Assembly: GCF_001753245.1 (NCBI RefSeq)
Contig: NZ_CP017415.1
Location: forward strand, 2,012,501 to 2,076,500
DNA: 64,000 bases
DNA from: Acidihalobacter yilgarnensis
GTDB taxonomy: Bacteria; Pseudomonadota; Gammaproteobacteria; DSM-5130; Acidihalobacteraceae
Reading direction: 5' to 3'
The position numbers were made by a program, and so were the translations under genes. Each line of letters starts with the position of its first letter. The stretch's first letter is position 1. Positions 1 to 64,000 of the stretch are shown piece after piece. Under the pieces are notes generated by a model. The model was not told the origin of the DNA and did no database searches. It saw only the letters and a list, made by a program, of their open reading frames with translations.

Positions 1-1
1 T

Positions 2-514
2 ATGGAGTTGATCCAACGCAGTGGATTGCCCATTGATCCGGCCGCCTTCAAGCGGCCACGACTGGCAACCTGGGTTGGCCGCCACGCGCCCTACCGTTCG
101 GCCGCCTTCTGGATCGCGGTGCTGATCGGAGAACAGGTTCCAGATCACATGAACCGTATGATCCGCAAGCACCGCGCCCAGATTTCAGACACCATCTACG
201 AAATCATCACCCTCCATGCAATCGATGAAGCACGCCACATCGTGCATGCCAGAGCAACCCTGGAGTATTGCCTGCCCATAGCCGGCCGCTTGGCCCCGAT
301 TTATCTGCCTCTTCTGAATCACGTTTTTCGCCAATTTGTCGAGGCCTTCTACTTCCCCGCTCCCGCGCTGTATCAACTTGCAGGCTTGGATCAGCCGGCA
401 CGCTGGGCACAGCGTGCCCACGCTAACACCGCGCGCATCACCTTTGTTGACGAATGCGTGGCCAGCACGCTACGTCAGCTGGCCGGCAAAAATTTGCCCA
501 TCAGCTGGCGCTAG
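2..514 (+). CDS. AurF-like diiron oxygenase, C-terminal part (truncated by window edge)
   Basis: The 170 visible residues resemble the C-terminal half of the AurF (p-aminobenzoate N-oxygenase) family of ferritin-like diiron enzymes. Visible residues include Glu44 in a GEQ motif and an H-x3-E-x2-H motif (His72, Glu76, His79, read as LHAIDEARH). This matches the spacing of the last His/Glu/His iron ligands in AurF, with Glu44 roughly where the preceding bridging Glu lies. The first Glu/Glu/His ligand set expected upstream is not in this stretch, so the real start lies left of the window and the ATG at position 2 is probably an internal Met. AurF-type enzymes oxidise amines or other substrates with O2, but the substrate here cannot be told. 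No partner gene follows on this strand. Confidence 0.7.
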   Translation: MELIQRSGLPIDPAAFKRPRLATWVGRHAPYRSAAFWIAVLIGEQVPDHMNRMIRKHRAQISDTIYEIITLHAIDEARHIVHARATLEYCLPIAGRLAPIYLPLLNHVFRQFVEAFYFPAPALYQLAGLDQPARWAQRAHANTARITFVDECVASTLRQLAGKNLPISWR

Positions 515-1172
515 CCGCTCTTCTCCACCGCAAATCGCATCCCAGACACGCCTCGTCATAACAACGAAGCAGCCTTGGCACTCCCAAACAACCGACTTGG
601 GACTCGGGACCCAACACATAACTCTCAATTTATTGATCAGCAGGTTGGATCGCATATCCAGCTGATACATTCGATGGCGCTATCGGCCATTTCATACATG
701 AAGAAATCAAAGTCGCCCTCTTCCAGCTGGATGAGCATTCAACATGTAGTGTGGATTGCACTCCTGCCAAAAAAATCATATACGCTACCCATGTGCATGT
801 CCGCAAAGCCTATATAGCCGGTTTTTTTATGCTCATCTCACCTACCCCGTCGACTCTACGCTTCTGATGCTTTCTTTGGAGCATGCCTATGGTATGGCCA
901 ATATAAATAAAATATGAACGCTCAACAGAAAACAACCATTGAACAGCGGTGATGAATATATAGATACACGCCTAATCATCGTCACTTCCATGGAAATAAA
1001 AGACTCGATCAATAAAAAAACAATTTCACGCTGCGCAAGCGCCAATTTGGCGCGCACTTGGGTTCGAACCAACTCTTTACGCGCACACTTTAATTCTCAG
1101 TCTTCCAATTAAGTCGAGATAAAAATATCCGATGCCGCACAAATACGGCATCGGATGAATTAACACGCGTGG
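515..1172. other. Intergenic region without a convincing gene
   Basis: About 650 bp, more AT-rich than its neighbours. Open frames of 60-80 codons exist on both strands but show no recognisable domain, weak or no ribosome sites and no biased composition, so none is called. Two small dyads are visible: GCGCC-aattt-GGCGC at 1039-1053 and the 10-bp palindrome GGTTCGAACC at 1061-1070, with the 7-mer CGCGCAC repeated directly on either side of the latter. The stretch may be decayed sequence. Nothing more specific is supported. Confidence 0.5.
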
Positions 1173-1433
1173 CTATGGCTTATCCAAATTCCCGCCAGAA
1201 ATTTTCTGGCACACACCTACCGGCACAGCAATAAAGGCATGCGGGTCCCGGTCAACCGTGGTAGTGCCGGCACATGAATTCGTTGCTGTAGCGCAATCGT
1301 TGTGATGCGCCTTGCTAATGCCGTAGCATTTTTCCATCGCGGGTGCCGCGTATACGGTTGTAGTCATGCCGCCGACACCCAGTGTCAGCATCGCAGCCAG
1401 TGCATAGGTCAATTTGCGTTTACTCTTGTTCAT
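1173..1433 (-). CDS. bufA1: BufA1-family (DUF2282) periplasmic bufferin-type small protein
   Basis: An 86-residue protein with an N-terminal signal peptide (KSKRK, a hydrophobic stretch, then a VYA cleavage site). The mature part has four cysteines, in CYG, DCAT, SCAG and VCQ contexts, plus the PxAFIxVPxGxC ending typical of DUF2282. Family members (bufferins) are ribosomally made peptides whose cysteines are modified by BufB (DUF692) with BufC (DUF2063) and which bind metal, notably copper. No BufB or BufC gene is next to it, which is unusual. The second ATG (1433) is chosen because an AGGGG ribosome site lies 6 bp before it; the upstream ATG at 1439 sits directly on that site. It is divergent from an ECF sigma/anti-sigma pair, a common regulator of such loci. 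The DUF2282 call is strong; the function is inferred from the family. Confidence 0.8.
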   Translation of the reverse strand: MNKSKRKLTYALAAMLTLGVGGMTTTVYAAPAMEKCYGISKAHHNDCATATNSCAGTTTVDRDPHAFIAVPVGVCQKISGGNLDKP

Positions 1434-1493
1434 TCCCATCCCCTTTTCGATTATTGTAGAACCAGCTCTTGAGGACTTTGCCTCAATTGCACT

Positions 1494-1519
1494 GTCGTTT
1501 CAGCCAATATTTTTCTTAC
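1494..1519 (-). promoter_or_regulatory. Possible ECF sigma-type promoter for the bufferin gene
   Basis: On the minus strand GTAAGA is followed after exactly 16 bp by CGAC. This resembles the GTAACC-N16-CGAA promoters used by the ECF sigma factor (SigF) of Caulobacter that drives DUF2282 operons. It sits about 60 bp before the bufA1 start. The match is imperfect and no second copy was found before the sigma gene, so this is tentative. Confidence 0.3.
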
Positions 1520-1589
1520 AGGATGGAGCTACACGGGAATCCCAATACGATGTGCTAAGCTCAAAGTCGGGCAACGTGGTAATCGCATT

Positions 1590-2189
1590 TTGACAATCCT
1601 CACACACGAAACGACCACCCAACCGGATCTCTGGTTGGAACGCTATGGCAGCTCTCTGTACCGCCACGCATTGATTCGCACGGGCGACCCTGCCGTCGCT
1701 GAAGACATCGTTCAAGAAACGCTGTTATCGGCATGGCAACATCGTGAACAATTCGCGATGCGCTCCAGCGAGAAAACCTGGTTGATCGGCATACTTCGGC
1801 ATAAAATCGCGGATCACTACCGCCAACACAGCCGCTCAAGGGAAACCAGTGTCGATTTTGATGCGCTCGAACAAGATGGATCGAACCTTGAGCGACGCGT
1901 CTTCGATGAAAATGGACATTGGCGCCAGGATCTAAGCAAATGGGGGCGTGATCCCCTCAAGGAAACCGAGGCCGATGCCTTGTGGGATGTGCTGGCGGTT
2001 TGCCTGGGCAGATTACCCGAGCTGCAGCGTGAAGCTTTTAACCTTCAAGAGTTCCAGGAAGGTAGCAGCGACGAGGTTGCATTGGCACTGGGCGTCAAAC
2101 CCAATCACCTATATGTACTGCTGCACAGGGCCAGACTATCCATCAGACAGTGCCTGGAGGCACTCTGGTTCGGAGGACGCGCATCATGA
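1590..2189 (+). CDS. ECF-type RNA polymerase sigma factor
   Basis: A 199-residue sigma-70 family protein. Region 2 covers roughly residues 10-80, with DIVQETLLSAW and the promoter-melting part TWLIGILRHKIADHY. Region 4 is at about 130-195, containing an FNLQEFQEG helix and a helix-turn-helix ending LYVLLHRARLSIRQC. The frame begins with TTG at 1590; no in-frame ATG precedes the conserved part, so the exact start is uncertain. Its stop overlaps the ATG of a small zinc-binding anti-sigma gene by 4 bp, a sign of translational coupling. The divergent neighbour is a DUF2282 bufferin gene, the likely target. Such sigma factors usually answer to metal or oxidative stress; this is family knowledge, not seen here. 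Confidence 0.88.
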   Translation: MTILTHETTTQPDLWLERYGSSLYRHALIRTGDPAVAEDIVQETLLSAWQHREQFAMRSSEKTWLIGILRHKIADHYRQHSRSRETSVDFDALEQDGSNLERRVFDENGHWRQDLSKWGRDPLKETEADALWDVLAVCLGRLPELQREAFNLQEFQEGSSDEVALALGVKPNHLYVLLHRARLSIRQCLEALWFGGRAS

Positions 2190-2470
2190 TGGGTATGCTC
2201 AGTTGCCGCGAAGCGGGATACTACCTGTCTCTGGAAAGGGATCAGACACTTGCGTGGCCGCTGAAAACGAAGTTGTCGCTACATTTGGCGGTCTGCAAAA
2301 ACTGCCGCCGATACCGCGTGCAGCTTCAATGGATCGACGATGCGGTGGACACTATGGCGGAGTCGTCTCGCTCACTGACACTACCGGAGGAGGCGCGTTC
2401 GCGTATCGCCGCACGCTTGCGAACGCTGCATCAAGGCAACCCAGAGGACGACTCAACATCCTATCCCTGA
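2186..2470 (+). CDS. Zinc-binding (zf-HC2 type) cytoplasmic anti-sigma factor
   Basis: A 94-residue soluble protein with MLSCREAGYYLS at the start and an HLAVCKNCRRYR motif around residues 33-44. This is the H-x3-C-x2-C zinc signature of ZAS-domain anti-sigma factors. There is no membrane segment, so it should act in the cytoplasm by sequestering the sigma factor encoded just upstream, perhaps releasing it when the zinc/thiol centre is disturbed. ATG 2186 is chosen because GGAGG lies 9 bp upstream and ATGA overlaps the sigma stop codon. An upstream in-frame GTG at 2150 is less likely. Nothing further lies downstream on this strand. Confidence 0.8.
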   Translation: MMGMLSCREAGYYLSLERDQTLAWPLKTKLSLHLAVCKNCRRYRVQLQWIDDAVDTMAESSRSLTLPEEARSRIAARLRTLHQGNPEDDSTSYP

Positions 2471-2564
2471 GTCCCTAGCCTGTGTAACCCACCGGCCGCT
2501 GGCCTGCAAGAGGAAACGCGCCTCCTCGATTCTGCGCATCGCAGATGCTTGCGCCTGGCATAAC

Positions 2565-3875
2565 TCAGCTCAGATTTTCCAGGCGTATCCGAGTCACGTG
2601 ATCGGCCGTGGTTTCCAATGCTTCGATACGCCGTATCGCCTCATCCATATTCGCCTCGCGAACCGCTGCTGTAATGATGACAATCGAGGCATCCGTCGCT
2701 TCTTCTGCGGGCTGACGCTGCAATACGGCTTCGATACTAATCGATAGATCACCCAATATACGCGTGATATCAGCCAATACGCCGGGTCGATCCTGCGCAC
2801 GTAAGCGCAAATAATACGCGGTAACTGCCTCGCCGATGGGCAATACCTGCAAATCGATAAGCGAGTCCGGGTGAAAGGCCAAGTGAGGGACTCGATTATT
2901 CGGGTCAACGGTCAGTGCACGCGTCACGTCGACCAGATCCGCAACCACCGCCGAGGCAGTCGGCTCAGCGCCGGCACCTGGCCCATAGTACAGTGTTGAG
3001 CCTACGGCATCGGCGCGCACCAGGACTGCATTCATGACGCCATCCACGTTAGCGATCAGCCGGCGATGCGGAATCAGTGTCGGATGCACGCGCAGCTCGA
3101 TACCGGAATCACGACGACGGGCAATGCCCAGATGCTTGATGCGATAACCCAGTTCAGCCGCATAAGTGACATCCTCGCGGGTGATTCGAGTGATGCCTTC
3201 GGTATAAACCCGTTCGTATTGCAGCGGAATGCCGAAGGCAATCGAAGCCAGTATGGTCAACTTGTGCGCAGCATCAATACCCTCGACATCGAAGGTCGGA
3301 TCAGCCTCGGCATAACCCAGACTCTGCGCCTCGGACAGAACATCCTCGAAGTCCCGCCCCTTGTCGCGCATTTCACTGAGAATGAAATTCCCGGTACCGT
3401 TGATGATGCCAGCAAGCCATTCGATAGTATTGCCGGCCAATGCCTCGCGTATCGCCTTGATGATAGGAATGCCGCCGCCGACCGCCGCCTCGAATGCCAC
3501 GGTGACGCCTTGTTCGCTGGCGCGCGCAAATATCTCATTGCCATAGAGCGCAATCAGGGCCTTATTGGCGGTCACCACATGCTTACCCTGATCGATGGCG
3601 CGCATGACCATCTCGTATGCGATCGTAGTCCCACCGATAAGCTCGACAACGATATCGATTTCGGGATCATCAACCACGTCCTGCGCACGATTGGTCAACG
3701 CGATACCACTTAGATCACAATCGCGGCTTACCGACAGATCACGCGACGCGGCGCGGACAATGCGGATGGCTCGCCCTGCGCGGCGTGCAATCTCTTCGTC
3801 ATTGCGCGCCAGCACACGCACAACCCCACAACCGACGGTGCCGAGCCCCAAAAGGCCGACTTTTACTGCTTCCAA
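2565..3875 (-). CDS. hom: Homoserine dehydrogenase
   Basis: Catalyses NAD(P)H-dependent reduction of aspartate semialdehyde to homoserine for threonine, methionine and isoleucine synthesis. The N-terminus carries the Rossmann signature GLLGLGTVGCGVV. The central catalytic domain includes GIINGTGNFIL and the C-terminus is an ACT regulatory domain (about residues 345-425, DRPGVLADITRILG), so feedback control by threonine is expected. The length (about 436 aa) fits the monofunctional enzyme. A TTG at 3875 is chosen as start because GGAGG precedes it by 5 bp; a further upstream TTG at 3887 overlaps that site. It follows an AlaC-type aminotransferase gene on the same strand. The threonine synthase gene often found next is absent. 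Confidence 0.95.
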   Translation of the reverse strand: MEAVKVGLLGLGTVGCGVVRVLARNDEEIARRAGRAIRIVRAASRDLSVSRDCDLSGIALTNRAQDVVDDPEIDIVVELIGGTTIAYEMVMRAIDQGKHVVTANKALIALYGNEIFARASEQGVTVAFEAAVGGGIPIIKAIREALAGNTIEWLAGIINGTGNFILSEMRDKGRDFEDVLSEAQSLGYAEADPTFDVEGIDAAHKLTILASIAFGIPLQYERVYTEGITRITREDVTYAAELGYRIKHLGIARRRDSGIELRVHPTLIPHRRLIANVDGVMNAVLVRADAVGSTLYYGPGAGAEPTASAVVADLVDVTRALTVDPNNRVPHLAFHPDSLIDLQVLPIGEAVTAYYLRLRAQDRPGVLADITRILGDLSISIEAVLQRQPAEEATDASIVIITAAVREANMDEAIRRIEALETTADHVTRIRLENLS

Positions 3876-3938
3876 TGCTTCCTCCAAGGATCTTTATAAT
3901 CCGCGTTTCAAATCGAACGCATTCAATCGTAATACAGG

Positions 3939-5117
3939 CTAGCCCGCCCGAAACATTTGTTTAAGGCCACGAATAGCCTGGCGTGTGCGATGTTCATTCT
4001 CGATTAGCCCGAAGCGGACATGATCGTCGCCATACGAACCGAAGCCAATACCTGGCGAAACCGCGACCTTGGCTTCCTTGAGCACGCGCTTGGAAAATTC
4101 CAGCGAGCCCAATTCGCGATAGCGCTCTGGAATTTTTGCCCACACAAACATGGTCGCCTTCGGGCGTTCGACTTCCCAGCCGATACCATTGAGTCCCTCG
4201 CAAAGCACATCGCGACGTCGGCGGTAGGTTTCACGGATTTCTGACACGCAATCCTGCGGGCCTTCCAGTGCCGTAATCGCGGCCACCTGGATCGGCGTGA
4301 ACATGCCGTAATCGAGGTAGGATTTCATTCGCGCCAGCGCGGCGACGAGCTTCGCATTGCCGCACATGAAACCCACGCGCCAACCTGGCATGTTGTAGGT
4401 CTTGGAAAGCGAATAGAACTCAACGGCGACATCCTTGGCATCCGGCACCTGCAGCACGGAGGGAGCGACGTACCCATCGAAGGTGATTTCGGAGTAAGCG
4501 ATGTCGTGCACAACCCATATGCCGTGTTCACGGGCGATCGCCACAACCTTCTCGAAGAAATCCAGTTCCACGCACTGTCCGGTAGGATTTCCGGGGAAAT
4601 TCAGGATCAGCATTTTCGGACGTGGCCAACTGTCCTTGATCGCCTTATCCAGCTCTTGGAAAAAATCGACATCAGGCGTCATCGGTACATGACGGATATC
4701 AGCGCCCGCGATCACGCAACCATATGGATGAATCGGGTAAGCCGGATTCGGCACGAGAACCGCATCCCCAGGCCCGAGGGTCGCCAATGCCAAGTGCGCC
4801 AGCCCCTCCTTCGAACCGATGGTTACAATCGCCTCGGAATCCGGATCGAGCTCAACGTCGAAACGGTCTCGATACCATTGGCAGATAGCCCGTCTCAGGC
4901 GAGGGATGCCGCGGGAAACCGAATAACGGTGCGTGTCGCCCCGCCGCGTTGCCTCAATCATTTTTTCTACGATGTGGGGCGGCGTCGGGCGATCCGGATT
5001 ACCCATACCGAAATCGATGATGTCTTCGCCACGGCTACGGGCCTTAGCCTTAAGCTCGTTGACTATGTTGAATACATAAGGCGGAAGGCGCTGAATGCGC
5101 GGAAATTCGTCTTTCAC
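3939..5117 (-). CDS. alaC: AlaC-type PLP-dependent aminotransferase
   Basis: A fold-type I aminotransferase of the AlaC/YfdZ group that makes alanine from pyruvate and glutamate. The conserved start [17 protein letters not shown], the [10 protein letters not shown] substrate loop, [10 protein letters not shown], and [15 protein letters not shown] with the PLP lysine are all present. It is usually found just before hom, as here, with about 60 bp between. The GTG at 5117 matches the usual family start ([13 protein letters not shown]), although the frame stays open to an ATG at 5165 that would add 16 residues with no good ribosome site. AlaC identity is by signature and neighbourhood; exact substrate preference is not certain. 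Confidence 0.88.
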
Positions 5118-5222
5118 ACAAAGGCCTACAGGGCAAAAAGGTGCCGATTTCAAAGCGATCGACATTACGCATGTGCATCGGGACTGTCAATCGCCCAGCC
5201 GAGTAATGATAAACTTACGGGT

Positions 5223-5597
5223 ATGCGATTTACCGAAGACACCGCAGATGCCAGCTATGTCATTGATGCCTATGGCCCAGGCTGGGTCAGCATCAATCAT
5301 GTTGCGTATACGCATAGCGTGATTGTGATGCCGGATCAGCTGCACACGCCGTGGCGGCCGACACATCTCACCGAGTTCACCGCCGACGACCTAGGGAAAA
5401 TTCTGGCGATGACCCCCGAGATCATCTTGGTTGGCACGGGACGCCATCAACGCTTCCCTGAGACCGACATTCTCAAGCAGCTTGCGGCAGAAAGCATCGG
5501 CTGCGAGTTCATGGACACTGCTGCTGCATGCCGTACCTATACGGTACTAATGGCCGAAAAAAGACGGGTTGCCGCTGCATTACTGATGGCCGACTGA
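5223..5597 (+). CDS. Mth938-like (DUF498) domain protein
   Basis: A 124-residue single-domain protein of the Mth938/NDUFAF3-like family. It has the typical YGPGWVSINHVAYTHSVIVMPD start, a central LTEFTADDL, then PEIILVGTGRHQRFP, and the conserved MDTAAACRTYTVLMAEKRRVAAALL tail pattern. The biochemical role is unknown in bacteria; the eukaryotic relative NDUFAF3 helps assemble respiratory complex I. It starts at ATG 5223, divergent from the aminotransferase gene with about 100 bp between, and ends 37 bp from the stop of rpoS, which converges on it. Confidence 0.85.
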   Translation: MRFTEDTADASYVIDAYGPGWVSINHVAYTHSVIVMPDQLHTPWRPTHLTEFTADDLGKILAMTPEIILVGTGRHQRFPETDILKQLAAESIGCEFMDTAAACRTYTVLMAEKRRVAAALLMAD

Positions 5598-5633
5598 CGC
5601 CCTCCTTGCAGAGAGGGCGACACCACCTGGAGA

Positions 5634-6749
5634 TCAATTCTGCAGCAATGCCTCTTCCGAAAACCCGGTCCCTTCCAGTATTTGACGCAAACGGCGCAGC
5701 GCCTCCATCTGGATTTGCCTCGCTCGCTCCCGCGTGACGCCCAGGGCGCTACCGACCTCTTCAAGCGTCGCCTTCTCATATCCCATGAGACCAAAACGTC
5801 GGACAATTACCTCGCGCTGCTTTGAATCAAGCTGCCCTAGCCAATGACTGACATAGGCGGAGATATTTTCATCCTGAAGCAGCTCGGCAGGCTCCTGGGA
5901 TTGCTCGTCGGGTATCATCTCCGACAGTGATCGCCCACTATCCTGCCCAATCGTGATATCCATGGACGTCGCCCGCTCACTGAGCTGCAACAGACGCTTG
6001 ATTTCATCGACCGGGCGCCCCATTACCTCGGAAATTTCGTGCAAAGTCGGATCTCGGTTGAATTGCTGAGTCAGGGCCCGGACTGTACGCAAATAAACGT
6101 TCAACTCCTTGACGACATGAATCGGTAAGCGGATCGTGCGCGTCTGATTCATAATCGCACGCTCAATGGTCTGTCGGATCCACCAAGTCGCATAAGTGGA
6201 AAAGCGAAACCCACGCTCTGGATCGAATTTCTCCACTGCACGGATCAGGCCGAGATTGCCTTCCTCGATCAGGTCCAGGAATGCAAGCCCACGGTTCATG
6301 TAGCGACGTGCGATTTTGACCACCAACCGAAGATTGCAGACGATCATCTTATTCCGGCCGGTCTCATCACCACGCTGAGCAAGACGAGCGTAATAAACCT
6401 CTTCCTGCGGCGTGAGCAGCTTGGAATACTCGATTTCCTTAAGATACAGACGGGTAGCGTCCATCTCCGCAGACGATGCGGTAAGTCGCGGCTTCTTGAC
6501 AGACTTAGGCTCTGGCTCGGCCGCCGCCGCCGCTACCTGAAGGATTTCGACGTCGGCGACGGTTTCATCTTCGCTCTCATCGTCGTCGTCATCGTCCGTC
6601 AATTCATCCAACCCCGACCCGGCAGCATCGACTGCTGGCACTGCGGTAAAATCCACCTCGATTCGCGATTCTCCTACGCCATCATCACCTAACTCGCGCT
6701 TTTCCAGATCGACCAGCGCTCGCGGATCCACATCTCCCCTGATATTCAT
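5634..6749 (-). CDS. rpoS: RNA polymerase sigma factor RpoS
   Basis: Stationary-phase/general stress sigma factor. Regions 1.2 to 4.2 are all present: [19 protein letters not shown], the RpoD/RpoS box [34 protein letters not shown], and the region 4 helix-turn-helix [19 protein letters not shown]. At 371 residues it is longer than the 330-residue E. coli protein because of an acidic N-terminal stretch containing six consecutive aspartates (about residues 52-57) and an alanine-rich run before region 1.2. It lies directly after nlpD, as in most gammaproteobacteria, where a promoter inside nlpD often drives rpoS. RpoS is favoured over RpoD by length and context. Confidence 0.96.
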
Positions 6750-6820
6750 ACTTCACAACCCTCCATTCCACGTCAGTGGTCCCCGGTTGTTGATGATTTG
6801 TTTTAATTATATTAAATGTG

Positions 6821-7597
6821 CTATTTAGCCCTTCCAGGTAGATAGGTTATAGGGTTTACAGGATCGCCGTCCACTCTGATCTCGAAAAACAGCATCGGCT
6901 GGGTAATACCGGTACCAGTTTCACCCATCAAGGCGATTTTCTGCCCCTGCTTCACCACATCACCTTCGTTCACCAAAAGCTTCTGGTTGTGCCCGTAAGC
7001 ACTCAGATAATGGCCATTGTGCTTGATGATAATGAGGTTGCCATAACTGGGTAGGCCATTGCCGCTATACACAACCTGTCCGGCAGCAGCGGCTATCACC
7101 GGCTGCCCCAGGCGACCGCCGATTTCGATCCCCTGTTCAGTCTTTGAATAGGCCTGCAGCAAACGGCCCTGGGTCGGCCACAGCCAGTGCAATCGGCTGG
7201 GTGCCGCCGCCTCTGCTGGGCGCGAACGGCCGATAGGCGAGGCCGGTGGCGGTGATGCGGGTCTATAGGGCCGCGCCTCACCAGGTGACGGCACCGCCGA
7301 TGACTGAGGTCTGGCTTGAGGCGGCGCTGCACGAGCAAGCTGCTGATTCTGCCCGGGCGGGTTCATTCGAATCCATTGCCCTGGCGTCAGTGTGTAGGGA
7401 GCTGACAATCCATTCCAGCGAGCCACCTCGTGATAATCCAGATCAAAGCGCCAAGCAATCGCATACAGTGTTTCACCTTTGCGAACTTGGACGTAACCAG
7501 CATGAAAACCGCTTCCCTGATAAGGCATCACCGAACAGGCGGATAGCCAGGAAAGCAGCAAGGCAAGGATCAGACAACGCACAGAGCGATACATCAT
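6821..7597 (-). CDS. nlpD: NlpD-like lipoprotein, LysM plus degenerate M23 domain
   Basis: An outer-membrane lipoprotein that activates the cell-division amidase AmiC in E. coli. A signal sequence ends in the lipobox LSAC (Cys21). A LysM peptidoglycan-binding domain follows (about residues 35-80, VRKGETLYAIAWRFDLDYHEV), then a Pro/Ala-rich linker and a C-terminal LytM/M23 domain from about 145. The M23 zinc ligands are degenerate: the usual HxxxxxxD is replaced by EQGIEIGG and the last HxH is absent. This fits NlpD/EnvC-type activators, which do not cut peptidoglycan themselves. It sits between pcm and rpoS, transcribed towards rpoS. Confidence 0.93.
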   Translation of the reverse strand: MMYRSVRCLILALLLSWLSACSVMPYQGSGFHAGYVQVRKGETLYAIAWRFDLDYHEVARWNGLSAPYTLTPGQWIRMNPPGQNQQLARAAPPQARPQSSAVPSPGEARPYRPASPPPASPIGRSRPAEAAAPSRLHWLWPTQGRLLQAYSKTEQGIEIGGRLGQPVIAAAAGQVVYSGNGLPSYGNLIIIKHNGHYLSAYGHNQKLLVNEGDVVKQGQKIALMGETGTGITQPMLFFEIRVDGDPVNPITYLPGRAK

Positions 7598-8025
7598 CCG
7601 TCAACATCTCTTACGGCACACCCTCCCCGATGCATCCACTCACAGGGCGAGGTGACGGGCAATCCAGTACACGATTTCAGGAAAGGCTGCATTTCTCGTT
7701 CTACCAGCGACTTGAGGGCGACACTTCAAGCTTACCCGAGATTAGGCCAGAGTAACGCGAGGGTTGCCAACAGGCTCCCAGCACAGCCCTTCTATAGAGT
7801 TTCGAAACTAGAGGGCAGCATACGACCCTGGCCAGAAGACGGAGACAAAAGACGCGAGCAACAGGGTCGCCAGACCCACCGTCATCGTGAAAACCTTCAT
7901 CACATCGGGCGGGACTGGGGAGAGCATGGGGATTCAGCCAAACTTAGGCAGGCGAAACGCCGCCATGTCGCAGGACGTTCAACCCATTCGAGAACACCTC
8001 GGCATAAAGACCGACGAACAGGGCT
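7598..8025. other. Intergenic region between pcm and nlpD
   Basis: 428 bp with no convincing gene. In some gammaproteobacteria a small membrane-protein gene lies in this position. Here the minus strand has only short open runs, including a 30-codon frame with a hydrophobic stretch (VGLATLLLASFVSVFWP, about 7821-7893) that could be a leftover of a membrane protein. Plus-strand frames of up to 128 codons lack any family signature and look like shadows. The nlpD/rpoS promoter is probably here but was not resolved. Confidence 0.4.
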
Positions 8026-8712
8026 TCAGGCCTCATGACCGGCACGCATCGGCACAAAGGAAACCGCATCAAGCGTGCGGTGGACAAAAATGTTTCCTTC
8101 ACGCGTCACCATGACCAGGTGTTGTCGTTCGCCCGCACCAACCGGCGCCAGCAGACGTCCACCCGGAGTTAATTGCTGAAGCAGGGATTCCGGAATCTCT
8201 CCGGGTGCTGCTGTGAGCAATATCGCCTCATAAGGCCCCTGCTCCAGCCAACCCATATGGCCATCATCGAGCTTAAACTGGATGTTGCGGAAGCCGACGC
8301 CGTCCAGCAGACGCCGCGCCCGCTGTGCCAGCGCACCGATGCGCTCGACCGTGTACACCCTAGGCACCAGTTGCGCGAGCACCGCCGCCTGATAACCAGA
8401 TCCCGTACCGATCTCCAATACACTGGTCGGCATACCAGCCTCCAGCAGCAGCTCCGTCATTCGGGCAACGACATAGGGTTGCGACAACGTCTGACCAAAC
8501 CCGATGGGTAAGGCCGTATCTTCATATGCGCGCGTAGCCAGTGCTTCATCCACGAACAGATGGCGCGGCGTCGCCGCCATGATCCGTAATACTGAAGCGT
8601 TCTGAATGCCCTGGGTACGTAGACGCTCAACCATGCGGTCACGCGTACGCTGCGATGTCATGCCGATACCGCTAAGGGAATCCGTCGTCAAATCGGGCAT
8701 GTGAGCAACCAT
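8026..8712 (-). CDS. pcm: Protein-L-isoaspartate O-methyltransferase
   Basis: Repairs damaged proteins by SAM-dependent methylation of L-isoaspartyl residues. Signature parts are [26 protein letters not shown], the SAM-binding motif [16 protein letters not shown], and the C-terminal GGRLLAPVG. The start at 8712 overlaps the end of surE by 25 bp; a Met four codons on (8700) is an alternative that still overlaps. The surE-pcm pair is the standard arrangement in proteobacteria and both genes are linked to stationary-phase survival, matching the nearby rpoS. Confidence 0.95.
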
Positions 8713-9440
8713 TCCTGCAGATGCTCCACCGCTTCATGACGCGTCAAGTCGACCTTGATCGGCGTTACTGAAACGTAGTCATGATTGATCGCATGAAAAT
8801 CTGTGCCCGGCCCGGCGTCTTGTTCCGGACCAGCCTGCCCCACCCAATAGATACTACGACCACGCGGGTCTGTGGTCTTAAGCATGCCCTCGGCACGGTG
8901 GCGGTTACCCAAGCGGGTCGCCTGAAACCCCTTAAGCTCGGTCAACGGACGATCAGGCACATTGACGCTGAGAATAGTATCTCGCGGCAGCGGATCGTCG
9001 CACAGCCGGCGGATAATGCCCAACATAGCGCTGGCGGCCGCCTCAAGATGCGCCGGCTGAAAGCTGGTTGACGATACTGCAATCGCCGGCAACCCCAAGA
9101 AACGCCCCTCCATGGCAGCCGCCACGGTGCCCGAATACAGGACATCATCGCCCAGATTTGCGCCATGATTGATCCCCGCGATCACCATGTCCGGCTCATT
9201 TTCCAATAAGCCGGTCAAGGCGAGGTGCACACAATCGGTTGGCGTCCCATCGACGCGGATATAGCCATTGGGCATCTGGGTTGCGCGCAACGGGCGCGTC
9301 AGCGTTAGCGAATTACTTGCGCCACTGCGATCCCGATCCGGAGCAACCACAGTGACGCGCCCCAGCGTACCCAGGGCTTCGGCCAATACCGATAGCCCCT
9401 CGGAAAGATAGCCGTCGTCATTACTTAGTAAAAAGTGCAT
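8688..9440 (-). CDS. surE: 5'/3'-nucleotidase SurE
   Basis: Metal-dependent nucleoside monophosphatase of about 250 residues. Shows the family start [16 protein letters not shown] with the DD metal ligands, [14 protein letters not shown], the [11 protein letters not shown] loop and SGINHG-like [19 protein letters not shown]. The frame is open upstream, but ATG 9440 gives the conserved N-terminus exactly and is the evident start. First gene of surE-pcm, upstream of nlpD-rpoS. It is divergent from the Smr-domain gene, with 77 bp between. Confidence 0.96.
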
Positions 9441-9517
9441 AGGACCCCCGTACGATCGCGCGCTAATATACTGCAAACAGGCGGACTCCGCCCCTATGAC
9501 CCGCGGGAGGATCGCGC

Positions 9518-10072
9518 ATGCCAGATATGGACGACGAGGACGGAGAACTGTTCCGGCAAGCCATCGGTCAGGTGCGGCCCGTACGCACGGACCAGCACCC
9601 AGATTATCGCCCAGCCCCGCCGCCACGGCCGTTGCAGCGAGATCCAGCGCCAAGGCAATTGATTGAAGATTCGCTCCAGGACCCACCAGACGATCCCGAT
9701 CTGCAACCCGGCGACATTCTCAGCTATGCGCGCCCAGGTACCTCACGGCAAATGATTCGGCGGCTTCGGCGTGGGCAGTATCGCATCGATGCGGAACTCG
9801 ATCTCCACGGACTTGGGCTGCGTGAAGCGCGCCAGGCCCTGCTCGCCTTCGTACGTGAAAGACATCTGCAACGTCTAGGCTGCGTACGCATCATTCACGG
9901 CAAGGGCTGGCGCTCAGGCAACCACGGCCCGGTACTCAAACCGGGTGTCAACCACTGGCTCCGTCAGCTGGATGAGGTGCTGGCTTTTGCATCTGCGCGC
10001 CCGGTAGACGGGGGCACAGGTGCGCTGTATGTGTTGCTACGCGCCAATTCGACCTCAGCTAATTCAACTTAA
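9518..10072 (+). CDS. Smr-domain DNA/RNA endonuclease-like protein
   Basis: A 184-residue protein with a charged, proline-rich N-terminus and a C-terminal Smr (MutS2 C-terminal type) domain from about residue 92. Visible motifs are the [19 protein letters not shown] signature and the IIHGKGWRS motif. Stand-alone Smr proteins like SmrA/SmrB nick DNA or cut mRNA; SmrB acts at collided ribosomes in E. coli. This N-terminus does not clearly identify it as SmrA or SmrB. The stop codon overlaps a dyad that looks like an FNR-type site for the cytochrome bd operon. Confidence 0.88.
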
Positions 10073-10115
10073 ATTGACCGATGTCAATTTTTCAGTATTA
10101 GCATATCAACATACT
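10071..10115 (+). promoter_or_regulatory. FNR/ANR-type operator and class II promoter for cyd operon
   Basis: A perfect dyad AAATTGAC-CGAT-GTCAATTT spans 10071-10090. Its core TTGAC-N4-GTCAA is the FNR/ANR box (TTGAT-N4-ATCAA) with the common C/G variant in both half-sites. A possible -10 element CATACT lies at 10110-10115, which would start transcription near 10122 and place the dyad centre (10080.5) at -41.5, the classic position for FNR activation. CydA starts 135 bp further. The dyad plus the following T-run could instead act as a weak terminator for the Smr gene, but the AT-rich stem makes that less likely. Confidence 0.55.
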
Positions 10116-10256
10116 CTCTTCAGCGGCGCGGGTTAGCCTAACTGAATCATAACCAGGGGCACAGGCACCCTTGCCGCTAGCCAACGCCGTGCCGTGCGGT
10201 ATCGAAAGGATGTTGCCGCGCTAAGGCTACCCCCATTCTGCTGAGGAGAGGAGAGC

Positions 10257-11849
10257 ATGGTTCCAAGCGATCTCGTCGTGGACCTATCGCGTTGGCAATT
10301 CGCCGCCACCGCGCTTTACCATTTTTTGTTCGTGCCACTCACGCTGGGATTGAGTTTCATCCTGGCAGCCATGGAAACGGTCTACGTTACCACCGGACGT
10401 ACGATCTACAAGGAAATGGCGCAATTCTGGGGCAAGCTCTTCGCGATCAATTTCGCACTCGGCGTGGCCACCGGGTTGACCATGGAATTCGAGTTCGGCA
10501 CCAATTGGTCCACCTATTCATATTACGTCGGCGACGTATTCGGGGCGCCCCTGGCGGTTGAAGGCCTAATGGCCTTCTTCATGGAATCCACCTTTGTCGG
10601 CCTGATGCTACTGGGCTGGCATCGACTGAATCGTGTGCAGCACCTGACCGTCACCTGGCTGGTCGCGCTCGGCTCGAACCTGTCTGCATTGTGGATACTG
10701 ATCGCTAACGGCTTTATGCAGGACCCACATGGCGCCACGTTCAATCCGTTCACTCAACGCCTTGAACTTACCAGCTTCATGCACTTACTGTTCAATCCAG
10801 ATGCGCAGGCCAAATTCGTACACACCTCGCTCGCGGGCTACGTGACCGCGGCGATTTTCGTCGTCGGCATCAGTGCCTGGTATCTGAGCAAGGGCCGTCA
10901 CATCGAACTCGCACGCCGCTCCTTGCGCATGGCTGCACTGTTCGGCGTGCTGTCCTCGGTTGGTGTAATCACTCTGGGAGACGCGCTCGGCTTCATTGAC
11001 GGCGGTAAGCAACCGACCAAGTTGGCCGCGATGGAGGGTCTGTGGGAAACCGAGCAGGCACCGGCCAGCTTCAACGCCATCGCCTTCCCGAGTCAGGAGG
11101 AACAACGCAATCTGTTCGCAATCAAGATCCCCTACCTGCTCTCAATACTGGTCAAACATGACTTGAGCACACCCATCGTCGGCATCAATCAACTTGAACA
11201 GGAGGCCGCTCAGCGCATCAAAAACGGTATCCCAGCGCTGATGGCTCTGCAGGCAATCCAGAAAAACCCGGACAACAAGCAGGCACTGGCCACATTCGAT
11301 GCACACAAACAGGATCTGGGCTATGCCTTCCTGCTCAAGCGCTACGCACCCGATGTAGCCAAGGCAACCCCGACTCAGATCGAAAAGGCCGCAAAAGACA
11401 CGATTCCGGAAGTCTGGATACTGTTCTGGTCATTCCGGTTGATGGTTGCAGCCGGTTTCGCGATGCTCGTATTCCTGATCTTCGCCACGCTGTATTCGCT
11501 CAAAACGGACTGCAGACGGACCGGCTTCCTGAAGATAGCCCCCTGGTTCATTCCAGTCCCTTTCTTCGCCTGCGAGATGGGCTGGGTAACCGCCGAGGTG
11601 GGCCGTCAACCTTGGACGGTATACGAGCAGCTACCGACCTGGATATCCGCCTCGACGCACAGCGCCAGTTACATGATTTTTTCGCTGACGGGCTTCGTCC
11701 TCCTCTACACCTGCTTCATCGTGGTCGAGATGTATCTAATGACCAAGTTCGTCCGCCAAGGCCCCGATGAACCGGGCTCGCGCGCCGGCGGTAGCTTGGC
11801 CGGCCAGCCTGTGTTCGCCCATCCCCTGCTGGCCCCCCACCGCGACTGA
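10257..11849 (+). CDS. cydA: Cytochrome bd ubiquinol oxidase subunit I
   Basis: Quinol-oxidising, haem-bearing subunit of the bd-type terminal oxidase, a polytopic inner-membrane protein that reduces O2 to water without proton pumping. Haem ligand candidates are visible: His in LYHFLFVPLTLG, His in KFVHTSLAGY, and Met in CEMGWVTAEVGRQPW. The acidic proton-path motif TMEFEFGTNW is also present. Length (530 aa) and the large loop between about residues 255 and 385 fit the long Q-loop form seen in E. coli. A strong GGAGAGGAGA ribosome site precedes ATG 10257. First gene of cydA-cydB-cydX-ybgE. Confidence 0.97.
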   Translation: MVPSDLVVDLSRWQFAATALYHFLFVPLTLGLSFILAAMETVYVTTGRTIYKEMAQFWGKLFAINFALGVATGLTMEFEFGTNWSTYSYYVGDVFGAPLAVEGLMAFFMESTFVGLMLLGWHRLNRVQHLTVTWLVALGSNLSALWILIANGFMQDPHGATFNPFTQRLELTSFMHLLFNPDAQAKFVHTSLAGYVTAAIFVVGISAWYLSKGRHIELARRSLRMAALFGVLSSVGVITLGDALGFIDGGKQPTKLAAMEGLWETEQAPASFNAIAFPSQEEQRNLFAIKIPYLLSILVKHDLSTPIVGINQLEQEAAQRIKNGIPALMALQAIQKNPDNKQALATFDAHKQDLGYAFLLKRYAPDVAKATPTQIEKAAKDTIPEVWILFWSFRLMVAAGFAMLVFLIFATLYSLKTDCRRTGFLKIAPWFIPVPFFACEMGWVTAEVGRQPWTVYEQLPTWISASTHSASYMIFSLTGFVLLYTCFIVVEMYLMTKFVRQGPDEPGSRAGGSLAGQPVFAHPLLAPHRD

Positions 11850-11868
11850 GTGATCGAAAGAGGACATC

Positions 11869-13020
11869 ATGGAAGTATTAACGACCTACGCAATACTCAA
11901 AATCACCTGGTGGCTACTGCTCGGCGTTCTACTCATGGCGCTGGCCATCATGGTCGGCATGGACATGGGCGTCGGCACCATCCTGCGCTACGTCGGGCGC
12001 ACGGACGAGGATCGCCGCATCGCGCTCAACATCATCGGACCGCACTGGGACGGCAATCAGGTCTGGTTCGTCCTCGGCGGCGGCGCGATCTTCGCCGCCT
12101 GGCCGACACTCTACGGCACTGCCTTCTCGGGCCTCTACGTAGTCATGTTGGTATTGTTATGGTCGATGATCCTTCGACCACTGGGGTTTGAATACCGCAG
12201 CAAGCTCGCCTCCGCAAAGTGGCGTAACCTATGGGACTGGACCCTGTTCGTCAGTGGTTTCGTGCCAATGCTCGTTTACGGCGCGGCAATCGGCAACATC
12301 CTGGTCGGTTTTCCCTTCCATTTCGCTCAGGAAGGCACGGCGGTCTCCGTTTACACCGGTAGCTTCATCACCCTGTTCAACCCCTTCGCCATCCTCGCGG
12401 GCCTGGTCTCAGTATCTATGTCCACCCTGATGGGCTCGCTCATGCTGATGAATCGTGGCGAAGGTGCGTTGTACGAGCGTGCACGGCGCGTAGCGGGATT
12501 GGCCGGGCCGCTCGCCCTCATTCTGTTCACGATTGCGGGCATCTGGGTCGCCAACATGAAAGGCTTCGTGATCAACGGCACGCTCGACCCAGGCATGCAG
12601 GCATCGCCACTTACCAACCTACCCGTGAGCATCGTTTCTGGTGGCTGGCTGCAAAACTATGCCAATCACCCGATTCTCTGGCTGCTGCCGCTGCTCACCT
12701 ACATCAGTGTCATGCTCGCCACCCTGCTGGCACGAATGGGACGCTCGCATGTGGCTTGGTGGCTGGGCGCCCTTGGCTGGATCGGCATCCTCGGCACAGT
12801 TGCCGCGGCCACCTTTCCGTTTCTCATGCCATCGGTAACAGACCCCGCCCACAGCCTCATGGTTTGGAACGCCTCATCGAGCGCCAACACGCTCGGCTGG
12901 ATGCTCGGTTGGACGATCGTATTCGTGCCCACCATCATCGTCTACACCAGCTGGTGCTACTGGGTGATGCGTGGCAAGGTCACCGCCAAGCAAGTAGCCG
13001 AAGACGACCACGCCTATTGA
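11869..13020 (+). CDS. cydB: Cytochrome bd ubiquinol oxidase subunit II
   Basis: Second membrane subunit of cytochrome bd (383 aa). Family signatures are WWLLLGVLLMALAIMVGMDMGVG in the first helix region, NIIGPHWDGNQVWFVLGGGAIFAAWP, and WDWTLFVSGFVPMLVYGAAIGN. AGAGGA lies a few bases before ATG 11869, and the gap to cydA is 19 bp, so the two are co-transcribed. Together with CydA it forms the oxidase core. Subclass cannot be assigned from CydB alone. Confidence 0.97.
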   Translation: MEVLTTYAILKITWWLLLGVLLMALAIMVGMDMGVGTILRYVGRTDEDRRIALNIIGPHWDGNQVWFVLGGGAIFAAWPTLYGTAFSGLYVVMLVLLWSMILRPLGFEYRSKLASAKWRNLWDWTLFVSGFVPMLVYGAAIGNILVGFPFHFAQEGTAVSVYTGSFITLFNPFAILAGLVSVSMSTLMGSLMLMNRGEGALYERARRVAGLAGPLALILFTIAGIWVANMKGFVINGTLDPGMQASPLTNLPVSIVSGGWLQNYANHPILWLLPLLTYISVMLATLLARMGRSHVAWWLGALGWIGILGTVAAATFPFLMPSVTDPAHSLMVWNASSSANTLGWMLGWTIVFVPTIIVYTSWCYWVMRGKVTAKQVAEDDHAY

Positions 13021-13066
13021 GCACGCCGCGCACATCGGACGCCAAACTTCGAGGAAACCCAAAGCG

Positions 13067-13261
13067 ATGCGATATCTTGTTTTTACTGTACTGGCGTTAC
13101 TACTGATCTTCTTGACGGTCATTATCGGTGACTACGGCCCCTGGTACTTCGCCTGGATCGTGGGTACCGTCATGATCGTACTGGTCTCGGCCGCAGGCGG
13201 CGCCTTACTCGACACACAGATCGAGGCTCGGCAGGCGCGCGACGAGCACCCCAAGCACTAA
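13067..13261 (+). CDS. cydX: CydX-like small subunit with extra N-terminal membrane helix
   Basis: A 64-residue membrane protein. Residues from about 26 (GPWYFAWIVG) match the WYFAWILG core of CydX, the small subunit that stabilises cytochrome bd. They are followed by a helix and a charged tail (DTQIEARQARDEH) like the WLEARQ end of CydX. Unlike typical CydX of 30-40 residues, it starts with an additional hydrophobic segment (residues 3-22). No start codon exists just before GPWYF, so this segment is part of the protein. It lies 46 bp after cydB. The CydX assignment is confident; the role of the extra helix is unknown. Confidence 0.75.
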   Translation: MRYLVFTVLALLLIFLTVIIGDYGPWYFAWIVGTVMIVLVSAAGGALLDTQIEARQARDEHPKH

Positions 13262-13352
13262 ACACATCACGCCCATGCAGCGCGGGCCACCTCTCAAAGG
13301 CTCGCGCTGTGCTTGTTTAGATCAACCATCCACCCTCACACTCGGGTGCTAT

Positions 13353-13664
13353 ATGCCCATCGGAATACGCACACACCTGATCAATGGCATCGCCCTGTTG
13401 GGCGGAGCCGCCGTTGCCTTGCTTGTTATGTCTTATCCCTGGACCATCGCCTTTTCAGGGGAAGGCATTCGCGAACCACTGTTCGTACTGACGACACTGG
13501 CCGCCGCAGGCGGCTTCGTCTATGGACTGGGATATCGTCCCGGTAGCGCGTTATTTCGACGTATCGTCACACCGTGGACCGTCTTCCCACTGATTTTGGT
13601 CAGCCTCGGTTGGATCGCCTACGCGCTTCACCTCGGCCCAGGCGCCTTATCGAGCGGGGGTTAA
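13353..13664 (+). CDS. ybgE: Cyd operon protein YbgE family
   Basis: A 103-residue protein with three predicted membrane segments (about residues 8-30, 45-65, 78-98). It contains YGLGYRPGSALFRRIVTP, corresponding to the GVGFRP...CPL region of E. coli YbgE, which is encoded after cydABX there too. Function is unknown beyond association with cytochrome bd. ATG 13353 is taken as start; the frame is open to an earlier ATG at 13275 with a non-hydrophobic extension that is unlike the family. Confidence 0.75.
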   Translation: MPIGIRTHLINGIALLGGAAVALLVMSYPWTIAFSGEGIREPLFVLTTLAAAGGFVYGLGYRPGSALFRRIVTPWTVFPLILVSLGWIAYALHLGPGALSSGG

Positions 13665-13734
13665 ATACTCGTACGAACTGCACGATACCCCTCGAAAAAA
13701 ATTACATAAGAGATTGAAATAAAATAAAAAAGAA

Positions 13735-13753
13735 GGGGCGCCAATGGCGCCCC
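13735..13753 (-). terminator. Rho-independent terminator for the UbiA-family transcript
   Basis: Stem GGGGCGCC with loop AAT and right arm GGCGCCCC (13735-13742 and 13746-13753). Read on the minus strand it is followed by a T-rich run (13716-13734), giving a standard intrinsic terminator about 200 bp beyond the stop of the minus-strand prenyltransferase gene. On the plus strand no T-run follows, so it would end the cyd transcript less well. Confidence 0.65.
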
Positions 13754-13772
13754 ATAAGCAGGAGGAGTCGAC

Positions 13773-13799
13773 CAGGATCAAGGCATAACTTTGATCCTG
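13773..13799. repeat. Inverted repeat, 9-bp arms
   Basis: CAGGATCAA (13773-13781) and TTGATCCTG (13791-13799) are perfect complements around a 9-base spacer. It lies in the convergent gap between ybgE and the prenyltransferase gene, between two other hairpins. It could help end transcription or bind a protein; nothing decides between these. Confidence 0.5.
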
Positions 13800-13866
13800 T
13801 CTGTGTATAAGCAGGTAGCGTGCCAAATAAAAATCCGGGAAATCGGGCATATTTCATCCACTTATT

Positions 13867-13912
13867 GCACCAAAGTAACGCGACCGCGCATCGGAGCGCG
13901 TTACTTTGGTGC
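13867..13912. repeat. Long perfect inverted repeat, 16-bp arms
   Basis: GCACCAAAGTAACGCG (13867-13882) is perfectly mirrored by CGCGTTACTTTGGTGC (13897-13912) across 14 bases. It lies 44 bp beyond the stop of the minus-strand prenyltransferase gene. No T-run follows on either strand, so it is not a standard terminator, though such a hairpin could slow polymerase or protect the 3' end of the message. A pair of transposon ends is another possibility, but nothing coding lies between them. Confidence 0.6.
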
Positions 13913-13956
13913 TGAACGAACAGCCCGAAGCGCCCTGCAAGCGTCTTGCAACTGCA

Positions 13957-14826
13957 TCAGCGCAGCAAAACCAGCGTGGCACCCGCCCACAGTATTCCAA
14001 CAGCCAGCAAGTGCGGATCACGGAACAGATCTGTGGAAGGATCACCACCACTGCCATGGCCGTATAGCCGGTACAAATAGCGGAACAAGCCGTAGATTAC
14101 GATCGGCAGGGTATAAACAAGATTGGCAGTACCCTGCATCCGAATCACCTCGGGACTCATGGTGTAGAGCCCATAGGTAATAATGCTGCCGGTAGCCGTG
14201 ATCCCGAGAATCAGGTCCAACAAAGCGGGGCTGTATTCGCTCAGCACCCGCCGCTGCCGAGTTTCGCCACCAGGCGATTCGACCTCCATCAGCTCGGCCC
14301 GACGTTTGGCCGCACCCAGGAACAGCGTCAACATGAAACCGCACAGCAGCAGCCAGCGTGAGGGTTCGATCGCAACGCCCTCGGTACCCACGAGTATGCG
14401 CAGCATGAAGCCCGCAGCGATGATAAAGATATCAAGGATCACGACGTGCTTAAGGCGCACCGAATAGGCCCCATTCATCACCACGTATCCAACCAACAGC
14501 CAGAAAGCCGTAAGCGATACCTGGAGGGATATCGCCAATCCCAGCAACAGGCAACCGGCTCCAAGCAACAAAGCCTGCAGCGGCGATACCGCACCGCTCG
14601 CCACGGGACGATGGCGCTTACGTGGATGGGCACGGTCCTGCTCCCGATCGGTCACATCGTTAAGCGCGTAAATCCCGCTGGAAGCCAACGAAAACGCCAC
14701 TGCAGCGGAAATGACCTGATACCATAAGCCCGCCTCGCCCCAGCGGTGAGAAAACACGATACCAGTGAAAACAAACAGGTTTTTGGTCCACTGATGGGGT
14801 CGCAGCAGTCTGATGTATGCACGCAT
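13957..14826 (-). CDS. UbiA-type 5-phosphoribosyl-1-phosphate:polyprenyl-phosphate transferase
   Basis: A membrane prenyltransferase-fold enzyme like mycobacterial Rv3806c (UbiA), which joins PRPP to decaprenyl phosphate as the first committed step to decaprenylphosphoryl-D-arabinose. Shows the family start IRLLRPHQWTKNLFVF, the first Asp-rich motif NDVTDREQDRAHPRKRHRP, a second region YSVRLKHVVILDIF, and about nine hydrophobic segments. ATG 14826 (MRAYIRLLRPHQWTKN) matches the family start; an upstream ATG at 14883 would overlap the divergent gene. The assignment is supported by the DprE1-like and DprE2-like genes in the same cluster. The lipid chain length here is unknown. Confidence 0.85.
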   Translation of the reverse strand: MRAYIRLLRPHQWTKNLFVFTGIVFSHRWGEAGLWYQVISAAVAFSLASSGIYALNDVTDREQDRAHPRKRHRPVASGAVSPLQALLLGAGCLLLGLAISLQVSLTAFWLLVGYVVMNGAYSVRLKHVVILDIFIIAAGFMLRILVGTEGVAIEPSRWLLLCGFMLTLFLGAAKRRAELMEVESPGGETRQRRVLSEYSPALLDLILGITATGSIITYGLYTMSPEVIRMQGTANLVYTLPIVIYGLFRYLYRLYGHGSGGDPSTDLFRDPHLLAVGILWAGATLVLLR

Positions 14827-14851
14827 GTCTGGCGATGAAGTCCATAATCTG

Positions 14852-16360
14852 ATGAGTCCGGCCGCGCGATCCGCGCGCCGCATGTTTTATGCCGCCCTAG
14901 CGGGGACGCTCATTCTAAGGCTTCTGTTCGCTGCGGTCCTGCCAATGACCGGTGACGAGGCCTATTTCGTGGTCTGGGGCATGCACCCGGCGCTCGGATA
15001 TTACGATCATCCCCCGATGGTCGGCTGGTGGCTCACTGCGCTGCTTGCGCTCGGCAAGGCCGAATGGTGGCTGCGCATGCCAGCCATCCTACTCAGTGCA
15101 TTCACCGCCTGGGGCATCATGCGCATCCTGCGCCCGCAAACCGGCGTCATGGCGTATTGGACGGCAACACTGTTCTTGATCTCGCCTGTCAGCCTCTACA
15201 ACGTCTTCATCACCACCGACACCCCGGTCATCCTGTTCATTTTTCTCAGCGGGTGGGCCTTCTATCAGGCCAGCCGACATACCCGATTGCACGACTATGC
15301 GCTAGCCGGTCTGGCCGTGGGACTCGGCATGCTCTCGAAATACTTCGAGGGCCTGATGGCCGTTGCCATCGCCTCATACTGGCTACTGATCGATCGGCGC
15401 GCCAAGGCATTCCTCGGGCTGCTTTTAGTCGCCGGTATCAGCGCCCTGTTGTTCGCTATCAATCTTTACTGGAATTACGAGCATTGCTGGGACAACTTCC
15501 TGTTCAATCTGGCCAATCGCACACATAAAGGCCTGACCCCCAGCGGTCCTCCACTCTATCTGCTCACCCTGCTCTACCTGTTTACTCCACCGTTACTGTA
15601 TGGACTCTATCGCGCACGCGGCGCCATCCGCTCACGCATTCGCGAACCCCTGGTCGGTGGTTTCGCCGCATTCGCTGGCATCCCCCTCCTCCTGTTTGGG
15701 TTACTGTCATTCAAGAACGTGATCGGTCTGCACTGGCTATTGGGTTTTTACCCCTTCGTATTCGTACTGTTCGGTGCCACCGCCGATCATCGATCGCATC
15801 GGCAGAGCCTGCGCTTCATGGCCGGCTTTTCCGCACTGCATATATTGTTGCTGGGAACCCTCTTGGCCTTGCCCGTCCACGACCTGCACTTTACCGGCAA
15901 AAACTACCCCATGGTCGTACTCGGCACGCAGACAGACAAAATATGGCAGGCCGCCCAGCCCTATGTGCAGGGCCGACACTTGGCCACGCGCGGCTACGCC
16001 TCTGCCTCCATACTCGAATATCACACAGGACACCACTTCGCTGTCTTCGGTAGCGGCTCTGACCACGGGCGTGAGGACGATGCACTCACGAACTTCATGC
16101 ACTGGAACGGACAAAATGTGCTGCTAATCAGCACCAACAACCTACCGGTTTCGGTGTATACCCCCTACTTCGATCACGTCGAAAAACGCGTCGTCGACAT
16201 CGACGGCGCGCCGATCAACCTGATCCTGGGCGACGGGTTCCGTTATCTGGCCTATCGGCGAGAAATCCTCACGCAGATACACCAGCGCTACTATCACTTC
16301 CCAGGCTGGCTACCGGTTGGCGCCTGCCCCTTCACTCAACGGTACTTTGACACCCGATGA
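14852..16360 (+). CDS. GT39/ArnT-like membrane glycosyltransferase
   Basis: A polytopic protein of about 502 residues with the N-terminal catalytic signature of PMT/ArnT-type (GT-C) enzymes: LPMTGDEAYFVVWG with the acidic pair, then LGYYDHPPMVGWW. Around ten hydrophobic segments follow, and a soluble C-terminal part from about residue 350. Such enzymes transfer a sugar from a polyprenyl-phosphate donor to a target on the periplasmic side. The neighbours suggest the donor is polyprenyl-phosphoryl-D-arabinose, but the acceptor (LPS, pilin, other) is not known. The stop overlaps the next gene by 4 bp (ATGA). An ATG at 14825 would add nine residues and overlap the divergent gene start. ATG 14852 is preferred but not certain. 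Confidence 0.8.
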   Translation: MSPAARSARRMFYAALAGTLILRLLFAAVLPMTGDEAYFVVWGMHPALGYYDHPPMVGWWLTALLALGKAEWWLRMPAILLSAFTAWGIMRILRPQTGVMAYWTATLFLISPVSLYNVFITTDTPVILFIFLSGWAFYQASRHTRLHDYALAGLAVGLGMLSKYFEGLMAVAIASYWLLIDRRAKAFLGLLLVAGISALLFAINLYWNYEHCWDNFLFNLANRTHKGLTPSGPPLYLLTLLYLFTPPLLYGLYRARGAIRSRIREPLVGGFAAFAGIPLLLFGLLSFKNVIGLHWLLGFYPFVFVLFGATADHRSHRQSLRFMAGFSALHILLLGTLLALPVHDLHFTGKNYPMVVLGTQTDKIWQAAQPYVQGRHLATRGYASASILEYHTGHHFAVFGSGSDHGREDDALTNFMHWNGQNVLLISTNNLPVSVYTPYFDHVEKRVVDIDGAPINLILGDGFRYLAYRREILTQIHQRYYHFPGWLPVGACPFTQRYFDTR

Positions 16361-17712
16361 CAAGTCCCGAAAGCATTCAGACACTCGCCGGCTGGGGGCA
16401 ATATCCCCGCTATGAATCGACCGTCGTACGGCCCGAGCGCTACCGCCTGCTCAGCGAACTGGACCATACAGACACACTGATCGCACGCGGTTGCGGCCGT
16501 AGCTACGGCGATGCCGCGCTGAGTGAGAGTGGTCGCGTGGTCGACATGCGCCGGCTGGATCGCATTCTGGACTTCGATCCAGACAGTGGCCTGCTGCGCG
16601 CCGAAGCCGGGCTCACACTAGAGGCATTGATCGACTGCCTGCTGCCACAAGGCTGGTTCCCGCCCGTGACCCCAGGCACCCGCCATGTCACCCTGGGTGG
16701 CTGCATTGCCAGTGACGTACACGGCAAGAACCACCATCATGAGGGCAGTTTTTCGACGCACCTGGATGGCTTGAGTCTGCTTGACGCCCAAGGCCACTCG
16801 CACTGGATCGACCGCGAATCCGCGCCCGATACATTCAACGCCACCACAGGCGGCATGGGATTGACCGGCATCATCGGCGAGGTCGCGCTGCGCCTGCGGC
16901 GGGTAGAAACCGCCTACATCGAAACTCGCCACCATCCGGCACGTGATCTGCGCGAACTGATGACACTGCTGGCCGATCCTGAGTATGACGACGAATACAC
17001 CGTCGCCTGGATCGACTGTCTACGCGGAGGCCGCGGCATCCTGATGCGAGGCCATCATGCCGCGCTGGAGCGCCTGCCGAACGCATGGCAACCACACGCC
17101 CTCACACCACCGGCACGCGCGACAAGACGCATACCGTTCACCCCGCCACGCGGACTGCTCAACCGCCACACGGTCGCCATCTTCAATGCGTTGTATTACC
17201 GCCTGAACTTGCGTGGCAAGACGCAGGCAGGCCTGAGCGACTACCGACGATTCTTCTACCCCCTGGATGGACTGGGAGAATGGTATCGGCTCTACGGGCG
17301 CGGTGGATTCGTGCAGTATCAATGCGTATTGCCTGAAGCTGCGGCAACGGAGGGCCTGGAAGCACTACTGGCGCGCATCCAAACCGCCGGACTATCGCCC
17401 TTCCTCGCCGTCCTCAAACGCATGGGCCCGGAGAGCGCGGCACCGCTCAGTTTCCCACTCGCGGGCTATACCCTGGCAATGGATCTACCTCTGAGTGGCG
17501 ACCGGGCGCAACAGCTGTCTGCCGAGTTAGACGCCATCACTTTGGCACACGGTGGCCGTCTCTATCTGGCCAAAGACACCTGCCTCGATGGCAGTCGTTT
17601 CCGGCACATGTACCCACGTTATCCAGAATGGCTACGCGTCAAGCGCGCCCAAGACCCGGATAACCGCTTCACCTCGGCTCTCGCCCGCCGATTGGATATC
17701 CCCAATGACTGA
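16357..17712 (+). CDS. dprE1: DprE1-like decaprenylphosphoryl-ribose 2'-oxidase
   Basis: An FAD-dependent oxidase (451 aa, family length about 460) that, with DprE2, epimerises polyprenyl-phosphoryl-ribose to the arabinose form. The FAD domain shows ARGCGRSYGDAAL and PGTRHVTLGGCIASDVHGKNHHHEGSF. The C-terminal substrate domain shows FLAVLKRMG, APLSFPLAGYTLAMDLPL and LYLAKDTC, with Lys in the AKD motif. At the position of the mycobacterial active-site cysteine (GWNICVDFP, target of benzothiazinones) this protein has alanine (Ala374 in GYTLAMDLP). Overlaps the glycosyltransferase gene by 4 bp and the reductase gene by 8 bp, so the three form a tight operon. Confidence 0.88.
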   Translation: MTSPESIQTLAGWGQYPRYESTVVRPERYRLLSELDHTDTLIARGCGRSYGDAALSESGRVVDMRRLDRILDFDPDSGLLRAEAGLTLEALIDCLLPQGWFPPVTPGTRHVTLGGCIASDVHGKNHHHEGSFSTHLDGLSLLDAQGHSHWIDRESAPDTFNATTGGMGLTGIIGEVALRLRRVETAYIETRHHPARDLRELMTLLADPEYDDEYTVAWIDCLRGGRGILMRGHHAALERLPNAWQPHALTPPARATRRIPFTPPRGLLNRHTVAIFNALYYRLNLRGKTQAGLSDYRRFFYPLDGLGEWYRLYGRGGFVQYQCVLPEAAATEGLEALLARIQTAGLSPFLAVLKRMGPESAAPLSFPLAGYTLAMDLPLSGDRAQQLSAELDAITLAHGGRLYLAKDTCLDGSRFRHMYPRYPEWLRVKRAQDPDNRFTSALARRLDIPND

Positions 17713-18445
17713 ACCCGTGCTGATCGTCGGCGCCACCTCGGCCATCGCCAGGGCGCTGTCTCGTAAACTGGCGGCCGCAGGCCACGATCTCTATCTGGCG
17801 GCCCGGGATACCGATGAACTTAGACGCCTATGTGCCGATCTGCATACGCGCTACCGCGTCCATGTCGCCTTTAGCGTCTTTGATATCGAAGATACCGCGA
17901 GCCACGACATGCTACTCGCGGCGGTTGACGAGACGCTTGGCGGCCTCGGGGGTATCGTGCTGGCCAGTGGTGCATTGGGAGATGGCGCGCGCATACGGGA
18001 GGACGATGCCATGGCGGCACACGTCCTCGCCGTCAATTTCACAGGGCCAGCACTATTGTTAGGCCGCTGTGCACGCATGCTGGAAGCAAAGGGACACGGT
18101 TTTATCATCGGCATCACCTCCGTCGCTGGTGACCGCGGTCGCCAGAGCAACTACACCTATGGTGCCGCAAAAGGTGGGCTAGCGCTTTACCTCCAAGGCC
18201 TGCGAAACCGCCTGTATCGCGCAGGCGTTCATGTCATGACGGTCAAACCCGGTTTCGTGGATACGGCGATGACCTATGGACTTCCCGGTATGTTCCTCGT
18301 CGCTTCGCCCGAGGACATCGCGACAGACATCATGCGAGGTCTGAAACGCCGGCGTAACGTGCTGTACACCCCGTGGTTCTGGTTCGGGATTATGTGGATC
18401 ATCCGCCATATTCCAGAACGGATATTCAAACGCCTGAGTCTCTGA
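17705..18445 (+). CDS. dprE2: DprE2-like SDR, decaprenylphosphoryl-keto-ribose reductase
   Basis: A 246-residue short-chain dehydrogenase. Has an unusual nucleotide motif (LIVGATSAIARALSRKLA, as in DprE2 rather than the common GxxxGxG), VLASGAL, catalytic Ser in IIGITSVAGDRG, and YTYGAAKGGL with the catalytic Tyr-Lys pair. The hydrophobic C-terminal end (FWFGIMWIIRHIPERIFKRL) also matches the family. It should reduce the 2'-keto intermediate made by the DprE1-like neighbour. ATG 17705 overlaps the preceding stop. It ends flush against the stop codon of the convergent chemoreceptor gene. Confidence 0.88.
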   Translation: MTEPVLIVGATSAIARALSRKLAAAGHDLYLAARDTDELRRLCADLHTRYRVHVAFSVFDIEDTASHDMLLAAVDETLGGLGGIVLASGALGDGARIREDDAMAAHVLAVNFTGPALLLGRCARMLEAKGHGFIIGITSVAGDRGRQSNYTYGAAKGGLALYLQGLRNRLYRAGVHVMTVKPGFVDTAMTYGLPGMFLVASPEDIATDIMRGLKRRRNVLYTPWFWFGIMWIIRHIPERIFKRLSL

Positions 18446-19720
18446 TCAGCCCAACCTGAACCGTGTAGTCGCCTTGCGTACCTGCCCGGCCAGGGTCTCC
18501 AGTCTACCGCTCTGATCGGCCGCATGTCCGGCGCTATCGCGAGCACGCCGCGTCCCCTCGCTAATCGCGGTCAGGCTTCGATTGACCTCTTCGGCTACAG
18601 CACTTTGCTCCTCTGCCGCCGTCGCGATCTGCGTTGACATCCGGTCGATGGTCTTGATCGCCTCGGCTATCTCGGCCAAAGAAATGGCCGCCGCCTCCAC
18701 CTGCCCCTCGCTGTTGGCGGCCTCTTCGCGTACACCAACCATCACGGTCACGGCCTCCCGCGCGCCCCCCTGAAGACGCTCGATCATGCCCTGAATCTCC
18801 GCTGTCGACGCTTGCGTGCGATTGGCCAGCGAACGCACCTCGTCCGCCACCACGGCAAAGCCTCGTCCCTGCTCGCCTGCACGCGCGGCCTCGATAGCCG
18901 CATTAAGGGCCAGTAGATTCGTCTGCTCGGTGATGAGCGAGATCACCTCCAGAATCTTGCTGATGTCTTCGGTTTGCGACTCCACCCGCTGGATCACTTC
19001 CGTGGCCTTGACCACGCGCTGGCTCAGCATATCGATACTCGTAATCGCAGTCGTCGAGGCCAACGCACCTTGATGCGACAGTTCCTGGGCGTTATGTGTC
19101 GCGTCGGCGGTTTCCACCGCGCTACGCGACACCTCCTGGCTGGTAGAGGCCATTTGATTCATCGCGGTGGCGACCTGGACCGTTTCCGAATCTTGGAGCG
19201 AAAGCTCGCGATTGGTCCGTTCGGTGATGTCCTTGAGATCAATGACCGATTGGCAGACCTCGTCACCCGCCGTACGCATTTGACCGATAATTTCACCAAG
19301 CGCTTGTTGTACCCGCGCCGCCGCGACTGCGATTCGTCCCAGCTCGTCGTGCGTTCGCACCGTGCTCACACGTGAAAAATCGCCCTCAGCCAAACGCTCT
19401 AAATCCACAACCAAGGCCTTGGCCGGACGTACGATTGCCGCTTCGAGCACGGCGACAAACCATACGAACGAAATCAGCACGGCCAACGCCATCAATCCGA
19501 AGCTCAATTCGATATGCCAACGCATCCCTCCGCTCAGTTGCAGCATCTGCTGAACACCCGACGCATCCAGGGATTGCGCGCCCGTGAGCCGCATACCTAT
19601 CGCCTCACTGCCGGACCAGGATACCCAAAGCCCATAAACGGAGGCCGCCAGCAGCATCATGGTTGCCAATCCAGTGATTAAAATCAATTTGTTACGAATA
19701 CTTTCTCGAATGAATTGCAT
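18446..19720 (-). CDS. Methyl-accepting chemotaxis protein
   Basis: A chemoreceptor of about 424 residues. Two membrane segments (about 11-34 and 70-93) enclose only some 35 periplasmic residues, too few for a standard ligand-binding domain. A HAMP region follows (about 94-146), then the signalling domain with the conserved hairpin tip [20 protein letters not shown] and [16 protein letters not shown]. No C-terminal CheR-binding pentapeptide is present. It may sense membrane or cytoplasmic state, or work with a partner. ATG 19720 gives a normal membrane anchor; the open frame continues upstream to 19792 without similarity. No che genes are nearby. Convergent with the DprE2-like gene with no gap. 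Confidence 0.9.
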
Positions 19721-19951
19721 GTTCGCGTCATTCTCCTCAACCGCTGCGCAATCCAGCGTTATTGTTATGATTGCTTTACCGCCACGCACCACGATACGGC
19801 AGATTTACCGCTCTCTCAGCATATCGGCGGCAGACGGACCTTTCTTTAGGCAACAGATACCAACCCGCATATTCACAGTATCCGATTACGCCAAGCGCCA
19901 TCACAGGGCTAGTCAGCGCACACGATTATCATTAGAATACGCGCCTCTGAT

Positions 19952-20027
<76 letters not shown>

Positions 20028-20559
20028 AATTTCCGATCACGCCTACAGCATAGTAGGCGAGCAACTTGGCCACGACATGAGTCGCGGCCAGATGTATGAT
20101 CGTTTCAACTGACGTTTGGCGTCGGTTGCTCTCCAACACCAATCACCACACCGGCTAGCCCGTCGAACGCGATCAGCAGATCGAACCTTATATCGCTTCT
20201 CATGTACAACGCCCCAACCCGCTGAAACTCGGAGCCTAGCCGTAGACGCGCGATAGCACCAACACGGCGACCCGCTGCTCGACTACCTCATACACCCCCG
20301 CCATGCTACGTATCGGGCATCTGCCAATAGAAGTATTTACCGGTGATTGGCGTCAGATTTTCTGCGGTAGGCGTACGCGAGTGGAACAGATAAACTACAC
20401 GCTGTATTTTCGGTGGTTTGTGGTGTTATTACTCAATAATCCAGCCAATGGCCGCTTGGTCCCTGGCACTCAAACACCCCACCAAATCGCACGCACCGAC
20501 ACAACGGCCTTGTCACATACCATTCCGCCTATCATGCCCAGACACCCATCTAACAACAC
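20028..20559. other. Intergenic region after tRNA-Ala
   Basis: About 530 bp with no recognisable gene. An 86-codon plus-strand frame (20303-20563) has no family signature and runs into the DedA start. No integrase gene or copy of the tRNA 3' end was found, so there is no sign of an island inserted at this tRNA. Confidence 0.45.
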
Positions 20560-21105
20560 ATGAATGCCGTCGCCAATTTCTTTCTAGAATATATTCAACC
20601 GCTTATAAAGGATGTCGCCCCCATCTTGCATGAGTACGGACTGGTCGCTCTGGTCGGCATTCTATTCATCGAGAATATGGGGTTGGTGTTTGCGCCGGGC
20701 GAATCGATGGTGGTCGCCGCAGGTTTTCTGGCCGGTCGCGGCGTATTACCGGTCTGGCCATCCGCTACCGCAGCGATCATCGCGACCACGCTAGGCAGTT
20801 ATCTCGCCTGGTGGCTGGGCGATCGTTATGGTCATCCGCTTGTGATACGTTATGGCCGTTATATCGGCATTACGGCGCCCCGCTGGGAAAAAGCACATCA
20901 GTTTTTCAACCGATTCGGCCCGGTCGTCGTCGCCGGCGGGCGGTTTATCGTGCCCCTGCGTCAGCTTCAGGGTTACGTCGCCGGTAGCGCAGAAATGCGC
21001 TTTCGTTCGTTCGCCCTGTGGAGTTCGCTCGGTGCGATTATGTGGGTGATCTGCTGGGGTGGCATCGCCTTCTGGCTGGCTGACCAGATGCCCATCGGGC
21101 ATTGA
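20560..21105 (+). CDS. DedA-family membrane protein
   Basis: A 181-residue integral membrane protein of the DedA/SNARE-associated family. Contains the ENMGLVFAPGES motif, SYLAWWLGDRYG, and the FGPVVVAGGRFIVPLRQLQGYVAG loop with the conserved Arg residues. DedA proteins include undecaprenyl-phosphate and phospholipid flippases and affect membrane potential and division. It lies alone, so the specific role here is unknown. Confidence 0.88.
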   Translation: MNAVANFFLEYIQPLIKDVAPILHEYGLVALVGILFIENMGLVFAPGESMVVAAGFLAGRGVLPVWPSATAAIIATTLGSYLAWWLGDRYGHPLVIRYGRYIGITAPRWEKAHQFFNRFGPVVVAGGRFIVPLRQLQGYVAGSAEMRFRSFALWSSLGAIMWVICWGGIAFWLADQMPIGH

Positions 21106-21423
21106 CCGGCACGCACATACCTTAAAACCTGAGAACGTCGACCTAGGCTCCTTGGGTACAGATACCAAGCCGCGCACGCCCACAGATGAAAGGCTTCGCC
21201 CTACTGCCGTCCATGCGCACCAGAAGGCGGTCTGCACGGATTTGGCAGCCTATGCGCCGTTTCCAAACCTATGCCCACAGCGACGTCGCCAGCAACACGC
21301 CCCCGAGTCCTTGCAATATCCCAGTCCTTTTCATGCGCCCCCTGCCTGATGGGGACCCGATGGCAAGCAATTCAGGTGATCGGATCGCGACGCAATAACT
21401 GCCGCCATCGCACGTCAACATTC
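21106..21423. other. Intergenic region between dedA and SDR gene
   Basis: 318 bp between convergent genes. Short open frames only. No strong hairpin followed by a T-run was seen on either strand. No function is assigned. Confidence 0.4.
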
Positions 21424-22191
21424 TCAGCGCATCGGCAAGCGCAGCGCGCCATCGAGGCGGATCACCTCTCCATTGAGCGCGACATTGCCGATGCAATGCA
21501 TCACCAGATCGGCGAATTCATCAGGTCGCCCCAGGCGCCTCGGGAAAGGCATCGCCGCCGCCAGTGCGTGGCGTGTCTCGGGTGTCAGACTATCCAGTAG
21601 AGGCGTATCGAACAGCCCAGGTGCGAATGACAGCACGCGGATGCCGAACTGCGCCAACTCGCGCGCAGCCGGCAAGGTCATGGCAGCGATCGCACCCTTG
21701 GTCGCGGCATAGGCCACCTGCCCGATCTGTCCATCGTAAGCCGCAATCGACGAAGTCAGTATGATGATGCCGCGCTCGCCATCCCGGCCCAGGGGTTCAA
21801 GCGTAGACATCTCATCTGCGGCCAGACGTAGCAGATTAAACGTGCTGAGCAGATTGTCGTTCACGATCTGGAGAAAATTGGCCATCGGCATCGGCCCCTC
21901 GCGGGTCACGAGCCGTGCTGCGCCGGCGATGCCTGCACAAGCAACGACGATACGAGCCGGGCCCTGACGGTCATGCGCCTCCGCCAGCGCACCGGCAAGC
22001 GCGTCTTCGTGCGCCACGTCACAGGCCACGCCCATGATATCCGGCCGCACCTTTGCCAGACGCGCCAAGGCCTCGCGGTCGCGATCAAATACCGCAACAC
22101 GTGCCCCGCACGCACGCAAATGCTGTGCCGTGGCCAATCCCAGTCCAGAGGCGCCACCGCTGACAATCGCGGCCTGCCCGTCAATCTCCAT
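21424..22191 (-). CDS. SDR, 3-hydroxyacyl-CoA dehydrogenase (type II)-like
   Basis: A 255-residue short-chain dehydrogenase resembling 3-hydroxyacyl-CoA dehydrogenase type 2 (HSD17B10 group). Has the NAD motif SGGASGLGLATA, VVACAGIAGAAR, catalytic Ser in LTSSIAAYDGQIGQ, Tyr-Lys in VAYAATKGAI, and the family-like AAAMPFPRRLGRPDEFADLV. Acts after enoyl-CoA hydratase in a beta-oxidation-type route. It is the last gene of a minus-strand group marR-hydratase-thiolase-SDR, next to a feruloyl-CoA synthetase on the far side of an IS. The acyl substrate is inferred to be an aromatic side chain. Confidence 0.85.
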   Translation of the reverse strand: MEIDGQAAIVSGGASGLGLATAQHLRACGARVAVFDRDREALARLAKVRPDIMGVACDVAHEDALAGALAEAHDRQGPARIVVACAGIAGAARLVTREGPMPMANFLQIVNDNLLSTFNLLRLAADEMSTLEPLGRDGERGIIILTSSIAAYDGQIGQVAYAATKGAIAAMTLPAARELAQFGIRVLSFAPGLFDTPLLDSLTPETRHALAAAMPFPRRLGRPDEFADLVMHCIGNVALNGEVIRLDGALRLPMR

Positions 22192-22233
22192 ATGCCCTCC
22201 TGACCCATCTCCCCAGGCACAAATGATCGGGCT

Positions 22234-23486
22234 TTATGACTCCGCTGACCATGCCCCGGTACATTCGAGCAGGAGAGCAATGCCCTGGCCGCCACCGATA
22301 CAGGCCGAGACGATACCGAAACGCCCCCCGCAACGGGCAAGCTCGCGGGCACAGTGCATCGCCAGGCGGAGGCCGGTTGCCGCGAGTGGATGCCCAAACG
22401 CAATCGCACCGCCATTGACGTTCAGGCGCGATTCGTCAATCCCCAGTGCATGCACACAGGCCAACACCTGAGCAGCGAAGGCTTCGTTGATTTCGACACG
22501 GTCGATGTCTCCGACCTTCAAACCGTACGCGGCGAGCAGGCGATGGATCGCGGCCACAGGGCCAATACCCATTTCGCGCGGTGCGACGCCTACGATCGCT
22601 GCTGCGACCAGCCGCGCAAGTGGCCGCCTCCCGGCCCCTGCTGTATCGCGCCCGCCGGTCACCAGTGCTGCAGCCGCGCCATCGCAAATTCCGGCGCTAT
22701 TGCCTGCCGTTTGCACGCCACCAAAGACCGGTTTGAGCGTCCCCAGTATTTCCACCGGGGAATGCCGGGGATGGCTGTCGCAATCCACACTGATCGCGCC
22801 GCGCAGGCGCAGATGACGGGGCACGAGGTCGCCACACTCGAAATCCTCGTCTTGCAGGCTCACCATTTCATCATCGAGGAATCCCGCTTCCCGCGCATCC
22901 AGTGCACGCATGAAGCTGCGGGCTGCATAAATATCGACGGCGCGGCGATCGATGTCGTATTGCTTCGCTAGGCATTCGGCCGTACCCCCCATATCGAGAT
23001 CGCAGGCAGTATCGCGCAATGCCTCCCAGAGGAAATCGCGACACTCCGTACTGCCGATTTCATCCCTGCGATGGGTGTAACTCGTCATCGGATTACGGCT
23101 CATCGATTCGGCGCCCACGCACAACACTGTACGCGCGCGTCCCAGTTCGATGGCGTCTGCAGCCTGCACAAGCAGCTCCAGCCCGGTGCCGCAGGCACGT
23201 TGTGCCATCAGCGCCGGGACTTCAACCGGCACCCCGCGTACAAGCCGATATGGCGTGGCATCATGTAGGTGTCGTAGCTTGCTTGCGCCATATTGCCCAC
23301 GATGACGGCATCGACTGTCTCCGGGGAAATTCGGCTACATTCGAACAGGCCTCGTGCGGCCTTAATGCCCAGATCCGTCGGCGAAATCTCGCTCAGAGCA
23401 CCTCGATAATCGACAAAGGGCGTGCGCACGGCCACCTGCAACCATGCGTCAGTCCAGGCCGCGTAGAGACCACCCGAGGCACTCAT
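22234..23486 (-). pseudogene. Acetyl-CoA acetyltransferase (thiolase), frameshifted
   Basis: A thiolase split across two frames. Residues 1 to about 84 (to ...MMPRHIGLYAG) read from ATG 23486. The remainder (VPVEVPALMAQRACGTG onward) continues in another frame from 23232. Adding one G to the G4 run (plus-strand C4 at 23232-23235) restores a single reading frame of about 417 residues. All catalytic parts are present: Cys in RACGTGLELL, His in GGAIAFGHPLAATG, and Cys in SACIGGGQG. A thiolase would cleave the 3-ketoacyl-CoA made by the neighbouring SDR. The ATG overlaps the hydratase stop by 4 bp. The lesion may be a real mutation or a sequencing error, since nothing else has decayed. Confidence 0.85.
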
Positions 23487-24277
23487 GATGGGCCTGCCTT
23501 CTTCGCCCGCCCAGACAGAAAGTCCTGCAGGCGCAGCTTGGCCTCGTCATCGCCCTGTGCGATTGCCGCCATCAGGGACTCAAGGAGGTAGCCGGCGGCG
23601 TCATCGGCTCGGGCGATGCGCGGTAAGGCCTGCAGCACCGCGTAGTTGCTCAGCGGTGCATTGCATGCCACACGCGCCGCCAGCGCGAAGGCCTGATCCA
23701 GCCCTTCGCCGGGGGGCAACAAATATTGCGACAGACCGAACTGCTGCCCTTCCTTGGCCGAGAGTACTCGACCAGTCAACAGCATGTCGGTCATTCTCGC
23801 CACGCCGATCAGCCGCGGAATCCGAACCGCACCGCCGCCGCCCACGAAGATCCCCCTGAGCCCCTCAGGCAAGGCGTAATACGCCGATGTTTCGGCCACT
23901 CTCAGATGCGCGGCGCTGGCCAGCTCCAGTCCACCGCCGACAACCGCGCCCTGCATCACCGCGATCACGGGTACCGGGGCGTTTTCCACGGCATCAAAGG
24001 CACGTTGCCACAGACGCGAATGGGCAATGCCTTCACCCACCGACATTTCCACCGCTTCGTTCAAATCCAGCCCCGCACAGAAATGCGCGCCTTCGCCGCT
24101 GAGCACTATGGCCCTGATGCTCTCTGGCAAATCATCCATCGTCTGTAGGAGTGCTCGAATTGTCGTGAGATCGAGCGCATTACGCTTGTCCGGCCTTTCC
24201 AGCCGGAGCCATGCGATCGTGTCGCGTAGCTCGACTTTAAGTCCGGTTGCAACGACAGCGCCTGCCTGTTCATTCAT
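23483..24277 (-). CDS. Enoyl-CoA hydratase/isomerase (crotonase) family protein
   Basis: A 264-residue crotonase. Oxyanion-hole regions are GAHFCAGLDLNEAV and VIAVMQGAVVGGGLELASAAHLRVA. The second catalytic-acid region reads AYYALPEGLRGIFVGGGGAVRIPRLIG. In this operon it most likely hydrates a hydroxycinnamoyl-CoA or similar enoyl-CoA ahead of the SDR and thiolase. A hydratase/lyase releasing an aldehyde directly (as in ferulate to vanillin) is possible but would not need those two genes. It overlaps the thiolase start. Confidence 0.87.
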   Translation of the reverse strand: MNEQAGAVVATGLKVELRDTIAWLRLERPDKRNALDLTTIRALLQTMDDLPESIRAIVLSGEGAHFCAGLDLNEAVEMSVGEGIAHSRLWQRAFDAVENAPVPVIAVMQGAVVGGGLELASAAHLRVAETSAYYALPEGLRGIFVGGGGAVRIPRLIGVARMTDMLLTGRVLSAKEGQQFGLSQYLLPPGEGLDQAFALAARVACNAPLSNYAVLQALPRIARADDAAGYLLESLMAAIAQGDDEAKLRLQDFLSGRAKKAGPS

Positions 24278-24325
24278 GATCGAGTCTCATTCGGACACCA
24301 GCGCGAATCGAAGGTATCGATGCGC

Positions 24326-24784
24326 TCACCCGATCTTGTGCAGCAATGTAATCAGGGTCTCGCGCTCATCGGCGCTCAAGCGGGATGTCAGGTTCATTTC
24401 GTGTCGGTCGATGTACCCCAGCGCATCGTGCAGCGTCTTTTTGCCCTTGGGCGTCAGACGTAGCTCGTTCTGGCGCCGATCCACAGCCGAGCGTACCCGA
24501 CGAATGAGGCCGCGCTCAGTCAAACGGTCGAGCGTGGCCACCAGTGTGGATTTATCCACACCAATACCGTAACTCAGCGTCTGCTGCGTCAATGCGGGAT
24601 TACGGTCGATCAGGATCAGCACGCCTACCTGCCCCGGCGTCAAACCAGGTGCATCTTGACCCGTCATGAATCCCTGATAGGCTGCGATCTGGGCCTTGCG
24701 GAGCCGATAACCTACCAGATCCGTCAGTGGTCCAAAATCGAGTTCGCGTGTGATGTCTTGGATGCTGTTCGGTGTTTTTGCCAT
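24326..24784 (-). CDS. MarR-family transcriptional regulator
   Basis: A 152-residue winged-helix regulator. Helices leading to the DNA-binding part read LTPGQVGVLILIDRNPALTQQTLSYGIGVDKSTLVATLDRL, and the wing is RRVRSAVDRRQNELRLTPKG. It heads the minus-strand catabolic genes. MarR-type repressors that bind hydroxycinnamoyl-CoA (FerR, CouR, HcaR types) commonly control ferulate genes, so control of this locus is likely. Its start is only 77 bp from the left end of an IS element, which now separates it from the feruloyl-CoA synthetase gene it would have faced. Confidence 0.88.
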   Translation of the reverse strand: MAKTPNSIQDITRELDFGPLTDLVGYRLRKAQIAAYQGFMTGQDAPGLTPGQVGVLILIDRNPALTQQTLSYGIGVDKSTLVATLDRLTERGLIRRVRSAVDRRQNELRLTPKGKKTLHDALGYIDRHEMNLTSRLSADERETLITLLHKIG

Positions 24785-24860
24785 AAGCCGTTAACAGTTG
24801 AATTATGATCGCATGCTCGATTGTGCCTTGCATACGTAGGTTACGGTAACTGCCTTACCT

Positions 24861-24877
24861 TTAACAGGCTGTTGAAA
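24861..24877 (+). repeat. IS left terminal inverted repeat
   Basis: TTAACAGGCTGTTGAAA, an exact inverted match to 26153-26169. Confidence 0.9.
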
Positions 24878-24931
24878 AACTCCCCAGATTGTCGAAGATG
24901 GGGTCTCGGATAAATAAGGACGATAGCGAAG

Positions 24932-26017
24932 ATGCGAGGAGCTGATATTCAGCAGGACGGGCTGTTCAGCACGGTGAGTCCGGAGCAACGAGTGCCGAAG
25001 GATCACCCACTTCGGCCGATCCGGCAGATGGCCGATGAGGCGCTTGCGGCATTGGATGGCGACTTCGATGCGCTTTACGCAGGACTGGGGCGCGACTCGA
25101 TCCCACCGGAGAAGCTGCTGCGGGCCCAGCTGCTGATGGTGCTGTACTCGATTCGAAGCGAACGCCAGCTGATGGAGCAGCTCGACTACAACCTGCTATT
25201 TCGCTGGTTCGTGGGCTTTTCGATGGATGACAAGGTCTGGCACCACTCGACGTTCACCAAGAACCGCGATCGGTTGCTTGAGGGCGAAGTGGCGCACCGC
25301 TTTTTTGCCCAGGTGCTCAAGCAGGCCCGGGGTGCGGATCTGCTGTCCAGGGAGCATTTCAGCGTCGACGGCACCCTGATCGAGGCCCTGGCTTCGCTCA
25401 AGAGCTATCGGCCGAAGGATGAAGACGAACCGCCGACGCAGGGCGGCGGCCGCAACCCCTCGGTGGACTTCCGCGGTGAGCGCCGCACGCGCGACACCCA
25501 TGCCTCGAAGACCGACCCGCAGGCCTTTCTCTTTCGCAAGAGCCAAGGCACGACCGCCAAGCTCAGCTACATGGGCCATCTGCTGATGGAGAACCGCCAC
25601 GGCCTGGTGGTCGATGCGCGGGTCAGTCAGGCGACGGGCCGGGCCGAACGGGAGGTGGGTGCCGAGATGGTCGAAGCGCTCACAGGCACGCATCGGGTGA
25701 CCGTGGGCGCGGACAAGAACTACGACACACGGGGCTTCGTGCGGCGGCTTCGCGAGGCGAACGCCACGCCACACGTTGCGCAGAACGACACCCGGCGTAC
25801 GTCGGCGATCGATGGACGTACCACGGCACATCCTGGCTACCGCAGCAGCCAGACGATCCGCAAGCGGATCGAGGAATGCTTTGGGTGGGCGAAGACGATC
25901 GGTGGGCTGCGCAAGAGCCGGTTTGTAGGTCCCGAGAAGCTCGACTTTCAGTTCGTGCTGACGATGGCCGCCTACAACCTGGTTCGGATGCGCAATCTGG
26001 GGGTGGCGGCATGTTGA
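24932..26017 (+). CDS. IS5-family transposase
   Basis: A 361-residue DDE transposase. The N-terminus is a DUF772-type domain (IPPEKLLRAQLLMVLYSIRS to LLFRWFVGF). The catalytic residues are likely Asp in FSVDGTLIEA, Asp in TVGADKNYDTRGF, and Glu in RKRIEECFGWAKTIGGLRK, the last carrying the usual R..E..K pattern. The frame is intact with no internal stop. It matches IS5/IS1182-like elements; the subgroup cannot be fixed by eye. Confidence 0.93.
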   Translation: MRGADIQQDGLFSTVSPEQRVPKDHPLRPIRQMADEALAALDGDFDALYAGLGRDSIPPEKLLRAQLLMVLYSIRSERQLMEQLDYNLLFRWFVGFSMDDKVWHHSTFTKNRDRLLEGEVAHRFFAQVLKQARGADLLSREHFSVDGTLIEALASLKSYRPKDEDEPPTQGGGRNPSVDFRGERRTRDTHASKTDPQAFLFRKSQGTTAKLSYMGHLLMENRHGLVVDARVSQATGRAEREVGAEMVEALTGTHRVTVGADKNYDTRGFVRRLREANATPHVAQNDTRRTSAIDGRTTAHPGYRSSQTIRKRIEECFGWAKTIGGLRKSRFVGPEKLDFQFVLTMAAYNLVRMRNLGVAAC

Positions 26018-26152
26018 GGGCTGTCATTCGAGGGATTACTGCGTCCGAAACACCGATTTCCAGAACCATTGACCCAACAATTGGCGTAATTCATCCGTAT
26101 CGGCATTTGCAGACGATCTTTCGCGCCCAAAATGCCGAGAAATCGCGGCCAA

Positions 26153-26169
26153 TTTCAACAGCCTGTTAA
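26153..26169 (-). repeat. IS right terminal inverted repeat
   Basis: TTTCAACAGCCTGTTAA, an exact inverted match to the left end at 24861-24877. Confidence 0.9.
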
Positions 26170-26198
26170 AAATCCGAGCATTCCGCCTGGCTTTTGGT

Positions 26199-26228
26199 TT
26201 GACATGCCAACATTGTTGCCGGAATATT
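26199..26228 (+). promoter_or_regulatory. Sigma-70 promoter of feruloyl-CoA synthetase with possible operator
   Basis: A consensus -35 TTGACA (26199-26204) is followed after 18 bp by AATATT (26223-26228), a fair -10. Between them lies the dyad CAACA-t-TGTTG (26208-26218), well placed for a MarR-type repressor to block RNA polymerase. It is only 30 bp from the right IS end, so the IS has left this promoter intact. The operator role is a guess from position. Confidence 0.45.
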
Positions 26229-26343
26229 CTACAGCACTCACATCATCTGGAAGGTAGTCTTTCAAGGTTTCAGGGTAGCGCGCCAATCATCGCAACCCGA
26301 CTTTCCCATCCGCGGATGCAGTGCAGTGACACAGAGGCCGCCC

Positions 26344-28254
26344 ATGAACATTCCTCCTTATCGACCGGTTCGGCTGGCGGACTACCGACTTATCCTCGAC
26401 AGTCGAGAGGATGGCACACACTACCTTCGGAACGAAATTCCGTTAGGTCCCTACCCCACATGCATCACCGAACGCTTGACCGAATGGGCCTCGCGCGCAC
26501 CGGAACGCCTCTTTTTGGTCGATCGCGACACCGACGAGCAATGGCGTGGTGTGACCTATCGCGAAGCCCTGTCGATGGCGCGCCGACTTGGCCAGGCGCT
26601 GCTCGACCGAGGTCTGTCCCCCGAACGCCCGCTCGTGATCCTATCCGGCAACGACCTTGAGCATGGATTGCTGGCCCTCGCCGCTCAGCATGTCGGGATT
26701 CCATTCGCACCGCTGGCACCGGCCTACTCGCTGAACTCGCCGGATTACGCCAAACTCCGTCACGCACTCTCGCTGCTCACGCCAGGCATGGTCTATTTCA
26801 GCGATGGCGCCGCCTACCGCCACGTGCTCGATCTACTCGACCAACTCCCTGAACCCTGCGAGCGTGTGTGTCGGCAGCACCCACCGCCCGGCCAGTGCGT
26901 ACGACTGTTCTCCGAGCTGGCGGCGACCACCCCGACCTCGGCCGTGGAGACCGCCCATGCCGCTATCAATGGCGACACGATCGCCAAATTCCTATTCACC
27001 TCCGGTTCCACCGGTTGGCCCAAGGCTGTCATCAATACCCAGCGTATGCTTTGCAGCAATCAGCAGATGAAACTGCAATCCTGGCCATGTATGACGGATG
27101 AGCCGCCCGTGCTAGTCGACTGGCTGCCATGGAGCCACACATTCGGCGGCAATCACAACTTCGGGCTCGTGCTCTACAACGGTGGGACGCTGTATATCGA
27201 CGACGGCAGCCCCACCCCCAAAGGCATCGGGCGTACTCTGCGCAATCTTCGTGAGATTGCACCGACGCTCTATTTCAATGTACCCAGGGGTTACGAATTA
27301 CTTATTCCTTCGCTGATGCGCGACCAGACACTGAGCGCGCGCTTCTTCGAACGATTGAGGATGTGCTTCTACGCCGGCGCCCACCTCAGACAACACACCT
27401 GGGAGGCATGGGATCACTTGGGCACCGCCCATTGCGGCTCGCGTATACTCATGATGACGGGGCTGGGCGCGACCGAAACCGCACCCTTCGCACTCTGTGC
27501 CAACCGCGACAGCCGTCAATCCGGGCTGGTCGGTCTGCCCGTACCCGGGGTTGAGCTCAAGCTCGCACCATGTCAGCAAAAACTAGAGGCGCGCATACGC
27601 GGCCCGAATGTCACGCCAGGTTATTGGCGCCAACCCGGCCTCTCGGTCGATGCCTTCGATGATGAGGGTTTCTATCGACTCGGCGACGCTTTGCGCTTTC
27701 TCGATCCCCTGCGGCCACAAGCTGGCTTGCTATTCGACGGACGTGTTGCCGAAGATTTCAAGCTCGTGACGGGCACTTGGGTGAGTGTCGGTCCCTTGAG
27801 AGCGAAACTCGTCGAGGCCGGGGCCCCACATATCAGGGAGGCGGTCATCACCGGACAAGATCAAAACACGATCGGCGCACTGATTTTCCCGGACATCGAT
27901 GCCTGCCGCCAGCTGGCAGGCGCCACACCATCCACCGACAAAGATCACATATTGGCTCACCCGCGCGTGCGGGAACGCTTCGCCGGCATCCTTGAACAGC
28001 TTGCCAGCTCGGCAACCGGGAGCTCGACCCGCCTAACCCGGCTGTTGCTCGTCTCTGATCCACTCTCGCCTGCGCACAATGAACTCACCGACAAGGGCAC
28101 GGTCAATCAACGGGCTGTACTCGAACGACGCCGCGAACTGGTCGAAGCGCTCTACGGTGCAAACGAATCCGCGTATCGCATCACCCTGAACAACCGACAT
28201 ACGACGCCCTCAACGGACACCTGTGCCGTTCACCATAGCTACTCAACAACATGA
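26344..28254 (+). CDS. fcs: Feruloyl-CoA synthetase-like acyl-CoA ligase
   Basis: A 636-residue AMP-forming (ANL) ligase that activates a hydroxycinnamic acid such as ferulate with ATP and CoA. The phosphate loop is KFLFTSGSTGWPKAVINT. Next come VDWLPWSHTFGGNHNFGLVLYNGGT, the GLGATETAP motif and YRLGDALRFLDP with the hinge Asp region. The N-terminal pattern IPLGPYPTCITERLTEWA and these parts resemble feruloyl-CoA synthetases rather than 4-coumarate ligases of plants. ATG 26344 is chosen as the first Met with a normal N-terminus; a GTG at 26326 is possible. The stop overlaps the next gene by 4 bp. Exact substrate is inferred. Confidence 0.82.
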   Translation: MNIPPYRPVRLADYRLILDSREDGTHYLRNEIPLGPYPTCITERLTEWASRAPERLFLVDRDTDEQWRGVTYREALSMARRLGQALLDRGLSPERPLVILSGNDLEHGLLALAAQHVGIPFAPLAPAYSLNSPDYAKLRHALSLLTPGMVYFSDGAAYRHVLDLLDQLPEPCERVCRQHPPPGQCVRLFSELAATTPTSAVETAHAAINGDTIAKFLFTSGSTGWPKAVINTQRMLCSNQQMKLQSWPCMTDEPPVLVDWLPWSHTFGGNHNFGLVLYNGGTLYIDDGSPTPKGIGRTLRNLREIAPTLYFNVPRGYELLIPSLMRDQTLSARFFERLRMCFYAGAHLRQHTWEAWDHLGTAHCGSRILMMTGLGATETAPFALCANRDSRQSGLVGLPVPGVELKLAPCQQKLEARIRGPNVTPGYWRQPGLSVDAFDDEGFYRLGDALRFLDPLRPQAGLLFDGRVAEDFKLVTGTWVSVGPLRAKLVEAGAPHIREAVITGQDQNTIGALIFPDIDACRQLAGATPSTDKDHILAHPRVRERFAGILEQLASSATGSSTRLTRLLLVSDPLSPAHNELTDKGTVNQRAVLERRRELVEALYGANESAYRITLNNRHTTPSTDTCAVHHSYSTT

Positions 28255-28763
28255 CACGCAACGACGCAACGTGTCTCAGCCCCGCACCCTCGCCGCCTGA
28301 GCGAATCTGGAAACAGGACTCGGACCTGTCCGCAATCGCGGCCCTAGCATACGGCAGCATGAGTGCACACTTGGGCATTCGATTTATCGAAATCGGCCCG
28401 AATTTCCTGCGTGCCAGCATGCAGGTCGACCACCGCACGCGCCAACCTTTCGGGCGCCTACACGGTGGCGCCTCATGCGTATTGACCGAAGAAATCGGCA
28501 GCATGGCCTCATGGCTGTGCCTGGAAGATCCCGCCGTAGAAGCCGCCGTCGGCATACAGATCAGCGCAAACCACCTGCGCGGCAAACAGGCCGGACAGGT
28601 GATCGCCACTGCACGCCCACTGCATCTTGGACGTTCGACGCACGTCTGGGATGTACAGATCGAAGACGAGGAATATCGCCCAATTTGTATATCCCGACTG
28701 ACTCTGGCAATTATTCGTCGGACCAGCACAGAGGGCATAACCGAAATCTGTTCACAAACCTGA
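28251..28763 (+). CDS. PaaI-type hotdog thioesterase
   Basis: A 170-residue protein with the hotdog thioesterase core: FGRLHGGASCVLTEEIGSMAS carries the HGG motif and catalytic Glu, followed by GIQISANHLRGKQAGQVIATARPLHLGRSTHVWDVQI. Such enzymes (PaaI, MenI, EntH types) release CoA from aryl- or acyl-CoA. Overlapping the ligase gene by 4 bp, it probably rescues CoA from stalled aromatic CoA esters or completes the pathway. It has a longer N-terminus (about 30 residues) than the usual 140-residue members. Confidence 0.85.
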   Translation: MTRNDATCLSPAPSPPERIWKQDSDLSAIAALAYGSMSAHLGIRFIEIGPNFLRASMQVDHRTRQPFGRLHGGASCVLTEEIGSMASWLCLEDPAVEAAVGIQISANHLRGKQAGQVIATARPLHLGRSTHVWDVQIEDEEYRPICISRLTLAIIRRTSTEGITEICSQT

Positions 28764-28786
28764 GCACGATTAGTTTGTCGGAGACT

Positions 28787-29950
28787 TCATTGCGCCCGAA
28801 GACTAAGCCGACGCGTGTCGCCTCTTGCCATGCGTTCGGGCAGTTCGAGTTTATTCATAATACGTTCGGCGGTAGCCCGATACGCCGTCAATTTTCCACC
28901 AAGTACACTGAGCACGCGCGGCTTGTGCTTCCGGTCGGTCAAGAACAATGTCTCTCGTGGACGACGATTCGGATCGCCGCCCGAAGGCAGTACGCGCAGC
29001 CCGGCAAAGGCATTCGTCATCTGCGGTATTTCACCGGGGAAATAACGTCGATAGGTATCAAGCAGATAATCGACTTCGCCGGCCGTGGGCTTGATACATG
29101 TGGGATCGCCGTTAAAGACACGCTCTGTCGTACCGATCAGCGTCTGCCCTTGCCAAGGCATGATGAAGACCGGACGTCCGTCGCTTGCTTCAACATAGTA
29201 AATACCGACATCAAGCCGCCGATCGAGTATCACATGCGTACCCGCCACAAGCTCAACCGGCACTATGGATTGGGCTGGCATCACCCTATCCAGCACACGC
29301 AACGCCCAAGGCCCTGCAGCATTGACCAGCGCACGTGCTCGACAGTGAAATTCCCCTGCGTCCGTTTGAAATGTCACCTCGACACCAGCCGGATTCAATT
29401 CGATACACTCGGCCGTATGTGAAAGCCTCAATTCGGCGCCAAGTTCGATCGCAGAAGTCATCACCGCACGTGTCAATGCAGCGTCATCGGCCTGCCCATC
29501 GTAATAGCGCAGCACGGCACGTAGACCGTCTGTGCGCAGCCCATCCAAGCCATCCCAGGCACTTCGGGGCAATCCGTTAAAATGTGAATCCGCACGCAAG
29601 CCATTGAGCAACGCGTAAGCAGCCAACCCAGCCTTGAGCATGAATACTCCATGCCGCGCGCCTTCATACACCGGGATGTGAAAAGCCTTCAAACTCACCA
29701 AATCCGGTGCATTTTTAAGTAACAATGCGCGCTCACGCAGGCATTCACGCACCAGCGAAAACTGCCTCGTTTCCAAATACCGGAGGCCACCATGAATCAA
29801 TTTACTGGAACGAGAGGAAGTGCCTTGCGCCAGCATATCGTACTGCTCGAAAAGTGCGACGGAATGACCTGCGGCAGCCGCCGCCTGTGCCACGCCGGCA
29901 CCCTGAATACCACCCCCGATCACAATCAGATCATATTGTTCCACAGACAT
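28787..29950 (-). CDS. FAD-dependent glycerol-3-phosphate dehydrogenase-like protein (short form)
   Basis: An FAD oxidoreductase with a GlpD-like N-terminus: the dinucleotide motif DLIVIGGGIQGAGVAQAAAAAG, QGTSSRSSKLIHGGLRYLE, a middle part ADDAALTRAVMTSAIELGAE, and the C-terminal LIGTTERVFNGDP and VLSVLGGKLTAYRATAERI. At 387 residues it lacks the C-terminal helical domain (DAO_C) of GlpD, which is about 500 residues. It shares one base with the stop of the glycerophosphodiesterase gene upstream, so the pair should take glycerophosphodiesters to glycerol-3-phosphate and then dihydroxyacetone phosphate. Other substrates of this fold cannot be excluded. Confidence 0.8.
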   Translation of the reverse strand: MSVEQYDLIVIGGGIQGAGVAQAAAAAGHSVALFEQYDMLAQGTSSRSSKLIHGGLRYLETRQFSLVRECLRERALLLKNAPDLVSLKAFHIPVYEGARHGVFMLKAGLAAYALLNGLRADSHFNGLPRSAWDGLDGLRTDGLRAVLRYYDGQADDAALTRAVMTSAIELGAELRLSHTAECIELNPAGVEVTFQTDAGEFHCRARALVNAAGPWALRVLDRVMPAQSIVPVELVAGTHVILDRRLDVGIYYVEASDGRPVFIMPWQGQTLIGTTERVFNGDPTCIKPTAGEVDYLLDTYRRYFPGEIPQMTNAFAGLRVLPSGGDPNRRPRETLFLTDRKHKPRVLSVLGGKLTAYRATAERIMNKLELPERMARGDTRRLSLRAQ

Positions 29951-30684
29951 CAGTTTCTCATGGCATCAAGCATGAAACCCAAGCGGTCCGTTTCATAATC
30001 AAAAACATCTAATTTTTCAAGATAAATGACGTCATCAGGATGATTCACGCCATATATCACCCAGCGCCATGACCCCGACCATACCGAATGGGAAGAGGAC
30101 TCCAGTGCGTGTAGCGAGGCGAATACGTAGTCAGGCCCCAATGCACGCAGACGACTTTCATCCCAAGCCTCATCCTCCGACAACACCCAACCGATCTTCC
30201 AACCCAAGCGCACTCTTGCTTGACGAATGATTTCATCATCGAAGGATATCAATGTCCATGAAAATTCAGCTCGGCACATGACTTCACTCAAGGACTTTAG
30301 CACTCGTGCCCAACCGTGACGCACGATACTCTCCTCTTTGATTTCGACAAAAATTTCTGGGTATTCATGTTGATTAAACAAGTTGATTGCATCAATCAAC
30401 ATTGGCAAACAAACACTTGAATATTGCTCGCCAAACCGTGCTGGCTCATGTGCGGAGATCCTCTCAAGCTGCGCCTTCGTCGAATCCAGAATGCTCCCAG
30501 AAATACCGCAGCATCTATCCAGATAGTCATCATGGCTGATTACCGCTTCACCATCTGCGGCAATCTGAACATCGAATTCAATGCCGTCCGCACCCAGCTT
30601 CAACGCAGATGCAAACCCGGCCAAGGTATTCTCAGGAAAAAACTCACGATCTCCACGATGGGCGATGAAACGGTATTTTTTCAT
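29950..30684 (-). CDS. Glycerophosphodiester phosphodiesterase
   Basis: A 244-residue GDPD-family TIM barrel (UgpQ-like, cytoplasmic; no signal peptide). Key motifs are IAHRGDREFFPENTLAGF, with the catalytic His and Arg, and ADGIEFDVQIAADGEAVISHDDYLDR, with metal-binding Glu/Asp and the second catalytic His. Hydrolyses glycerophosphodiesters from phospholipid breakdown to glycerol-3-phosphate, which the overlapping FAD dehydrogenase can then oxidise. Codon and base composition are more AT-rich than in the housekeeping genes nearby, which may indicate transfer. Confidence 0.88.
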   Translation of the reverse strand: MKKYRFIAHRGDREFFPENTLAGFASALKLGADGIEFDVQIAADGEAVISHDDYLDRCCGISGSILDSTKAQLERISAHEPARFGEQYSSVCLPMLIDAINLFNQHEYPEIFVEIKEESIVRHGWARVLKSLSEVMCRAEFSWTLISFDDEIIRQARVRLGWKIGWVLSEDEAWDESRLRALGPDYVFASLHALESSSHSVWSGSWRWVIYGVNHPDDVIYLEKLDVFDYETDRLGFMLDAMRN

Positions 30685-30948
30685 GATGCGTCCTCAAGGC
30701 ATACGAGACAACTTTATTCCATTGATATTTTTTTAATATAAACAGACGACATTAATGCTCTGCCAACATGGTCATAAAAACCTTCTCTCCCTTGCCCAAA
30801 GGGCGCGCAACATACCAAACCCCATCGACATCAAGAACATCTCAACAAAAAATCCACAAAACATTGATGTCCAGGTCGCCACCCCAACCAGCCGTCAATC
30901 AAGCATATGAATTTTTCGTTTAAATATCGCTTTGTTAGCCGCACGCGA

Positions 30949-30978
30949 TTGATAAGAAAATAGAATCATCTGTATAAG
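30949..30978 (+). promoter_or_regulatory. Sigma-70 promoter of porin gene
   Basis: TTGATA (30949-30954) and TATAAG (30973-30978) are each one base from consensus with an 18-bp spacer. They lie about 57 bp before the porin ATG. AAGGGG at 31021-31026 is the ribosome site. The surrounding gap (30685-31035) is AT-rich and holds no gene. Confidence 0.6.
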
Positions 30979-31035
30979 TGCGGCCACCCAATATGGGTAT
31001 TTCATCGACATTAAACTTCTAAGGGGTCAACGCAC

Positions 31036-32139
31036 ATGAAAAAGACGGTTATTGCAACCGCACTTAGCCTCCTGGCAGCCACACCTATCGCTGCGCAAGC
31101 TGCCAATGCCACATTGTATGGTCGGGTCTGGCTCGAAATGTACAACGCCGGCAAAACCAGCGCCACGGGCAACTCGTCGACCTATTTCGGTGACGACTCG
31201 AGCAACATCGGTGTCAAGGGTAGCGAAAAAATCAACGACTCCGTCACCGGCTACTACAAAATTGAGGCCGGATACAATGCCATGAATGCCAGCGCCAACG
31301 TTAGTGCCTACCATACCCCCAGCCCCGGCTTCTATACCCGCTTCGGCTACTTGGGCGTCAAGGGCAGCGACTACGGCAGCGTCACAATCGGGCGTCAGGT
31401 TGATTACTACTACTCGCTCATAGAAGACGCAACCTACGTGACCGACGTGGTTGCAGCCCCGATCAATCCGATTAACGCCAACGGCTATACCTACCGTGTC
31501 GATGCAATCAACTACCTTAGCCCGAACATGGGTGGTTTCCAATTGGGTGTGGCCTACGTCGGGGCCGGAACCGACAGCCAAGGTCAGCAGCAGGGGATGA
31601 TCCAGATCGGTGCCAAGTACGCTTTCGGCGCCGGCGGCTATGTGAGCGCGGCCTTCATGTCCATTCCCAAGGACAATGTGGGCAGCAATACGGGTTGGTA
31701 TCTGTCTTCACTCGGCGCAACGCGACTGGGCGATGCCAAGAACATGGCGGGTATCGCGGCCGGTTACAAATTCGGCGCCTTTGGTGTGGACGCCAACTTT
31801 CAGCGCCTGAGCCCGCGCGCGGATGGCCCAAGTCAGCTCGGCAACGTCACGGGCACTGCGGGCAGCGTCACAAGCGCCGTGCAGACTATCGCGCTGCAGG
31901 GCTCGTATGATGTGGGCAACAATTACACCTTCGTCCAGTATAGCCAGGCCAAGTGGGCCGCTGTCAGCAACAAAACAGCTAATCGAGTGACCCTGGGGCT
32001 GAACCATCACTTCAGCAAGCAATTCAGCGCGTCAGGCGAGCTCGAACTGAATAACCGCTACGCCAACAGCAAGTTGGTGGATAGCGTTAGTGCCAAGGCC
32101 AATACGGTGGTTGCCATCGGTATGCGTTACAACTTCTGA
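31036..32139 (+). CDS. Gram-negative general porin
   Basis: A 367-residue outer-membrane porin of the proteobacterial Porin_4 type. The signal peptide (MKKTVIATALSLLAATPIAAQA) is cut before ANATLYGRVW, a typical first strand. Internal parts such as NIGVKGSEKI, FGYLGVKGSDYGSVTIGRQVDYYYS and YLSPNMGGFQLGVAY match the family. It ends in GMRYNF with the terminal Phe needed for BAM-mediated insertion. It probably forms a trimeric channel for small solutes. It is a single gene with its own promoter. Confidence 0.93.
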   Translation: MKKTVIATALSLLAATPIAAQAANATLYGRVWLEMYNAGKTSATGNSSTYFGDDSSNIGVKGSEKINDSVTGYYKIEAGYNAMNASANVSAYHTPSPGFYTRFGYLGVKGSDYGSVTIGRQVDYYYSLIEDATYVTDVVAAPINPINANGYTYRVDAINYLSPNMGGFQLGVAYVGAGTDSQGQQQGMIQIGAKYAFGAGGYVSAAFMSIPKDNVGSNTGWYLSSLGATRLGDAKNMAGIAAGYKFGAFGVDANFQRLSPRADGPSQLGNVTGTAGSVTSAVQTIALQGSYDVGNNYTFVQYSQAKWAAVSNKTANRVTLGLNHHFSKQFSASGELELNNRYANSKLVDSVSAKANTVVAIGMRYNF

Positions 32140-32164
32140 TCACCCCTCATTTCGTAGCAAAAAC

Positions 32165-32202
32165 AGCGGCTCGCGGTTGGTAGACAGCCATCGCGAGCTG
32201 CT
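32165..32202 (+). terminator. Hairpin after porin gene
   Basis: AGCGGCTCGCG (32165-32175) pairs with CGCGAGCTGCT (32192-32202), 11 pairs including one G-U, with a 16-base loop. It starts 25 bp after the porin stop. No T-run follows, so termination efficiency is unclear. Confidence 0.4.
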
Positions 32203-32305
32203 TGCGAAGACAGCACAAAGACAAAGCTGTCAAGGCCCTTGAAGCCTATGCTAGACTTTTCTTATGAGACGAGGCAGGGCATGCCTCCGTATATGGGGGG
32301 GCGCA

Positions 32306-32695
32306 ATGGCACGCGAATACATCAAAGGCAACAACGGGATCGAAATCACGCCCGAACGTCAGCAAAAGATCGACGATATTCTGCAAGGCGTCGATCTCTC
32401 CATCGATCAGCGTGGCAGTGCGACGCTGTTACCTGCCGAATTTTGGGCGGAGCACACGCAGCCACCACAACCCATCTATATCAACTTGAGCACCAGTGAT
32501 GGTCAAGTCTTCACTCTGGTCAGCACGCATGAAATTGCACCACAAACCACGGGACGCATACGCTGGACTCGACGGGATGGCAGCACGGGCGTGACGACAT
32601 ACGGGACCGTTAGCCACACGCGGCACGGCAACCGGCAGGAGGATGGACGTTACCACCGTTTCGTCTCCAGATTCATCGCCGCAGAGCCGCTTTAG
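32306..32695 (+). CDS. Hypothetical protein
   Basis: A 129-residue soluble protein that I do not recognise. It begins MAREYIKGNNGIEITPERQQ, has an acidic-to-neutral N-terminal half and a C-terminal part rich in Thr/Ser/Arg (RIRWTRRDGSTGVTTYGTV) that could form beta strands. There are no cysteines, membrane segments or signal peptide. A G-rich ribosome site lies just before ATG 32306; an upstream in-frame ATG at 32264 adds 14 residues. A minus-strand frame of 142 codons overlaps it (32429-32857) but would also overlap the DUF502 start and looks like a shadow. Confidence 0.55.
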   Translation: MAREYIKGNNGIEITPERQQKIDDILQGVDLSIDQRGSATLLPAEFWAEHTQPPQPIYINLSTSDGQVFTLVSTHEIAPQTTGRIRWTRRDGSTGVTTYGTVSHTRHGNRQEDGRYHRFVSRFIAAEPL

Positions 32696-32831
32696 CACTG
32701 GTGTAATGCTATCAATGCGTTCGGCAACGTATATCCATCCTTCACGCACCCACGGCTTCCCAGGATAGGCAGCGACGTCCTGTGCGTCGGAATCGTCAAA
32801 CTCAGGAAACACATACGCATCGGAATCATGC

Positions 32832-33500
32832 ATGGCTGACACCGGCAGTGGATTCACGCAACGGGTCCAACGCTACCTGATCACGGGTGTTCTCACAGCC
32901 ATACCACTATGGATCACATGGCTGGTATTCGACTTCATCTTCGCGCAACTCTCTGGATTCGGCATTCCCTGGATTCGAGCCCTAACGGACACGCTGGTTG
33001 ATGGCACGCCTGCATCCCGCGTCTGGCTTTATCCATGGGTGCAGTCGTTATTGGCGATTGTTCTAACGCTCCTCGCGCTCTATCTGCTTGGCTGGGCCAG
33101 CACGCGCATTGTGGGGCGAAAATTGCTCAACCTCGTAGACCGACTCATGAGCCACATCCCGATGGCACATGCAATATACGGCTCGACCAAAAAATTGCTC
33201 GCGGCCTTGCAGCAGAAACCAGAAAACGTCCAACGCGTTGTACTGATCAATTTTCCATCACCAGAAATGCGCTCGGTGGGCTTAGTGACCCGCACGCTCA
33301 TAGATGCCGATACCGGGCGCGAACTGGCCGCCGTCTATGTCCCCACAACGCCAAATCCGACTTCAGGCTATCTGGAAATCGTGCCCGTTGAGGATTTAAT
33401 ACCGACCGACTGGAGCATGGACGAGGCGATGAGTTTTATCATTTCAGGCGGCGCTGTGGCGCCAGAGAATATACGCTTCACGAAACGCCCACTGGATTGA
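32832..33500 (+). CDS. DUF502 family membrane protein
   Basis: A 222-residue protein with two N-terminal membrane segments (about residues 16-38 and 66-88) and a soluble C-terminal domain. Family markers are YLITGVLTAIPLWITWLVF, IPMAHAIYGSTKKLLAAL, PSPEMRSVGLVT and VYVPTTPNPTSGYLEIVP. The function of DUF502 is unknown. Its stop is 9 bp from the ispD stop, which converges on it. Confidence 0.88.
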   Translation: MADTGSGFTQRVQRYLITGVLTAIPLWITWLVFDFIFAQLSGFGIPWIRALTDTLVDGTPASRVWLYPWVQSLLAIVLTLLALYLLGWASTRIVGRKLLNLVDRLMSHIPMAHAIYGSTKKLLAALQQKPENVQRVVLINFPSPEMRSVGLVTRTLIDADTGRELAAVYVPTTPNPTSGYLEIVPVEDLIPTDWSMDEAMSFIISGGAVAPENIRFTKRPLD

Positions 33501-33509
33501 TTGAATCCG

Positions 33510-34208
33510 TCAACAATTGAGACCCGACAAAAGAAACTCCGCGAGTGGCAGATCCTCCGGACGCGTGATCTTCAAGTTGTCAGAATGACCTTCCACAACG
33601 CACGGCACATGGCCTGCGAGTTCCATTGCAGAGGCTTCATCCGTAACCGGATGGCCAAACGTAAATGCTTGATCCAACGCTTCAGCCAGCATCGCCAGGC
33701 GAAACATCTGCGGCGTCTGTGCAAGCCAAAGCCCCTCGCGCACCACGGTATCGGCAATCACACCCTCTGCAGACACGCGTTTGAGCGTATCCCGCACCGG
33801 GATTGCCAGAATCCCGCCAATCGGGTGCTCGTGCAATGTATCAAGCAGATTGTCGAGATCGCTAGCGCGCAGGCAAGGCCTCGCCGCATCGTGCACCAAC
33901 ACCCAATCATCCGGCGCGGCTAGTTGCGCCAGTTCACGAAGGGCATTGCGTACCGATACGGCCCGCTCTGGCCCACCCGCCACACAACGTATCGAAGACT
34001 TGCCAAGAAACTCAAGCGCCGGCCAATAAGAATCGTCGGGTGCCAAGGCTACGATAATGCCAGCAATATCCTGGCGAGACATGAAATGCGACAAGCTATG
34101 TTCGAGCACGCTCCGCCCGAGCAGGGGCAAATACTGTTTCGGTAACGCGGCGCGCATCCGCTGGCCGGTACCCGCAGCGGGAATGATCACCCAGCAACGC
34201 GTATTCAC
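33510..34208 (-). CDS. ispD: 2-C-methyl-D-erythritol 4-phosphate cytidylyltransferase
   Basis: Third enzyme of the MEP isoprenoid pathway. Shows the CTP-binding start IIPAAGTGQRMRAALPKQYL, GGPERAVSVRNAL, DWVLVHDAARPCL, the RDTLKRV segment, LAQTPQMFRL and VTDEASAMELAG. ispF, the usual partner, is not adjacent on this side. The start overlaps the ftsB stop by 4 bp. Confidence 0.96.
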   Translation of the reverse strand: MNTRCWVIIPAAGTGQRMRAALPKQYLPLLGRSVLEHSLSHFMSRQDIAGIIVALAPDDSYWPALEFLGKSSIRCVAGGPERAVSVRNALRELAQLAAPDDWVLVHDAARPCLRASDLDNLLDTLHEHPIGGILAIPVRDTLKRVSAEGVIADTVVREGLWLAQTPQMFRLAMLAEALDQAFTFGHPVTDEASAMELAGHVPCVVEGHSDNLKITRPEDLPLAEFLLSGLNC

Positions 34209-34552
34209 TGCTTGTTTGGCCCGCTCGACTGAGACGGCTCAGTCACGGCCGCATCGGGTGGCGTCCTGGCAGGCGCTACATATTGATAAAAAGTATCACC
34301 CTGTTGAATCATGCCCAAGCGGCTACGTGCCAATTCTTCCACCGCAGCCGTCCCCTGCTTGAGGGCGACAACCTCTGCGGCAAGTGCAGCATTACTATCC
34401 TTCAGCTTGGCATTTTCCGCGCTCTGCGCAGCCAGTTCCTGACGTAAACGATGGATATCACTCAGGCTGCCTTCGCCCAGCCAGAGCTTGTACTGCAACA
34501 GGATCAACATAGCCACCAGGGCCGTGATCAGCAGCTTGCTCCCCGTACTCAT
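34205..34552 (-). CDS. ftsB: Cell division protein FtsB
   Basis: A 115-residue bitopic membrane protein: one N-terminal membrane segment (about 6-24), then a coiled coil (LRQELAAQSAENAKLKDSNAALAAEV) and the conserved EELARSRLGMIQQGDTFYQ. It forms the FtsQLB complex of the divisome. The ftsB-ispD order and the position after eno are typical of gammaproteobacteria. The Pro/Ser-rich tail beyond residue 95 is not conserved. Confidence 0.92.
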   Translation of the reverse strand: MSTGSKLLITALVAMLILLQYKLWLGEGSLSDIHRLRQELAAQSAENAKLKDSNAALAAEVVALKQGTAAVEELARSRLGMIQQGDTFYQYVAPARTPPDAAVTEPSQSSGPNKQ

Positions 34553-34571
34553 GGGATTCTCAGCGCGGGGA

Positions 34572-38419
<3,848 letters not shown>

Positions 38420-38495
38420 TCACGGGGCGCGAGTTTAGCAAAGATCGGGCCGACGCCTCAATCGAACTGACCGGCACAAACCAACTATTGATCAA

Positions 38496-39065
38496 TTATT
38501 CCTCGTGCTCGACCAAACGCGGCCGGGATAACACGCCCGGTTTATGTTCGGAGGAATGCGAAAAGTACAGGGCCAGCCCGATCAGCGCGATCCCGCCAGC
38601 GAAGTACAGCAGGTCGAGTGGGCTGGCGAATTTCATGCCCAGCGCGTGCTCGAAAAACTTGACGATCAAGATCATCAGCACGACCTTGCCCAGCCGCGCC
38701 TTGAGATCATCGAGGCTATGGATGACAAGCACCTTGGAGGCCATCTCGGAGCGCTCGGCCTCATCTATCTTACTGATAAACAGCTCATATAAGCCCAGCG
38801 CAAATATCAGCAGCACCGTAGCCAATAGGTAACCATCCAGTATTTCTACCACGTACGCGATGGTACTACCGCGCATCTGCGCGCGCGCGGCCTCGGTCAG
38901 CGAGGGAGAAGCATACTCACTCAGATGAACGATCATGTACCAGGCATCGATCGTAGCCGTGTAGAACATTGCCAGCGCGGAGGCGAGGCTGGCCACAACG
39001 GCGGCGAGCACCACCAAGCGACTCCGCCACAAAAAACCCTCGAATAGCCTTTCCAGTCGATTCAT
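38496..39065 (-). CDS. YqhA/UPF0114 family membrane protein
   Basis: A 189-residue inner-membrane protein with about four hydrophobic segments. Matches the YqhA (TIGR00645/UPF0114) family through FEGFLWRSRLVVLAAVVAS, YVVEILDGYLLATVLLIFALGLYELF, SLDDLKARLGKVVLMILIVKFFEHAL and the C-terminal helix. Function is unknown. It is inserted between tilS and pyrG, with gaps of 26 and 112 bp. Confidence 0.87.
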   Translation of the reverse strand: MNRLERLFEGFLWRSRLVVLAAVVASLASALAMFYTATIDAWYMIVHLSEYASPSLTEAARAQMRGSTIAYVVEILDGYLLATVLLIFALGLYELFISKIDEAERSEMASKVLVIHSLDDLKARLGKVVLMILIVKFFEHALGMKFASPLDLLYFAGGIALIGLALYFSHSSEHKPGVLSRPRLVEHEE

Positions 39066-39091
39066 CCCTTACCCCTGGGCGTTAAGTCAAT

Positions 39092-40404
39092 TCATGGCGG
39101 TCGCAGCCCGTCCTCGGCCTGATGGTCTTCGTGGCAACGCCAATAGCCTATCACCTCGACCAAATGCTCATCGGCATACAGCAGGGGTATGCGGTCACGC
39201 AGCCAAGGTGGCACACCCGCCTCCTGCAACAGGCTTTTGAGGGCACGACTGCGGCCTCGGGGTGACATCTTGCAGCGTTCACCGCCCCTGCGAAAGCGAA
39301 TCGTGAGGTGCGCGCCAGCAGACATCAAGCTGGACAGGTCGCAACGCAGGTCCTCTTTCCTCAACACCAAACCCAGCCCCGGCAGATCCAGCGGGGTCGC
39401 CGGATCCCATTGGAATACCCGAGTCGAGTCATGCGATGATAAGGGGATGTCCGCATATAGTTCATCGCGGTAGCGGCGCAGCTCGGCCCCCGGCCAGCAT
39501 AATTGCGCACGACCATCCCGCCTGGCTTCCAAGACCCGCCGCAGATCGGACAGACGACGTGCGTTTGGCAATGGCAGCCCCTTGTCGGAGAGCCACACGC
39601 GCACCGCATTGTGCAGGCGCGCATCCGGCAAGACACGCAGGGCAGACACACTGAGCACGCCAGGCCACTCGCCGGACGCCGTTTCAAGGTCGCGACGTCC
39701 CAGATGGCTCAGCAAACCCTGAGATTCTGCCTGCAGGCCGGCCGCCCTACCGAGCGTGGTGACGGTTGCAGGCCAGCGCGCCTCGATCAAAGGCAGAATG
39801 CGATGGCGTAGGTAATTGCGCGCGGGCGATAAATCGCTATTGGTCGGGTCTTCGATCCAGCCGATCCCTGCGCGTGTGAGGTAATCGCGTAATGCGGTAC
39901 GGCGCAAGGCCAACAACGGGCGGGCATGCCAACCGCAGCCGAAGGGGGCAAGCCGCGGCATGGCCGCCAATCCAGCCGGGCCGGCACCGCGCAAGAGTTG
40001 TAGCAGCAACGTTTCGGCCTGATCATCGGCATGATGCGCGGTAAGCAGGCCATCGCCGCGCGCCATCACCGAACGCAAAGCGGCATAACGCAGCTCGCGC
40101 GCACGCGCCTCCGGGCTGTCGCCGCTACGCGGCGAAGCCGCGATCCGCAGAAGCTCGAATTCGATCCCCCATTCGGCACAATGCGCGGCGCACGTATCAG
40201 CCCAGGCGTCCGCATCGGCCTGCAAACCGTGGTGGACGTGCACAACACGTAGCGAACGCCCACCCGCCCCCCCTGAACGAGGGCATGCAGCAAAGCCTGA
40301 GAATCGCCGCCGCCGCTGTAGGCCAGAAGCCAACGCCCCGTGACGGGCAATTTGTCCAGCTGCTGCGCCAACCAAACAGGGTCGAGTGCCTCGACCTTTG
40401 CCAT
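39092..40404 (-). pseudogene. tilS: tRNA(Ile)-lysidine synthase, frameshifted at a G7 run
   Basis: TilS changes C34 of tRNA-Ile(CAU) to lysidine so that AUA is read as isoleucine. The N-terminus reads from ATG 40404 (MAKVEALDPVWLAQQL) and has the PP-loop LLAYSGGGDSQALLHALVQGG. After the run of seven C on the plus strand (40267-40273) the frame is lost, and the rest continues in another frame with VVHVHHGLQADADAW, LLTAHHADDQAETLLLQLLRGAG and GWIEDPTNSD through the C-terminal domain. Adding one G makes an intact protein of about 437 residues. Because TilS is essential, a read error, slippage or a second copy elsewhere is more likely than loss. Lies 6 bp after accA. Confidence 0.88.
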
Positions 40405-40410
40405 GATGGG

Positions 40411-41367
40411 CTATTCGACGATCGTGCTGTAACGCATGAGTCGTTCGTAACGACGCTGCAGCAACGCGTCCGGACTACTCGCGTTCAGGTGCTCAAGCGC
40501 CCGCCATAACGATTCACCCAACTGCCGACTGACCGTTTCGATGTCGCGGTGCGCCGCACCAGCCGGTTCTGGAATGACCTCGTCAATGAGATTGAGTGAT
40601 CTCAGGCGCTGCGCGGTAATACCCAACGCCTCGGCGGCCTCAGGTGCCTTGTCGGCACTCTTCCAGAGAATCGAGGCACAGCCCTCGGGTGAAATGACCG
40701 AATACGTACTGTATTGCAGCATCATCACATGATCACCCACACCGATCGCGAGCGCGCCGCCGGAACCGCCCTCGCCAATCACCGCACAGATGATCGGTGT
40801 ACGCAGACGTGACATCTCGAACAGATTGCGCGCGATGGCTTCACTCTGGCCGCGCTCCTCGGCACCCACACCCGGATAGGCGCCAGGCGTGTCGATAAAC
40901 GTGATGACGGGCAAACGGAAGCGTTCAGCCATACGCATCAGGCGCAATGCCTTGCGATAGCCTTCCGGGCGCGGCATACCGAAATTGCGCTTCACTTTCT
41001 CGCGGGTATCGCGCCCCTTCTGGTGCCCGATAACCATCACCGGCTGGTTGCGCAGTCGCGCTATCCCACCCACGATGGCTGCGTCGTCGGCATAGGCGCG
41101 ATCACCATGCAATTCCTCGAAGTCCGTAAACAGACGCTCGATATAATCCAGCGTGTAAGGACGTCGCGGATGCCGCGCTACTTGGGATACCTGCCAGGGT
41201 GTAAGCGAAGCGAATATGGACTGGGTCAGCGTGCGGGCCTTGCGCTCCAATCGGCTGATCTCTTCACTGAGATTGACCTCGCTGTCGTTGCCAACATAGC
41301 GCAATTCCTCGATTTTCGCCTCGAGTTCGGCAATCGGCTGTTCGAAATCTAGAAACTCAGGATTCAT
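40411..41367 (-). CDS. accA: Acetyl-CoA carboxylase carboxyltransferase subunit alpha
   Basis: Alpha subunit of the carboxyltransferase that makes malonyl-CoA (318 aa, E. coli 319). Starts [20 protein letters not shown], then [65 protein letters not shown], and [18 protein letters not shown] 41367 matches the family; the frame is open to 41406. dnaE-accA-tilS is the conserved order. Confidence 0.97.
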
Positions 41368-41423
41368 TGAAATGTCCGTGATCTGCCCGCTACTGGCCGT
41401 GGGCATGGATTGTAACCGGGGGT

Positions 41424-44400
41424 TCAGCGCTTGTCAGGGCCGTAGCGGAGTTTGAGCTGTGAAACGCCATGCAAGCGCTCCAGTCGTCGCAGCAGTTCGT
41501 CGCTCGGCCTGACGCGCCACTCGTCGCCCAGCACCAGCCTGGCATCCGCCTGCGAGCTGCGGTAGCTGAGCCAGACCGGACAACCGCTATCACGATAACA
41601 ATAAGGTTTGAGGGTCTGCACCAAGCTCCCGGCAAGACCATTCAAGTGGCCGTCGTTAACGATTTGGATATCCAGCGCTTGAGCGAACCGCGCACGCGCC
41701 TGATCGATGGTATAGACATGCTGTGCTCGCACCCGCCGCCTGCCGCTGAAGGCATCGAAACCGATACTGCCCTCGATCACCAGCAGAACGTCCTTCGCCA
41801 GTAAGTCGGCATAATTCTGGTATTCCTCACCGAACAATCCGACGTCGAGCCGTCCGGTGCGGTCGTCCAGGGTGACGAAGGCAAAGCGACCCGAGGAGGC
41901 TGTGCGCACCGAGAGACCGACCACGAGCCCAGCAATGACCATGTCACGGTCATTACGCGCGCCACGGCCGCGACCTTCGGGCTCGTCCTCCTGGAGCCAC
42001 GCAGCGATCGGGCGCGTGACGATGCGCGATAGCTCGTCTGCATAACGATCGATCGGATGCCCGGTCAGATATAGTCCCAGCGTCTCTTTTTCGGCATGCA
42101 GGCGCTCGTCGTCCTCCCACTCGGGCAGCTGCGCCAGCTCGATGATCACGGCCGCCTCTGGCGCATCGCCAAACAGGTCGACCTGTCCCTGATCGGCGTC
42201 TCGCTGCGCCTGCTCCGCCGCACGGATCGCTTCCGGCAGGCGCGCCATGTGGGTAGCGCGATTAACACCCAATGCGTCGAGCGTGCCGGCACGAATCAAG
42301 GCCTCTAGCACGCGTCGGTTCACCTTGCGGCCGATTACCCGGCGGCAAAGATCGCCCAGATCCGCAAACGGACCCCCGACCGAACGTTCATCGAGCAGCC
42401 CCTCGATGGCAGAAGCGCCAATGCCCTTGATCGCGCCCATGCCGTAGAGAATGGTTTGCTCATCCAGGACGGTGAAGCGATGAAAGGAGCGATTCACGTC
42501 CGGCGGCACGACCTTGAGCCCCAGCTGGCGACATTCCTCGATGAGATTGACCACCTTGTCGGTATTGTCCATGTCGGCGGACAACACTGCGGCCATGAAG
42601 GCTGCAGGATGGTGCTGCTTGAGCCAGGCGGTCTGGTAGGAAAGTAACGCATAGGCCGCCGAATGCGACTTGTTGAAGCCATAGCCGGCGAACTTCTCCA
42701 TCAGGTCGAAGATGTAGGTGGCCACTCCGGCGTCTACGCCTCTGCCCACCGCACCCTGCATGAAGATTTCGCGCTGCTTGGCCATCTCCTCTGCTTTTTT
42801 CTTGCCCATGGCGCGCCGCAGCAGATCGGCGCCGCCCAGGGTGTAACCTGCCAGAACCTGGGCGATCTGCATGACCTGTTCCTGATACAGGATCACGCCA
42901 TAGGTCGGCTTGAGGATTGGCTCTAGCTCGGGATGCGGGTACTCGACCTTGGCCCGCCCGTGCTTGCGATTGATGAAGTCGTCGACCATGCCCGATTGCA
43001 GTGGCCCCGGGCGGTACAAGGCAACGAGCGCGACAATGTCCTCGAAGTTGTCCGGCTGCAGACGCTTGATCAGCTCCTGCATGCCGCTGGATTCGAGCTG
43101 GAACACCGCCGTCGTCTGATGACGCTTGAGCAGTCCATAAGTCTGCGTATCGTCAAGCGGCAACTGGTTGACGTCGAGCTTCGCCTCGCCCTCGGGTCGG
43201 CGGGCGTTGATGGTCTCCACCGCCCAGTCGATGATGGTGAGGGTACGCAGACCGAGAAAGTCGAACTTGACCAGCCCGATGGCCTCGACGTCGTCCTTGT
43301 CGAACTGCGTCACCAGACTCTGTCCGCCTTCTTCGCAGTACAACGGCGAGAAATCGGTCAGTGGTCCCGGCGCGATCACTACGCCGCCGGCGTGTTTGCC
43401 AGCATTGCGGGCGAGTCCCTCTAGCTTGAGAGCGAGGTCGATCAGCGCTGTGACTTCCTCCTCCTGCTCATACGCGCGTCGCAGCTCTTCTTCCTGCGCC
43501 AGCGCCTTTTCCAACGAAATGCCGATCTCGAAGGGAATCAGCTTGGCGATGCGATCAACGAAGCCATAAGGGTGACTGAGCACACGGCCGACATCGCGCA
43601 CGACCGCCTTGGCCGCCATGCTGCCGTATGTGATGATCTGCGAGACACGGTCGCGTCCGTAGCGCTCGGCAACGTAATCAATCACCCGGTCCCGCTTCTC
43701 CATGCAGAAATCCACATCGAAGTCGGGCATCGAGACGCGTTCTGGATTTAGAAATCGCTCGAAAAGAAGATCATAACGTATTGGATCAAGGTCAGTTATA
43801 CCCAGCACGTATGCCACCAGCGAACCCGCACCCGAGCCGCGACCGGGGCCGACTGGAATCTGATTTCGCTTGGCCCACTGAATGAAATCGGCGACGATCA
43901 GGAAGTAGCCGGGGAAGCCCATCTGAATGATGACATCCAGCTCAAGAGCCAGACGTTCATCGTATTCAACCCGTCGTTGCTGCGCATTCGGCGTCGCCGG
44001 ATCGATCACTTGCGCCAGTCTGGATTCGAGCCCCTTTTCCGCTTCCCGACGTAGAAAGGTATCGGTATCCATACCCTCAGGCACCGGGAACTGGGGCAGT
44101 ACCGATTGGCCCAGCGTCAGGCCGAGCGAGCAGCGCCGGGCAATCTCGACGGTATTTTCCAGCGCCTCCGGCAGATCAGCGAACAGGATAGCCATTTCCT
44201 CCGGCGTGCGTAGATATTGCTGCTCCGTGTAGCGCCTGGAACGGCGGGGGTCAGCCAGCACGTCCCCATCATGGATACACACCCTGGCCTCGTGTGCATC
44301 GAAATCCGCTGACGACAGGAAGCGCACGTCGTTGGTGGCCACCACCGGGGTATCGGTGGCGCCCGCTAGGGCGATAGCGGCCTGCAGGTATTCCTCTTCA

Positions 44401-44942
44401 CCCTCACGCCCCGTGCGCTGCAGTTCCAGATAGTAACGATCCGGGAACAGACGTCGCCAGAATTCCAGACGCGCCTCGGCCTGCGATTGCCGCCCCGCCA
44501 GCAGCGCGCGCCCAACATCTCCGGTACGACCACCCGACAACACAATCAGGCCGTCGCTCCTGCCCTCCAGCCAGTCGTAGTCGAGCATGGCGATACCGCC
44601 GTGCTGACCTTCTTGATAACTGCGTGAAACCAGCCGCGTCAAATTGCGATAACCCGTCTCGTTCTGACACAGGAACAACACCCTGGCGGGTGCTTCGGCC
44701 TCACCGCCCGGCATGCCAGGCGGCTCACGCAACCACGCGTCGACGCCGATGATCGGTTTGATCCCCGCACGTTGCGCTGCGCGGTAGAACTTGACCATCG
44801 CAAACAGATTGCATTGATCGGTCAACGCCACGGCGGGCACGCCTTGGGTGGCAAGCGCCTTCATCAATGGCCCGATGCGGAGCACGCTGTCGGTCAGCGA
44901 GTACTCGGTATGCAACGACAAGTGTATGTAAGTGGGTTCCAT
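41424..44942 (-). CDS. dnaE: DNA polymerase III subunit alpha
   Basis: Replicative polymerase catalytic subunit (1172 aa). The N-terminal PHP domain begins [17 protein letters not shown]. The polymerase core has [23 protein letters not shown] and the acidic [14 protein letters not shown]. Next come [21 protein letters not shown], the helix-hairpin-helix part and an OB-fold near the C-terminus ([27 protein letters not shown]). The start is set at ATG 44942 ([15 protein letters not shown]), the family N-terminus; the extra frame up to 45017 is dropped. Confidence 0.97.
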
Positions 44943-44970
44943 CGGTTCCGCTATCGATGCCGCACGGCCC

Positions 44971-45969
44971 TTAATAGGCCGCCAACAGATAAAAATAGGC
45001 CGCGTAGCACGCAGCATTCAAGAGCAGCCAGCTGGGGCGCAGGCCCTCCCGTCGGTTCGCGAATCGCAACCAACTGACCGCAATCAGCGTCAGCAATGCC
45101 GCATACAGCACCTCTCGGCTCGGCTGCCAGGGCGTGAGCCACAAACCAAGCGCAGGCAGCAACGAACCTTGGAAGACCAGCGCACCGCTCAGATTGCCCA
45201 GCGCGAGGGTATCCTTCCCCCGCTTCGCCCACAACAGGCTATTGACCTTTTCCGGCAGCTCCGTGGCCACTGGCACCACCAGCAACGAAAGGACGAGCAC
45301 CGATAGACCCAGTGCACCCGCCAGATGCTCCACTGCCCCCACAAAACCATGCGCCGCCCAAACGATCAGGCCCACGCCGAACAGCAGTTGCACCCACATC
45401 TGCACGACGCCATGCCCCCAAAGCCGTGCCGTGAACAGTCCATTATCCGCACTGGCACCGTGACCACCCGCCACCAACCGGCTCGAGGCCCGCAGCGTAG
45501 TCCACAGATATCCCGCGTATCCGGCCACCAGAATCAGGCTAACCGCTAGGCGTAGCGCATGCGCCTGGGACGGAATAAACAGCGCTGCCATGCCAAGTCC
45601 GAACAGCATCTGGAACCACAGGAGGTCTCGCGCCAAACCACTGCGTTCCGGCTTCAATCGACGCCGCCATCCACCCTGGACCAGCATGAACGCGCCCAGC
45701 AACCCGAAGGACAGCGTCGAAATCATCAGTGGGGCGCCCAGAATAGCGCCAACGCTCACGGCTTGCCCTACCGCCTCCGCGCCACCAGAGAATAATGCCA
45801 CCACCGGCACCATGGCCTCCGGCAACGCAGTCCCGATCGCAGCGAACACCGAGCCGACAACGCCTTCGGACAGGCCATAGCGCGCTCCCAGATGCTCCAG
45901 TGCATTTGTGAACAATTCCGCACCGAGCAAGATGCCCAACAACGCCATTCCGCCTATCAGCCAATCCAT
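44971..45969 (-). CDS. Sodium/calcium exchanger (CaCA) family membrane protein
   Basis: A 332-residue protein with about ten hydrophobic segments and two related alpha-repeats typical of cation/Ca2+ antiporters: GSVFAAIGTALPEAMVPVVA in the first half and LSLLVVPVATELPEKVNSLLWA in the second, each with the acidic residue that binds the cation. It probably exports Ca2+ or another divalent cation in exchange for Na+ or H+. Located 28 bp before dnaE on the same strand. The ion is not determined. Confidence 0.85.
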   Translation of the reverse strand: MDWLIGGMALLGILLGAELFTNALEHLGARYGLSEGVVGSVFAAIGTALPEAMVPVVALFSGGAEAVGQAVSVGAILGAPLMISTLSFGLLGAFMLVQGGWRRRLKPERSGLARDLLWFQMLFGLGMAALFIPSQAHALRLAVSLILVAGYAGYLWTTLRASSRLVAGGHGASADNGLFTARLWGHGVVQMWVQLLFGVGLIVWAAHGFVGAVEHLAGALGLSVLVLSLLVVPVATELPEKVNSLLWAKRGKDTLALGNLSGALVFQGSLLPALGLWLTPWQPSREVLYAALLTLIAVSWLRFANRREGLRPSWLLLNAACYAAYFYLLAAY

Positions 45970-46062
45970 GCCCGCCCGTTCCCATCCGAATGCATACGCA
46001 ATGCTGGCCCGAAATCATCCGAACCGGCACAATAAAAAGCCCCATTCTGTAGAGAGATACCC

Positions 46063-46794
46063 TTGATCGGCGATTTCGTGACCGGATTCGTGTACATCCC
46101 TCGGGGCCTTGCGCTCATTCTGCGCCCCGGTCTTCGCCGCTACGTCATCCTACCGGTTATCATCAACGTCGTGCTGTTCACCAGCGCCTTCGTATTGTTG
46201 CTCGAACACCTTGGCGGCTGGCTGGATGGTCTGTTGCCGCACAGCTTCGCTTGGCTGGCCTGGCTGATCCTACCCTTGCTCTTTCTCGCGCTGTCGCTGG
46301 GCGTGTTCTATACCTTCAGCCTGATTGCCAATCTGATCGCCTCCCCCTTCAGCGCGCTACTGGCCGAGCGCATAGAACTGCAGATGGGCGGACGCCCACC
46401 AAGTGCCAACGCCGGCTTGAAACAAGCGCTGCGCAGCGCGCTCATCGGCCTGATGACGCAACTCTCCGCCCTGGCTTATCAATTGATCCGCTTATTGCCG
46501 CTCTTGCTGCTGTTTCTAGTGCCCGTAGTGAATCTGGTCGCCACCTCGGTACTGATCGCATTTTCCGCCTGGATGCTCGCGCTGGGATATCTTTCGACAC
46601 CCATGGGCAACCACGATATCGCCTTCCGCGAGGTTCGTTCGATCTGCAAGCAGCGCAAGGCCCTCATATTGGGGCTCGGCACCGGCCTGGTATTACTGAC
46701 CTGGATTCCACTACTCAACTTGCTGGCCTTACCGGCTGGGACCGCCGCCGCGACGGCCTTGTGGGTTGAAAAGCTCTCGCCGGCACACCGTTAA
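46063..46794 (+). CDS. cysZ: CysZ-like (EI24 family) sulfate transport protein
   Basis: A 243-residue membrane protein of the CysZ/EI24 family, which in E. coli takes up sulfate for cysteine synthesis. Matches FVTGFVYIPRGLALILRPGLRRYVILPVIINVVLF, SLIANLIASPFSALLAERIE, and LALGYLSTPMGNHDIAFREVR. The start is a TTG at 46063 with AGAGAG upstream; there is no earlier in-frame ATG that fits. No other cys genes lie nearby. Confidence 0.87.
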   Translation: MIGDFVTGFVYIPRGLALILRPGLRRYVILPVIINVVLFTSAFVLLLEHLGGWLDGLLPHSFAWLAWLILPLLFLALSLGVFYTFSLIANLIASPFSALLAERIELQMGGRPPSANAGLKQALRSALIGLMTQLSALAYQLIRLLPLLLLFLVPVVNLVATSVLIAFSAWMLALGYLSTPMGNHDIAFREVRSICKQRKALILGLGTGLVLLTWIPLLNLLALPAGTAAATALWVEKLSPAHR

Positions 46795-46927
46795 TCGGTT
46801 CGCACCTCCCGATAGACGTACCAATCGACCGGCGGGGGTGGTCCTACTGTGCCTGCTGCGCGATACTTAAAACTAATCGTCGCACGAACGGCGAGACGCC
46901 CAGACCCAAGCCCACAAGGACTCCGAA

Positions 46928-48163
46928 ATGACCGTTTCACTGGATTTTGCGCGTCATGGTGACAAGCGCAATTCCGACTTTTTCGAAACATACCTCTCCC
47001 GCCTGCTCGAAGAACGCGATCGCGTCGGGCTGACCGATATGGTCCACGAGATCGATGCGCTGATGATCACCGTGGAACCCGGCCACTCGATCGACTACAT
47101 CGCCGAATTGGCGCTGATGACGCCCTACCACTACCTCGTCACGCTCGAAAGCGAAGGCCATCTGACCCATGTCCTGCGTATCGACCTCGACAGTCCTGAT
47201 GTGCTCATTCGTGAGGTCAAGGACCCGAATACGCGCGGTATCTTCCGCAGCCTCAACGAGGTCTACCCCGTCGGTACACACCGCCCTTACAGTCGCTACA
47301 TCGGAGAAATCATCCGGGTCAGCAACCTGCACGAAGTCGTTCGCCTGCAGCGAGAACGCGAATTCCGCTTCTTCGGCGCCGACGACGTTCGCAAGCTCGA
47401 ATTCCCCGGTAATTTGGCGGTCAGCAAGCCCTCGCCCTACACCCACAACATCGTCGCCTACCTGGAACGCGAGGCACATGATCCACGCGTCTATGCCCTT
47501 GGCGTCAGCCGTGTCGATGTCCAAACCCAGGCAGCCTACGAAGCCGCCAAAGAACTGCAATACAAGCTCGGCATCCACACGCTGCTGCTACCCATCGACC
47601 ATTTGGCCACGCGCGTCTACAGTCAAAATCGCGAGGTCGCCATCCTTGAGTACCTGTCATCGTCCAGCTACTACTACTGGGGTTCCTACGACATCAAGGA
47701 TCAGAACTCCTCGACCAACGTGACCAAGAGCGTTCACCACGCACAGGAATTCCGCAGCCCGGCCAAGGTATTCACCGCCAATAACACGCCCTATTTCGTG
47801 AATCACCTCGAACACCTGCCTTCACCTACGGAAACCTTCGTGCGCAACTATGGCCCGCGCCTGCACCACATCGCAGTCGCGGTGCGCGACGGCGAGACCG
47901 ATGGTGTTGAAAATATCGAATATGCAGTCCGCTGCATTGCCGAACAGGGCAAAGACTTCCTGCTCGACGTGATCGGCTCCAAGGAAGAGGGCCTCAAACA
48001 GATATTTTCCAGTGCCTCGGAGCATTCCTCCTTGATCATCGAGTATGTCCAGCGCTTCGGCGACTTCGATGGCTTCTTCGCCAGACACAACGTCGCTGAA
48101 CTCACCCGCGCAGCGGGTGTCGACGAATCGCTCAAGGAACTCGAAGCCTCGGCGCGCAACTGA
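46928..48163 (+). CDS. HPPD-like VOC-superfamily protein of unknown substrate
   Basis: A 411-residue protein whose C-terminal part resembles 4-hydroxyphenylpyruvate dioxygenase: RLHHIAVAVRD, then FLLDVIGSKEEGLKQIFS and SLIIEYVQRFGDFDGFF. A 2-His-1-Glu iron site can be read as His225 (PIDHLATRV), His314 and Glu372. The N-terminal 200 residues (DFARHGDKRNSDFFETYLSR, TPYHYLVTLE) do not look like ordinary HPPD. The length exceeds the usual 350-380. The enzyme probably binds iron and may be a dioxygenase, but tyrosine catabolism partners (hmgA, fah) are absent. AAGGA precedes ATG 46928 by 8 bp. It is a single gene ending at a strong hairpin. Confidence 0.6.
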   Translation: MTVSLDFARHGDKRNSDFFETYLSRLLEERDRVGLTDMVHEIDALMITVEPGHSIDYIAELALMTPYHYLVTLESEGHLTHVLRIDLDSPDVLIREVKDPNTRGIFRSLNEVYPVGTHRPYSRYIGEIIRVSNLHEVVRLQREREFRFFGADDVRKLEFPGNLAVSKPSPYTHNIVAYLEREAHDPRVYALGVSRVDVQTQAAYEAAKELQYKLGIHTLLLPIDHLATRVYSQNREVAILEYLSSSSYYYWGSYDIKDQNSSTNVTKSVHHAQEFRSPAKVFTANNTPYFVNHLEHLPSPTETFVRNYGPRLHHIAVAVRDGETDGVENIEYAVRCIAEQGKDFLLDVIGSKEEGLKQIFSSASEHSSLIIEYVQRFGDFDGFFARHNVAELTRAAGVDESLKELEASARN

Positions 48164-48181
48164 GAGCTTCGCCAGCAGTCC

Positions 48182-48223
48182 GAACGTTCATGGCCGGCAT
48201 TCACCCGCCGGCCATGAACGTTC
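48182..48223. terminator. Long hairpin between convergent genes (17-bp perfect stem)
   Basis: GAACGTTCATGGCCGGC (48182-48198) pairs perfectly with GCCGGCCATGAACGTTC (48207-48223) around an 8-base loop. It lies 19 bp after the VOC gene stop, and its right edge touches the stop codon of the LysR gene, so it can end both transcripts. Neither side has a long T-run. Confidence 0.6.
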
Positions 48224-49122
48224 TAATCTGCGTGCAGGATATCCAGAAAGGCGCTCAGCGCCGCCGAACGGTAAGTCGGCTTCGGCGCCGCCAGATACAA
48301 GGTCCAATACAAACCCTTCGGCGGATCCAAGCGCAGCGGCACCAATGCCCAGCGTGCCCGCCGCAAGGCGCCGACTGAGGCGAAACCCACACCCAAGCCT
48401 GCGGCAACCGCCTCGCGCACCGCCTCCACGCCCGTCACCTCGACGCTGTATTGCACACTCAAACCAGCCGCCAGCAAGGCATTTTCGACGGCTCGCCGCA
48501 CACCCGAACCGGGCTCTCGCCAGATGATCGGATGCGCCAGCAGATCCTCCCAACCGACACCCACCTCCGCGTAACGAACCAGCGGATGGTCACTACGCAC
48601 TAAGGCGACAATCTCATCCTCCATCCAAGGCTCCAGAGTACAAAATCCAGGTAGCCACGCTTGTGGGTTCTCGAATATCCCGTCGAGAAACAACAGGTCC
48701 CAGGTGCCTACCGCCTGTATGGCCCAGTCCAGCGCCCCGGTCTTGAGCACCAAGCGAATATCCGGATAGCGGCGACGAAACGCGGCCAGGCGTTCGGGCA
48801 GGAAGTAACTTGCCACCGTATTACTTGAGGCTATACGCAGACAGCCGTCCTGCAGCGTGCGCCTGCGTCGCACCCATTCCTCGACATTATCGAGCGCGGT
48901 ACGTAAGCCTCGCGCCTCATCGAGCAACGCCTCGCCGGCCGGCGTGAGGGCAATCCCTCGCCCCACACGATGATACAGCGGCTCCCCCACCGCCTCGGTT
49001 AACTGGCGCAACCGCTCGGAGACCGCAGGCTGGCTACGATGCAAAGCGCGTGCACCCGCCGCAACACCCTTGTGTTCAGCCACTTGCAGGAAGGTCATCA
49101 GATGTTCTGGTTGTATTTTCAT
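48223..49122 (-). CDS. LysR-family transcriptional regulator
   Basis: A 299-residue regulator. The N-terminal winged helix-turn-helix reads HLMTFLQVAEHKGVAAGARALHRSQPAVSERLRQL. The C-terminal periplasmic-binding-like domain has GCLRIASSNTVASYFLP, ALVRSDHPLVRY and EAVREAVAAGLGVGFASV. It is divergent from an MFS exporter gene with 136 bp between, so it probably regulates that gene in response to a small molecule. The inducer is unknown. Confidence 0.9.
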   Translation of the reverse strand: MKIQPEHLMTFLQVAEHKGVAAGARALHRSQPAVSERLRQLTEAVGEPLYHRVGRGIALTPAGEALLDEARGLRTALDNVEEWVRRRRTLQDGCLRIASSNTVASYFLPERLAAFRRRYPDIRLVLKTGALDWAIQAVGTWDLLFLDGIFENPQAWLPGFCTLEPWMEDEIVALVRSDHPLVRYAEVGVGWEDLLAHPIIWREPGSGVRRAVENALLAAGLSVQYSVEVTGVEAVREAVAAGLGVGFASVGALRRARWALVPLRLDPPKGLYWTLYLAAPKPTYRSAALSAFLDILHAD

Positions 49123-49258
49123 CCAAATTTTCGATGAATTATTCTCAAAAAACAGATTTGATCGATGATTGTGCCCGACTTAGTCTAGTCCTGCACGCAC
49201 ACCCAGCGACGACCGTACCGATCCCCGCTGTGACGCCCCGCAGATATTCAGACAAATC

Positions 49259-50818
49259 ATGCAAGTAGACCAACCGCACCCCAACTCACCCCCATTGATA
49301 CCCCTTTTCGTCGGCGTAGGCCTTGCCCTCGCCATCGGGTCGTTCGAGGGTGCCTCAGTCCTCGGCATCCTGCCCTACATTGGCGGGAGTCTCTCGACCA
49401 GCAGCGACCATGCCCTGTGGACATTGACCTATTTCATTGTCCATTGGTCTCTCGGTATCACCGTGATGCCCTGGTGCATGCGCCGCTGGGGCGCCCGCAA
49501 ACTGTTCGAGCTATCCGTGATACTCACCTTACTGGGTACGCTGCTCGGAGCGGAGACAGGCAATCTATGGATCATGCTGATCGCCCGTGCGATGCAGGGG
49601 TTCGGTGCAGGATTGTTAGTACCGCTGAGCCAACATCTGTTTCTCCAGCGCAGTCCCAAAGCGCGTCATGGATTGGTCACCATCATCTGGAGCAATGCCA
49701 TGTTGATCCCCTTTTTCGTCGGGCCGGCGATTGGCGGGTATCTGGCCACCACTTCCGGCTGGCGGGGAATTTTCTGGGTCTGTGCGCCGCTGTTGCTCTT
49801 GGCGGGATGGCTCGGCCGGAAGGGAATCGATGCCAGACCTACCGATCAAAACACGCCGCCCTTCGATTACATTGGCTTCGGGCTGCTTTATGCAGGTCTG
49901 TTATGTCTGCAGATGGTGATGGATCAAGGACAGGACGACGGTTGGTGGCATGCACACCTGATCGACTGGCTCAGTCTCGCGGCCACCAGCCTGCTGCTCG
50001 CATTTGCCTGGTGGGAGCACCGTTATCCATACCCCTTGCTCAGCTTCCGCTTCTTTCGACAACGCAACTACACCCTTGGTCTGCTGCTGCTATGCCTGGG
50101 TTGGTCTCTGTTCATGGCCTGGGCCGCCCTATTGCCCCTCTGGGCGGAGAGCGATCTTGGCTACAACGGTTTCTGGGGCAGTGCCTTGTTACTGCCGATA
50201 GCACTGGGCGCGGTGCCCGTCGCCTCCGCAATGGATCGGCTGCGTGGACTCATTGGCCTGCGTCGTCTGGCGACACTGTGTTTCCTGCTGTTCGCCACGG
50301 GCTACGGCATCGCCTACGTCAGTCCCGCGACCGGCCTCGCCGATCTCTTTCTACCCATGCTGATCGAGGGCCTGGGGGTCGGCATGCTATTCGTACCGCT
50401 GACCCTCATCGTGCTCTCCGGCATCGGGCCACAGGATATCCCGACCGCGGCCACGACCAGTAACTTCATCCGTGTCTTCAGCGCCAATGTCGGCGTGACG
50501 CTGCTGAGCGTCTACTGGATACGGCAAAGCGATGTCGCCGCCGCTGCGCTGCGCGCGGACGCCATACCAGGCAACTTCAGCCCGAGTGCTCAAAGCTTGG
50601 CGGGGCTCTATCGGATGATGGAAGCGGAGGCGCAGACTTTAAGTCTGGACAATTTGCTCAAGCTCTCCAGCTGGGTATGTCTTGCCTCTGCGGCATTGGC
50701 TTACTTCGTACTCAAGCCGCCTGCGGCGGTGGCCGCGCCGCATGGGCCACGTGGTTTCGTACAAGAACAGGAGATGGAATCCACGCTGCCCCCGGCTTCA
50801 AAGAACCCTGCAAACTAA
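49259..50818 (+). CDS. MFS transporter, DHA2 (EmrB/QacA) type
   Basis: A 519-residue major facilitator with about 14 membrane segments, the DHA2 drug:H+ antiporter layout. Motif-like parts are GASVLGILPYIGGSLSTSSDHALWTLTYF, MRRWGARKLFELSV (motif A region), RAMQGFGAGLLVPLSQHLFLQ (motif B/C region) and GPAIGGYLATTSGWRGIFWV. Likely exports toxic compounds under control of the divergent LysR regulator. No membrane-fusion partner (EmrA) is adjacent. The ribosome site before ATG 49259 is weak. Confidence 0.9.
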   Translation: MQVDQPHPNSPPLIPLFVGVGLALAIGSFEGASVLGILPYIGGSLSTSSDHALWTLTYFIVHWSLGITVMPWCMRRWGARKLFELSVILTLLGTLLGAETGNLWIMLIARAMQGFGAGLLVPLSQHLFLQRSPKARHGLVTIIWSNAMLIPFFVGPAIGGYLATTSGWRGIFWVCAPLLLLAGWLGRKGIDARPTDQNTPPFDYIGFGLLYAGLLCLQMVMDQGQDDGWWHAHLIDWLSLAATSLLLAFAWWEHRYPYPLLSFRFFRQRNYTLGLLLLCLGWSLFMAWAALLPLWAESDLGYNGFWGSALLLPIALGAVPVASAMDRLRGLIGLRRLATLCFLLFATGYGIAYVSPATGLADLFLPMLIEGLGVGMLFVPLTLIVLSGIGPQDIPTAATTSNFIRVFSANVGVTLLSVYWIRQSDVAAAALRADAIPGNFSPSAQSLAGLYRMMEAEAQTLSLDNLLKLSSWVCLASAALAYFVLKPPAAVAAPHGPRGFVQEQEMESTLPPASKNPAN

Positions 50819-50840
50819 AAAAGGCTGTAGCCCCCGACGC

Positions 50841-52016
50841 TCATGCACGCGCGAAAAAATCGCGCAGGCGGCCGACCGCCTCCCGCAGATCGTCCAATCC
50901 GGTCGTATAGGCAAAACGGATATGATGGGCCGCCCCGAATTCTCCGAAATCCACACCCGGCGTCACTGCCACGCCGACTTCTTCCAGAAGACGCGTTGAC
51001 AGTTCTTGTGCATCCAGACCGAAACGCTCGCAATTGGCATAGAGATAAAAGGCCCCATCCGGGGTCACCGGAATGTCGAACCCCAGCTCACGCAAAGCCG
51101 GCAACAGATAATCTCGGCGCGCGCGAAACTCGGCGCGCCGAGTTTCCAATATTGCCAAGACCTCTGGGCGGAAGGCCGCAAGCGCGGCATGCTGAGAGGG
51201 CGTCGGTGCGCACAAGAAGAGATTCTGCGCCAATTTCTCCAAGGGACGGACATAGGCCTGAGGGGCCACGATCCAGCCCAGACGCCAACCGGTCATACCG
51301 AAATACTTAGAGAAGCTATTCACCACGAACACCTGATCGCTGATGCTCAAGGCCGTGCTATCCGGGCAATCGTAAACCAAGCCCTGATAGATTTCGTCGA
51401 CGATCAGCGCACCGTCCCGATCTGCGACATAGGCCGCCATTTCGGCCAGCATTTCCGGGGCAATCACGGTGCCAGTGGGATTGGCCGGCGAAGCGACCAG
51501 CGCTGCGACCGTGCGCTTACTCCAGTGCGCGCGCAATAGATCCGCAGTGAGTTGGTAACGGGTATCCCGATGCACGGCCACCTGCCTGGCCCGCCCTTCG
51601 AACAGGCGCACGAAGTGTCGATTGCACGGATACCCCGGATCGGTCATCAGCACTTCGGTATCCGGGTTGACCAGCACGCCCAATACGAGTTGCAGAGCCC
51701 CCGAGGCACCGGGCGTCACGATAATGCGGTCTGGCGATATCTCCAGGCCATGACGCACGGCGTAAAAATTCGCAATGGCCCTACGCAGCTCGGGCAAGCC
51801 CAGAGCGGGTGTGTAGCGGGTGGCGCCGGCCAGCAACGCCGCACGTCCAGCCTCAACGACAGGTGCTGGCGTATCGAAGTCCGGTTCGCCGATTTCCAGA
51901 TGGACGATACGGCGGCCCTCGGCCTCAAGCTCACGTGCCCGCGCCAGCAGATCCATGACGCGAAACGACGAGATATCGTCGATCCGACGAGCCGTACGCG
52001 GGGAACCCCCACTCAT
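50841..52016 (-). CDS. Class I/II PLP-dependent aminotransferase
   Basis: A 391-residue fold-type I aminotransferase. Shows IVHLEIGEPDFDTPAPV, TRYTPALGLPELRRAI, VTPGASGALQLVLG, ASPANPTGTVI, DEIYQGLVYD, the PLP lysine in VNSFSKYFGMTGWRLGW, and the C-terminal IRFAYTTGLDDLREAVGRL with the carboxylate-binding Arg. An aspartate- or aromatic-type substrate is likely but not determined. The start overlaps the der stop by 4 bp, so it is probably co-transcribed with der. Confidence 0.9.
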   Translation of the reverse strand: MSGGSPRTARRIDDISSFRVMDLLARARELEAEGRRIVHLEIGEPDFDTPAPVVEAGRAALLAGATRYTPALGLPELRRAIANFYAVRHGLEISPDRIIVTPGASGALQLVLGVLVNPDTEVLMTDPGYPCNRHFVRLFEGRARQVAVHRDTRYQLTADLLRAHWSKRTVAALVASPANPTGTVIAPEMLAEMAAYVADRDGALIVDEIYQGLVYDCPDSTALSISDQVFVVNSFSKYFGMTGWRLGWIVAPQAYVRPLEKLAQNLFLCAPTPSQHAALAAFRPEVLAILETRRAEFRARRDYLLPALRELGFDIPVTPDGAFYLYANCERFGLDAQELSTRLLEEVGVAVTPGVDFGEFGAAHHIRFAYTTGLDDLREAVGRLRDFFARA

Positions 52017-53467
52017 CGGTCGTTGCGTTTAGCGTGCTGAATCAAGCGCCGGCGCTTATGTTCCTGATAGGGCGTCAGGGTGTTACGACGCCCTGCGAAG
52101 GGGTTATCCCCGGTTTTGAACTCAAGCGCCACGGGAGTGCCTACGAGCTTGAGCGCGCGGCGGAAAGCATTCGCCAGATAGCGCTTGTACTCGCCGGTCA
52201 AACGCTCGGTCTGGTTGCCGTGGATCACGATTGTGAAGGGACGATGGCCGCCAAGATGCGCATAACGCAGCTTGATACGCCGGCCGCGCGACAGCGGTGG
52301 CTGGTGCGCGGTCACGAAGCCCTCCAGCAAGCGGTTGAGTTCAGCGGTGGATACCTGTCGGCGCGAGCTATCATCGGCTCGATGCGCCGCCGTCAGCAGA
52401 TGACCCACGCCGGTGCCATGCAGGGCCGAGATAAAGTGTCTCTCGGCATAATCCAGGAAGGTCAACCGCAGATCCAAGCCACGACGGACGCTGGCCCGAT
52501 CGCCTTCGGACAGTCCATCCCATTTGTTGATTGCCACGACCAGGGGGGCTCCCGCGTCGAGTGCCAAACCGATCAGATGCGCATCCTGCTCGGTGATCCC
52601 CGCGCGCGCATCAAGCACCAGAACCACGACATCAGCCGCGTTGATCGCGTCGAGAGCCTTGACGATACTGAATTTCTCCACCATTTCGTTGACGCGCGCA
52701 CGTCGCCGGATACCTGCGGTGTCGACCAATACATAACGCCGGCCATCACGCTCGAAGGGCACGTCGATCGTGTCGCGCGTCGTGCCTGGCTGGTCGAAGA
52801 CCACCACGCGGTTTTCACCGAGTAGTCGGTTCACCAAGGTCGACTTGCCGACGTTCGGCCGCCCCACAAACGCAATCCGTGTACCTTCGCTGCGAGGTGG
52901 CCGCGTTGTGTTCGCGGGTGCCTCCGTTGAAGTCGCCTCACCCGCTTCATCGGCAGGGGGAACTTCACCCGGAACTGCGGGTGGCATGGGTACGACGAGG
53001 TCGATCAAAGCCTCCAACCCGCTGCCCCGGGTGGCTGAAATCAGCATCGGCTCACCCAAACCCAGGCGATAGGCTTCGGCCAAGGCCGCCGTTGGTGCGG
53101 TCGTGTCGATCTTGTTGACGACCAGAACAACCGGCTTACCCATGGCCCGCAGCTCCTCGGCCAGGGCCTCGTCGCCGGCGGTCACGCCCGCTCGGCCGTC
53201 GATCATCAACAGCAGATGCGTGGCCTCGCGCATGGCGGCACGGGTCTGCTCGCCCATCAAGGCGTCGATGGCATCGGTTTCCTCGCCAAGACCGCCCGTG
53301 TCGATTACCAGATAGTCACGCTCACCCAGCCGGCCAAGACCGTATTTACGGTCACGTGTCAGCCCGGGCAGATTGGCAACCAGTGCATCGCGACTGCGTG
53401 TCAGGCGGTTAAACAGGGTCGATTTGCCGACGTTCGGCCGCCCGACCAGGGCGAGGATGGCTTGCAT
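52013..53467 (-). CDS. der: Ribosome biogenesis GTPase Der
   Basis: Essential tandem-GTPase needed for 50S assembly (484 aa). The first G domain begins LVGRPNVGKSTLFNRLTRSRDALVAN with NKID later. The second begins IAFVGRPNVGKSTLVNRLLGE with NKWD. The C-terminal KH-like domain contains KLRYAHLGGHRPFTIVIHGNQ. A low-complexity Ala/Glu/Pro linker (about residues 168-192) separates the G domains. Follows the bamB gene on the same strand, as usual. Confidence 0.97.
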   Translation of the reverse strand: MQAILALVGRPNVGKSTLFNRLTRSRDALVANLPGLTRDRKYGLGRLGERDYLVIDTGGLGEETDAIDALMGEQTRAAMREATHLLLMIDGRAGVTAGDEALAEELRAMGKPVVLVVNKIDTTAPTAALAEAYRLGLGEPMLISATRGSGLEALIDLVVPMPPAVPGEVPPADEAGEATSTEAPANTTRPPRSEGTRIAFVGRPNVGKSTLVNRLLGENRVVVFDQPGTTRDTIDVPFERDGRRYVLVDTAGIRRRARVNEMVEKFSIVKALDAINAADVVVLVLDARAGITEQDAHLIGLALDAGAPLVVAINKWDGLSEGDRASVRRGLDLRLTFLDYAERHFISALHGTGVGHLLTAAHRADDSSRRQVSTAELNRLLEGFVTAHQPPLSRGRRIKLRYAHLGGHRPFTIVIHGNQTERLTGEYKRYLANAFRRALKLVGTPVALEFKTGDNPFAGRRNTLTPYQEHKRRRLIQHAKRNDR

Positions 53468-53558
53468 GTGTTTAAGTCTGCCCCTTGGGCTTGCTACGGC
53501 GGAATTGCCGTAGGTGAGTCATACCCGTTGGCGACGAAGAGCCGACAACGGGACATTT

Positions 53559-54725
53559 CTACTTGCCAATACGATACATCGCTAACGTGCCGTCCGCCGC
53601 TTGCACATAGAGATCATGCCCGACCACCACCGGCGGTGCGTCGATGGGGCTGTCGGTCAGGTGTTTACGAGCAACGAAGGCGCCATTCTGCAGCGACAAC
53701 CAGTGCAAATACCCTTGATAGTCGCCCACCACGAGATAATCTCCATCGATAACCGGCACGGTCGCTTCGCGAAAACGCAGGGCGGACTGCTTCCACAGCG
53801 AGGCGCCCGTCGCAAGGTCGAGTGCCCAGATAGCACTGTGTGAGTCGGTAACATAAACCGCGTGGGTACCGACCGCCAGTCCAACGTAGGACGACATCGG
53901 GTGCGACCAGAGCAGCTGGCCCTTGCCCAGCGTTGCCGCAACGACCCGACCGTGATAGCTCGCGGCAAACACCACACCATCGATCACGTCGATACGGCCA
54001 CTCACGTCGACCATGCGTTGCAGCTCCGAGGCGCCACGCGGCTCGGCAACCGTCAGTTGCCACAAAGGCGTGCCATCGCTAAGACTGAAAGCCGCGATCT
54101 GACCCGTCGAAAAACCAGTCACGACCGTATTCCCGCTGATCACGGGCGCCGTCTTACCACGCAGGATCAGATTGGGCGATTCAATCCCTTGATTCCAGAT
54201 GATGTTGCCCGTGCTCACATCCAGAGCGATCACCTTGCCTGCATTGGTGTGAATCACGACCTCACCCTGCGCTGGCTTTGAAATCGCCATCACCTCGCTA
54301 CCGAGCTGCGTACGCCAGATCACCCCGTGGGTCTTGATCGAGACGGCGACGACATTCCCGTTCTGGGTGCCCAGAAACAGCATGCCCTCGCCTCCACTGA
54401 CCCCGGCGGTCAAGTGCTGGCCAATTTTGACGCTCCACAAATGATCGCCACTCGCCGCCTTGAACGCGTAGAGCTTGCCTGCCTGATCCGCGGCATACAG
54501 CACACCGCCGCTCACCCAAGGCTGGAGTCTCAGCAGATACCCCCGATTGCCACTGCCCAACGAGGCACTCCAAACCTGCTTCACTGCCAGCGATGACTTG
54601 ATCGGCGCCAACGGTGCGGGTGGGCGGGTATTCACCGGCGTTTCGAATAGGCTGCAGCCACCCAACACCAGACTTGAAATCACAACGAGGCCTGCAACAG
54701 CCGCTTGCCGGAAAATACCTTGCAT
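53559..54725 (-). CDS. bamB: Outer membrane assembly lipoprotein BamB
   Basis: A lipoprotein of the BAM complex that inserts outer-membrane proteins. Signal peptide with lipobox LGGC (Cys at about residue 24), then PQQ-like beta-propeller repeats (for example GSGNRGYLLRLQPWVSGGVLYAADQAGKLYAF, and repeats at LFLGTQNGNVVAV, VVATGF-like and VYVTDSHSAIWALD). The ATG at 54725 is chosen because GGAGG lies 9 bp upstream; an ATG at 54731 overlaps the yfgM stop but is only 3 bp from that ribosome site. Standard position between yfgM and der. Confidence 0.95.
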   Translation of the reverse strand: MQGIFRQAAVAGLVVISSLVLGGCSLFETPVNTRPPAPLAPIKSSLAVKQVWSASLGSGNRGYLLRLQPWVSGGVLYAADQAGKLYAFKAASGDHLWSVKIGQHLTAGVSGGEGMLFLGTQNGNVVAVSIKTHGVIWRTQLGSEVMAISKPAQGEVVIHTNAGKVIALDVSTGNIIWNQGIESPNLILRGKTAPVISGNTVVTGFSTGQIAAFSLSDGTPLWQLTVAEPRGASELQRMVDVSGRIDVIDGVVFAASYHGRVVAATLGKGQLLWSHPMSSYVGLAVGTHAVYVTDSHSAIWALDLATGASLWKQSALRFREATVPVIDGDYLVVGDYQGYLHWLSLQNGAFVARKHLTDSPIDAPPVVVGHDLYVQAADGTLAMYRIGK

Positions 54726-54727
54726 GG

Positions 54728-55378
54728 TCATTTGCCTCCTTGTGCCGCTGGCGCCGGCAATGCATCAAGCTTCATTTCGAGGGTACGTGTCGGCAAGCCC
54801 ATGGCCTGCGCGCCCGCCAATGCTTCCTCGTAAGCGTCGCGCGCCTTGACGCGGTCGCCTTTGGCTAACCAGGCATCACCGGTCAGGGCCTGCGTCAGCG
54901 GCAGATAGGCTTCGCTGAATCCACTGGACAGCAGCTTCAGGGCCTCATCGGATTTCTTCTGCGCTATCAGAACTCGCGCAAGCCGAAGCGCCGCGATCTC
55001 GCGCAGCGCCTTTTGTGAGCCATGATCGACTACCCAGCGCAGATGCTTAGCGGCTGCATTGAGATGCCCATCGAGTACGGCCTGTTTGGCCAGCATGAAT
55101 GAGGCGAGCGCGGCATAAGGGGTTTCGTCGTATTGCCGGATCAAAACCTCCGCCTGCCCCTCCCATTGCTTAGCATCGCCGCGCTTGCTGGCGGTCTGCA
55201 ACTGGCTGTAGAGCGTCGAAGCCTTCAGGTCTTCGCGCCCGCGATAATAGGCCCAGCCCTTCCAGGCGAAAAAACCGATCAAGCCGACCACCAGCGCCAA
55301 TACCAGCCAGCGACCATAGCGCCGCCACCAGCGTTTGGCCGATTCGAGCTCCTCGTCTTCCACATGGTATGCCGTCAT
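54728..55378 (-). CDS. yfgM: YfgM family tetratricopeptide-like membrane protein
   Basis: A 216-residue protein with a short cytoplasmic start ([19 protein letters not shown]), one membrane segment (about 22-42) and a periplasmic TPR-like domain. E. coli YfgM binds the SecYEG translocon and PpiD and helps hand over secreted proteins. Its start overlaps the hisS stop (ATGA), and its stop overlaps an alternative bamB start. The frame is open to 55402, but the conserved TAYHVEDEE start sits at 55378. Confidence 0.9.
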
Positions 55379-56664
55379 GAATCCAGACTCTCCTTCGCGC
55401 ACAGCGCCAACAAATTCGTGACCAATTCAGTTTGTGCCACAAGCCTCTGAGGCTCATCATCGCGCAACGACTTGAGCGCCACTGTGCCATCGCGCAACTC
55501 ATCTTCGCCGAGGATCACCGCCACACGCGCACCGAGCTTGTCCGCGCGCTTGAGCTGAGCCTTGAGGTTTCCATCGCCGCAATGCGTAAGCACGCGCAAG
55601 GTCGGAACCGCTTCACGCACCGCCTCCATCAGCTTCGTCGCGGTGGCTCGCGCGCCGTCGCCGAGACTCAGACAGTACACATCCGGCGCCTCTTCGGCGG
55701 GCAGCAGTTGCTGTGCCTCCAGCAACGCGAGCAGACGCTCCAGACCCATGGCAAAACCGCACGCCGGTGTAGGCCGTCCACCCAGCTGGGGTATCAAGCC
55801 ATCGTAACGCCCACCCGCGCAGATCGTGCCCTGTGCACCCAGGTCATCGGTAATCCACTCGAACACGGTATGCGAATAGTAATCGAGTCCGCGCACCAGG
55901 CGGGGATTGATCTCGTAAGCCACACCATTGTCGTCCAACAATCCGCACAACAAGTCGAAGTGCTGGCGCGAAGCCTCGTCGAGCGCGTCCAGTAGCTTTG
56001 GGGCGTCTCCCAGCACCGCGCGCGTACCTGCATCCTTGCTATCGAGGACACGCAGCGGATTGCTCTCAAGCCGACGGCGACTATCCTCATCGAGCGCGTC
56101 TTTGTGTTGCCGCAGATAGGCCGTCAGCGCCTCGCGGTAATGTATACGCGTCTCGGGACTACCCAGCGAATTGATTTCAAGGCGGATATCGCGCAGGCCA
56201 AGCTCGCGCCACAATCGCGCGCTGAGCAGAATCACCTCGACATCGATATCCGGCCCGGCCATGCCATAAGCTTCAACGCCGAGCTGATGGAATTGCCGGT
56301 ATCGGCCCTTCTGCGGACGCTCGTGCCGAAACATCGGGCCGACATACCACAGGCGATGGAGCTGATTGTGCAGAAAGCCATGCTCGATGCCGGCGCGAAC
56401 GCAGCCAGCGGTGCCTTCCGGCCGCAGACTCAGCAAATCGCCGTTGCGATCTGCAAAGGTATACATTTCCTTTTCGACGATATCCGTTACCTCGCCGATC
56501 GAACGCGCGAAAAGCTCGCTCTTCTCAACGATGGGCAGCCGAATCTGACGGTAGCCGTAGGCCGTGACGACACGACGCGCCACCTCTTCCAGGTGGCGCC
56601 AAGCCGTGGCGTGCTCGGGCAGGATGTCGTGCATCCCGCGAATGGATTGTATGCGGTCGCCCAT
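55375..56664 (-). CDS. hisS: Histidyl-tRNA synthetase
   Basis: Class II aminoacyl-tRNA synthetase (429 aa). Family start [14 protein letters not shown], motif 2 region [26 protein letters not shown], the histidine-specific [13 protein letters not shown], motif 3 [17 protein letters not shown], and the C-terminal anticodon-binding domain. ATG 56664 ([10 protein letters not shown]) has a GGAA ribosome site; the frame upstream to 56766 belongs to rodZ sequence and is not used. Confidence 0.97.
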
Positions 56665-56680
56665 GGAATTCCTTTCGTAT

Positions 56681-57628
56681 TTAAGGGCTCGTCTTCGTGC
56701 CGGCATCGGACGACGGCGCCGACACTTCAAACCGTGCGGTATGGTTGGCACGGATATGCGGCGCAATGTCGATGGCGTGCCCGTCGATGCTTAGTTGGAC
56801 ACCCTGCGCGTAGCCCAGGAATATCGAAAAGGGCGCGGCCCCTGTCAGCAGACGCTGTGTACCGGTATCCAACAGGCCATAGACCAACTGCTTGCCGTTG
56901 GCATCGTCGATTTGGACCCAGCTGCGATGTGTGAGGTTCAGACGCAACTGCGATAGTCCGGCCGCCTGTACAGCGGCAGTGGAGCGGGTTGGGGACTGCT
57001 TGGGCGCTTCGACCGCTGGGAGAGACACCGCTGGGACAATTGCGACATCAGTCTGCGAGGCTGCAACCGATGGAATCGACGCCGCGATCGGGGTTCTGAG
57101 TGTGGATAATACCGGCAAGGCAAGCGTGCCAGAATGCCCCATCGCAGGCAATATCGAGGTTTTAGATTCGGGGACGCTCGGCTGCTCGACAGCCGCTACG
57201 GTCCGGGCAGCTGTTGTTTGCAGGTGGGTATACCACCATGCGGCCACCAGGATCAGCACCAGCGCGGCTGCGCTGCCGAACGCATAAATACGCCCACGCA
57301 GTGCCATATGATCGGTCATGTCCGTCGCCGACCGAAGAAGCGGCTCGGTGGGATGGGCCAGTGCCTGATAGCTGTCGATCAGCGCCCGCGTATCCAATTC
57401 GAGCAGTTGGCCATAGGCCCGCAGATAGCCCTTGATATAGGCTGGACCCGGCAAGGCCTCGAAGTTGTCGGCCTCCAATTCACGCAATACGTTCACATCC
57501 AGGTGCAGATGTTTGGCCGCATCCTCCAGCCGCAGCCCCATGGCCTCACGACGCAACTGCAGCTGACGGCCTATCGGCTCGGGGCTGACATCGGTTTCAG
57601 GCAACGGCTGGGCGCGGTCGTCATCCAT
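56681..57628 (-). CDS. rodZ: Cytoskeleton protein RodZ
   Basis: A bitopic cell-shape protein (315 aa) that links MreB to the wall machinery. The N-terminal Xre-type helix-turn-helix domain reads [30 protein letters not shown], with [14 protein letters not shown]. One membrane segment (about 111-130) follows, then a Pro/Ala/Ser-rich periplasmic linker and a C-terminal domain ([35 protein letters not shown]). Sits between pilF and hisS. In E. coli ispG lies between rodZ and hisS, but it is absent here. Confidence 0.93.
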
Positions 57629-57632
57629 GTCT

Positions 57633-58400
57633 TCACCGATTTTGTAACAGGGCGCGTGCCTGCGGTGAATTTGGGAACATTCGATACAGATCGCGAGCAC
57701 AATCTGCGGCGCCGTTCATGTCACCCACCGCGCGTTTGACCTTGAGGCACAAGGCAAGGATATTGGGTGAGTAACGCGCCTCGCCAGTTATCCGCCCCAG
57801 ATAGGCATCCGCCTTTTGATTATGCCCCTGATCAGCCGCCAGTTTGGCCAATTGATACAGCGCCGGCGAAAAACCCGGCTGTTCGTGTAGTGCTTGTTCG
57901 AAGCGCTGTTCCGCGAGTTTTTTGTCGCCCTGTTTGAGCGCGCAGATACCCGCATTTGCGTAGGCGAACTCGGGGGTGTTATAGAGCGGATTACTCCAGG
58001 CTTCCTTGAATTGCACGTAAGCGCGGCTGTAATGCCCCTGTTCGCACAAAAAGACGCCGAAATTATTATGGACATCGCCGTCGCTAGGTTTGAGTGCAAC
58101 GGCCTTGGAGAAATTATCTTCCGCTTCATTATTCTTACCCAGGCGCTGCATCAGCAGCGCGTAGGCATTGCGCACGATGGAGGAATTCGGGTCCTGATTC
58201 AGTGCGCGTTTGAGTTTTTCATCCGCAAGCTTGAGATTGCCGGTACGCATGTAATCGATGCCAAGCTGGGCGTTAAGTACCGCGGCGCGATGTTGTTGCG
58301 CCTCTTCCTTGCGCTCCTGCGGCGAAGTCGCGCAGCCCGCCAGACTCGCGAGGGCGATGATGACCAGTACGCGTCGAATCCATGTGGCCCCAAGGCTCAT
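57633..58400 (-). CDS. pilF: Type IV pilus biogenesis lipoprotein PilF/PilW
   Basis: A 255-residue outer-membrane lipoprotein (lipobox LAGC, Cys23) with about six TPR motifs ([56 protein letters not shown] and others). It acts as the pilotin for the PilQ secretin. Typical neighbour of rlmN, with which it overlaps by 4 bp, and of rodZ. The presence of this gene suggests that type IV pili are made. Confidence 0.92.
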
Positions 58401-59506
58401 ACGGTCAAGTCCCGCTCAAGTCTGGCGAAGCGCAATGCGCGGCGGCTACGATCCTGAACCTTGCCGGCCAACTGACCGCAGGCGGCATCGATGTCGTCAC
58501 CGCGCGTCTTGCGCGTGATCGTGGTCAAACCTGCCGCTATCAGAATATCGCGGAAACGATTGATCGTTTGTGGTTCGGAACGCGTAAACCGCGTTTCGGG
58601 GAATGGGTTGAACGGGATCAGATTGATTTTCGACGGCACGTCGTGCAGCAACCTGGCCAATTCACGGGCGTGTGCCGGACTGTCGTTCACATCCTTGAGC
58701 ATGACGTATTCAAAGGTCACTCGCTGCTTGTGCTTCTTGCCTTCAACGAAACGACGGCAAGCTGCCAAAAGTTCAGCGATCGGGTACTTCCGGTTAAGCG
58801 GTACAAGCTGATCGCGCAGCGCGTCATTGGGCGCGTGCAACGAAACCGCAAGACTGACATCCAAACGATCTTTAAGCCGATCCATTGCCGGGATGACGCC
58901 TGAGGTACTGAGTGTCACCCGCCGCTTGCCCAGCCCATAGGCCAGATCGTCCATCATCAGCTCCATCGCATCGATCACCGCATCGTAGTTCAGCAGCGGC
59001 TCGCCCATGCCCATCAGCACGACGTTTGTGATGACTCGCGAACGGCCGGGATCCGGCTGCAGGTGGCGTTTAGCCACCCACAGCTGGGCCACGATCTCAG
59101 CGGCACTGAGATTGCGATTGAAACCCTGGCGCGCGGTAGAACAAAAGGTGCAATCGAGGGCGCACCCAACCTGCGAGGAGACGCACAAGGTGCCACGCCC
59201 CTCCTCTGGAATGAATACCGCCTCGATGCAGTTGCCATCGTCCAGGCGCAGCAACCATTTACGGGTGCCATCCGCCGAACACTGTTCCATCACCACCTCG
59301 GGTGCGCACACCTGCGCCTCTTCGATGAGACGCAGGCGCAAGGATTTCGCAAGATCGGTCATCTCCGCAAAATCCGCGACACCGTGATGATGCATCCATT
59401 TCATAAGCTGACGGGCACGAAATACCGCCTCCCCCCGTTCGCTGAAGTAGGATTCCAGCGCTTCGCGGGGCAAACCGAGGAGGTTCGTTTTCGTGTCAGA
59501 CATCAT
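58397..59506 (-). CDS. rlmN: Dual-specificity 23S rRNA/tRNA methyltransferase RlmN
   Basis: Radical-SAM enzyme that methylates C2 of A2503 in 23S rRNA and A37 of some tRNAs (369 aa). The 4Fe-4S site is [19 protein letters not shown]. Other family parts are [42 protein letters not shown] and [18 protein letters not shown]. The C-terminal catalytic Cys lies in [11 protein letters not shown]. Follows ndk closely. Confidence 0.96.
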
Positions 59507-59515
59507 GGATAGGGC

Positions 59516-59947
59516 TCAGCGCGTACGCGCGCAGACTTCATCGGGACCGAAGAAGAAATTCACTTCCTGGCTCGCCGTGTCGACCGCATCGGAACCATGC
59601 ACCGCGTTTTCGTCTATGGAATCTGCGAAATCCGCACGGATGGTGCCCGGCTCCGCTTGCTTGGGATCGGTTGCACCCATGATCTCACGATGGCGGGCAA
59701 CGGCATTCTCTCCCTCGAGCACCTGGGCCATCACGGGACCGGAAATCATGAAATCCACCAGATCCTTGAAGAATGGACGTTCTTTATGCACCGCATAGAA
59801 CGCCTCGGCCTGCTCGCGCGGCAGGTGCAGCATGCGGGCGGCAACGATCTTCAGTCCAGCGCGCTCGAAACGGCTGTAAATTTCGCCGATGATGTTTTTG
59901 GCTACCGCATCAGGCTTGATGATGGATAGCGTGCGTTCAACCGCCAT
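59516..59947 (-). CDS. ndk: Nucleoside diphosphate kinase
   Basis: A 143-residue kinase that balances NTP pools. Shows [32 protein letters not shown]-equivalent [41 protein letters not shown], and the active-site His in [20 protein letters not shown]. Upstream of rlmN and 160 bp after iscX, with a hairpin between. Confidence 0.97.
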
Positions 59948-60024
59948 TGATTCAATACTCCCTTCCGTCGATAAATAACTTCAAGACGCCATACAGAACA
60001 ATCGTCGTCTACTGTAGACCCATG

Positions 60025-60055
60025 CGAAGAACCCGCGTCTGACGCGGGTTCTTCG
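60025..60055 (-). terminator. Strong hairpin after the isc operon
   Basis: CGAAGAACCCGCG (60025-60037) and CGCGGGTTCTTCG (60043-60055) form a perfect 13-bp stem with a 5-base loop, 52 bp beyond the iscX stop and before ndk. No long T-run follows, but the stem is long and GC-rich. It probably separates the Fe-S transcript from ndk. Confidence 0.6.
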
Positions 60056-60106
60056 TGCCCATAGGGGCGGTAAGTTTACTCGCTGTCAAGCCACCCTGAC
60101 AACGCA

Positions 60107-60307
60107 CTAGCTCCGCTCTTCCATCCAGGCCATCTGAATCGCCTCCAATATCCGCTCATTCGAGCGCTCCGGATTATCCTCGAAGCCATCCAGTGCGCAA
60201 ATCCATGCGTGCAAATCGGTGAAGCGCACAAAACGCGGGTCGACGTCCGGATGAGTCTCGTCTAGCGCGATTGCGATTTCCAGGCTGTCCTTCCAGGTAA
60301 GCGTCAT
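60107..60307 (-). CDS. iscX: Fe-S assembly protein IscX
   Basis: A 66-residue acidic protein that binds IscS and modulates Fe-S assembly. Matches the family throughout (LTWKDSLEIAIALDETHPDVDP, VRFTDLHAWI, NERILEAIQMAWMEE). ATG 60307 is the conserved start; the frame continues upstream over the fdx end. Last gene of the isc group. Confidence 0.93.
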   Translation of the reverse strand: MTLTWKDSLEIAIALDETHPDVDPRFVRFTDLHAWICALDGFEDNPERSNERILEAIQMAWMEERS

Positions 60308-60326
60308 GGGCGATATTCCTAATCCG

Positions 60327-60665
60327 TCAATGGTTTTCGGAAGCCAGATTGAGGGTATAGCGGGGGATTTCGATCTCAAGATCATCGTCACCCACCGCAC
60401 TTTGGCAGCTCAACCGAGAATCTGGCTCCAGACCCCAGGCCTTGTCGAGCATGTCTTCTTCGTCCTCGCTCGGATCCTTAAGCGAATCCATACCCTTGCG
60501 CACGTAGACATGACAGGTCGTACAGGCACAGGCCTTTTCACAGGCATGTTCGATTTCGATGCCGTTGGCAAGCGCGGCATCGCAGATAGTGGTACCGCTC
60601 TCAACTTCGATGACCTTGCCATCGGGGCATAAGTTGGTGTGCGGCAGAAATGTAATACGCGGCAT
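60327..60665 (-). CDS. fdx: 2Fe-2S ferredoxin of the ISC system
   Basis: A 112-residue adrenodoxin-type ferredoxin that supplies electrons for Fe-S cluster assembly. Cluster cysteines are visible in HACEKACACTTCHVYV (C-x5-C-x2-C) and in SRLSCQSAV. ATG 60665 gives the family start MPRITFLPH; the open frame upstream lies in the hscA end. Between hscA and iscX, as in E. coli. Confidence 0.95.
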   Translation of the reverse strand: MPRITFLPHTNLCPDGKVIEVESGTTICDAALANGIEIEHACEKACACTTCHVYVRKGMDSLKDPSEDEEDMLDKAWGLEPDSRLSCQSAVGDDDLEIEIPRYTLNLASENH

Positions 60666-60717
60666 ATGATCTCCTGAGCCCCCGGTGGAAACCAGGTCTC
60701 CCTGGCCTCCTTCATTA

Positions 60718-62589
60718 TCAAAATTCGTCGACGCGGTGGCCGGACATGGCCGAACGGATCGCCGAATCCATGCGCCTGGCCACAAAATCTCGACTCGCCT
60801 CCTCGACCGCCTCGATGGCACGACGGATTACATCCGGATCATCGCTCGTCCGGCAACGCTCCAGCTCGGCGCGCGCCGATTCGATGGCAGAGCGCTCGAT
60901 GTCGTTAAGCAGACGCTCGCCATCCGCGGCCAAAGCGGCATCCAACGCCTCGATGACGCGGGCGGCATCGACCTGCTCCTCCCGTCGACGACGCGCAAGC
61001 ATGTCATCGCGCGCATGTTCGATGGAGGCGAGCAGCATTTGTTCGATCTCCTCCTCGGCAAGCCCGTAGGACGGCTTAACCTCCACGCCAGCTTGCACCC
61101 CGCTGGTCAATTCTTCGGCAGTCACGCCGACCAGGCCATCCGCATCCACTTGGAAGGTCACGCGAATACGCGGGGCACCCGCCACCAATGGCGGCAGACC
61201 GGACAATACGAAACGCGCCAGCGAGCGACAATCGTCGACCAGCTCCCGCTCGCCCTGCAGCACGTGGATTGCCATCGCGCTCTGTCCGTCTTTGAAGGTG
61301 GTGAATTCCTGCGCGCGCGCCACCGGAATCGTGGTATTGCGCGGAATGATTTTTTCGACCAGCCCACCCATCGTCTCGATGCCCAAAGACAAGGGGATCA
61401 CATCAAGCAGCAGCAACTCACCGTCGGGTTTATTGCCGGCCAGAATGTCCGCCTGAATCGCAGCCCCCACGGCCACGACCTTGTCAGGATCGATATCGAC
61501 GCGAGGCTGCCTGCCGAAGAAAGTCTCGACACGTTCACGCACACGCGGCACGCGGGTCGAGCCACCCACCATGACCACATCACCGATCGCCTCCTGCGAT
61601 ACACCGGCATCGCGCAGTGCGCGGCGGCATGCGGCCAGGGTTTTTTGGATCAATGGGTCAAGCAACGCATCGAGGCGCTCGCGAGTCAAGCGACCCTCCC
61701 AACGGCGCCCATCGTCAAGATCGAGCGCGACATCGACGACCTCTGCGTCGGTCAGTGCTTCCTTCGCAGCGCAGGCCTCACGCATCAGACGACGCATGGT
61801 GTAGTGGTCCGCCGAGGCATCGAGCCCGGCTTCGGCCATCATCCAAGCCGCGATCTCACGATCGAAATCGTCCCCACCTAGGGCGCTGTCACCCCCTGTG
61901 GCCAACACTTCAAACACGCCTCGATTAAGACGCAGCACCGAAATATCGAAGGTTCCACCGCCCAGGTCGTAGACCGCAATCAGGCCATCTCCCCCCTGAT
62001 CCAGACCGTAGGCTACCGCAGCGGCCGTCGGCTCGTTCAGCAGGCGGAACACGTTAAGTCCAGCCAGACGCGCGGCATCCTTGGTGGCCTGACGCTGGGC
62101 GTCGTCGAAATAGGCCGGCACCGTAATCACCACACCCGCGAGTTCGTCGCCCAACGAAGCCTCTGCACGAGCGCGCAAGCTGCGCAGGATTTCCGCCGAA
62201 ACCTCGACGGCCGTCACATCGCCGGCTGCGGTACGTATACGCGGGACCGTGGATTCGCCCGGAACGAACTGATAGGGCACATGGCCGGCCAGGGTCTTCA
62301 AATCCCCTGCAGCCCGCCCCATCAGTCGCTTGATCGAGGCCAATGTATTGAGCGGATCGTCGACTGCGGCGGATTTGGCGACCTCGCCGACGACAGGATC
62401 GGCGCCCGCACGATAGCGTACGACTGAGGGCAGGATATGCCTGCCTGCTTCATCGGCAAGCGTTTCCGGCACGCCACTACGTACCGAGGCCACCAGCGAA
62501 TTGGTGGTCCCGAGATCGATGCCCGCCGCAAGGCGATGAGCATGGGGCGCGGTGGACATGCCGGGTTCGGCAATCTGGAGTAATGACAT
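60718..62589 (-). CDS. hscA: Fe-S protein assembly chaperone HscA
   Basis: Hsp70-type ATPase specialised for IscU (623 aa). ATPase parts are [69 protein letters not shown] and [15 protein letters not shown]. The substrate-binding domain follows, with the HscA-like shorter C-terminal lid. With HscB it helps transfer clusters from IscU. A 398-codon open frame on the opposite strand is a composition shadow. Confidence 0.97.
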
Positions 62590-62624
62590 GGCTCAGGTAT
62601 GTTTTCAGTCGGTTCGAGGTGGGG

Positions 62625-63176
62625 TTAGGCGTCTTGATCTTCCAGCCGCTCAGCCATTTGATCAGCCTCATTGAGAAGGCGCGCGTAGAAACGCAGCTGG
62701 AGCACCGCGCGCTTGGCGTCGTCCAGTTCGCCCACCGTGTAAGCTTCATTAAAGTGTTCGAACAAAAGCTCGCAATCTTCGCGCAACCCGCTCATCAGCA
62801 CTTCCAGCGCCGCGAGCGGATTTTCGGCATCCGCAGTCGCCTCCAACGTCTCACGCAGCTCCAGCTGCCGCATCAAGAAGTCGGTATCCGAGGTCGTGTC
62901 ACGCTCATCGTCGAACGAAACACCCGCAAGCTCCAGCAGATAGCGCGCCCGGCGTGCCGGATCGCGCAGCGTCTGATAACCCTCGTTGACCCAGGCCGAG
63001 GCCTGCACGGCCAGCCGCCGGTCACGTGCCTCGCCACCGGCATGCCGGTCGGGATGGTATAGACCTTGGAGTTCACGATAACGAGTATCGAGGGCGGTCG
63101 GGTCAATCGCGAAAAGCCTCGGTTGACCGAACAGCTCGAAATAGTCGCGCCCGAAATCGAATCCACTTAGATCCAT
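62625..63176 (-). CDS. hscB: Co-chaperone HscB
   Basis: A 183-residue J-protein. The N-terminal J-domain reads FELFGQPRLFAIDPTALDTRYRELQGLYHPDRHA with the HPD motif, followed by the C-terminal three-helix IscU-binding domain (LELAGV, DFLMRQLELRETLEA). Stimulates HscA and delivers IscU. The tail beyond about 170 is slightly longer than in E. coli (171 aa). Confidence 0.95.
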   Translation of the reverse strand: MDLSGFDFGRDYFELFGQPRLFAIDPTALDTRYRELQGLYHPDRHAGGEARDRRLAVQASAWVNEGYQTLRDPARRARYLLELAGVSFDDERDTTSDTDFLMRQLELRETLEATADAENPLAALEVLMSGLREDCELLFEHFNEAYTVGELDDAKRAVLQLRFYARLLNEADQMAERLEDQDA

Positions 63177-63191
63177 CGGGGCGCTCCAACG

Positions 63192-63515
63192 CTAGACATT
63201 GAAGCTTTCACCGCAGCCGCAGCGATTTTTCTCGTTCGGGTTTGAGAACTTGAATCCCTCATTCAAGCCCTCGCGGACATAATCCAGTTCGGTCCCGTCG
63301 AGATAGACCAAGCTCTTGGCGTTGATCACGATCTTCACGCCTTGATTATCGAAAACCTCATCACCCTCATCGAGCGAATCGGCAAATTCCATGACATAAG
63401 CCATGCCGGAACACCCGGTAGTTTTCACACCAAGGCGCACGCCCACCCCCGCACCGCGATTCGCCATGAAGGTTCGCATACGGTTGGCCGCCGATTCAGT
63501 CAGAGAAATCGCCAC
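63192..63515 (-). CDS. iscA: Iron-sulfur cluster assembly protein IscA
   Basis: A-type carrier of 107 residues, the same length as E. coli IscA. The conserved cysteines are in [13 protein letters not shown] and [11 protein letters not shown] at the C-terminus. The start is a GTG at 63515 (then [12 protein letters not shown]): GGAGG lies 8 bp upstream, whereas the earlier GTG at 63524 sits on top of that site. Between iscU and hscB. Confidence 0.95.
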
Positions 63516-63547
63516 TGGCTTCACCTCCAAAGTATTCAGCGCGTTGT

Positions 63548-63955
63548 TCAAGCGGACTGTGCCTGCTGTGTGTTGACGTCCTGCTTGTTCTGGTAGTCCT
63601 CGATCGCGGCCTTGATCGCGTCCTCCGCCAACACCGAACAGTGAATCTTCACCGGCGGCAATGCCAGCTCTTCGGCGATCTGCGTGTTCTTGATCGAGCC
63701 CGCTTCCGCCAGCGTCTTGCCCTTGACCCATTCCGTCAACAGGCTCGAACTCGCAATCGCAGAACCACACCCGTACGTCTTGAACTTGGCGTCCTCGATC
63801 ACGCCCGATGCGTTCACCCGGATCTGTAGCTTCATCACGTCGCCACACGCCGGGGCACCCACCATGCCGGTCCCCACGCTCGCGTCGCCCTTGTCCAGGG
63901 TGCCCACGTTACGCGGGTTCTCGTAGTGATCTATTACCTTGTCGCTGTAGGCCAT
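63548..63955 (-). CDS. iscU: Iron-sulfur cluster scaffold protein IscU
   Basis: A 135-residue scaffold. Starts [23 protein letters not shown]. Cluster ligands are Cys in [13 protein letters not shown], Cys in [11 protein letters not shown], and His-Cys in [15 protein letters not shown], and the LPPVK motif recognised by HscA is intact. It has a few extra residues ([10 protein letters not shown]) at the C-terminus. Confidence 0.97.
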
Positions 63956-63988
63956 CTTCAGGTCCTCCGTTCTATCCGTCTCGCTGCC

Positions 63989-64000
63989 TTAGTGCGCAGC
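63989..64000 (-). CDS. iscS: C-terminal end of cysteine desulfurase IscS (truncated by window edge)
   Basis: Immediately before iscU the minus strand ends a frame with codons for Ala-Ala-His and TAA. IscS proteins commonly end in AAH, and iscS normally precedes iscU, so this is the last part of iscS. Only three sense codons are visible. Confidence 0.6.
   Translation of the reverse strand, partial: AAH

Follow-up and report, generated by a model that had tools for sequence, protein, structure and literature searches.

Four adjacent genes with the predicted capacity to make and use a lipid-linked pentofuranose were located in the window, which is the whole 64,000-nucleotide stretch of DNA that was analyzed. 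The features are as follows:

13957..14826, minus strand: UbiA-fold polyprenyl-phosphate 5-phosphoribosyltransferase (DPPRS/PPPRS), predicted; the reading frame is open to 14883 and the likely start is 14826 (MRAYIRLLRPHQW)
14813..16360, plus strand: ArnT-like GT-C glycosyltransferase of the PMT_2/GT39 type, predicted to transfer a pentofuranose (Araf)
16357..17712, plus strand: DprE1-type FAD oxidase (putative polyprenyl-phosphoribose 2'-oxidase)
17705..18445, plus strand: DprE2-type SDR reductase (putatively converting the 2-keto intermediate to arabino), with its ATG at 17705 and its stop at 18445

All four genes sit together as the first-pass annotation had described, with family matches far beyond chance. 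The start of the UbiA-type gene is better placed at 14826 than at 14883 because the orthologue in G001, a genome of the same genus, begins there. The 3' end of the glycosyltransferase (GT) gene overlaps dprE1 by 4 bases, and dprE1 overlaps dprE2 by 8 bases; GT39, dprE1, and dprE2 form a predicted overlapping operon, with overlaps as in translational coupling. The overlap of the GT with dprE1, from which its use of the cluster's donor had originally been proposed, was thus found, but it is not the only one, as the 5' end of the GT gene also overlaps that of the divergent UbiA gene by ~14 bases (with the UbiA start at 14826), and likewise in G001. The gene order surE-cydA-cydB-ybgE-[UbiA]-GT39-DprE1-DprE2-MCP is common to the window and G001 and, minus UbiA, to G002. 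The left flank (ybgE, cydB, cydA, and surE) and the right flank (a chemoreceptor [MCP] gene) are both kept in G001 and G002. A promoter scan of the cluster stretch found no sigma-70-like promoter. The DedA gene at 20560 was considered as a part of the system and rejected, as it is not near the cluster in G001 or G002.

The UbiA-type protein matched PF01040 (2e-29) and NF008977, the decaprenyl-phosphate phosphoribosyltransferase model, at 268.7 bits, above the cut-off of 234. Its best solved match was Mtb DPPRS (8j8j, 7.5e-32), with NDVTDREQD in the window protein aligned to NDVRDVEAD in Mtb DPPRS, so that the NDxxDxxxD motif of cytoplasmic loop II is kept. The orthologue in G001 matched at 85%. 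Judged by its UbiA fold, motif, and equivalog score, the window gene is a DPPRS/PPPRS-type synthase.

The oxidase matched NF053785 (DprE1) at 429 bits (2.7e-128, residues 8-447), the next model reaching 71 bits. Solved DprE1 chains matched it over its full length (residues 7-448) at 3e-83 to 4e-88, with M. smegmatis DprE1 at 4.1e-88, and its identity to mycobacterial DprE1 was ~40% over 402 aligned positions. All seven active-site residues compared (His132, Lys134, Trp230, Gln336, Lys367, Tyr415, and Lys418 in Mtb numbering) were kept, and three further residues were changed relative to Mtb DprE1: the benzothiazinone target Cys387 is Ala374, Asn385 is Thr, and Tyr314 is Phe. An L-gulonolactone oxidase-like or alditol oxidase-like identity was rejected, as GLDH (2e-7) and the others (1e-7 or worse) matched the FAD domain only. 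Set against the full-length DprE1 matches, these hits do not bear out the placement in another VAO branch that had been raised as the main threat to the assignment. A DprE1 tree built from DprE1-like rows only places the window protein among them, and its Mtb branch is long and unsure in position. Read from its sequence, the oxidase is DprE1-type, although its 429 bits lie under the NCBIfam DprE1 equivalog cut-off of 500.

The reductase matched PRK07102 at 301 bits (cut-off 267) and NF053786 (DprE2) at 167 bits (5.3e-49), below the equivalog cut-off of 250. Its best solved chain was DprE2 itself (21gq_C, 1.1e-26), the sole chain at E <= 1e-22, and the SDR YxxxK motif is kept, with YGAAK aligned to YGSTK, in agreement with the DprE2-like identity proposed at first reading. 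Because both DprE1 and DprE2 score below the NCBI equivalog cut-offs, we infer their exact substrates and do not regard them as assured.

We consider it highly probable that the cluster supplies a D-arabinofuranose donor linked to polyprenyl phosphate and that it uses this donor outside the cytoplasm. By homology, the UbiA-type synthase would transfer ribofuranose-5-phosphate from PRPP to polyprenyl phosphate, probably undecaprenyl phosphate, and an unlinked phosphatase would remove the 5-phosphate, the HAD gene of sister clusters being absent here. As residue-level homology suggests, DprE1 would then oxidize C2 and DprE2 would reduce the intermediate with inversion, giving polyprenyl-phosphoryl-D-arabinofuranose. 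A GtrA protein at G000:C1:1327689-1328102 (G000 is the window's genome), whose relatives are linked to dprE1, may flip the donor. Finally, the ArnT-like GT-C would place arabinofuranose on an acceptor in the periplasm, for which a surface glycan or a part of LPS is the likeliest candidate and a protein a less likely one.

The GT has 515 residues, with a C-terminal domain of ~150 residues. It matched PF13231 (PMT_2) at 4.2e-23 and showed weak similarity to ArnT, its nearest named profile families being ArnT and PMT. Over 23 homologues, D48-E49, D65-H66-P68, R88, K176, N221, and other positions were invariant. Searching the solved chains with a profile of the GT family yielded no significant match. 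The AlphaFold model, made from four sequences, had low confidence (mean pLDDT 57); its best Foldseek matches were the ArnT structures 5ezm/5f15 (one bound to undecaprenyl phosphate and one free of it), and the top structures aligned by VIA were all GT-C enzymes, including the arabinosyltransferases AftA and EmbA/B. Because of that low pLDDT from four sequences, the fold matches support the GT-C class only. Two further PMT_2-like proteins are encoded elsewhere in the window's genome.

The donor could be made as proposed while the GT39 protein uses another polyprenyl-phosphate sugar, such as Ara4N or a hexose, and another GT-C transfers the arabinose. The ArnT and PMT affinities of the protein and the two other PMT_2-like proteins fit this alternative, which was weighed against genome co-occurrence. 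Among 369 gammaproteobacterial genomes (thresholds of E <= 1e-40 for the GT and DprE1 and E <= 1e-15 for UbiA), the GT was present in 23, DprE1 in 69, and UbiA in 82. DprE1 was found in 20 of the 23 GT genomes, compared with 4.3 expected (p = 2.5e-13), whereas 49 of the 69 DprE1 genomes were without such a GT, a point in favor of the alternative; UbiA accompanied the GT in 21/23 genomes and DprE1 in 65/69. At the family level, for which the family total is approximate, DprE1 accompanied the GT within a genome in 13 of 16 GT39 families, compared with 47 families having DprE1 among ~181 overall (p ~2e-6). The GT lies in the dprE1 operon in the window's genome, G001, G002, G018, G129, G272, and three named loci. 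At least 10 GT39 homologues are not adjacent to dprE1, and since this holds for most GT genes, the GT-DprE1 association is more than linkage. In the complete genome G111, which has no DprE1, the GT gene adjoins a phosphatase-UbiA fusion that runs in the same direction, an arrangement that suggests that the GT family may take polyprenyl-phosphate pentofuranoses in general. G107 and G308 carry the GT with neither DprE1 nor UbiA, and genome size or shared habitat could be a part-cause of the co-occurrence. With the 20/23 association, the operon positions, and the G111 arrangement against it, we regard use of another sugar by the GT as unlikely. The predicted use of the cluster's donor by the GT is well supported by linkage and genome co-occurrence, which gives the original proposal a broader footing than the overlap.

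A second alternative is that altered specificity of DprE1 and DprE2 leads to a different pentofuranose, for instance ribofuranose itself or some other C2/C3 isomer. Their scores under the equivalog cut-offs and the N385T, C387A, and Y314F changes in DprE1 leave room for such a product. Kelly et al. (2024) reported that Xylf is formed by an extra SDR epimerase and that Ribf is made without one, whereas glycans with Araf always came with DprE1/E2 homologues (PMC11127046). An oxidase and reductase pair is the known C2 epimerization route, and the catalytic Tyr415 and Lys418 are kept. A different pentofuranose therefore appears quite improbable to us, and D-arabinofuranose is the preferred product.

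The synthase carries no phosphatase domain, and no linked phosphatase gene was found in the window. The HAD phosphatase present in sister clusters is missing from the window, in line with the statement of the first-pass annotation that the phosphatase step is not encoded here. The dprE2 gene stops one base short of the following gene, which leaves no room for a HAD gene. The HAD protein at G000:3059690, which among the proteins of the window's genome is nearest to the HAD of sister clusters, was rejected, as it is a histidinol-phosphatase (NF052360, 309.6 bits). Another HAD gene, which in three genomes lies ~8 kb away from the GtrA gene and initially looked linked to it, was also set aside, as it is phosphoglycolate-phosphatase-like and lies in a housekeeping stretch. 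PAP2 genes gave no pattern, with three in the window's genome and some in all five genomes compared. In the study by Kelly et al., some dephosphorylated product was formed even when the phosphatase domain carried a catalytic mutation (PMC11127046); by analogy, a housekeeping phosphatase could serve here.

In G002, UbiA at the cluster locus is a short remnant, whereas the GT, DprE1, and DprE2 are intact, and an intact 475-residue phosphatase-UbiA fusion (653 bits to PRK08238) is encoded elsewhere in the genome. Such a swap would be expected if the UbiA step feeds the other three enzymes. G001 has a second, degenerate dprE1-dprE2-HAD set within a polysaccharide cluster. Decay or inactivity of a pathway only partly kept in the genus, as the missing phosphatase, the UbiA remnant, and this degenerate set might indicate, is very unlikely, given that the four window genes are intact with 66-87% identity across the species keeping them and that the G002 fusion is what a running pathway would call for.

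The GtrA-family gene proposed above to supply the flippase is a stand-alone gene between scpB and a moaB-like gene, unlinked to the cluster. Orthologues are present in G001 and G002, and the stand-alone copy is absent from G003 and G004, the two genomes of the family without DprE1. When all fetched loci were searched with this GtrA protein, four strong matches (93-140 bits) were obtained in G049, G011, G055, and G050, which represent four different families, and every one of them lies immediately upstream of dprE1; the generic GtrA fusion protein of the window's genome had no match at all in the same search. Given this placement of its closest relatives beside dprE1 in four other families, the stand-alone GtrA protein is likely the donor flippase, a prediction drawn from genomic association in a few genomes. 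The PF03706 gene of the window's genome was rejected for this role, as its similarity is to a glucosaminyl-phosphatidylglycerol flippase (269 bits, under the cut-off of 320).

With regard to the acceptor, no gene was common to the GT neighborhoods across the other genomes. The literature describes pilin as the acceptor in P. aeruginosa (PMC11841053) and O antigens as acceptors in other such systems (PMC11127046). The related use cited at first reading, pilin glycosylation through TfpW, is a published acceptor system but one of several only; the inspected parts of the window showed no pilin gene, and nothing here points to pilin. A glycolipid or a glycan as acceptor would suit the predicted ArnT-like fold.

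D-Arabinofuranose, best known from the cell wall of the tuberculosis bacterium, is often regarded as a mycobacterial sugar, and DprE1 is often viewed as a drug target in mycobacteria. The label "mycobacterial-type" first given to the cluster did not prove distinctive, as DprE1, at 69/369 gammaproteobacterial genomes, is neither rare nor specially mycobacterial. Such gene sets are fairly common in related bacteria, and the presence of DprE1-like enzymes in about one-fifth of the sampled gammaproteobacterial genomes adds to the evidence that the route is general beyond mycobacteria. In plain terms, the four genes very probably make a lipid-carried D-arabinose that is passed to a molecule outside the inner membrane. 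Two candidate parts of the wider system can be named, a GT-C family found nearly always with donor genes and a dprE1-linked GtrA subfamily; if confirmed, surface D-arabinose in such bacteria would be predictable from genome sequence. More tentatively, and as a possibility to which we give somewhat less than even weight, the ArnT-like GT-C may represent a widespread, undescribed Gram-negative pentofuranosyltransferase family and the GtrA subfamily its polyprenyl-phosphoarabinofuranose flippase, which with a housekeeping phosphatase would constitute a dispersed arabinofuranosylation pathway that serves, in extreme acidophiles, a new acceptor.

Compared with the mycobacterial DPA pathway (Rv3806c, Rv3807c, DprE1, DprE2, Rv3789, and Emb/Aft), the window has a homologous synthase, oxidase, and reductase and a similar GT-C acceptor enzyme, but no PAP2-type Rv3807c lies in the cluster, a 515-residue ArnT-like GT stands in place of Emb/Aft, and the lipid is probably undecaprenyl instead of decaprenyl. 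Arabinogalactan is not expected here because the envelope is Gram-negative. Rv3789, like the candidate flippase, belongs to the GtrA Pfam family.

The system joins a published pathway class, that of P. aeruginosa pilin and of Kelly et al. 2024 (PMC11127046); its particular features are the dispersed candidate flippase, the missing phosphatase, and the uncharacterized GT-C family. Arabinosylation of group IV pilin in P. aeruginosa (TfpW; PA7/Pa5196) is likewise Gram-negative and uses a UbiA synthase, DprE1/E2 homologues, and a GT-C (PMC11841053, PMC11127046), whereas the window GT is PMT_2/ArnT-like and unlinked to a pilin gene. In the three-component pentofuranose addition of Citrobacter youngae O1/O2 (GT136; Kelly et al. 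2024), a PRPP-derived polyprenyl-phosphate pentofuranose donor is combined with a flippase and a GT-C, with DprE1/E2 in the Araf cases; in contrast, the window has neither a phosphatase domain on the synthase nor a linked MATE flippase, and lies outside an O-antigen cluster. The phosphatase-synthase fusion layout has been shown to work in C. youngae (PMC11127046).

A genome scan identified 25 loci with DprE1 relatives. The homologous clusters sought in related genomes were found in the genus, in Gallionella/Nitrosomonadales, and in G018. The Sphingomonas, Methylobacterium, and several gammaproteobacterial loci have a longer UbiA gene of ~480-500 residues, and the long examples checked (G002 and G111) are PRK08238-type phosphatase-synthase fusions. 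The Gallionella/Nitrosomonadales loci have the order (GT39)-DprE1-DprE2-HAD phosphatase-UbiA-PF03706 flippase-like gene, G018 being similar, and the same GT family lies upstream of DprE1 in L008, L011, L024, and G018. These loci share all four enzymes with the window but, unlike it, carry the HAD phosphatase and the flippase-like PF03706 gene, and UbiA is co-directional there and divergent here.

Candidate flippases for the donor, predicted to be polyprenyl-phosphoryl-D-arabinofuranose, belong to two families. In the Acidihalobacter yilgarnensis genome, a stand-alone GtrA gene lies outside the window:
L175:7690-8103 (G000:C1:1327689-1328102), stand-alone GtrA gene

The nearest relatives of this gene in four other families were placed immediately upstream of dprE1, and its product is probably the donor flippase. 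A PF03706 gene (flippase-like, MprF-type) immediately followed UbiA in nine DprE1 clusters (L006, L007, L008, L009, L010, L011, L012, L024, and L069), and the encoded protein is a candidate alternative donor flippase.

The synthase and dprE genes of the same-genus genomes G002 and G001 and the octaprenyltransferase gene of G000 were as follows:
L068 ~12093-12200, UbiA remnant, cluster of G002
L101:9089-10513, intact phosphatase-UbiA fusion, away from the G002 cluster
L067:8523-10134, degenerate second dprE1-dprE2-HAD (phosphatase) set, G001
G000:C1:124356-125089 (L003, L103), ubiA, 4-hydroxybenzoate octaprenyltransferase gene

Only the remnant of UbiA was left in the G002 cluster, the intact fusion occupying another site of that genome. 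The degenerate G001 set was located within a polysaccharide biosynthesis cluster. The octaprenyltransferase gene was split over two reading frames in G000, whereas its G001 and G002 orthologues were intact; the split is a frameshift or sequencing error.

In G111, a complete genome without DprE1, a glycosyltransferase of the window enzyme's family adjoined a phosphatase-UbiA fusion, suggesting that its sugar is ribofuranose or another pentofuranose:
L152:8021-11465, glycosyltransferase and adjoining fusion

In the window DprE1 (16357-17712), Ala374 aligned to the position of Cys387, where benzothiazinones attach to DprE1. DprE1-like genes also occurred in host-associated bacteria (L015, L016, L029, and L071; Aquirickettsiella, a Chlamydiae MAG, and a small-genome relative), with neither DprE2 nor UbiA detected adjoining them in L016 and L071. 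A transposase-like gene was located at window positions 24932-26017, right of the cluster region.
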